NCBI RefSeq assembly: GCF_000964085.1
Contig: NZ_JZRB01000050.1
Coordinates: 1-34,820, forward strand
From: Luteibacter yeojuensis
GTDB lineage: Bacteria; Pseudomonadota; Gammaproteobacteria; Xanthomonadales; Rhodanobacteraceae
Reading direction: 5' to 3'
Length of the DNA stretch: 34,820 nucleotides
The position numbers and the translations under genes were made by a program. Positions 1 to 34,820 of the stretch are shown here, piece by piece; within the stretch, counting starts at the first letter, position 1; each line of letters opens with the position of its first letter. The notes beneath the pieces were generated by a model. It saw only the letters and a program-made list of their open reading frames with translations. It had not been told where the DNA came from and did no database searches.

Positions 1-318
1 CTGCTCACGGCCTATCTCATGCGCGACGAGCTAAAGCGGTTGTGGTTCTACCGACGTCCGGGCTGGGCCCGGCAAGCCTGGGATAATTGGCTTGAACAGG
101 CCCAGCGCAGCGGGATCGCCGCGCTGGCGCTCTTTGCACAGCGGATCTCGGTCTACCTGCACGGGATAGTTTCCCGATGCCGGCATCCCCTCAATACCAG
201 CATCGTCGAGGGCATCAACAACACCATCAAGGTCATCAAACGCCGGGCCTATGGCTACCGGGATCAGGAGTATTTCTTCCTGAAGATCCGCGCCGCGTTC
301 CCCGGTATTCCACGATGA
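1..318 (+). mobile_element. ISL3-family transposase, C-terminal fragment (5' end outside window)
   Basis: An open frame runs from base 1 to the TGA at 316-318 and has no start of its own, so this is the 3' part of a longer gene cut by the window edge. About 105 residues are visible. The stretch around 185-290 contains the sequence NTSIVEGINNTIKVIKRRAY followed by GYRDQEYFFLKIRAAFPG. This is the typical C-terminal end of ISL3-type DDE transposases, in which the Glu of 'VEG.NN.IK..KRRA.G' is the last catalytic acid. Base composition is less GC-rich than the core genes downstream. A run of nine T follows shortly after the stop (322-330). I could not identify the terminal inverted repeat with confidence. 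Whether the element is intact cannot be judged from this window. Confidence 0.8.
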
Positions 319-364
319 ACCTTTTTTTTTGCGTGGCCCACGTACTGGCGTGGCCCATATGCAA

Positions 365-396
365 CGAAGCCCCCGGGCGGGAGCTCGGGGGCTTCG
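365..396. repeat. Perfect 11-bp inverted repeat (hairpin) between IS fragment and toxin gene
   Basis: CGAAGCCCCCG (365-375) and its exact reverse complement (386-396) flank a 10-nt loop. No T-run follows on either strand, so it is not a canonical intrinsic terminator, although it lies downstream of both the transposase (+) and the pemK-like gene (-). A 10-bp direct repeat GCGTGGCCCA (331-340 and 348-357) lies just before it. The rest of 319-597 holds no gene that I can support. Confidence 0.6.
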
Positions 397-597
397 AGGG
401 ACAGGCCGAAGGAAGCGTTGGCTTCGAGGCAGAAAAGGTTGGGAGTGCTTGTCATTGCTCTCCGCCTGCTGCAACTCTCGAACCCGAAGGTTCTTCATTG
501 CAGACTCGCAGGTCGATTGTTCCCGACGCGATGGATGCTAGTGATGCGCTGGACAGTGCGTCAAATGGTAGCCAGGCGCCACCGCCAAACCTCCCAT

Positions 598-1158
598 TCA
601 ACCGCGCTCGGCCCCGTGGATTTCCTCACAGTTTTCATTGGCTTCCGCTTTCGGCCTGGGATAAGGAAAGAGCGAGGGGTCGATCTCGAACACGGACGCA
701 AGTGCGCGCTTGACCTTGCGAAGGGTCTCAACATCGAGCCTGGATGATTGCCGGGGCTGCGTTCCAGATGGTCCCTGAGCTCCCGTTTTGCCCCACGTGT
801 TGCAGTAACGAAGTCGTGCTAGCGCCACCGTGCAGACCATGTCGCACTTCGCAAAGCGCGCGCCCTGGCGAGCAATGGCTGCGGGTGACGGGATGCACCG
901 CGTGGGGATTTCCACGTGCCAGGGATGCGCAGGGCTGGGAGGCGTCATGCTGATGGGCACCACGTTGGCGAGGTTGCCACGCCCCGCGAGTTTTCTGCTC
1001 ACCACGACAACGAGGCGATCTTTCACCATCTCGCCCTTGAGTGCTTCGTCGTGGTGCCACCTTCCCGATGATGGGAAGCTGCACAGCACGATCTCGCCAA
1101 GCTTAGGGTGGAACTTGAGGCCCACGACCACTCCTTCTGGTCTACGTGAAGGTGCCAT
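598..1158 (-). CDS. Orphan PemK/MazF-family toxin (endoribonuclease-like growth inhibitor)
   Basis: The product is 186 residues if translation starts at the ATG at 1158, which has an AGGTG motif about 6 nt upstream. An in-frame TTG at 1203 has a poor ribosome site. The fold signature is visible: 'KLGEIVLCSFP' (first beta strand), 'EMVKDRLVVVVSRK' (conserved Met-Val-Lys-x-Arg-Pro-like segment with Leu where Pro is usual), 'ANVVPISMTPP' and 'KCDMVCTVALARL'. These match PemK/MazF-type mRNA interferases. A C-terminal tail of about 50 residues (LDVETLRKVKRALASVFEID onward) resembles the helical end of longer PemK-like proteins. No antitoxin gene is visible on either side: upstream lies the divergent GGDEF gene, and downstream only a hairpin and the IS fragment. 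Composition is less biased than in neighbouring genes, which suggests acquisition. Toxicity is inferred from the family only. Confidence 0.72.
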   Translation of the reverse strand: MAPSRRPEGVVVGLKFHPKLGEIVLCSFPSSGRWHHDEALKGEMVKDRLVVVVSRKLAGRGNLANVVPISMTPPSPAHPWHVEIPTRCIPSPAAIARQGARFAKCDMVCTVALARLRYCNTWGKTGAQGPSGTQPRQSSRLDVETLRKVKRALASVFEIDPSLFPYPRPKAEANENCEEIHGAERG

Positions 1159-1336
1159 CAGAGCACCTGCCCACCGGGTGGGTCGGCCAGCGGGTGTCGA
1201 CAATTCCTGTAGGCCTCCGCCTCGCTGGCAGCCTTCGCCATAAATCTGCGAAATGTGACGTTCGTCTCAAGATGCCACCCCGTTGGCCGATAATCCCCAG
1301 ACGAAAAGGCATGGCCGGGGGCCATGGGGGCTAGCG

Positions 1337-2770
1337 ATGACCGGAACGGAAGCACGGCGGCGGGCGCGCGAGGCGCTCGCGCAGGCGAAGGCAAGGGTTG
1401 CCGACAGCAAGCAAATCGACCCATTTTTCCTGGACCTCTCCCTGGGCGAGGCCCCCGATGCCGCGTGGGCGGCCGCCGGCCACCCGGTGACGTCGGTGGG
1501 GCAGGTGGATACCGCGGGCGTGTATACCCCGAGCCCCTGCCAGGAGGCCCTTCGCGGCCGGGAAGTGCCGAGCATCGTGAAGCAGGTGTACCTTGGCGAG
1601 GCGGGCATGCGCGGCCGTTACGACCGCGAGGCGTTGCGCCGTAGCCTGCCTGAGAGCGTCATGTGGCTCATGGAGCACGTGCGCGGGGAGAAGGGCGGGG
1701 CGCCACGCATCTATATCCAGGTTCCCGATGGCTGCACCGCCCTGGCGGAGGCACCGGAGGACACGCTGGCGATCCTTGAACTACTGGCCGGGCTGCCCCT
1801 CGAGGGCGTCGCGCTGGATGAAGACATGACCACGACCGAACAAGCGATCCTCACCGAAGATTTCGGGGTCTATAAGACCCTGCTCGAATCCACCCGGGCC
1901 ATCCCGTGGAAGATCGACTGGGCGACGCTGCGCTTCGCGTACATCGGCCCGCAGATCGAAGAGCTGCTCGGCTGGAGCCCGCAAAGCTGGCAGACGGTGC
2001 AGGACTGGGCCGATCGCATGCACCCGGAAGACCGCGAGTGGGTCTTCAACTTCTGCGTCTCGCAGTCGCAGGCGGGTATCGACCACGAGGCCGATTACCG
2101 TGCGTTGCGCAAGGACGGTGAGTTCACGTGGATCCGCGATGTGGTGCATGTGGTGCGCAACGACGATGGCACGCCGAACGCGCTGATCGGCTTCATGTTC
2201 GATATCAGCGAACGCAAGCGCACCGAAGAAAAGCTTCTGAACATGCAGCGCGAGCTCGAGGAGCTGTCGTTCAAGGACGGCCTCACCGGGGTCGCCAACC
2301 GCCGCCGTTTCGACGCGGTGGTGGACCTGCGCTGGCGCGAGGCACGCGATGCCCGCCAGCCGCTGTCGGTGGTCGTGCTCGATATCGACTACTTCAAGCA
2401 ATACAACGACCATTACGGCCACCTCGAGGGCGACGAGTGCCTGAAGCGCGTGGCACGCGCGCTTGCCGGCATCGTGCGCAGCGGCGACGACCTGTTGTGC
2501 CGCTTCGGTGGCGAAGAGTTCGTGCTGCTACTGCCGAACACCGACGCCGCGGCCGCCATGGCACTGGCGTGGCGCTGCCTCGACCTGGTCGACAAGGCGC
2601 TTATCCCCCACGCGGGGGTGGGCCACGACAAGCGCCTCACGCTCAGCGCCGGCGTCAACACGCTGGTACCGGGCGAGGGCGATGCCGTGCTGCCCTTCAT
2701 CGGCGTGGCCGATAGCCGCCTCTACAAGGCGAAGGAACGCGGCCGCCACCGCGTGGTGGCGGAAGGTTAG
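1337..2770 (+). CDS. PAS-GGDEF diguanylate cyclase with an unrecognised N-terminal region
   Basis: It probably makes cyclic di-GMP from two GTP. From ATG 1337 the protein has 477 residues. The frame is open further upstream to a TTG at 1283. Residues 1-160 match nothing I recognise. A PAS_3-like domain follows at about 175-295 ('FAYIGPQIEELLGW', 'MHPEDREWV', 'IGFMFDISERKRTE'), then a short coiled linker and a GGDEF domain ('FKDGLTGVANRRRFD', 'VLDIDYFKQYND', GGEEF at about 391-395). The RSGD sequence upstream of GGEEF is shifted by one residue relative to the usual inhibitory RxxD spacing, so product inhibition may be absent. An internal ATG at 1826 would give a normal 314-residue PAS-GGDEF protein, so the N-terminal block may be a fusion or an overlong start call. 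The stop overlaps the stop of the convergent rhamnosidase gene by a few bases (TTAG, 2767-2770). Confidence 0.85.
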   Translation: MTGTEARRRAREALAQAKARVADSKQIDPFFLDLSLGEAPDAAWAAAGHPVTSVGQVDTAGVYTPSPCQEALRGREVPSIVKQVYLGEAGMRGRYDREALRRSLPESVMWLMEHVRGEKGGAPRIYIQVPDGCTALAEAPEDTLAILELLAGLPLEGVALDEDMTTTEQAILTEDFGVYKTLLESTRAIPWKIDWATLRFAYIGPQIEELLGWSPQSWQTVQDWADRMHPEDREWVFNFCVSQSQAGIDHEADYRALRKDGEFTWIRDVVHVVRNDDGTPNALIGFMFDISERKRTEEKLLNMQRELEELSFKDGLTGVANRRRFDAVVDLRWREARDARQPLSVVVLDIDYFKQYNDHYGHLEGDECLKRVARALAGIVRSGDDLLCRFGGEEFVLLLPNTDAAAAMALAWRCLDLVDKALIPHAGVGHDKRLTLSAGVNTLVPGEGDAVLPFIGVADSRLYKAKERGRHRVVAEG

Positions 2771-5556
2771 TTCGTCGTCGCCGTGTAGTGGTACACACCG
2801 CTGCCGGTGGTGAAGTGCACGCCCAGCGCATCGGCCCGGGCGCCCGTGATACCGGGGGCCGCCGTGAGCGGCCGGCCGTCCACCGTCACGTCGTCGATGC
2901 GTGCCGCCGGTAGCGTCACGTAGGCCGTGGTGTTGAACGGTACCGCGATATCGCCGCGCATGTGCACGCCGTCCACGGCCCACGACGAGGCGATGTCGCC
3001 GTAGGGCGATGCCAGGCGCATGCTGGCGTGGCCGAGGCCACCGCCCGGCAGCGGCACGATGGTGATCTCGCGGTAGCCCGGCGCGGCCGGTGCTATGCCG
3101 CCGATGGTGCGGAACATCCAGTCACCCACGGCACCGTACGCATAGTGGTTGAATGAATTCATGGTGACATCGCCGAAGTGGCCGTCGGGTGCCAGCGAGT
3201 TCCAACGTTCCCACATCGTGGTGGCCCCCGAAACCACTTCGTAGCCCCACGAGGGGTAGTCCGTATTCATCAGCAGCGTGTACGCGAGCGCGGGGTGGCC
3301 ACCACGCACCAGCGCGTCGAGCAGCCATGGCGTGCCGAGGAAGCCCGTGGACAGGTGGTCGTGGCGCGCGTGCACGCGCTCGGCAAGGCGCCCGGCCAGC
3401 CGGGTGGCCTGCGCCGCGTCCACCAGTTGCATGCCAATGGCCATCGCGTACGAGGTCTGGCTGTCGCTGAGGGTGCGGCCGTCGTGGATGTAGCGCTGCT
3501 GGAAGGCCGCCGCGGCGTTCGTCGCCAGGGTGGCGTAGCGCGTGGCGTCCGCGTCCTTGCCGATCGCGCGGGCCATGCCCGCCATCAGGCGCGCGTCGTA
3601 AGCGAGGTACGCGGTGCCGAGCAGGTCCAGTGGTGTCTTGTCGTCGAGGTGCAGCCAGTCGCCGTAGTTGCCGTGCGTGCGCGAAAGCGCGGGCCCTGCG
3701 ATCGCCTCGATACGGGCCATGAAGCGTTGCATCGCATCGTAGTTTTCCTCGATGACGTGCGTATCGCCATAGGCCTGCCACACGGCGTGCGTGACGGTGA
3801 CCGACGCGTCCGCCCAGCCGGTGCCGCCATCGATCCCGATGGGGTCGGGGGCCACGCCGGGGAAGTCGCCATCCGGCTTCTGCGTGTCACGCAGGTCGCG
3901 CAGCCACTTCGTGAGGAAGCCATCGGTATTGGCCAGGGTGCTGGCCGTGGGCGCGAACACGTTGATGTCGCCTGTCCAGCCAAGGCGCTCGTCGCGGGCG
4001 GGTGTATCGGTCGGGATCGACACGAAATTGCCGCGCTGGCCCCAGCGGATGTTCGACAGCAGCTGGTTGAGCATGGGGCTGGAGGTGGTGAGTACGCCTG
4101 TTTCGGGCAGGTCGCTGCCCCATACCTCGCCACGGATGTCGCTGGCGGCGGGGGCGTCGTCGAGCCCGCTGACCTCGACGTAGCGAAAGCCGTGGAAGGT
4201 GAAGGCGGGGGCCCAATCCACCGTGCCGTCGTGGCCGAACGTGTAGTGGTCGGTGGCCTTCGCGCTGCGCAGGTTCGCGGTGTAGAGCGAGCCATCGGGG
4301 TTGAGCATTTCGCCGTAGCGCAACGTGACGCGCTGGCCCGGCTTGCCGTGCAGGCGAACGCGTACCACGCCCACCATGTTCTGGCCGAGGTCGTACAGCG
4401 TGGCGCCCTGCGTTGGCTGGCGGTCGAGGCGCCTGGCCTCGCGCGTCTCGGTGACGCGCACGGGCGCGTCGGCCTGTGCCTGCAGCAAGGCATCGGCGTT
4501 CGCCAGCGTGCGGACGGGGCGCCATCCCTTGCCCGCCGCGCCCGGCTCGTCCCAGTGCGCCGGCAGGCGGCGCGCGTCGTGGTCCTCGCCCATGATCATG
4601 TCGGCGGCCACCAGCGGCCCCGCATGCGCCTGCCACGCGGCGTCGGTGGTGATCCACTGGCTGCTGCCGTCGGCGAAGTCGAGCCGCAGGCGCGCGAGCA
4701 GCGAGGGCTCCTTGCCGTACTTGCCCGGCCCAAAGGAGGCGATGGACCCCGCGTACCACCCCGGGGCAAGCATGGCGCCGAGCATGTTCTCACCCTCGCG
4801 CAAGGCAGCCGTGACATCGTAGGCCTGGTAGTCGATGCGCTTGTGGTAGTCGGTCCAGCCGGGCGCGAGGCGTTCATCGCCCACGGGCTGGCCATTGAGG
4901 CGGAGGGCGTAGGCACCGCGTGCGGTGGCGTAAAGGCGTGCGCGGACGACGGGCTTGTCGAGGGTGAACGCGCGGCGCAGCAGCGGCAGGCTCTTTGCGC
5001 CAGCCGCGCCGGTGATCCATGCGGCCGGCCATTCGCGTGCGGCGCCCAGGCCCTCCTCGAACGTCGCGGGCGCGCTCCATGCCGACCACTGGCCGCGGTC
5101 GTCGCGGACGCGCACCTGCCAGCGGTAGCCGGCCTGCGGCACCAGCGCCGGGCCGGCGTACGGCACGCCTACCTGCTGCGAGGACGCCACCACGCCGCTA
5201 TGCCAGGCACGGCCACCGCCGAACACGGGTTCGACGGTGAGTTCGTAGGCGGCCTGTGTCGCGCCGCGGCGCAGGCTTTCGCTGGCCCAGCCGAAGCGCG
5301 GGGCGAGGTCATCGAGCACGAATAGACCTCGCGGCGCATCGGCACCCTGTGGGAGCGCGCTCGCGCGCGATGCACTTGCCGCAGGCCCCATCGCGCGCAA
5401 GCGCGCTCCCACAGGTGCCGCGGGGGCACCGTTGAGGCTCAGCGTGGTCACGAGCGGCGGCGTGTTCGCGGCCGGCGGCGGGGCCGCGGGGCGCGTGGCG
5501 CATGCGGCGAGCAGTACGGTGGCCGCGAGCGCGGCCGGCATCGGCGAACGGGGCAT
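2767..5556 (-). CDS. GH78 alpha-L-rhamnosidase, predicted lipoprotein
   Basis: The 929-residue protein should hydrolyse terminal alpha-L-rhamnose from glycosides or polysaccharides. The N-terminus is a lipoprotein signal with lipobox LAAC (Cys19), followed by a Pro/Ala-rich linker, so it is probably membrane-anchored facing the periplasm or cell surface. GH78 hallmarks are clear: an N-terminal beta domain ('APRFGWASESLRRGATQAAY'), the carbohydrate-binding segment 'YATARGAYALRLNG', the catalytic-domain motif 'DTPARDERLGWTGDINVFAP' with acidic residues of the active site, 'GTGWADASVTV', and 'NSFNHYAYGAVGDW'. The start at 5556 has a good AGGGAG site 6 nt upstream. Residues of about 48-70 (GARLRAMGPAASASRASALP) are encoded by a 66-bp REP-like palindrome inserted in frame between the signal peptide and the first domain. 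The gene lies 17 nt after serA on the same strand and may be co-transcribed with it. Confidence 0.93.
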   Translation of the reverse strand: MPRSPMPAALAATVLLAACATRPAAPPPAANTPPLVTTLSLNGAPAAPVGARLRAMGPAASASRASALPQGADAPRGLFVLDDLAPRFGWASESLRRGATQAAYELTVEPVFGGGRAWHSGVVASSQQVGVPYAGPALVPQAGYRWQVRVRDDRGQWSAWSAPATFEEGLGAAREWPAAWITGAAGAKSLPLLRRAFTLDKPVVRARLYATARGAYALRLNGQPVGDERLAPGWTDYHKRIDYQAYDVTAALREGENMLGAMLAPGWYAGSIASFGPGKYGKEPSLLARLRLDFADGSSQWITTDAAWQAHAGPLVAADMIMGEDHDARRLPAHWDEPGAAGKGWRPVRTLANADALLQAQADAPVRVTETREARRLDRQPTQGATLYDLGQNMVGVVRVRLHGKPGQRVTLRYGEMLNPDGSLYTANLRSAKATDHYTFGHDGTVDWAPAFTFHGFRYVEVSGLDDAPAASDIRGEVWGSDLPETGVLTTSSPMLNQLLSNIRWGQRGNFVSIPTDTPARDERLGWTGDINVFAPTASTLANTDGFLTKWLRDLRDTQKPDGDFPGVAPDPIGIDGGTGWADASVTVTHAVWQAYGDTHVIEENYDAMQRFMARIEAIAGPALSRTHGNYGDWLHLDDKTPLDLLGTAYLAYDARLMAGMARAIGKDADATRYATLATNAAAAFQQRYIHDGRTLSDSQTSYAMAIGMQLVDAAQATRLAGRLAERVHARHDHLSTGFLGTPWLLDALVRGGHPALAYTLLMNTDYPSWGYEVVSGATTMWERWNSLAPDGHFGDVTMNSFNHYAYGAVGDWMFRTIGGIAPAAPGYREITIVPLPGGGLGHASMRLASPYGDIASSWAVDGVHMRGDIAVPFNTTAYVTLPAARIDDVTVDGRPLTAAPGITGARADALGVHFTTGSGVYHYTATTN
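5348..5413. repeat. REP-like palindrome (subtype A, 66 bp) inside the rhamnosidase coding region
   Basis: It begins TGTGGGAGCGCGCTCGCG and ends with the near-complement CGCAAGCGCGCTCCCACA. Length and sequence match the copies at 12329-12394 and 13111-13176, differing from the latter at only a handful of positions. Here it is not intergenic: it is read in frame on the minus strand as 22 codons (66 = 22 x 3), so it adds a peptide without breaking the gene. Confidence 0.9.
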
Positions 5557-5573
5557 CGGTGCTCCCTGGTGGA

Positions 5574-6809
5574 TTAGTACAGGGCGCGTGCCCTCAGCGT
5601 GCCCTCGATGGCGGCGAGCTCGTTGCGCAGCGCCGCGGCGTGTTCCTCGGTGGTGGTGACGTCGATGACCACGTAGCCCACCTGCGGCGACGTTTGCAGG
5701 TACTGGCCATCGATGTTCACCGCCGCGCGTGAGAACACGTCGTTCACTCGTGACAGCACGCCCGGGATATTGCGGTGGATGTGCAGCAGGCGGCGGCTGG
5801 TGAGGTGGCCCGGCAGCGATACTTCCGGGAAGTTCACCGCTGAAAGCGTGCTGCCGTTGTCGCTGTAGCGCACCAGCTTGGACGCGACCTCGATGCCGAT
5901 GTTTTCCTGCGCCTCGCCGGTGCTGCCGCCGACGTGCGGGGTAAGGATCACGTTATCCATGCCCACCAGCGGCGAGACGAACGGGTCGTCGTTGCCCTTG
6001 GGCTCGATGGGGAAGACGTCGATGGCGGCTCCGGCGAGGTGCTTGCTGCGCAGCGCGTCGGCCAGGGCGTCGATATCGACCACCGTGCCACGCGACGCGT
6101 TCACCAGCATGCTGCCGGGGCGCATGCGGGCCAGCTCCGCGCCACCGATCATCAGCTTCGTCTGGGGGGTCTCCGGCACGTGCAGCGTGACGACGTCGGC
6201 ACGCTCGAGCAGGTCGTCCAGGCTGGCGGCGGGGCGGGCGTTGCCAAGCGAGAGCTTGGCTTCCACGTCGTGGAAGATCACGCGCATGCCCAGCGATTCG
6301 GCCAGCACGCCCACCTGCGTGCCAATGTGGCCGTAGCCCACGATGCCCAGCACCTTGTCGCGCACCTCGAAGCTGCCGGCCGCCGACTTAGACCAGCCGC
6401 CGCGGTGGCACTGCGCGTTCTTCTCCGGGATGCGGCGCATCAGCATGATCGTCTCGGCGATGACCAGCTCGGCCACGCTGCGCGTGTTGGAGTAGGGCGC
6501 GTTAAACACCGGTACGCCCAGCCGCTCGGCTTCGGCGGTATCGACCTGGTTGGTGCCGATGCAGAAGCAGCCCACGGCGATGAGGCGGCGGGCCTCGGCC
6601 AAAACCTCGGCGGTGAGGTGGGTGCGCGAACGGATGCCCACGATGTGCGTATCGGCGATGCGCTCGCGCAGCTCGTCCTCGGGCAGGGATTTCTCGTGGA
6701 ACTCGATCTGGGTGTAGCCGGCCTGGCGGAACGCATCGAGCGCGCTGCGGCTGACGCCTTCGAGCAGCAGCACCTTGATGTCCTCTTTCGGATACGACGT
6801 GCGCTTCAT
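5574..6809 (-). CDS. serA: D-3-phosphoglycerate dehydrogenase (first step of serine synthesis)
   Basis: It oxidises 3-phosphoglycerate to 3-phosphohydroxypyruvate with NAD+ in the cytoplasm. The 411 residues match the length of the E. coli enzyme (410). The NAD-binding motif GYGHIG is at about 158-163. Active-site residues fall at the same numbers as in E. coli: Arg240 in 'NASRG', Glu269 in 'FPIEP' and His292 in 'TPHVGGST'. A C-terminal ACT domain (about 338-411, 'HRNIPGVLSRVNDVFSRAAV') is present, which in this type binds serine for feedback inhibition. The start was placed at ATG 6809 ('MKRTSYPKEDIKVLLLEGVS'); an open extension upstream overlaps the divergent gene and is not credible. The ribosome site is weak. 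The rhamnosidase gene follows after 17 nt. SerA of this type can also reduce 2-oxoglutarate to D-2-hydroxyglutarate, which gives meaning to the divergent neighbour. Confidence 0.96.
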   Translation of the reverse strand: MKRTSYPKEDIKVLLLEGVSRSALDAFRQAGYTQIEFHEKSLPEDELRERIADTHIVGIRSRTHLTAEVLAEARRLIAVGCFCIGTNQVDTAEAERLGVPVFNAPYSNTRSVAELVIAETIMLMRRIPEKNAQCHRGGWSKSAAGSFEVRDKVLGIVGYGHIGTQVGVLAESLGMRVIFHDVEAKLSLGNARPAASLDDLLERADVVTLHVPETPQTKLMIGGAELARMRPGSMLVNASRGTVVDIDALADALRSKHLAGAAIDVFPIEPKGNDDPFVSPLVGMDNVILTPHVGGSTGEAQENIGIEVASKLVRYSDNGSTLSAVNFPEVSLPGHLTSRRLLHIHRNIPGVLSRVNDVFSRAAVNIDGQYLQTSPQVGYVVIDVTTTEEHAAALRNELAAIEGTLRARALY

Positions 6810-6933
6810 GGCCTGGCCCGGTCTCCACGTGAAAGAACCCCGACTATGCCAGATCGCGGCGCGGATGTTGCAGCGCAGTGGACGGGGAGCGATGGCGCTG
6901 GCACCCTCGGGTGGAACCTTTGGTGAGAGCCCC

Positions 6934-8316
6934 ATGAGCGACCCGCGCCTGACCGACCTTGCCCGCCAGCTGCCCGGGCTGAAGCTGTCCACCGACCCCG
7001 GCGACCTGGAGCACCACGGCCGCGACTGGACCCGGCGCTGGCCCCCCGCGCCGCTGGCCATCGCGTACCCGGGCGATATCGCCGAGGTGCAGGGCATCGT
7101 CCGCTGGGCCAACGCGCACGGCGTGGCCCTCGTGCCGTCGGGTGGCCGCACCGGGCTTTCCGGCGGCGCCGTGGCCGCCCACGGCGAGCTCGTCGTTTCG
7201 CTCGACCGCATGAACAAGGTGCTGGCCTTCGACCCGGTCGACCGCACGCTTACCGTGCAGCCCGGTATCGCCCTCGAGGCGGTGCACAACGCCGCGCGCG
7301 AGCATGGCCTGGTCTACCCGGTGGATTTCGCCGCCCGCGGCTCGTGCCAGCTCGGCGGCAACATTGCCACCAACGCGGGCGGCATCCGTGTCATCCGCTA
7401 CGGCAATACGCGGCAATGGGTGGCGGGGCTGAAGGTGGTGACGGGCACGGGCGAGCTGCTCGACCTCAACAAGGGCCTCGTCAAGAACGCCTCGGGCTAC
7501 GACCTGCGCCACCTTTTCATCGGCTCCGAAGGCACGCTGGGCATCGTGGTGGAAGCCACGCTGTGGCTCACGTCGCCCCCGCCCGCCTCGCAGGTCATGC
7601 TGCTGGCCGTGCCGGCCATGGATGCGTTGATGAAGGTGTTCGCCGAGGCGCGGCACCGGCTGCACCTGGAGGCGTTCGAGTTCTTTACCGACCGTGCGCT
7701 GCACCATGTGCTGGCGCACGGGGCGCAGGCACCGTTCGCCGAGGCCCATCCGTTCTACGTGGTCACCGAGTTCGACGCCTGCGACGAGGCCGCGGAGGCC
7801 GCGGCGCTGGGCTTCTTCGAACAATGCATGGAAGAGGGCTGGGTGGTCGACGGGGTCATCTCGTCATCCGAGGCACAGGCCGCCGCCCTGTGGCGCCTGC
7901 GCGAGGGCATCACCGAAAGCCTCGCGAAGTACAAGCCATACAAGAACGATGTATCCGTGCGGATCTCGCGCGTGCCGGCCTTCATGGCCGATATGCAGGC
8001 CTTGCTGGCCGAGGGTTACCCGGACGTGGACGTGGTGTGGTTTGGTCACATCGGCGACGGCAACCTGCACATCAACGTGCTGAAGCCGGCGGAGGTTGAT
8101 TACGCCACCTTCGTCGCGCAGTGCGAGCACGTGACCACCCTGCTGGTCGATACGCTGGAACGGCACGAGGGCAGCATCTCGGCCGAGCACGGCATCGGGC
8201 TGGTGAAGAAGCCCTGGCTGGGCAGCGTCCGCTCCGACGCGGAGATCGCCCTGATGCGGGGTATCAAGGGCGTGCTCGACCCGATGGGCCTCATGAACCC
8301 GGGGAAACTCCTGTAA
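6934..8316 (+). CDS. FAD-binding oxidase, likely D-2-hydroxyglutarate dehydrogenase (GlcD/D-lactate dehydrogenase type)
   Basis: This is a 460-residue flavoprotein of the FAD_binding_4 / FAD-oxidase_C family. FAD-binding residues are visible in 'PSGGRTGLSGGAV' (about 68-80), 'GSCQLGGNIATNAGG' and 'GSEGTLGIVVEATLWL'. The C-terminal part has the metal-site signature 'HIGDGNLHINVL' and the ending 'SAEHGIGLVKKPWL'. Family members oxidise D-2-hydroxyglutarate, D-lactate or glycolate and pass electrons to an acceptor. The divergent arrangement with serA favours D-2-hydroxyglutarate: the pair would recycle the by-product of SerA's 2-oxoglutarate reduction. The start at ATG 6934 (GGTGAG upstream) is chosen over an open frame from 6775 that would overlap serA. 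Substrate choice is inference; membership in the family is clear. Confidence 0.9.
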   Translation: MSDPRLTDLARQLPGLKLSTDPGDLEHHGRDWTRRWPPAPLAIAYPGDIAEVQGIVRWANAHGVALVPSGGRTGLSGGAVAAHGELVVSLDRMNKVLAFDPVDRTLTVQPGIALEAVHNAAREHGLVYPVDFAARGSCQLGGNIATNAGGIRVIRYGNTRQWVAGLKVVTGTGELLDLNKGLVKNASGYDLRHLFIGSEGTLGIVVEATLWLTSPPPASQVMLLAVPAMDALMKVFAEARHRLHLEAFEFFTDRALHHVLAHGAQAPFAEAHPFYVVTEFDACDEAAEAAALGFFEQCMEEGWVVDGVISSSEAQAAALWRLREGITESLAKYKPYKNDVSVRISRVPAFMADMQALLAEGYPDVDVVWFGHIGDGNLHINVLKPAEVDYATFVAQCEHVTTLLVDTLERHEGSISAEHGIGLVKKPWLGSVRSDAEIALMRGIKGVLDPMGLMNPGKLL

Positions 8317-8355
8317 CCTTGAGGTTTTCCCCCTTTCCCCGAAGGACTTAGCCCC

Positions 8356-9309
8356 ATGGCCCAGGATTCCACCGACCTGTACCCGGCGATCGAGCCATAC
8401 GACATCGGCTCGCTCAAGGTGTCCGACCTGCACACGCTGTACTACGAGCAGAGCGGCAACCCCAAAGGCAAGCCGGTGGTGTTCCTGCACGGTGGCCCGG
8501 GCGGTGGCACGAACCCGCGCTGCCGCCGGTTCTTCGACCCGACCAAATACCGCATCATCCTGTTCGACCAGCGCGGCTGCGGCAAATCCACGCCGCATGC
8601 GGAGCTGGCCGAGAACACCACGTGGGATCTCGTCGCCGACATCGAGCGCATCCGCAAACACCTGGGCATCGATACCTGGCAGGTGTTCGGTGGCTCGTGG
8701 GGTTCCACGCTGGCGCTGGCCTATGCGCAGACCCACCCGGCGCAGGTGAGCGAGCTGGTGCTGCGCGGCATCTTCATGCTCCGTCGCAGCGAGCTGGAAT
8801 GGTTCTACCAGAAGGGCTGCGACCAGTTGTACCCCGATGCGTGGGAAACCTACCTGTCCGCCATCCCGCAGGCCGAGCATGGCGACCTCATCAGCGCCTA
8901 CCACCGCCGCCTTACCAGCAGCGACCCGGCCGTGCGTGTCGCCGCGGCGCGTGCCTGGTCGGTGTGGGAAGCGGCCACCAGCTACCTGTACCAGGACGAG
9001 GGCCACATGGCCTCCAGCGGCGAGGACGAGTTCGCGCTCGCCTTCGCGCGCATCGAATGCCACTACTTCGTCAACGCCGGCTTCTTCGAGGTGGACGGCC
9101 AGCTGCTGCGCGACGTGGGCAAGATCCGCCACATCCCCACGGTGATCGTGCAGGGCCGCTACGACGTGGTCTGCCCCATGCGTAGCGCGTGGGACCTCCA
9201 CCGTGCGTTCCCCGAGGCGAAACTGCGCGTGGTGCAGGATGCCGGGCACTCGGCGTTCGAGCCGGGCATCACCCGCGAGCTGGTGCGCGCCACCGACGAT
9301 TTCGCATAG
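8356..9309 (+). CDS. pip: Prolyl iminopeptidase (S33 family)
   Basis: It releases N-terminal proline from peptides in the cytoplasm. The 317-residue alpha/beta hydrolase has the oxyanion motif HGGPGGG (about 45-51), the nucleophile Ser114 in 'GGSWGS', Asp270 in 'GRYDVVCP' and His298 in 'GHSA'. The proline-pocket segment 'WEAATSYLYQ' is typical of Pip. Length agrees with the family (310-320 residues). A GAAGGA ribosome site precedes the ATG. The gene lies 39 nt after the flavoprotein gene and may be co-transcribed with it. Downstream are a REP-like hairpin and a strong bidirectional terminator. Confidence 0.95.
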   Translation: MAQDSTDLYPAIEPYDIGSLKVSDLHTLYYEQSGNPKGKPVVFLHGGPGGGTNPRCRRFFDPTKYRIILFDQRGCGKSTPHAELAENTTWDLVADIERIRKHLGIDTWQVFGGSWGSTLALAYAQTHPAQVSELVLRGIFMLRRSELEWFYQKGCDQLYPDAWETYLSAIPQAEHGDLISAYHRRLTSSDPAVRVAAARAWSVWEAATSYLYQDEGHMASSGEDEFALAFARIECHYFVNAGFFEVDGQLLRDVGKIRHIPTVIVQGRYDVVCPMRSAWDLHRAFPEAKLRVVQDAGHSAFEPGITRELVRATDDFA

Positions 9310-9312
9310 CGC

Positions 9313-9382
9313 CTGTAGGAGCCCACCCTGTGGGCGACAGTTTTTCGCGAAGAGCTGTCGCCCACGGAGTGGGCTCCTACAG
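9313..9382. repeat. REP-like palindrome (subtype B) right after pip
   Basis: It begins CTGTAGGAGCCCACCCTGTG and ends with the complement GTGGGCTCCTACAG, with 'GGGCGACAG' and 'CTGTCGCCC' forming the inner arms. It starts 4 nt after the pip stop codon. The same subtype, longer, occurs at 27498-27594. Confidence 0.85.
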
Positions 9383-9397
9383 AAAAGCAGCGCGCAC

Positions 9398-9436
9398 AAA
9401 AAAGGGGCGCCCGGCCAGAGCCGGGCGCCCCTTTTT
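9398..9436. terminator. Bidirectional intrinsic terminator between pip and the nuclease gene
   Basis: A perfect 12-bp GC stem, GGGGCGCCCGGC (9404-9415) with its complement at 9420-9431, has a 4-nt loop. It is preceded by six A (9398-9403) and followed by five T (9432-9436), so it can stop transcription from pip (+) and from the convergent nuclease gene (-). Confidence 0.95.
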
Positions 9437-9447
9437 ACATCACCGTT

Positions 9448-12183
9448 TTAGAACAAGATCGACGGCAGCGTCAGCAGGTCGACCACGAAGCCGTCGTGGT
9501 CCGACGAGCCGATGGCCTTCTTCACGCCGGTTTCCTTCGCCGAATCATCCAGCGTCTGCACCGGGGCATCGAGGTTGCCGCGGCCGTATTCCATGCGCAG
9601 GAACAAGCCACGCGCCACGGTGTTGAGCAGCGCATGGTCGAGCACCTGGTGCGTGGGCACCGAGCGCGGCGCCTGGCCCTGGATGTTGCCGAAGTTCTCG
9701 GTGAACAGGAACGAATAGCGATCGTTCTGCGGCACCGAATCCACGGCGTTCCAAAGCGCGGGCTTGACCAGGTTCTTGCCGAGCTTCAGCAGGTTCTGGC
9801 TGTCGTCGTACTTGCCCGAGACCAGGCCCACCACGTCGGTGAAGCCATCGCTGAACTGGTACGAGTTGAAATCACCCACCACCATGATCGGGGTGAGGAG
9901 GTTCTTGCGGTCGGTCTGCAGCATCTGCACCTGCCTGGCCAGCGACTGGGCCTGCAGGAAGCGCTTCTGGCGGTCGCGGTCGGCCGTGGTGCCCGTCTTG
10001 TCGACGTTCTGGCGGGCCTTCGGGTGCACCGAGATCACGTTGATGCGCATGCGGCCGATGATCGACGGCACGTCGGCGGTCAGCAGCAGGGGCGGGTGGT
10101 CGTGCAGGAACGAGCTGCTGCCGTTGTCATCCCACGTGGCGTCGGCATCGAGCTGGCGCACGTCCACGACGCGGACGCGGTCGGTGCGGACCAGGAAGCC
10201 CACGTTGATGCCGCTCGGGTCGTGGCCCGGCTGCAGGAACGCCTCGTACTGGGCCGGGTAGTCGTCACCCAGCTGTTTGGCCAGGCCCTGCAGCACGGTG
10301 AGGCTCTTCACCTCTTCCACCGAGAGGATATCCGGCAGCTTCAGCACGCTGCCGATGTAGGCCGATAGCCGCTGCGTCTTCAGCTTCACTTCGTCGGCGG
10401 TGGGCTCGGTGCTGCCGCCGCTGCAGGTGAACGTGGTGTTGAACTCCGTATCGCAGAAGCGCTCGGTGTTCAGCGCGCCGACGCGCACGGCGTAGAACGG
10501 CTTGTTATCCACCGCGCGCGGCAGCGGGTTTTCCTTCTTGATGGTGATCTTGGTCGGGATGAAGGTGTACGCGCCGAACGCGTACGAGATCACGCCTTCT
10601 GCCTTGAACGTAGTGCCGGCGTTGTACGGGGTGTTGGCGGCCACGGCGCCGAAATCGGCCGTGTTCATCTTCAGCACCTCGGGGTTGCCCGACCAGTTCG
10701 GCAGGTTCACGCCATCGGGCACCGGCACGGTGTAGCGCACGCCCGGCTTGCGCAGCGAGCGCTGGCCGTTGGTGGTGATATACACCTCGGCGAACGGCTC
10801 GTTGCTGAAACGCAGGTTGCCGGTGGTGATCATGCCGTTATCGATCGTGACGCGCATGCCCACGTAGCACTGGAAGTTGGTCGTACCGCACGAGAGGGCG
10901 TTCGGGTCGGCCGAGGGCACCTTGTCGTTGAACACCACGGCCTTCGGCAGGCGGGCGCCGTGCATCGTCGTGGTGATGGCGGCGTTCTTCAGTTCCGGCA
11001 GGTTGAAATAGTTGTCGACCGTGGCCTCGACGTCGACCTGGTCGCCCACCTTCACGGTCGGCGCCGTGCTGGTGAAGACATAGATGCCGTTGGAGGTGAG
11101 CGGGTCGGCGTCGGCGCGGTTATCCGGCGTCTGCATGGTGAAGCCCGCGGGGCCCACGGCCGTGACGATATTGGCCTTGGTGCTGACGCGCTTGCCGAGC
11201 AGCGGCGAGACCTGGCCCTGGCCGGTCACCTGCCAGATCTCCGCGGCGACCGGGATCTCGTTGAGGATGGCACCCACGGCAGTGGCCTTGGCCAGCGCCA
11301 CGCCACCGGAGGCGTTGGTGAGGTTCACCTTGAACGCCTTGTCGTCGCCAGCGGCCTTGGCGCCGTGCACGTTCACCGTCACGGTGGCCGTGGTCTGGCC
11401 GGCCGGGATGGTCACGTCGGTGTTGACGGCATCGTAATCGCCGGCGGCCACGGTGGCCGTGTCGTCGGCGGTGGCCGCGTGCACGGTCACGTCCGCCGCG
11501 CCGGCCTGGCTCAGCGTGACGGTGAACGGCATCGGCACGTCATTGGCGTTGCGCAGGCTGACCGACGCATCGGCGATCGACAGGCTCGGGCCCTGCGCGA
11601 CGCAGGTGCTGGCGCTGTTGTGCGGGGTGGTCGGCGCGACCTTCACCCAGTCGGCGCTGTTGTCGCCCGTGGACTGCGGGAAGCCCGCGGCGTTGGTCTT
11701 GCGGCCATAGCCCTGGTCGGCGTTGCTGCTGCCCAGGCTGGCGAGCGGGGTGCCCAGCTTGTAGGCCGAGCCACTGCTCAGGCCCACCTGGTCGATGACC
11801 GTGCCCGAGGCGTCGAGCAGGGCGATACCGCCATCATCCGTGACGCCGGTGGAATACTTCTGGTCGAACGCCACGCTGCCTGAATAGCCGGCGCTGGCGG
11901 TGTTGGCCAGCAGCAGGTAACAGCCCGGGGCGATGGTGACGCCGGCCGGGAAGGTGAAGCGGGTGCCCGTGGTGCCGGCCGAGTTCGACGCGTTGAGCTT
12001 GTAGCCGGAGACATCCAGCGGGGTGGTGCCGCTGTTCTGCAGCTCGACGAATTCGTCGTTGCCGCCGGCCGGGCCGCGTACGCGGAACTGGGAGATGGAA
12101 AGATCCGCCGCCTGGAGCGACGAGGCGGCCATGAGGCCTGCCAGCGCCGCCCACAGGGCGCGCTGCTGTTTGGTCGAACGCAT
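9448..12183 (-). CDS. Secreted multi-domain nuclease (lamin-tail, Calx-beta-like, OB-like, endonuclease/exonuclease/phosphatase)
   Basis: A 911-residue exported protein. A Sec signal peptide covers about residues 1-25 (hydrophobic core ALWAALAGLMAASS, cleavage near LQA). Next comes a lamin-tail (LTD) domain ('ISQFRVRGPAGGNDEFVELQ', 'PLDVSGYKLN'), then a Calx-beta-like region ('DADVTV' style repeats, 'AAGDYDAVNTDVTIPAGQTT'), a central OB-like segment ('GKRVSTKANIVTAVGPAGF'), and a C-terminal EEP catalytic domain with 'DILSVEEV' (metal-binding Glu), 'VVGDFNSYQF' and 'SSDHDGFVVDL' (Asp895-His896). This layout is shared with extracellular DNases of Shewanella (ExeM) and Pseudomonas (EddB). The likely role is to degrade extracellular DNA for phosphate or nutrients, or to remodel biofilm. 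The start has AGGGGAA upstream. No C-terminal anchor is visible. Confidence 0.9.
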   Translation of the reverse strand: MRSTKQQRALWAALAGLMAASSLQAADLSISQFRVRGPAGGNDEFVELQNSGTTPLDVSGYKLNASNSAGTTGTRFTFPAGVTIAPGCYLLLANTASAGYSGSVAFDQKYSTGVTDDGGIALLDASGTVIDQVGLSSGSAYKLGTPLASLGSSNADQGYGRKTNAAGFPQSTGDNSADWVKVAPTTPHNSASTCVAQGPSLSIADASVSLRNANDVPMPFTVTLSQAGAADVTVHAATADDTATVAAGDYDAVNTDVTIPAGQTTATVTVNVHGAKAAGDDKAFKVNLTNASGGVALAKATAVGAILNEIPVAAEIWQVTGQGQVSPLLGKRVSTKANIVTAVGPAGFTMQTPDNRADADPLTSNGIYVFTSTAPTVKVGDQVDVEATVDNYFNLPELKNAAITTTMHGARLPKAVVFNDKVPSADPNALSCGTTNFQCYVGMRVTIDNGMITTGNLRFSNEPFAEVYITTNGQRSLRKPGVRYTVPVPDGVNLPNWSGNPEVLKMNTADFGAVAANTPYNAGTTFKAEGVISYAFGAYTFIPTKITIKKENPLPRAVDNKPFYAVRVGALNTERFCDTEFNTTFTCSGGSTEPTADEVKLKTQRLSAYIGSVLKLPDILSVEEVKSLTVLQGLAKQLGDDYPAQYEAFLQPGHDPSGINVGFLVRTDRVRVVDVRQLDADATWDDNGSSSFLHDHPPLLLTADVPSIIGRMRINVISVHPKARQNVDKTGTTADRDRQKRFLQAQSLARQVQMLQTDRKNLLTPIMVVGDFNSYQFSDGFTDVVGLVSGKYDDSQNLLKLGKNLVKPALWNAVDSVPQNDRYSFLFTENFGNIQGQAPRSVPTHQVLDHALLNTVARGLFLRMEYGRGNLDAPVQTLDDSAKETGVKKAIGSSDHDGFVVDLLTLPSILF

Positions 12184-12237
12184 TCGATGTTCCCCTCGAG
12201 TCGTTGAGTTGTACGTGACCCGAGACGCCCGCGATCC

Positions 12238-12274
12238 CCTGCGGCGGCGCTCCCCCTGTCAGGTCCGCCGCAGG
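12238..12274. repeat. 10-bp perfect inverted repeat in the leader of the nuclease gene
   Basis: CCTGCGGCGG (12238-12247) pairs with CCGCCGCAGG (12265-12274), about 55-90 nt upstream of the nuclease start on the minus strand. A second nested pair, CCCCTGTCA (12253-12261) and TGACAGGGG (12292-12300), overlaps it, so two alternative structures are possible. It could be a 5'-leader hairpin or an operator; I see no known match. Confidence 0.5.
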
Positions 12275-12328
12275 ATTTTGGCGTAGTTTTGTGACAGGGG
12301 AATGTGACGCCGGTCGCTGACACTGCTA

Positions 12329-12394
12329 TGTGGGAGCGCGCTTGCGCGCGATGGGGGCATGGGTACGTCCATCGCGCGCAAGCGCGCTCCCACA
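12329..12394. repeat. REP-like palindrome (subtype A, 66 bp) between upp and the nuclease gene
   Basis: It starts TGTGGGAGCGCGCTTGCG and ends in the complementary GCAAGCGCGCTCCCACA, 20 nt after the upp stop codon. A T7 run follows on the plus strand. Confidence 0.9.
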
Positions 12395-12413
12395 GTTTTT
12401 TTGGGGGGGAGGG

Positions 12414-13052
12414 TCAGACGGGCTTTTGCTTGGTACCGAAGATCTTGTCGCCCGCATCGCCCAGGCCCGGCAGGATGTAGCCCAGCTCGTTGAGGCGGTC
12501 GTCGATCGAGGCGGTGTAGATCTCGATATCCGGGTGCGCGGCCTTGATGCGCTCCAGGCCCTCGGGGGCCGCTACCAGGAACAGGCCCTTGATGCGCTTC
12601 GCGCCCGCGGCCTTCAGCATATCCACCGTGGCGACGAGGGTGCCGGCCGTGGCCAGCATGGGGTCGACGATGATGGCGGTGCGTTCATCCAGGCGGCCGC
12701 TCAGCTTCTCGTAATAGGCCACCGGTTGCAGGGTTTCTTCATCGCGCTGCAGGCCGACGACGCTGACCTTCGCGGCGGGGATCATCTCCAGCACGCCCGT
12801 GAGCATGCCCAGGCCCGCGCGCAGGATGGGCACGATGGTGACCTTCTTGCCCTTGATGTGGGTGACCTCGACGGGGCCGGCCCAGCCCTCGATGGTCTTG
12901 GTCTCGGTTTCCATGTCGGCGGTGGCTTCGTACGTAAGCAGCGAGGCCACCTCGGACGCGAGCTCGCGGAATTCCTTGGTGCTGATGTGCGCGGCACGCA
13001 TGAGGCCGAGCTTGTGCTGGATGAGCGGGTGGCGGACTTCGACGATTTTCAT
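12414..13052 (-). CDS. upp: Uracil phosphoribosyltransferase (pyrimidine salvage)
   Basis: It converts uracil and PRPP to UMP in the cytoplasm. The 212 residues match the family length (E. coli 208). The PRPP-binding loop DPMLATAGT is at about 130-138, and the uracil-binding C-terminal segment '[16 protein letters not shown]' is present. The N-terminal '[15 protein letters not shown]' is also typical. No uraA permease gene adjoins it. It is a single gene here: REP-like palindromes lie on both sides (12329-12394 and 13111-13176). Confidence 0.97.
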
Positions 13053-13110
13053 GGGCGCGCGAGGGGGTGGCGGAAGACTCGCTTATTGTCGCATGGGGCG
13101 GCCGCTCATC

Positions 13111-13176
13111 TGTGGGAGCGCGCTTGCGCGCGATGTACTTGCGGCAAGCCCCATCGCGCGCAAGCGCGCTCCCACA
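13111..13176. repeat. REP-like palindrome (subtype A, 66 bp) between psiF-like gene and upp
   Basis: It begins TGTGGGAGCGCGCTTGCGCG and ends CGCAAGCGCGCTCCCACA, 24 nt after the stop of the PsiF-like gene. Length is identical to the copies at 5348 and 12329. Confidence 0.92.
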
Positions 13177-13200
13177 TAAAGTGCAACAAAACAGCTGACG

Positions 13201-13509
13201 CTAGCCCTTCAGGCACGTGCTCATGAACGCCTTGCGCTCGTCGCCCTTCAGGCTCTTGGCGGAGGCATCCACGTTGCACTTTTTCATCTTGTCCTGCTGG
13301 GTCATCTTGGCCGGCTGCTCGCCCTTCAGGCAGCTGCTCATGAATGACTTGCGGTCGTCGCCTTTCTTGCCGGCGGCCTCTGTATTGCAGGTCTTCATCC
13401 GCTGTTGCTGCGGGGTGGGGTCTTTGGCGGCCTGGGCGGCGGCGAAGGCGCCGCTGCTGGCGAATACGAGGAGGGCGGAAACGGCTAGGACACGACACTG
13501 CACGCGCAT
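13201..13509 (-). CDS. psiF: PsiF-repeat periplasmic protein
   Basis: A 102-residue exported protein with a Sec signal peptide (residues 1 to about 24, hydrophobic 'VLAVSALLVFASSGAFAAA'). Two PsiF repeats follow: 'QQRMKTCNTEAAGKKGDDRKSFMSSCLKG' in the first half and a second copy ending 'KGDERKAFMSTCLKG'. Each repeat has two cysteines, which probably form disulphides in the periplasm. In E. coli psiF belongs to the phosphate-starvation stimulon, but its function is unknown. No clear Pho box was found upstream here, so phosphate control is not shown. The gene lies downstream of the aminotransferase gene on the same strand, separated by a REP hairpin. Confidence 0.88.
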   Translation of the reverse strand: MRVQCRVLAVSALLVFASSGAFAAAQAAKDPTPQQQRMKTCNTEAAGKKGDDRKSFMSSCLKGEQPAKMTQQDKMKKCNVDASAKSLKGDERKAFMSTCLKG

Positions 13510-13593
13510 GGCGAACCCCTACGTGACGCCGGTGAGCCCGGCGCCAGCGAGCTTACGCTTTTTCTCAAACCTGTGGGGAGGGGCCAAAAAACG

Positions 13594-13666
13594 ACCTGTA
13601 GGAGCGCGCTTGCGCGCGATGGGGCATGCCGCAACACCCATCGCGCGCAAGCGCGCTCCTACAGGT
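13594..13666. repeat. REP-like palindrome (subtype A variant) abutting the aminotransferase stop codon
   Basis: ACCTGTAGGAGCGCGCTTGC (from 13594) pairs with its near-complement ending GCGCTCCTACAGGT at 13666, the first base of the complement of the aminotransferase stop codon (13666-13668). On the minus strand the hairpin is followed two bases later by six T (complement of A at 13586-13591), so it probably doubles as the intrinsic terminator of the aminotransferase gene. Confidence 0.9.
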
Positions 13667-15162
13667 CAGGCGGCCTTGTCCGCCGAGCGGCGGGGGCCTT
13701 CGAGGAGGGCGTGGCGCACCTCGTCGATGATGAGGTCCACCTCGGCGCTGGTGACGCGGAAGTGCGGGGTGAAGCGCAGCGAGTTGGCGCCGCCGTGGAT
13801 GACACCGATGCCGCGCTCGCGCATGTATTCCTCGGTGGAGCCCTCGCCGTAGCACTTGAACTCCGGCGCCAGCTCGCACGAGAACAGCAGGCCGGTGCCC
13901 TGCACCTTGGTGATGAGGCCGCCCAGCTCCGACTTCAGCGCATCGAGCTTCTTGATGAACTCGTGGCCGCGGTCGCGGATGTTGGCGCGCACCGCGGGGG
14001 TGAGCTCGGCCATGGTGGCGAGCGCGGTGTCGAGCGCGCGCGGGTTGGCCGTCATGGTGTTGCCGTAGATGCCCTTGCGGTACAGGCCGGCCACGCGCTC
14101 GGAGACGGCAAGCACCGACAGCGGGTACTGGCCGGCGTTGAGCGCCTTGGAGAAGGTTTCCAGATCCGGCGCGTCGAGCTTGTCGAAGCCCGGGTAGTCG
14201 ATGATCGACAGCACGCCGTGCGCGCGCAGTCCGGCCTGGATCGAATCGACCAGCAGCAGGGTGCCGTGATCGCGGGTGAGCTCGCGCGCCGCGGCGTAGA
14301 ACTCCGGCGTGACCGCGCGGCCCGGGTCGCCTTCGCCCATCACCGGCTCGAGGAACATGGCCTCGATGAACCAGCCGTGGCGCTCGGCGTCGGCGAACAC
14401 CTGCTTCAGCTGGGCGACGTTGTACGGCTCCACCGTGAGGAGGGTGTCCTCGTTGCGGTAGCTGGCCAGGTGCTGCTGGTAGTTCTTGCGCGATGAATCG
14501 GAATACAGCGCCGGGCGCTCGGTGCGGCCATGGAAGGCGCCCTTGACCGCGAGGCGCTTGATGGTGCGGCCGGCGTGGCGTGCGCCCGGGTCGGTCATGA
14601 GGCGTGCGTTGACGTCCGCGATGCGGCCGGCGAGGGTGACCGATTCCGAACCGGAATTGAGGCAGAGGAAGTGCGTGTAGGGGCTGCCGCCACGGGTGTG
14701 GCCGAGCTCCTTGCGCAGGGCCTCGCTGAGGCGCAGCTGCGAGACGTTGGCGGTCATGACGTTGGCCATGACCTGCGGGCGCGACATGGCCTCGCGGATG
14801 GGCTCCGGGTTGTGGCCGAAGCCCAGCATGCCGTAGCCGCCGTTGTCGTGGAGCACGGCGCCTTTCAGGGTCACCACCCACGCGCCGCGCGCGGCGGCCG
14901 GCACATACGGGTTCACGCCGTCATCGGGGTAGAAGTTCACCAGGCCATGCTGCAGGTGGTGGATCTGCGCGGCCTCATCCATGCGCAGGAAGTCGGCCAT
15001 GTCGGCGCGAAGGGCCTGGTGGTAGGCAGCGGCCTCTTCGACCGCGCGGCGCAGGTCGGCGTCGTGCGCGGCGAAGCGCTCGATGGTGGCATCGGGCAGG
15101 CCGGTGGTGCGGGCCTTGCCGCCGAAGTCGCGCATCTCGCGCAGGGTAGCGATGACGTTCAT
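13666..15162 (-). CDS. Class-III PLP-dependent aminotransferase
   Basis: A 498-residue fold-type I aminotransferase of the ornithine/acetylornithine/GABA group. Visible features: the cofactor-binding 'NSGSESVTLAGRIAD' (about 169-183), 'GAFHGRT' (209-215), the PLP-pyridine Asp306 in 'LLLVDSIQAG', and the Schiff-base Lys339 in 'TFSKAL'. The usual D-E-x-Q-T-G motif here reads D-S-I-Q-A-G, so it belongs to a divergent subgroup. An N-terminal extension of about 90 residues precedes the catalytic fold and makes it longer than ArgD or RocD (about 400). The start at ATG 15162 has GAGGA 6 nt upstream; an upstream TTG-type extension to 15183 has no support. Substrate is not predictable from sequence. 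No pathway partner adjoins. Confidence 0.88.
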   Translation of the reverse strand: MNVIATLREMRDFGGKARTTGLPDATIERFAAHDADLRRAVEEAAAYHQALRADMADFLRMDEAAQIHHLQHGLVNFYPDDGVNPYVPAAARGAWVVTLKGAVLHDNGGYGMLGFGHNPEPIREAMSRPQVMANVMTANVSQLRLSEALRKELGHTRGGSPYTHFLCLNSGSESVTLAGRIADVNARLMTDPGARHAGRTIKRLAVKGAFHGRTERPALYSDSSRKNYQQHLASYRNEDTLLTVEPYNVAQLKQVFADAERHGWFIEAMFLEPVMGEGDPGRAVTPEFYAAARELTRDHGTLLLVDSIQAGLRAHGVLSIIDYPGFDKLDAPDLETFSKALNAGQYPLSVLAVSERVAGLYRKGIYGNTMTANPRALDTALATMAELTPAVRANIRDRGHEFIKKLDALKSELGGLITKVQGTGLLFSCELAPEFKCYGEGSTEEYMRERGIGVIHGGANSLRFTPHFRVTSAEVDLIIDEVRHALLEGPRRSADKAA

Positions 15163-15180
15163 GGTTGTCCTCGGAAAAAA

Positions 15181-15205
15181 CATCGCGCGCTAGCGCGCTC
15201 CCACA
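15181..15205. repeat. Half REP-like element in the leader of the aminotransferase gene
   Basis: CATCGCGCGCTAGCGCGCTC followed by CCACA matches the right arm of the subtype A repeat. It includes a perfect 14-bp palindrome, GCGCGCTAGCGCGC (15185-15198). It lies directly upstream of the ribosome site of the aminotransferase gene. The AT-rich stretch at 15236-15265 beyond it is the likeliest place for that gene's promoter. Confidence 0.75.
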
Positions 15206-15389
15206 GCCTCGGCATTTGCGCCGCTAATCGCCTCTAACTATATATGTTTAAAGGGATTATTCATTGAGCATAGCATGCGGTTTTGGGGCCCGTAACCCCC
15301 GGGTGACGCTTGTCACATCCGCACAATGACGCAATCGACTGCCGCCAAGGGGTTGCGCGGTTTTATGGTGCGTCGCAAGGGAGGACACC

Positions 15390-16310
15390 ATGAACCACGA
15401 CACCTGCATCGCCCGCCTTGAAGGCGTCCACAAGCGTTACGGCGCGGTCACCGCGCTGGACGGCATCAACCTCGACATCCACCGCGGCGAGCTGCTGGCG
15501 CTGCTGGGGCCCAACGGCGCCGGGAAGACCACCAGCATCGGCCTGCTGCTGGGCCTGCACCGCGCCGACAGTGGCACCGTAAGCCTGTTCGGCCGCGACC
15601 CGCAGGATATCGACGCCCGCCGCCGCATCGGCGTCATGCTGCAATCGGCCAACCTGCCGCCGACGCTGAAAGTGCGCGAGCTGATCCGCGTCACCGCCAG
15701 CTACTACCCCCGCCCGCGCACGGTCGCCGAGTGCGCCACCATCGCCGGCATCACCGACCTGCTCGAGCGCCGTTATGTTGCGCTTTCCGGCGGCCAGCAG
15801 CGCCGCGTGCAGTTCGCCATGGCCCTGGCCGGGCACCCCGAGCTGCTGTTCCTCGACGAGCCCACCACCGGCCTCGACGTGGGCGCCCGCCAGGGCCTGT
15901 GGAACGCCATCCGCAACCTCGTCGCCACCGGCGCTTCGGTGGTGCTGACCATGCATTACCTCGAAGAGGCCGAGGCGCTGGCCGACCGGGTGAGCGTCAT
16001 CGCCCGGGGCCGCGTCGTCTCCGAGGGCACGGTGGACGCCCTGCGCGCCCATGTCGCCGTCCGGCGCATCCGCTGCCTCACCGCGGTACCGCTCGATACC
16101 GTGCAGGCCTGGCCCGAAGTGGAGGATGCCTCGATGCAGCAGGGCCGCCTCGTCATCGCCACCCAGCATGCCGAAGTGCTCGTGCGCCGCCTGCTCGCGG
16201 TGGACGCCGGGCTTGCCGAACTCGAAGTGCAGCGCGCCGGCCTGGCCGAGGCGTTCACCGAAATCACCCGCGACAGCGAAGCGGCCGACGCCGCCCGGGA
16301 GGCCGCATGA
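15390..16310 (+). CDS. ABC-2 type transporter ATP-binding protein
   Basis: A 306-residue ATPase of the exporter type that powers the permease encoded next. Walker A GPNGAGKTT (40-48), signature LSGGQQ (132-137), Walker B LLFLDEP (152-158) with Asp156-Glu157, and a switch His in 'VVLTMHYLEEAEALADR'. The C-terminal 80 residues are a typical low-conservation extension of this class. A strong AGGGAGG site precedes the ATG. Its stop overlaps the permease start (ATGA, 16307-16310). It is the first gene of a five-gene unit with two kinases and a response regulator, so the transporter is probably the target or the co-sensor of that system. Substrate unknown; lipid, antibiotic or peptide export are family possibilities. 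Confidence 0.94.
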   Translation: MNHDTCIARLEGVHKRYGAVTALDGINLDIHRGELLALLGPNGAGKTTSIGLLLGLHRADSGTVSLFGRDPQDIDARRRIGVMLQSANLPPTLKVRELIRVTASYYPRPRTVAECATIAGITDLLERRYVALSGGQQRRVQFAMALAGHPELLFLDEPTTGLDVGARQGLWNAIRNLVATGASVVLTMHYLEEAEALADRVSVIARGRVVSEGTVDALRAHVAVRRIRCLTAVPLDTVQAWPEVEDASMQQGRLVIATQHAEVLVRRLLAVDAGLAELEVQRAGLAEAFTEITRDSEAADAAREAA

Positions 16311-17086
16311 ACATCCTCGATGGCACCGCCACGCCCGTCATGAGCACGGGCCGCGTCGTCCACGCGTACGTGGAAGAAGCCCGCGCCGAAGTCATCCGCT
16401 ACCTGCGCATGCCCGGCTTCCTGCTGCCGACCATGCTGCTCCCGTCGGTGTTCTACCTCATGTTCGGCATCATCCTGGGCGCGCACAATTCGCCCGATGC
16501 GCCGCGCTACCTGCTCGCCTCGTACGGCACGTTCGGCGTCATGGCGCCCGGCCTGTTCGGCTTTGGCGTGTCGCTGGCCATCGACCGCGAACACGGGTTG
16601 ATCACGCTGAAGCGCGCGCTGCCGATGCCGCCGGGCGCATACCTCGTCGGCAAGATGTGCATGGCGCTGATGATGGCCTTCGTCGTCACCACGCTGATGA
16701 TCTGCCTTGCCGTGTTCGGTGGCGGCGTGCACCTGGGCGCGGGCCACATCGCCGCGTTCTACCTGTCGCAGACCCTCGGCGTGCTGCCGTTCTGCTCGCT
16801 TGGCCTGTTGGTGGGCACCCTCGCGAAGGGCCAGGGTGCGCCCGGCCTGGTCAACCTCATCTACCTGCCCATGGCGTTCCTCTCGGGCCTTTGGTTCCCG
16901 CTGCCGATGATGCCGAAGGTGATCCAGGCCATCGCCCCGGTGTGGCCTGCCTACCACCTCGACCAGCTGGCGCTGTCGGCCATCGGCATGGGGCAGGGCG
17001 GTGAGTGGGTGCATGCGCTGGTGCTGGCCGGTTTCACGGCGGTGTTCCTGACGCTGGCCGCGCGTCGCCTGGCCCGTCACGGTTGA
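16307..17086 (+). CDS. ABC-2 type transporter permease
   Basis: A 259-residue integral membrane protein with about six hydrophobic segments: 'GFLLPTMLLPSVFYLMFGII', 'FGVMAPGLFGFGVSLA', 'MCMALMMAFVVTTLMICLAV', 'IAAFYLSQTLGVLPFCSLGL', 'LVNLIYLPMAFLSGLWF' and 'ALVLAGFTAVFLTLAA'. The segment 'PLPMMPKVIQAIAPVWPAYH' is characteristic of ABC-2 membrane proteins. It is translationally coupled to the ATPase by an ATGA overlap and ends 6 nt before the first kinase gene. Acts in the inner membrane with the ATPase as a dimer of each. Confidence 0.93.
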   Translation: MNILDGTATPVMSTGRVVHAYVEEARAEVIRYLRMPGFLLPTMLLPSVFYLMFGIILGAHNSPDAPRYLLASYGTFGVMAPGLFGFGVSLAIDREHGLITLKRALPMPPGAYLVGKMCMALMMAFVVTTLMICLAVFGGGVHLGAGHIAAFYLSQTLGVLPFCSLGLLVGTLAKGQGAPGLVNLIYLPMAFLSGLWFPLPMMPKVIQAIAPVWPAYHLDQLALSAIGMGQGGEWVHALVLAGFTAVFLTLAARRLARHG

Positions 17087-17092
17087 AGTAGC

Positions 17093-18313
17093 ATGGCCGC
17101 ACGCCCCAGCACGGACCCCACCATGCCCACGTCGTGGTACCAGCCCGCCCCCGACGCCCTGTGGGCGCGCCTGAAGGCACAGGGCAAATTGCGCTTCACC
17201 ACGCTGTTCAACCTGGTCTGGTCGTTCTGGGCGTTCGGCGACCTGGTGTTCACGCCGAAGCTGCCCGCGCACTGGGTGCTGGTCACGGCCATCACGTTCC
17301 CGACCTTCCTGGTGCTCTATGCGCTGGCATACACCCGGCCGGTGGCACACGCGAAGTGGTACGCCACCGCGATGGCGCTCGTGGGCTATTCCGCCATGAG
17401 CTTCAACGCCAGCGGCGGGGCGTGCTACGTCATCTTCGCCTGCTCGTTCATGGGCTTCCAGGGCTCGCCGAGGGTATGCATGGCACGCACCCTCGCCGTG
17501 CTCGCCGTGTTCGTGGCGCTTGCGCTCACCGTCATGCACTGGCCCTGGCAGGTGGCGCTGGTGATGACCATCGTCGCGCTGGCCGTCAGCACGGCGAACC
17601 TGCTTTACCGCATGAACGGCCAGAAGGACTGGGAACTGAAACTGTCGCACGACGAAGTGCGCCGCCTCGCCGCCACGGCCGAGCGCGAACGCATCGGCCG
17701 CGACCTGCACGACCTGCTGGGCCACACCCTTTCGCTCATCACGCTGAAGCTGGAGCTGTCGCGCCGCCTGATGGATCGCGACACCGAGGCGGCCCGCCGC
17801 GAGATGGAAGAAGCCGAGCGCGTGGCGCGCCATGCCCTTGCCGAGGTACGTTCCGCGGTTACCGGCATCCGCGCCACGGGCGTGGCGGCCGAGCTGGCAT
17901 CGGCCCGCCTGCTGCTGGGCTCGTCGGCCGTGGCCTTCGACTACGTCTCGGATATCCCCGCGTTGCCCACGCGCATGGAGAACGAACTGGCGCTGGTGCT
18001 ACGCGAGGCGGTCACCAACATCCACCGCCACGCCAAGGCCTCCGTGGCCGAGGCGAAGGTGCAGGTCGTGGGCAACGACCTGGTGCTTTGCATCGCGGAC
18101 AACGGCCGCGGCGGGGCGGCCACCGAAGGCAACGGCCTGTGCGGCATGCGCGAGCGGGTACGTTCGCTGGGCGGTACCGTCACGCTGGAATCGGAAAAGG
18201 GCAAGGGCACGCGCGTCATCATCCGCGTGCCCATGACCGACGCCGACAAGCGCCTCGCCGGCAAGCCGGCCGTCGCGCCGGCGTTGCCCAGCGGCAACCG
18301 GCTGGCGTCGTGA
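17093..18313 (+). CDS. DesK-like sensor histidine kinase (first of tandem pair)
   Basis: 406 residues. Several membrane segments in about 35-172 form a small sensor domain without a large periplasmic loop. A HisKA_3 dimerisation domain follows with the H box 'ERIGRDLHDLLGHTLSLITL' (phospho-acceptor His206), then a HATPase_c domain with the N box 'LREAVTNIHRHAKA', G1 'CIADNGRGG' and G2 'GNGLCGMRERV'. Kinases of this type sense membrane state or compounds and phosphorylate NarL-type regulators. The start at ATG 17093 is 6 nt after the permease stop; ATG 17123 is an alternative and neither has a clear ribosome site. The stop TGA (18311-18313) overlaps the ATG of the next kinase. Similar in layout and catalytic core to that next kinase, so the pair probably arose by duplication. 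Confidence 0.92.
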   Translation: MAARPSTDPTMPTSWYQPAPDALWARLKAQGKLRFTTLFNLVWSFWAFGDLVFTPKLPAHWVLVTAITFPTFLVLYALAYTRPVAHAKWYATAMALVGYSAMSFNASGGACYVIFACSFMGFQGSPRVCMARTLAVLAVFVALALTVMHWPWQVALVMTIVALAVSTANLLYRMNGQKDWELKLSHDEVRRLAATAERERIGRDLHDLLGHTLSLITLKLELSRRLMDRDTEAARREMEEAERVARHALAEVRSAVTGIRATGVAAELASARLLLGSSAVAFDYVSDIPALPTRMENELALVLREAVTNIHRHAKASVAEAKVQVVGNDLVLCIADNGRGGAATEGNGLCGMRERVRSLGGTVTLESEKGKGTRVIIRVPMTDADKRLAGKPAVAPALPSGNRLAS

Positions 18314-19443
18314 TGCGCCTGCCCACGGCCCGGCCTGATTCGTTGCTGGGCAGCCTGCACTCGCCGCTGTACCTGCGCTGGCAGGCCGGCCTGCAGGTGT
18401 TCTGGCTGATCTCGCTGATCCAGGCGCCGCTGGCGATGAAGGGGTTCGACTGGGCGTGGTTCGCGCCGACACTCGCGTCCATCGCGGTGTATCTCGCCGC
18501 CTACATCAGCGTATACGTGCAGCCCGTCGCGCGCCTGCCGTTCCACGCGGGCGCCATCGTGGTGCTGGGCTTCGTGCTGTGGCCCATCAATCCGCTTGCC
18601 CTGGGCTATGTCGTCATTGGCCTGGCGCTGCTGGGGTTCGCGCAACGGGTGAACGTCTGGCTCGCCGGTATCGCCGTGGCCACGGTGGTGACCATCGCAT
18701 GGGTGCAGTGGTTCCATGTGCCGTGGATGCATGTCGCCATTGTCTCCGGAGGTGGCCTGGCGTCCGGCTTCAGCAACTTCCTCTACGTGCGCGGTGCACG
18801 GCGCGACGTGCAGCTACGGCTGAGCCAGGCGGAAATCGGCCGGCTCGCCCGCATGGCCGAGCGCGAGCGCATCGGCCGCGACCTGCACGACCTGCTCGGC
18901 CACACGCTCTCGCTCATCACGCTCAAGGCGGAACTTGCGCGGCGCCTCGCGCTCGTCGACCCCGCCCGCGCGCAGCAGGAAATGGAAGAGGTGGAGCGCG
19001 TCGCCCGGCACACCCTCGGCGAAGTGCGCAGCGCCGTCACCGGCATGCGCGCCGGTGACCTCCACAGCGAGCTGGTCTCCGCGCGCCTGATGCTCGAGGC
19101 ATCGGGCATTTCATTGCGCGTGGAGCAGCCGGAGGCCGTCGAGCTGCCGCCGAAGGAAGAAGCCGCGCTCGCGCTGGTGCTGCGCGAGGCCATCACCAAT
19201 ATCCATCGCCACTCGCGCGCCACCGAAGCGTGCGTCACCATCACCCGGAACGGACAGGATTTCTCGATGCGGATAACGGACAACGGCTGCGGCGGCCTCG
19301 CGGCGCACGGCAATGGCGTCTCGGGCATGCGCGAGCGCGTCAGCCAGATCGGCGGCCGCCTCGCCATCGACTCGCCGGCGAAGCAGGGCACCGCCCTCGC
19401 CATCTCGCTTTCGCGCGTGGCCCTGCCGGGGCGCGCCGCATGA
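18313..19443 (+). CDS. DesK-like sensor histidine kinase (second of tandem pair)
   Basis: 376 residues with multiple membrane segments (about 22-160), then HisKA_3 with the H box identical over 'ERIGRDLHDLLGHTLSLITL' to the first kinase (His192), and HATPase_c with 'LREAITNIHRHSRA', 'RITDNGCGG' and 'GNGVSGMRERV'. The membrane sensor parts of the two kinases are clearly different, while their catalytic cores are closely similar, which suggests duplication followed by sensor divergence. It overlaps the preceding gene (TGATG) and its own stop overlaps the regulator start (ATGA, 19440-19443), so expression is coupled. Homodimers are expected; heterodimers with the first kinase are possible. Confidence 0.92.
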   Translation: MRLPTARPDSLLGSLHSPLYLRWQAGLQVFWLISLIQAPLAMKGFDWAWFAPTLASIAVYLAAYISVYVQPVARLPFHAGAIVVLGFVLWPINPLALGYVVIGLALLGFAQRVNVWLAGIAVATVVTIAWVQWFHVPWMHVAIVSGGGLASGFSNFLYVRGARRDVQLRLSQAEIGRLARMAERERIGRDLHDLLGHTLSLITLKAELARRLALVDPARAQQEMEEVERVARHTLGEVRSAVTGMRAGDLHSELVSARLMLEASGISLRVEQPEAVELPPKEEAALALVLREAITNIHRHSRATEACVTITRNGQDFSMRITDNGCGGLAAHGNGVSGMRERVSQIGGRLAIDSPAKQGTALAISLSRVALPGRAA

Positions 19444-20042
19444 TCCGCGTGCTGCTTGCCGAGGACCAGGCCATGGTGCGTGGCGCGCTGTCGGCGCTGC
19501 TCAACCTGGAATCCGATATCGAAGTGCTGGGTTCCGCGCCCGATGGCGAGACAGCCTGGCGCGAGCTGCAGCGGCTCAAGCCCGACGTGCTTGTCACCGA
19601 CATCGAGATGCCTGGCCTTACCGGCCTGGAGATCGCCCAGCGCGTGCACCGCCACGAGCTGCCGATCAAGGTGGTGATCGTCACCACGTTCGCGCGCCCA
19701 GGCTTCCTGCGCCGCGCGCTCGATGCCGGCGTCAGTGGTTACCTGCTGAAGGATGCGCCCGCCGAGAACCTCGCGGAATCGCTACGCCTGGTGCATCGCG
19801 GTGGCCGCGCGATCGATCCGCAGCTGGCGCTCGAGGCCTGGTCGGAGGCCGACCCGCTCAACGACCGCGAACGCCAGGTGCTGCGCCTGGCGGGCGAGGG
19901 GCAATCGGCCAGCGATATCGGCACCCAGCTGAACCTGTCGCATGGCACGGTGCGTAACTACCTCTCCGAGGCCATCGGCAAGCTGGGTGCGGCCAACCGC
20001 ATCGAAGCGTACCGCCTGGCGCGCCAGAAAGGCTGGCTCTAG
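19440..20042 (+). CDS. NarL/DesR-like response regulator
   Basis: 200 residues. The receiver domain has an acidic pocket (Glu8-Asp9), phospho-acceptor Asp54 in 'VLVTDIEMPGL', Thr82/Thr83 and Lys104 in 'SGYLLKDAPAENL'. The C-terminal LuxR-type HTH is 'LNDRERQVLRLAGEGQSASD' onward, ending 'KLGAANRIEAYRLAR'. It is the only regulator in the unit and should accept phosphate from both kinases. It probably controls the ABC transporter operon itself, but no binding site could be recognised near 15300-15390. Gene is the last of the five-gene unit; no obvious terminator follows. Confidence 0.94.
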   Translation: MIRVLLAEDQAMVRGALSALLNLESDIEVLGSAPDGETAWRELQRLKPDVLVTDIEMPGLTGLEIAQRVHRHELPIKVVIVTTFARPGFLRRALDAGVSGYLLKDAPAENLAESLRLVHRGGRAIDPQLALEAWSEADPLNDRERQVLRLAGEGQSASDIGTQLNLSHGTVRNYLSEAIGKLGAANRIEAYRLARQKGWL

Positions 20043-20097
20043 GCACGCCACGCCGGGCGCGCTGCTATGCTCTGGCCACGTCACAGGGGCCACGGGA

Positions 20098-21294
20098 TTG
20101 GCGCGCCTTCTTCGTTCGCTCAGCATGTTCCTCGCCGCCGCGCTGCTTGCCGCATGCGGTGGCACGCCCGCGCCCCTCACGCACGAGGCCTACATCTGGC
20201 AACGCCAGTGGACGCCTGCGTTGCGTGGTTCGGTGGCGGCCTCGCGCGATTTCGTCGCCGCATGGCGCGTCCTTGCCGCGCAGGCGTCGCGCGATGGGCG
20301 CGTCCAGGTGTTCACCGCCGATAACGGCGCCCTGGCCGCCGCGGGGCGGCCAGTCATCCCCGTGGTGCGCATCGACGGGCGGCTCGCCCGGTTCGATGCC
20401 ACCGCGTTGCGCGCGCAGGTGGTCGGCGTGCTCACGCGCTGGCCCGGTGCCGCGGCCATCGAGATCGACTACGACTGCCCCACCGCGCGGCTGCCTGCGT
20501 ATGCGGCCTTCCTGCGCGAGCTGAAGCCGGCGTTGGGCGGCACGCGGCTTTCCATCACGGCGTTGCCCACGTGGGCCGGCTCGGCCGATCTCGATGCGCT
20601 GCTGGCCATCGCCGATGAATCGGTGCTGCAGGTGCATGCCGTGCAGGCGCCGCAGGCGGGTTTGTTCGATCCGGCCATCGCGGCCTCGTGGGTAAGCGCA
20701 TATGCGACACACACGCACCGGCCGTTCCGCATCGCGCTGCCCACCTATGGCTCGCGTGTGAGCTGGAACGACGACGGCACGCTGCTGGCGGTGGAAAGCG
20801 AAACCGCCGCGCTCGCGGCCGGCGCAAGCGCTTCGGAGCTCTACGCGTCGCCCGACGCCGTCATGGCCTTCGTGCAAGGTCTTGAAGCGCACCGGCCGGA
20901 AGGGCTCGCCGGTATTGTCTGGTTCCGCCTGCCCACCCCCGACGATACCCGCGCCTGGAGCCTTGCCACGTGGCGGGGCGTGGTCACCGGCCACCTCGAC
21001 CGGGCGCCGCTGCGCACGCGCCTGCGCGATGCGGGGCAGGGCGCCAGCGATGTGCTTGTCGAGAACCCCGCGGCCACCGACGCCGCGGCGCCCAGCCGCG
21101 TGGCGTTGCCACCCGGCTGCATGCTGGCGGATGGCATCGATGGCTACCGCCTCGCCCCGGGCACCCAGCCACTCACGCTTGTCGCGGGCCAGGCCCGCCC
21201 GCTTGCCGCGCATGCCACGCGCGCGGTCGGCTGGGCACGTTGCCCGCCGGGCACGCCCACCACGCTCACCCTGCAGGGAACCCCCGTTTCATGA
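20098..21294 (+). CDS. DUF3142-like predicted lipoprotein
   Basis: 398 residues if translated from TTG 20098, which gives a proper lipoprotein signal (MARLLRSL, hydrophobic MFLAAALLAAC, lipobox LAAC) and has AGGGG about 8 nt upstream. From ATG 20125 the positively charged start would be missing. The mature protein has the DUF3142 features 'IEIDYDCPTARLPAYAAFLR' and 'LSITALPTWAGS', with 'IALPTYGSRVSW' and 'GIVWFRLPTPDD' further on. The pattern of acidic residues on strand ends and the TIM-barrel-like layout ('IEIDYD') recall glycoside-hydrolase-like folds, but no enzyme activity is known. The stop overlaps the start of the next gene (ATGA), so the two proteins probably act together at the envelope. 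Confidence 0.82.
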   Translation: MARLLRSLSMFLAAALLAACGGTPAPLTHEAYIWQRQWTPALRGSVAASRDFVAAWRVLAAQASRDGRVQVFTADNGALAAAGRPVIPVVRIDGRLARFDATALRAQVVGVLTRWPGAAAIEIDYDCPTARLPAYAAFLRELKPALGGTRLSITALPTWAGSADLDALLAIADESVLQVHAVQAPQAGLFDPAIAASWVSAYATHTHRPFRIALPTYGSRVSWNDDGTLLAVESETAALAAGASASELYASPDAVMAFVQGLEAHRPEGLAGIVWFRLPTPDDTRAWSLATWRGVVTGHLDRAPLRTRLRDAGQGASDVLVENPAATDAAAPSRVALPPGCMLADGIDGYRLAPGTQPLTLVAGQARPLAAHATRAVGWARCPPGTPTTLTLQGTPVS

Positions 21295-23663
21295 CGAAGC
21301 ACAACGCGCTCGCCGCCGGCCTTGCCCTTGCCGCCATCGCCGCGGTGGCCTGGGCCTGCGGCCCGGATTTCCCCACGCAGTTGCTGGACGACCGCGCCGC
21401 CACCCTCAAGGCGGTGCCGCAGAACACGTTCACGTGGGAAGCGCAGCACCTCTTGCCGGCGGCCGATGCCATGCAGGCCGTGGAGGCCTCGCGCTGGGCG
21501 GAGCCGCAGGCGCCCGCCGCCGACCTCCCCGCGGAGCAGGCGGCGAAGGTGAAAGCGCTGATGGGTTCGGCGGATGGCGCGGCGGCCTATGCGGCGGGCG
21601 ATGGCCTGCCCGACGACGTACGCCGTTACGTCGCGGGTGCCGTGGACTACCTGCGCGCCACCGCCGCTTGCCCGCCTGCCGCGCAGGACGAGTCTGGCAA
21701 CGCGACGGAACGCCCGCCATGCACGACGTTCGACACCGCCGCGCTCGACGCCGCGCAGGCCAGCTTCGGGCAGGTGCTGGCGCTGCCGCCCGAGCAGGCG
21801 AAGGCCCGCGGTGCCTGGGCCGCGTACATGCTCGGCGAGGTGCACGCCCTGCGCGCGATGAAGGCCGCCGGCACGCCCGCGTTCGGCGCCGCCCGCGATG
21901 CCGCGGCCAAGGCCTTCCAGCTGGTGCGGGCGCGCGTGCTGGCGGGTGCGTCCGATGCCCAGGGCCTGGGCGTGGCCAGTTTTGGCGAAGAAGCCAGGCT
22001 CAGCCTGTTCGCGGGGAAGGTGCCGTGCCCATGGGCCGCGTTCGCCCGCAATGACGATTGCGTCGCCGCCCTCTCGCCGGCCGACCTGAAGCATGCGATC
22101 GCGCTCTACGCGGCGCAGGCGGGCCATGGCTCGGGGCAGGGCGTGGATTCGCTCGCCGCCATCGCCTCCGCGGTGCTGGCCAACGAGGGCCAGGCCGCCA
22201 CGCTCATCGACGGCCCGGTGTCGCAGCGCCTGCTCGTGGCCTACGCGCTCGCCCGCGTGGCGCCGCAGACCAGCGATGGCAAGCCGGCCGAGGCGCTGGC
22301 GAACCTTGTCGACGCCATCGTCGGCAGTGGCGTCGACAAGGTGGCCGCGGCAGATCGCCTCGCATCGCTGGCCTACGAGACGGGCCGCTACGACGATGCC
22401 GGGAAGCTCCTGGCCAGGGCCGATGGCCCGCTCGCGAGCTGGGTGCGCGCCAAGCTGGCCCTGCGCAAGGGCGACATGAACGCCGCCACCGCCGCGTACG
22501 CCGAGGCGGCGAAGGCGTTCCCGGCGGCCGACGATCCCAAGGCCCCGCTCGAGCAGGGCAGCGTGCACCTGCTGATGGGCGAGCGCGGCGTGCTTGCGCT
22601 GTCGCGCGGCGACTACGTCGAAGCGCTGACCCACCTGCATGACGCGGCAAGGGCCGTCGGTGGCGATGGCAACACGTACGAGGAGCTCAGCAGCTCGGGC
22701 ATCGGCTACGGCAACGATGCCGCGTACATCGCCGAGCGCGTGCTCACCGTCGATGACCTCAAGGCGTTCGTCGACGCCCACGCGCCGGCCTATTCCACGG
22801 CGCCGAAGGCGGACAAGGAGCAGGCCGCCTATGGCTCCGTCACCATCGACGACCACCTCCGCCACCTGCTGGCGCGCCGCCTCATGCGCGTGGGCCGCTT
22901 CGACGAGGCCTACCCCTACTTCCCGCCCGCTGGCGACAAGCGGTTCGGTGATGTCGACCTGGTGGCGACGGCCAAGGCCTATGCAAGCGCCGTGCACGAG
23001 GGCGACAGCGCATGGACCGACATCGGCAAGGCCGAGGCGCGCTATCGCGCCGCCGTCATTGAACGCGAGCATGGCATGGAGCTGCTGGGCGCCGAGCAGG
23101 GCCCGGATTACTTCGACAACGGCGGGATGTTCCAGGGCGGCAGTGGCCAGGGGCCCGACTCGCTGAAGGGCGAGTACGTCACCGAGGGCGAACGCCAGCG
23201 TTACCGCGACAGCGCCGTGCTGCCCGACCGTCGCCTGCACTACCGCTACGCCGCCGCCGACCGGGCCGTGGCGGCCGCCGACCTGCTCCCGCCCCGCTCG
23301 CAGGCGTTCGCCGCTACGTTGTGCCAGGCCACCCACTGGATGCTCGAAGGCCCGCCCGACTACAACGAAGCCGGCGACGGCGAGGAGGACAAGCCGGTGA
23401 ACGAGCGCCAGCGCCGCGCCAGCGAGTACTACGCCCGCTACGTGAAGCAGGGTGCCTACGTGGCATGGGCGGGTGATTTTGGCTGGAGCTGCGAGGAGCC
23501 GGACTTCGCAAAAGCGCGCGAACTCAAGCGCGCCCAGCAGGTACGTGCCGTGAAACGCTTCGTCCGCCACTGGCTGCCGGCGGAGATCGGCGTGGCCGTG
23601 GTGGTGCTGGCCGGCCTGGCCTGGGGGGTGGTCCGCCGCCGTCGCCGCCAGATTGCGCCATAA
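21291..23663 (+). CDS. Large exported helical-repeat protein with C-terminal membrane anchor, function unknown
   Basis: 790 residues. An N-terminal hydrophobic signal (residues 4-22) ends in '[16 protein letters not shown]'; Cys23 could be lipidated although the lipobox is not canonical. The body is rich in Ala and made of helical repeats resembling TPR/Sel1 ('[11 protein letters not shown]', '[13 protein letters not shown]', '[14 protein letters not shown]', '[12 protein letters not shown]'). Close to the C-terminus a single hydrophobic segment, '[16 protein letters not shown]', is followed by RRRRR, so the bulk should face the periplasm. I do not recognise a named family. Six or more cysteines in the exported part suggest disulphides. 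It is coupled to the DUF3142-like lipoprotein gene (ATGA overlap), and likely forms an envelope complex with it. Confidence 0.85.
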
Positions 23664-23697
23664 TCCCAGGTCCCCACGCCCCATCGGCCCCTCGTAC

Positions 23698-24726
23698 GTG
23701 AAGAAATCCGATTTCGACTTCGACCTGCCGCCCGACCTGATCGCCCAGGCGCCGCTCGAGCGCCGCTCGGGCAGCCGCCTCCTGGTCGTGGACGTGGGCG
23801 CGCGTTCCAAGGCGAACCGGAAATTCTACGAACTGCCCGATCTCATCAACCCGGGCGATTTGCTGGTGTTCAACGACACCCGCGTGCTGCCGGCCCGCCT
23901 TTACGGCCGCAAGGATTCCGGCGGTGCCGTCGAAATCCTGATCGAGCGGGTCACCGGCGCCCGCGAGGCCCGGGCCCAGCTGGGCGTGAGCAAGAAGCCG
24001 AAGGAGGGCGGCATCATCGAGCTGGCCGACGGTACCCGCATCACGGTGCTGGGCCGCGACGGCGAGTTCTTCAACCTGCGCTTCGAGATCGACGAACCGC
24101 TGGAGCGCCTGCTGGGCCGCCTGGGCGAGATGCCCTTGCCGCCATACATCGAGCGCTCGGCCGATGACACGGACATGGAGCGCTACCAGACCGTGTTCGC
24201 CCGCGAGCCGGGCGCCGTCGCCGCGCCCACGGCCGGCCTGCACTTCGACGAGGCCCTGCTCGAGAAGCTGCGCGCCCGGGGCGTCGATTTCGGCTACGTC
24301 ACGCTGCACGTGGGTGCGGGTACGTTCCAGCCCATGCGCGCCGAGAACGTGCACGACCACGTCATGCACCGCGAGTGGCTGAACGTGGGCGCCGAACTGG
24401 TGGAGAAGATCCGCGCCACCCGCGCCGCCGGTGGCCGCGTCATCGCCGTGGGCACCACCGTGGTGCGCGCGCTGGAAAGCGCCACGGTCGAGGGCGTGCT
24501 GCGCCCGTTCGCCGGCGAAACCCAGATCTTCATCTTCCCCGGCTACAAGATCACCAGCATCGACGCGCTGGTCACCAACTTCCACCTGCCGCAGTCCACG
24601 CTGCTCATGCTGGTCTCGGCCCTGGCGGGCAAGGAAGCCATCCTCGACGCCTACCGTTACGCCGTGCTGCAGCGCTACCGTTTCTTCAGCTATGGCGACG
24701 CCATGCTGATCATCCCGCCGCGCTAA
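23698..24726 (+). CDS. queA: S-adenosylmethionine:tRNA ribosyltransferase-isomerase
   Basis: It makes epoxyqueuosine in tRNA by adding and rearranging the ribosyl group of SAM, in the cytoplasm. 342 residues (E. coli 356). Recognisable segments are '[19 protein letters not shown]', '[15 protein letters not shown]', 'MPLPPYIER', '[20 protein letters not shown]' and '[17 protein letters not shown]'. The start is GTG 23698 because the family begins with KKSDFDF; there is no good ribosome site. tgt, yajC and secD, its usual partners, are not next to it here: the chemotaxis operon begins just downstream. Confidence 0.96.
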
Positions 24727-24754
24727 CTGCCTTTTCCTCCTACATGGGTGGGGC

Positions 24755-24781
24755 TAAAGCTTTACCCTGCGGGGCCGATAA
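24755..24781 (+). promoter_or_regulatory. Sigma-28 (FliA) promoter of the chemotaxis operon
   Basis: TAAAGCTT (24755-24762), 11 nt, then GCCGATAA (24774-24781). This fits the FliA consensus TAAAGTTT-N11-GCCGATAA with one mismatch. Transcription should start about 24788, giving a short leader before the STAS gene. It places the whole cluster in the late flagellar gene class. Confidence 0.93.
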
Positions 24782-24814
24782 GCCATCCGAACGACCCCCC
24801 GGGCAGTGAAGACG

Positions 24815-25132
24815 ATGGCGAAAAAATCCCCCCAAGACGCAATCGCGGCGCCCCTGGCGCTGGAAGCGGACCTGCGTATCGGCGCGGCGCCCGCCTTGCG
24901 CGATACCCTGCTTGCGGCGCTCAACGCCGGCGCGGCCGTGCAGCTCGACGGCAACGCGGTGGCCCAGGTCGATACGGCGGCCCTGCAGGTGCTCGCGGCG
25001 TTCTCGCGCGATGCCCGCGCGGCCAGCGTGCCGGTGGCCTGGCTGGGTGCCAGCGATACCCTTCGCCGTGGTGTCACGGTGCTCGGGCTTGATGCATTGA
25101 TTGAACTGCCGGCCCCGGCCGGCGTGAACTGA
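24815..25132 (+). CDS. STAS-domain protein, first gene of the chemotaxis operon
   Basis: A 105-residue cytoplasmic protein with a single STAS fold. The central segment 'VDTAALQVLAAFSRDARAAS' corresponds to the anti-anti-sigma phosphorylation loop; Thr sits where SpoIIAA has Ser, and there is no second Ser. 'APLALEADLRIGAAPALRDT' is the first strand-helix. It resembles the short MlaB/STAS proteins found in front of cheY in some proteobacteria. Start: ATG 24815 was chosen; an in-frame GTG at 24806 would add three residues. It is the first translated gene behind the FliA promoter. The role in chemotaxis is not known; a phosphorylation-linked switch or scaffold is inference. Confidence 0.85.
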   Translation: MAKKSPQDAIAAPLALEADLRIGAAPALRDTLLAALNAGAAVQLDGNAVAQVDTAALQVLAAFSRDARAASVPVAWLGASDTLRRGVTVLGLDALIELPAPAGVN

Positions 25133-25142
25133 AGGTAGGACG

Positions 25143-25505
25143 ATGGCAAACATTCTCGCGGTAGACGATTCGGCCTCCATGCGCAGCATGGTGGCTTTCA
25201 CCCTGCGTGGCGCGGGCCACGACGTGGACGAGGCCGATAACGGCCGCAACGCGCTCGACCAGGCCGGTGGCAAGAAGTACGACCTGGTGCTGGCCGACGT
25301 GAACATGCCGGTGATGGACGGCATCTCGATGGTGCGCGAGATGCGCACCATGGCCGGCTACAGCGGCGTGCCCATCCTCATGCTCACCACCGAGTCGGAC
25401 GTGAACAAGAAGATGGAAGGCAAGGCCGCCGGCGCCACGGGCTGGCTGGTCAAGCCGTTCGATCCCGACCAGCTGCTGGCCACCGTCGCCCGCGTGCTCG
25501 GCTAA
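25143..25505 (+). CDS. cheY: Chemotaxis response regulator CheY
   Basis: A 120-residue single receiver domain. Asp8-Asp9 and phospho-acceptor Asp52 ('VLADVNMPVMDG'), Thr83 and Lys104 ('LVKPFDPDQ') are all present. The aromatic switch residue, Tyr106 in E. coli CheY, is Trp101 here. After phosphorylation by CheA it should bind the flagellar motor switch protein FliM. It has a strong AGGTAGGA site and lies 10 nt after the STAS gene and 18 nt before cheA. As no cheZ is present in the cluster, dephosphorylation must come from elsewhere or be spontaneous. Confidence 0.95.
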   Translation: MANILAVDDSASMRSMVAFTLRGAGHDVDEADNGRNALDQAGGKKYDLVLADVNMPVMDGISMVREMRTMAGYSGVPILMLTTESDVNKKMEGKAAGATGWLVKPFDPDQLLATVARVLG

Positions 25506-25523
25506 TCAATCCAGGGTTTTCCC

Positions 25524-27497
25524 ATGTCCAAAGTCGATCTGGCCCAATTCCACAAGGCGTTCCACGAAGAGAGCCTCGATGGTCTCGACGCCATGGAGCA
25601 GGCCCTCCTCGCGCTGGACGAAGGCGCGGAAGACCCTGAACTGATCAACGTCGTGTTCCGTGCCGCCCATTCGATCAAGGGCGGCGCGGCCACGTTCGGT
25701 TTTGCCGACGTCGCGGCGTTCACCCACGTGGCCGAAAACCTGATGGACGAGGTCCGCAGCGGCCGCCGCCCGATGGAAAAGGCCGTGGTGGAACTGCTGC
25801 TGCGCTCGGGCGACATCATCCGCGACATGCTCTCGTTGCAGATGGCCGGCCAGCCCGGCGCCAGCGCCGAGAGCCAGGCCCTGCTGGCCGAGCTTTCCGC
25901 CATGGTCGCGGGCGGCTCCGCCGTGCCCGCCGCGGCCGCGAAGGCCGCCGCGCCCGCCGAAGCCATCGAGGGCTGGGATATCGCGTTCCGCCCCTTCGAT
26001 TACCTGCTGAAGACCGGCAACGACCCGGCCCGCATGTTCCGCGAACTGCAGGGCATGGGCCCGCTCAGCGTCAGCACCGATGCCTCGGCGCTGCCGCCGC
26101 TGGCCAGCATGGACCCGACGGCCTCGTACCTCGCCTACACCCTCGGCCTGGCCGCCGGCGCGAAGCGCGCCGCCGTGGAAGGCGTGTTCGACTGGGTGGA
26201 CGGCGACTGCGACCTGACGATCACCCCGCGTGTCGCGGCGCCGGCCCCCGCGCCGGCCGCGGCCGCCCCGGCGGCACCGGCCGCGCCCCGCGCCGTGCGC
26301 GAGGTGGCCACCAACAGCGAGGCCAGCTCCGTCCGCGTGGGCATCGAGAAGATCGATACCCTCATCAACCTGGTGGGTGAGCTGGTCATCACCCAGTCCA
26401 TGCTCAGCCAGTTCCACGATGGCGTGCAGGATGCACAGCTGGAAATGCTGCGCCAGGGCCTGGCCCAGCTGGCCCGCCACACGCGCGAGCTGCAGGAAAG
26501 CGTCATGAGCATCCGCATGCTGCCCATCAGCACGGTGTTCAACCGCTTCCCGCGCCTTGTCCGCGACCTGGCCCAGAAGCTCGACAAGAAGGTGGTGCTC
26601 GACCTCCGCGGCGAGACCACCGAACTGGACAAGACCGTGCTCGAGAAGATCGGCGACCCGCTGGTCCACCTCGTGCGCAACGCCATCGACCATGGCCTGG
26701 AAGTGCCGGCGAAGCGCCAGGCCGCGGGCAAGGGCGATACCGGCACCCTGCGCATGGAGGCCTTCCACCGTGGCGGCTCCATCGTGGTGGAAGTGGCCGA
26801 CGACGGCGCGGGCCTGAACCGCGACGCCATCGTGGCCAAGGCCATCCAGCGCGGCATCATCGCCTCGGGCGATGGCATGACCGACGACCAGGTGGCCGAA
26901 CTCATCTTCGAGGCCGGCTTCTCCACCGCCGCCGCCACCACCGATCTCTCGGGTCGTGGCGTGGGCATGGACGTGGTCCGTCGCAACGTCATGGATCTCG
27001 GCGGCACCGTCGGCATCACCAGCAAGTACGGCCAGGGCACCACGTTCACCATCACCCTGCCGCTCACGCTGGCCATCATCGACGGCCTCACGGCCGCGGT
27101 GGGTGAGGAAACCTACATCGTGCCGCTGGTTTCCATCGTGGAATCGGTGCAGGTGAAGGCGGAGAACGTCCGCAGCGTGGTGGGCGGCGGCGAGCTGTTC
27201 CGCTTCCGCGACGAATGGCTGCCCATCGTCCGCCTGTTCGATGTGTTCGGCTGCAGCGGCCCGCGCCGCGCCGTCGACGAAGGCATCGTCATCGTGGTGG
27301 AAGGCGAGGGCACCCGCATCGGCCTGTTCGTCGACGAACTGATCGGCCAGCAGCAGGCGGTGGTGAAGTCGCTCGAAGCCAACTACCGCCGCGTCACGGG
27401 TATTTCCGGCGCCACCATCCTGGCCGACGGCTCCGTCGCGCTCATTACCGATATCGCGGGCCTTGTGCGCCTGCAGGGTCGCCGCAAGGCCGCCTGA
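25524..27497 (+). CDS. cheA: Chemotaxis histidine kinase CheA
   Basis: 657 residues. HPt/P1 domain with His49 in 'AAHSIKGGAATFG'; a P2-like regulatory domain at about 149-232 ('GWDIAFRPFDYLLKTGNDPA'); an Ala/Pro linker (238-256); P3 dimerisation (270-345, 'LINLVGELVITQSMLSQF'); P4 ATPase with N box 'HLVRNAIDHGLE' (382-393), G1 'VADDGAGLN' and G2 'GRGVGMDVVRR'; and a C-terminal CheW-like P5 domain ('YIVPLVSIVESVQV', 'VVKSLEANYRRVTGISGATI'). It autophosphorylates and passes phosphate to CheY and CheB in receptor arrays. All catalytic residues appear intact. A REP-like hairpin starts at the base after the stop codon, inside the operon. Confidence 0.97.
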   Translation: MSKVDLAQFHKAFHEESLDGLDAMEQALLALDEGAEDPELINVVFRAAHSIKGGAATFGFADVAAFTHVAENLMDEVRSGRRPMEKAVVELLLRSGDIIRDMLSLQMAGQPGASAESQALLAELSAMVAGGSAVPAAAAKAAAPAEAIEGWDIAFRPFDYLLKTGNDPARMFRELQGMGPLSVSTDASALPPLASMDPTASYLAYTLGLAAGAKRAAVEGVFDWVDGDCDLTITPRVAAPAPAPAAAAPAAPAAPRAVREVATNSEASSVRVGIEKIDTLINLVGELVITQSMLSQFHDGVQDAQLEMLRQGLAQLARHTRELQESVMSIRMLPISTVFNRFPRLVRDLAQKLDKKVVLDLRGETTELDKTVLEKIGDPLVHLVRNAIDHGLEVPAKRQAAGKGDTGTLRMEAFHRGGSIVVEVADDGAGLNRDAIVAKAIQRGIIASGDGMTDDQVAELIFEAGFSTAAATTDLSGRGVGMDVVRRNVMDLGGTVGITSKYGQGTTFTITLPLTLAIIDGLTAAVGEETYIVPLVSIVESVQVKAENVRSVVGGGELFRFRDEWLPIVRLFDVFGCSGPRRAVDEGIVIVVEGEGTRIGLFVDELIGQQQAVVKSLEANYRRVTGISGATILADGSVALITDIAGLVRLQGRRKAA

Positions 27498-27594
27498 TGT
27501 AGGAGCGCACCCTGTGCGCGACGCCTTTCGCGGCGGCGCCACAGGGCCTGTTGCGTTTGGCGAAGAGCTGTCGCCCACGGGGTGGGCTCCTACA
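27498..27594. repeat. REP-like palindrome (subtype B, 97 bp) between cheA and cheW
   Basis: TGTAGGAGCGCACCCTGTGC at the left and TGGGCTCCTACA at the right form the outer arms, with 'ACAGGGCC' and 'CTGTCGCCC' inner elements. It starts directly at the base after the cheA stop, within an operon. It could stabilise the upstream message or lower downstream expression. Confidence 0.85.
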
Positions 27595-27679
27595 CAAGAT
27601 TCCGCTCAAGCTCCTGCTGCACCGGCCGATACCCCCTTGAGGGGTCCCGAACCGCCGACCGATCCGCAGTGGGAACACA

Positions 27680-28192
27680 ATGAACCAGACCGCCAGCTCC
27701 GCCGCCGTGGCCGAAGAAGCCGCGCAGTACCTCACCGTCAACCTCGGTAGCGAGGAATACGGCGTCGATATCCTCGCCGTCCGCGAAATCCGCGGCTGGA
27801 CCCCGGTCACCCGCATCCCGCAGGCCCCGTCGTATGTGCTCGGCGTGCTGAACCTGCGTGGCGCCATCGTTCCCGTGCTCGACCTGCGGCTGCGCTTCGG
27901 CCTCACCCGCGAGGAATACACGGCCACCACCGTCTGCGTCATCGTCATGGTCGCGGGCCGCCAGTTCGGCGTGGTGGTCGATGCCGTCTCCGATGTCGTC
28001 GAGGTTGCCCCCTCGGGCATCCGCCCGGTGCCGGACATGGGCACCACCGTCGATACCGAATACCTGAAGGGCCTGACCTCGGTGGGCGAGCGCATGGTGC
28101 TGCTCCTCGATGTCGACCGCCTGCTGCAGCCGCAGGATGCGCAGATGCTCGACGCCGCGCTGGCCGCCACCGACACCAAGGCCGTTGCCTGA
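27680..28192 (+). CDS. cheW: Chemotaxis coupling protein CheW
   Basis: A 170-residue CheW protein that links receptors to CheA. Typical motifs: '[20 protein letters not shown]', '[17 protein letters not shown]', '[12 protein letters not shown]' and '[10 protein letters not shown]'. Length and layout agree with the family. The 182-nt gap after cheA contains the subtype B palindrome, after which the leader carries GGGAA before ATG 27680. The extra C-terminal 20 residues are Ala-rich and unlikely to be functionally specific. Confidence 0.96.
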
Positions 28193-28238
28193 GCCACCAG
28201 GCAAGCGTTCCTTCGCAACTTATCGAACTGGAATCGTG

Positions 28239-29948
28239 ATGAAGAAGTTGAAGCTGAAGATCCCCGCCCTGACCGTCCGCGGCCGCCTCTACGGCGTGCT
28301 CGGCCTGCTCACCGCCATGTTGCTCGGTGGTGCGGCGGTGGGCCTCGGTGCCATGTATTTCCAGAACGAAGGCATGCGCCAGATCTACGAAGAGGAGCTT
28401 GCGCCCTCCGAGATGCTGAGCCGCGTCAACACCAATTCGCTCATGTCGTTCATCGTGCTGGGCGAAGCCGCGACCAAGGTGAAGGAAGCCGACCAGGTCA
28501 AGCAGAAGATCGCCGAGTTCGAGAAGTACCAGGCGGAGATGAACAAGCTGAAGGCCGACTTCGCCAAGCTGCCCATGTCGCCGGACATCAAGAAGCTCTA
28601 CGACAAGTGGCAGGCTACGAACGAGGACTATGCCCAGGCCAAGGCCGACATGGTCGACGCGCTGAACCAGCACGACGAAGGCGCCACCGACGTGCTCGAG
28701 CTGCAGGTACGCCCGCTGCTCATGGATCGCCAGACCCAGCTCGGCAAGCTGATCGAAGCCAAGCGCGACGAAGCCGCCGCCATCTACGCGAAGCAGGCCG
28801 CGCAGTACAAGACGATCCGCGCGCTGTCCATCGGCTCGCTGGCCATCGGCCTGGTGTTCTGCCTCATCATCGCCGCCCTGGTCGTCCGCGGCATCATCGG
28901 CACGCTGGCGAAGACCGTGGCCGTGGCCCACGAAATCGCCGAAGGCAAGCTGGGCCACGATATCCAGGTGACCCGCAGCGACGAACTGGGCCAGCTGCAG
29001 GCCGCTTTCAAGGCCATGGACGAGCGCCTCGCCGCCATTGTCACCGAAGTGCGCCACGGTTCCGGTTCGGTCAGCACGGCCGCGCAGCAGATCTCGCGCG
29101 GTAACGACGACCTGTCGCAGCGCACGCAGGAGCAGGCGTCGAGCCTGGAAGAAACCGCCTCGTCGATGGAGGAGATGACCTCCACCGTCAAGCAGAACGC
29201 CGAGAACGCCAGCCACGCCAACCAGCTCGCCCGCGGTGCCCGCGAGCAGGCCGAGAAGGGTGGCGAGGTGGTCGCGCAGACCGTCGTCGCGATGCGCGAG
29301 ATCAACAGCTCGTCGAAGAAGATTTCCGACATCGTCAGCCTCATCGACGAGATCGCGTTCCAGACCAACCTGCTGGCGCTCAACGCCGCGGTGGAAGCGG
29401 CGCGTGCCGGCGAGCAGGGCCGCGGCTTCGCCGTGGTGGCCACCGAGGTGCGCAACCTGGCCCAGCGTTCGGCTGGCGCCGCGAAGGAGATCAAGGGCCT
29501 CATCAACGACAGCGCGAACAAGGTCAAGGCCGGTTCCGAGCTGGTCGACCAGTCGGGCAAGGCCCTGGCCGAGATCGTCGATAGCGTGAAGAAGGTGACC
29601 GATATCGTCGCCGAGATCGCCGCCGCCAGCTCCGAGCAGTCGGCCGGCATCGACCAGGTGAACCACGCCGTGCTGCAGATGGACGAGATGACCCAGCAGA
29701 ACGCCGCGCTGGTGGAAGAATCCGCCGCCGCCGCCCGCGCCATGCACGAGCAGGCCAGCGAGCTGAGCCGCCAGGTGGCGTTCTTCAAGGTGGGTGGCGC
29801 CGCCGCCGCGGCCGTCGCGGCGAGCCGCAAGGACCCGACCCAGCAGGAAATGGAAACCGTGTTCGCCGCGGTGCGCAGCCAGCCGGCTGCGCGCACGCAG
29901 CGCCCGGCCGAGCCGGCCGGCGACGCTGGCGTGTGGAAGGAGTTCTGA
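28239..29948 (+). CDS. Methyl-accepting chemotaxis protein with CheR/CheB docking tail
   Basis: A 569-residue transmembrane receptor. Membrane segment 1 is at about 17-39; the periplasmic four-helix sensor domain spans about 40-190; segment 2 is at 195-217; HAMP follows at 218-270; the signalling hairpin has its tip at '[20 protein letters not shown]' and '[18 protein letters not shown]'. The C-terminus is a 40-residue Ala/Pro/Arg-rich linker ending in VWKEF. This fits the pentapeptide x-aromatic-x-x-aromatic that tethers CheR and CheB in enteric receptors. Its own cheR follows 4 nt later. The start at ATG 28239 gives the short basic N-terminus; a longer frame from 28110 overlaps cheW. The ligand is unknown. 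Confidence 0.94.
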
Positions 29949-29951
29949 TCG

Positions 29952-30827
29952 ATGAACGCGCTCGTCAACAACGGCGATGGCGTCGTGGCGGGCGCGAATG
30001 GGCCGAGCCTCGGCGAGGCCGAGTTCGCCTTCCTGCGTGAGTTCGTGTTGCAGCACTGCGGCATCTCGCTGGGCGACCACAAGCGCCAGCTCGTGCAGGG
30101 GCGCTTGCTGCGCCGCCTGCGCGCGCTGAACCTCAGCGGGTTCGCGGCGTATTGCGAGCTGCTGCGCCGCGACCCCGAGGCCGAGCTGGGTGAACTCGCC
30201 AGCTGCATCAGCACCAACGTCACCTCGTTCTTCCGCGAGATGCACCACTACGACATGCTCGTTGAGGAACTGCTGCCGCGCTGGCTGGACGAGAAGAAAA
30301 AGAACGGCGGGCGCCTGCGCATCTGGTCGGCCGGCTGCTCCACGGGCGAGGAACCCTACGCGCTGGCGATGGTGCTGGCCGAGGCGCTCGAGCGCACCGG
30401 TGCCACCCTCGATGCGAAGATCCTGGCCACCGACCTCTCGCCGCAGGCCCTCGAAGCCGCGCGCAAGGGCGTCTACCCGGTGGACCGGCTTGGCGGCGTG
30501 GACGACACGCGCCGCCGCCGCTGGTTCCTGCGTGGCGAAGGCGCGTACGACGGCTATGCCTGCGTGCACCCGCGCCTGCGCGAGCTGGTGACGATCCAGC
30601 CGCTCAACCTGCTCCACGACTGGCCCATGCAGGGCAAGTTCGATGCCATCTTCTGCCGCAACGTCGTCATCTATTTCGACAAGCCGACGAAGCAGCGCCT
30701 GTTCGCTAGATACGCCGGCATGCTGGAAAGCCGGGGTTACCTGTTCCTCGGCCATTCGGAATCCATGTATGGGCTTTCCGATGACTTCGACCTGATTGGC
30801 CGCACGGTCTACCGGAAACGTACATGA
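29952..30827 (+). CDS. cheR: Chemotaxis receptor methyltransferase CheR
   Basis: 291 residues. It methylates receptor glutamates with SAM. Visible: the N-terminal helical domain 'HKRQLVQGRLLRRLRAL', the motif 'TNVTSFFRE' (88-96), the SAM loop 'IWSAGCSTGEEPYALA' (124-139), 'ILATDLSPQALEAAR', 'FDAIFCRNVVIYF' and 'LFLGHSESM'. It should bind the C-terminal pentapeptide of the MCP encoded just upstream. The last codon overlaps the cheD start (ATGA, 30824-30827). Confidence 0.96.
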   Translation: MNALVNNGDGVVAGANGPSLGEAEFAFLREFVLQHCGISLGDHKRQLVQGRLLRRLRALNLSGFAAYCELLRRDPEAELGELASCISTNVTSFFREMHHYDMLVEELLPRWLDEKKKNGGRLRIWSAGCSTGEEPYALAMVLAEALERTGATLDAKILATDLSPQALEAARKGVYPVDRLGGVDDTRRRRWFLRGEGAYDGYACVHPRLRELVTIQPLNLLHDWPMQGKFDAIFCRNVVIYFDKPTKQRLFARYAGMLESRGYLFLGHSESMYGLSDDFDLIGRTVYRKRT

Positions 30828-31486
30828 GCGACACGTTCGTCGCGCAGCCGCGCACGTTCGCTGGCTTCGACCCAAAGCGCGTGCTGCCGGGGTTCGAGCA
30901 CCTGCGCCGGTTCTGGGATCCTGCCCAGGAAGTGGTGACGGTGAAGATCCTGCCGGGCGAGTTCTACGTCAGCACGCAGGAAGAGATGATCTCCACCGTG
31001 CTGGGCTCGTGCGTCTCGGCGTGCGTGCGCGACACCCGCCGCCGCATCGGTGGCATGAACCATTTCATGCTGCCCGAGCCCGCCAGCACCGAGCGCGATA
31101 GCTGGGGCTCCACCGTGGGCCGTGCGGCCCGCTACGGCAACGACGCCATGGAGCAGCTGATCAACAGCATCCTCAAGGCCGGTGGCCGCCGCGACGACCT
31201 CGAAGTGAAGATCTTCGGTGGTGGGCGCGTGCTGCAGACCATGACCGATATCGGCCAGCGCAACATCGCCTTCGTGCAGCGCTACATCGCCACCGAGAAC
31301 CTGAAGCTGTGCGCCGCCGACGTGGGCGACATCTACCCGCGCCACGTGCACTTCTTCCCGGTGAGCGGCAAGGTGCGTGTCCGGCAGCTGCGCGCCACCC
31401 ACGATACCCAGCTGGCCGATCGCGAGAAGCGGTACCTCAAGCGATTGGAAAACGATCCGATAAAGGGAGAGGTGGAACTGTTCTGA
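30824..31486 (+). CDS. cheD: Chemoreceptor glutamine deamidase CheD
   Basis: 220 residues. It deamidates receptor glutamines to glutamates, creating methylation sites. The catalytic Cys63 is in 'LGSCVSACV' and His80 in 'GGMNHFMLP'. 'KIFGGGRVL', '[10 protein letters not shown]' and '[12 protein letters not shown]' are characteristic. The N-terminal 30 residues before the core are longer than in B. subtilis CheD. Translation is coupled to cheR. In species that have CheC, CheD also binds it; no cheC gene is seen here. Confidence 0.95.
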
Positions 31487-31556
31487 CGCCCCGCGTCGAA
31501 CCGCCCCGCCTTGTCCAGCGCGCCCGCGTCCCAGCCACCCGAGTTTGCAAGTATCC

Positions 31557-32687
31557 ATGCAGAAAGTACGCGTCCTCATCGTCGACGACTCGGCCCTGGT
31601 CCGTAAGGTGCTGGCCGCCATGCTCGAGTCCGATCCGGGCATCGAGGTGGTGGGCACGGCCCCGGACCCGCTGATCGCGCGCGAGAAAATCAAGGCGCTG
31701 AACCCCGACGTGCTCACGCTCGACGTCGAGATGCCGCGCATGGACGGCCTCACGTTCCTCGAGAACCTGATGCGCCTGCGCCCGATGCCGGTGGTCATGG
31801 TTTCGACGCTGACCGAGAAGGGCGCCGACGTCACCCTGCGCGCGCTCGAGCTGGGCGCGGTGGATTTCTTCACCAAGCCGGCCGCCGACCTCGCCAACAC
31901 CTTCATGGACCACGCGCCGGAGATCTGCGCGAAGGTCCGCACCGCCGCCGGCGCCAGGCCGCGCGAGCGCACCACCGTCACGAAGGTCGAAAAGCCCGAC
32001 CTCTCGCTGTCGAAGCTCGACGTCACGCCGCGGCTCTCCGCCGATGCCGTGCTGCCACGCGCGCAGACCCCGGGCAGCCGTGGTGGCCAGCGCATCATCT
32101 GCATCGGCGCGTCCACCGGTGGCACCGAAGCCATCCGCGTGGTGCTCGAGGGCATGCCGCCCACGGCGCCCCCCATTGTCATCACCCAGCACATCCCTGC
32201 CGCCTTCAGCGGCCCGTTCGCGGCGCGCATGGATACCTGCTCGGCCATGAAGGTGTGCGAGGCCCGCGACGGCCAGCCCATCCAGGCGGGCCATGTCTAC
32301 ATCGCCCCCGGTAACCAGCACCTGCTGGTGATGTGGGACGGCGCGCGCCACGTGTGCCGCCTGCACGATGGCCCGCCGGTGAACCGCCACAAGCCGGCGG
32401 TGGATGTGCTGTTCCGTTCCATGGCCGCCAGCGTCGGCGCCGCCACCGTGGGCTGCCTGCTCACCGGCATGGGCGACGACGGTGCGCGCGGCCTTGGCGA
32501 GCTGAAAGAAATCGGCGCCCATACCCTCGTGCAGGACGAGGCCAGCTCGGTGGTGTGGGGCATGCCGGGCGCCGCCTGGAAGGCCGGCGCCGCCGCCGAG
32601 ATGCTGCCCCTCGACCAGATCGCCGCGCGCCTGCTCGCGCTCGCCCATACCCCCATTCCCACCGTCGCGGCACGCGTCGGTACCTGA
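31557..32687 (+). CDS. cheB: Chemotaxis protein-glutamate methylesterase CheB
   Basis: 376 residues. An N-terminal receiver domain (phospho-acceptor Asp56 in '[12 protein letters not shown]', Lys107) is joined by a long linker (about 125-172) to the methylesterase domain with Ser186 ('[10 protein letters not shown]'), His212 ('TQHIPAAFS') and Asp308 ('[10 protein letters not shown]'). Phosphorylation by CheA activates it to remove methyl groups from receptors. The start at ATG 31557 follows a 70-nt gap after cheD; the TTG at 31545 is an alternative. Confidence 0.96.
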
Positions 32688-32706
32688 AGGACGAAGAGAA
32701 GTCGCC

Positions 32707-33891
32707 ATGGTTATCCCGAAGAACGAACGCGTCGCCGGCTTCGCCACCAGCGCCCTTGCGCTGGTCGCCGTGCTGGTGTTCCACGCCGCCTGGGTCGCGC
32801 CGCTGGTGGTCGCGCTGCTCACCGCCACCTGGATCGCGATCGCGCTGCGCCCGCGTTTCGAGGAGCCGATGGTCGAGCTGGTCGTCACCAACAGCGCCGC
32901 CGCCGACGAGCAGTCGGTGCGCGAAGCGATGGAAGATGTCCGCAGCGCCATCGTCGATGAGCTGGGCCACGCCAGCCGCGAGCTGCACCAGGCGCTCGAC
33001 CTGGTGCGCGATGCCGTCGCCGAGCTGGGCGGCGGCTTCAATGGCCTGTCGCAGAAGACCGGCAAGCAGCAGAAGCTGCTGGGCGAGATCATCGAAAGCG
33101 GCGGCAAGGGCATCTCGGTGCAGGACTTCGCCGACCGCACCGCCGGCCTGCTCGAGCACTTCGTGGGCCTCATCGTGCAGCTCTCGCGCGATAGCCTGCG
33201 CATCGTCTACCGCATCGACGGCATGGCGAAGGAAATGGATGCCGTGTTCGCGCTGCTGAAGAACGTGAACACCATCGCCGAGGAAACCAACCTGCTGGCG
33301 CTGAACGCCGCGATCGAAGCGGCCCGCGCGGGCGAATCCGGCCGCGGCTTCGCGGTGGTGGCCGGCGAGATCCGCAACCTGGCCCAGCACAGCAACCAGT
33401 TCAACGAGAAGATCGGCACGCACGTGGAGCGTTCGCGCACCGCGATGGAACAGCTGCGCGAGCTCGTGGGCCGCATGGCGTCGCAGGACATGAACGTGGC
33501 CCTGCAGGCCAAGGGCGATATCGACACCATGATGTCGACCATCACCGAGAGCAACGCCCGCACCAGCGCCGCCGCGGACGAAGCCGCCACCATCAACCGT
33601 GGTCTCGGCAACGACGTCTCGACCACCATCCGCTCGCTGCAGTTCGAGGACATCCTGAGCCAGCTGCTGCACCAGACGCGCTCGCGCCTGGTCGAGCTGC
33701 AGGAGATCACCGCCGACTGCACCCGTGATATCGAGGAGCTGGCCTGCGTGCCGTCCGAGGCCGCCGAGCTCAGCGCCCGCGCCCAGCGCGTGCGCACCCG
33801 CCTCGCCGAGCAGCGCGAGCGCGCCCGCCTGCGTGCCCGTGGCCCGGCCCTGCAGCAGTCCATGGCCGCCGGCGACATCGACCTGTTCTAA
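32707..33891 (+). CDS. MCP-like protein with a membrane hairpin and no sensor domain
   Basis: 394 residues. Two close hydrophobic segments (about 11-29 and 31-48) form a membrane hairpin with no periplasmic domain and no HAMP. The cytoplasmic part is a coiled coil with a shortened MCP signalling region: '[20 protein letters not shown]' and '[20 protein letters not shown]' (about 187-230), i.e. the tip that binds CheA and CheW. The C-terminal part ends '[20 protein letters not shown]', a motif seen in this class of cytoplasm-facing MCPs. Lacking a sensor, it may read membrane or internal signals, or act as an adaptor for the array. It follows cheB after 19 nt and precedes a STAS gene by 11 nt. 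Confidence 0.9.
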
Positions 33892-33902
33892 GGGGAAGCA
33901 GC

Positions 33903-34208
33903 ATGTCCATCACCATCCACAACGACACCGAGCACGGTTGCCTCACCCTCCAGATGGGCGAGCGCTTCGATTTCTCGATCCACCGTGCCTTCCATGACGC
34001 CTGCCTGGGCGACGTGGCGCAGGCCCGCAGCTACGTGCTCGACCTCGAGCAGGTCACCGGCATGGACAGCTCCGCGCTCGGCATGCTCATGCTGCTGCGC
34101 GAGCACGCCGGCGGCGACCGCGCGGAGATCCGCATCGTCAATGCCAGCGCCGACCTTCGTAATACCCTGCGTATCGCGGGCTTCGACAAGCTGTTCACCG
34201 TGCACTGA
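33903..34208 (+). CDS. STAS-domain protein (anti-anti-sigma factor type), last gene of the chemotaxis operon
   Basis: 101 residues. The single STAS domain has the classic phosphorylation loop 'VTGMDSSALGMLMLLREHAG' with Ser56 and Ser57, as in SpoIIAA-type proteins, which the first STAS protein of the operon lacks. It is therefore a better candidate for Ser phosphorylation. No cognate serine kinase or phosphatase is visible in the window. The ribosome site AGGGGAAGC precedes ATG 33903. A REP-like hairpin and an intrinsic terminator follow, so this ends the operon. Confidence 0.88.
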   Translation: MSITIHNDTEHGCLTLQMGERFDFSIHRAFHDACLGDVAQARSYVLDLEQVTGMDSSALGMLMLLREHAGGDRAEIRIVNASADLRNTLRIAGFDKLFTVH

Positions 34209-34216
34209 ATCGCTCG

Positions 34217-34311
34217 TGTAGGAGCGCGCTCGCGCGCGACGCCTTTCGCGAGAGAGCCACAGGGCCTGTTACGTCCCGCGAAACGATGTCGCGCGCAAGC
34301 GCGCTCCTACA
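34217..34311. repeat. REP-like palindrome (subtype B hybrid, 95 bp) after the last chemotaxis gene
   Basis: Outer arms TGTAGGAGCGCGCTCGCGCG and GCAAGCGCGCTCCTACA match subtype A, while the middle (GCCTTTCGCG ... CACAGGGCCTGTT) matches the 27498-27594 copy. So the element combines both subtypes. It begins 9 nt after the STAS stop codon. Confidence 0.88.
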
Positions 34312-34342
34312 TGGGTAACGAAAAAACCGGATTCACCAAATT

Positions 34343-34371
34343 ACGCCTCCCGTCGTGGAGGCGTTTTTTTT
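34343..34371 (+). terminator. Intrinsic terminator of the chemotaxis operon
   Basis: The stem ACGCCTCC (34343-34350) pairs with GGAGGCGT (34357-34364) around a 6-nt loop, followed by an eight-T run. It lies just after the palindromic repeat. Confidence 0.93.
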
Positions 34372-34409
34372 ATCCCTTCGCATGCCGATAACAGCTAGCC
34401 AAATTTGCA

Positions 34410-34427
34410 CTACGTAAGTCTACGTAG
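34410..34427. promoter_or_regulatory. Candidate operator: 7-bp inverted repeat upstream of the lipoprotein gene
   Basis: CTACGTA (34410-34416), 4 nt, then TACGTAG (34421-34427), about 97 nt upstream of the next start codon. The symmetry and spacing suit a dimeric LuxR/NarL-type regulator. The stretch 34372-34523 otherwise holds only this gene's leader and probable promoter; no clear -10/-35 was identified. Confidence 0.4.
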
Positions 34428-34523
34428 CGGCCGAATTGGCGTAATCGCCGAAATGCGACCGCCGTCTCATGGTGCTGCGCCCTCGTCCGGCAGGGGGGCC
34501 ACACCACGAACGAGGAGACGGCA

Positions 34524-34820
34524 ATGAACGAGCAATCGATCGGCAAGGTTCTCACACGCACCCTACTGGCCAGCGCGATCTTCGCCGCGGCGGTGGGCAT
34601 CACCGGCTGCAGCGGCCACGGTTCAACGCACTCGGGCGGCGGCTCGGGCGGCGTGGTCAATCCGGGCGGCGCGGGCGGTGGCAGCGATGCGGGCGGCGGG
34701 AGTTCCGGCGGCACCGGTGGCGGCGACGGGTCGGGCGGCAGCTCTGGCGGCGGCAGTGGCTCGGGCGGCGGCACCGGCAGCGGCGGAGGCACGGGCGGCG
34801 GTACCGGGGGTGGCACTGGC
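34524..34820 (+). CDS. Gly/Ser-rich predicted lipoprotein (3' end outside window)
   Basis: An open frame of 99 codons runs from ATG 34524 to the window edge without a stop. A strong GAGGAG site precedes the ATG. The product starts MNEQSIGKVLTRTLLASAIF and has a lipoprotein signal with lipobox ITGC (Cys29). After that it is almost entirely Gly, Ser and Thr ('GGGSGSGGGTGSGGGTGGGT'). Glycine-rich surface or collagen-like proteins with this kind of N-terminus are common in Xanthomonadales. It is a new transcription unit behind the chemotaxis terminator. The complete domain content cannot be seen here. Confidence 0.85.
   Translation, partial: MNEQSIGKVLTRTLLASAIFAAAVGITGCSGHGSTHSGGGSGGVVNPGGAGGGSDAGGGSSGGTGGGDGSGGSSGGGSGSGGGTGSGGGTGGGTGGGTG

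Follow-up and report, generated by a model that had tools for sequence, protein, structure and literature searches.

The closest described counterparts of the insert reported here are GTAG-type REPs which lie inside open reading frames, as monomers as well as dimers, and encode 20 to 30 residues (BMC Genomics 2013;14:522, PMC3733652). According to this paper, dimers are common, the REPs are found near the termini of the ORFs or inside them, REPs provide the TAG stop of neighbouring ORFs, and two Xanthomonas species carry different REPs at nearly the same position in recB. The paper also equates some intragenic REPs with the Rickettsia palindromic elements, being described as mobile palindromes inserted in frame into unrelated genes, to whose products they add peptides (PMC10969869). 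Small mobile sequences of enterobacteria, which belong to other repeat families and other hosts than the case described here, likewise have open frames inside genes and were proposed as a source of peptides (PMC2759123). The REPIN/RAYT systems are described as inverted REPs paired across a spacer, present in hundreds of mostly extragenic copies together with genes for RAYTs, the REP-associated tyrosine transposases (PMC3116915, PMC8266576), and in Pseudomonas fluorescens SBW25, 14 of 1,067 REP 16-mers overlap genes (PMC3116915). Our literature search for Luteibacter REPs, in-frame REPINs and cobD palindromes, covering titles and abstract openings, gave nothing relevant beyond PMC3733652. The principle of intragenic REPs is already published, and the insert described here adds a case.

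The window, by which we mean the whole 34,820-nt stretch of DNA analysed, contains a GH78 alpha-L-rhamnosidase gene of 929 codons (2767-5556, minus strand), which hosts a 66-nt REPIN at 5348-5413 on the minus strand. Two inverted GTGG-headed REPs are separated by a short spacer, as in GTAG-type REPINs, and the element fills 5348-5413 exactly from end to end (TGTGGGAG...CTCCCACA), the inverted pair also being written TGTGGGAGCGCGC...GCGCGCTCCCACA. Both arms carry the GTGGGAG tag and the GCGCGC stem, which places them with the GTAG/GTGG-type REPs. The element is read in frame as 22 codons, giving residues 49-70 (VGARLRAMGPAASASRASALPQ), and no stop occurs across it, the ORF staying open. The sequence-only reading, which had described a REP-like palindrome translated in frame inside the rhamnosidase gene, is therefore borne out. 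The RNA strand of the element is predicted to fold into a hairpin of -74.5 kcal/mol (z -10.9), and, when up to two mismatches are allowed, the arm pattern is found in the same genome 238 times forward and 224 times in reverse (462 arms), where the reversed pattern gives no match in either direction at the same tolerance; together, the counts and the hairpin argue that the element is not a chance palindrome.

The GH78 protein has five Pfam domains above the cut-offs, including GH78 domains, and a lipoprotein-like signal, the lipobox being judged by eye. The coding stretch upstream of the insert (5414-5556, minus strand) encodes the signal peptide and the motif LVTTLSLNG, which is conserved as VVKGLRIDG in the closest orthologue found (G001, same genus, 75% identity) and as, for example, VTDLRTN in others. 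In the homologue alignment this motif precedes the insert and the remainder of an Ig-like domain follows it, so the element is not placed between the signal and the first domain, as had been thought, but, within the N-terminal Ig-like domain, past its first conserved motif. The match to Pfam PF25788 sets in at position 14 of the profile for the window protein, at 11 for G001 and at 1 for the orthologue G014, which agrees with an interrupted start of the domain. Overall, the confidence of the AlphaFold model is high (mean pLDDT 85.0, pTM 0.86); residues 1-72 have a pLDDT below 50 and no strand is formed before residue 76, so that the proposed first strand is absent and the assignment of the upstream motif to the domain rests on the sequence comparison. 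The insert is a low-complexity segment, which the model suggests to be probably disordered, and the low pLDDT of residues 1-72 may instead come from alignment gaps.

The N-terminal position raises the question of whether the REPIN is untranslated 5' sequence, with the gene truly starting downstream of it and the apparent N-terminus spurious. The codon-usage gene caller did at first choose position 5319, which is downstream of the insert, as the start, and PMC3733652 warns that many N-terminal REPs are misannotations. However, the caller trimmed the start because the REP codons score badly, and with these codons set neutral it shifts upstream to 5541. The G001 orthologue has an N-terminal lipoprotein signal of the same kind, the start region (CACCAGGGA...CACCGATG, of which CACCAGGGA is ribosome-binding-like) is conserved between the two genes, and the ATG at 5556 is the start that agrees with the orthologue. 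Over the 46 aligned codons 5' of the insert, the two genes show 17, 14 and 27 differences at codon positions 1, 2 and 3. Starting downstream, the protein would moreover lose both its signal and this first conserved stretch of the Ig-like domain, the motif LVTTLSLNG, and the position of the insert past this motif makes such a start unlikely; we regard an untranslated REPIN as quite improbable. The conserved start region upstream of an N-terminal copy, as well as the genus and the genes concerned, distinguish the GH78 insert from the cases cited here from PMC3733652.

GH78 orthologues (E <= 1e-150) are found in 5 of the 233 family genomes searched, namely the own genome, G001, G014, G019 and G145, and the alignment shows the insert to be absent in all four others. 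As counted on the alignment, 35 residues separate a conserved G from the (F/L)V(L/I)DD motif in the window protein and 10 do so in G001; 22 residues of this loop difference are the REPIN and 3 further residues differ. An orthologue carrying an equally long, unrelated segment at this place would have spoken against an insertion, and we find none. Neither the 233 family genomes nor the best 80 contig matches, from which own or very near records may have been excluded, gave an orthologue nearer than G001. The exact borders of the insertion are thus putative, the nearest comparison being an orthologue of 75% identity and not a strain-level empty site. The G001 genome has 95 exact arms of the same REP family elsewhere, so that the absence from its GH78 gene is not for want of repeats. 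Since the insert is missing in the closest and in three other orthologues, the insertion looks recent and lineage-specific.

The window contains seven other copies, six dimers and one single arm, none of which lies in a called gene, as the sequence-only reading had stated. The copies at 12329-12394 (GTRG-tag 12330-12393), of the same type as the GH78 copy, and at 13111-13176 (GTRG-tag 13112-13175) both have the 66 nt given for them. The latter is 94% identical to the GH78 copy over 67 nt, and this identity to a neighbouring copy indicates that the GH78 copy is probably young. A 67-nt REPIN with GTAG heads at 13597-13663 (GTRG-tag 13598-13662) ends at most 3 nt from the end of a gene, and the single REP arm at 15185-15204 (minus strand) is found just upstream of the start of the ORF at 13666-15183. 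The REPIN at 9314-9381 (GTRG-tag 9315-9380) is of the GCCCAC subtype and 68 nt long. A second, longer subtype of 95 to 97 nt is also present, with a 97-nt copy having GCGCAC/GCCCAC arms at 27498-27594 (GTRG-tag 27499-27593) and a 95-nt copy at 34217-34311 (GTRG-tag 34218-34310); arms of mixed families are common in this length class.

The own genome comprises 4,548,902 bases in 144 contigs, in which the exact dimer pattern finds 72 complete dimers. A relaxed scan of a sample of 1,583,264 bases (35%) yields 186 dimers besides 174 single arms. Run on reversed sequence as a control, it finds 115 arms, compared with 546 in the sample. Called genes make up a fraction of 0.873 of the sample, from which about 162 dimers would be expected in genes; six are observed. 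The copy number is high and the copies lie mostly between genes, as is typical for GTAG-type REPs, and REPINs are strongly depleted in genes, the intragenic ones being rare survivors. The earlier suggestion that the element enters genes harmlessly is thus overstated, and its link to a length in multiples of three is not supported: only 62 of 185 dimers have such a length, and four of the seven CobD inserts described below measure 82 or 85 nt and are yet in frame overall. We therefore rejected divisibility by three as a general entry ticket. The comparison with the Rickettsia palindromic elements, in contrast, is apt, with a precedent for GTAG-type REPs in PMC3733652. Judged by its frame and its absence in the orthologues, the GH78 copy appears to share with them the in-frame insertion into a coding gene, a likeness in the way of working and not one of compared sequences. 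The Rickettsia elements are described as longer (about 150 bp) and belong to another lineage, and nearly half of them lie in genes, whereas here the share is a few percent (6 of 186 sampled dimers). From the published REPINs, the GH78 copy differs in being intragenic.

The six intragenic dimers are the GH78 copy, those in CobD and in a J-domain protein, and the dimers at C101:44947, C46:117054 and C103:7935. Two of them form C-terminal ends, of a membrane protein (C101:44947-45012) and of a short ORF (C46:117054-117119), respectively, and the N-terminal dimer at C103:7935, upstream of a lipoprotein-like start, is doubtful. A further dimer at C112:64300, which belongs to the N-terminal part of a secreted protein, lies outside the called genes and was recognised by comparison. 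Among the 18 single arms in called genes we kept three (CobS, C65:32235 and C112:63075); the other 15 were set aside, their stems not being among the common REP stems of the genome or their matches being chance-like. Of 370 reads, with both directions counted, 345 are open in the frame TGT-RGG, 335 in GTR-GGA and 151 in TRG-GAG, so that the element is mostly free of stops in two frames and the GTAG tag puts a stop into the third. In the 90-99 nt class, 25 of 45 dimers have arms of mixed families, and we therefore rejected the mixed arms in CobD and the J-domain gene as proof of conversion inside genes.

Three REP_Tyr_transpos (RAYT) genes are found in the genome above the NF047646 cut-off. The RAYT on contig C73 (L075:1257-1985) has REPINs of the GCCCAC type on both flanks, the arrangement of a REP-flanked RAYT, and its TAG stop is supplied by the downstream REPIN. 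No RAYT flanked by the GCGCGC stem type, which is that of the GH78 copy, was found in the genome. TnpAREP is described to cleave single-stranded REP at CT beside the hairpin, the GTAG being important (PMC8266576). Considering immediately adjoining repeats only, none of 182 dimers has 4 or more repeated flanking nucleotides. A target duplication was considered for the GGTGCC repeats around the GH78 insert and given up, as no such trend exists in the 182 dimers.

CobD, identified by the equivalog TIGR01140 (320.8 bits against a cut-off of 290.55), is matched in 16 of 23 genomes searched and has a hypervariable loop between the NNPTG and W..VDEAF motifs. A complete REP pair occupies this loop in 7 of the 16 genomes (G000, which is the own genome, G001, G003, G006, G007, G016 and G022), the own-genome insert being located at G000:C60:42826-42919, and no recognisable pair is present in the other nine, where the loop of G021 may keep a remnant. 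The elements are 96 nt long with GCCCAC/GCGCGC stems in G000, GCGCGC stems in G001 and GCTCAC stems in G003; those of G006, G007 and G016 (82 nt) and G022 (85 nt) have GCCGCT-like stems, and all seven are read in the V-G-A frame. A quick tree search on another gene, in which 9 of the 20 inner branches are starred, places the seven carriers in two groups, and the presence and absence of the insert need at least 4 changes. A single insertion could be the origin of all three 96-nt copies. The hairpins are intact while the stem sequence changes, suggesting that the inserts were either re-inserted or rewritten in place; arms of mixed families, which might point to rewriting, are frequent among long dimers in any case. 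This filling of one loop in 7 of 16 species by several REP families differs from the cases cited here from PMC3733652. In G006, a tandem array of a short unit (VQARAIQAG...) is found just before the REP pair of the CobD loop.

A lone REP arm sits at one and the same codon of CobS in G000, G001 and G003; its stem is self-complementary in each and differs among the three. The 13 other genomes of the 16 lack the arm. Searched with a degenerate pattern covering the CobS stems of G001 and G003, G001 itself yields 18 arms, G003 yields 4 and G000 yields 2; G009 and G019 yield none. The 18 arms indicate that the CobS stem type of G001 is resident there, whereas in G003 the only copy found of its CobS stem is the CobS arm itself, which argues against a simple rule that the arm was taken from the resident population in that genome.

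The gene of the secreted glycosidase-like protein P0006 is present in all 23 genomes and carries REP arms in one loop in five of them. In six of the 23, REP heads follow the start codon and precede the hydrophobic core of the signal peptide, with the starts being inferred, G003 having one recognised arm and G007 being uncertain; the own-genome REPIN of this region is at G000:C112:64300-64362. The signal regions of the close pair G006 and G016 (about 93-95% DNA identity) differ by 78 nt, in frame, and G016 has 12 nt left which resemble the 3' end of a REP. In G007, the P0006 orthologue has a second in-frame REP pair at another site in the gene, which is of the GCCGCT type. The J-domain gene contains a REP pair in G000 and G001, and none in G009 nor, by protein alignment, in G003.

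We consider it very probable that a REPIN was copied into the N-terminal coding region of the GH78 gene after the split from the closest sampled relative, in frame, and was tolerated there. We base this reading on the sequence and frame of the insert, its absence in the orthologues found, the conserved start region upstream of it, the RAYT genes and the depletion of REPINs in genes. REPINs, as paired GTAG/GTGG-type REPs, are non-autonomous and thought to be moved by RAYT/TnpAREP, and copying mediated by a RAYT would have placed one in the loop just past the first conserved motif of the Ig-like domain. With two of the three frames usually free of stops, and 66 nt making 22 codons, the gene would have stayed open, the repeat presumably being translated in the cell as a segment tolerated by the enzyme. 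The copy would then have been kept because it landed in frame in a tolerant loop. The message would have to be read through the predicted helix of -74.5 kcal/mol, which could hinder translation.

This strong hairpin, about 140 nt past the start codon, could also be taken as a sign that the insert was selected for, the peptide or the hairpin tuning the enzyme or its expression, and, across species, CobD, CobS and the secreted protein do carry in-frame REPs repeatedly in the same loops. However, tolerance alone also predicts recurrence at loops and termini, the stems and lengths of the CobD inserts vary between species, and the GH78 insert is found in only one of five orthologues, so that selection appears slightly less probable still than an untranslated REPIN. 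Least probable of all is that the insert survives in a gene which is being lost, the enzyme no longer mattering: although a single lineage has the insert and the gene is scarce in relatives at the threshold used, all five domains exceed their Pfam cut-offs, the 929 codons are free of stops and frameshifts, and in the rest of the gene third-position differences to G001 dominate (373 against 129 and 110 in 856 codons).

We put forward tentatively, as a possibility that we would not yet call likely, that the REPINs of the genus are a continuing source of protein segments, with REPs of various families taking up the same loops from species to species, some segments entering signal peptides and the GH78 copy being a fresh entry. 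There is good comparative evidence for the recurrent use of the same loops. As the basic idea is in print, the value lies in the comparative series and not in the principle, the step beyond published work being a series of orthologues with filled, empty and perhaps decayed loops in one genus. The GH78 insert is a clean example of a bacterial mobile repeat that has turned into part of a protein; it is apparently recent, and an orthologue conserves the coding sequence 5' of it. Together with the CobD, CobS and signal-peptide cases, it offers a testable system of filled versus empty protein loops within one genus, in which one could measure what such segments cost in fitness, how translation copes with a very stable hairpin and how REP families turn over within genes.
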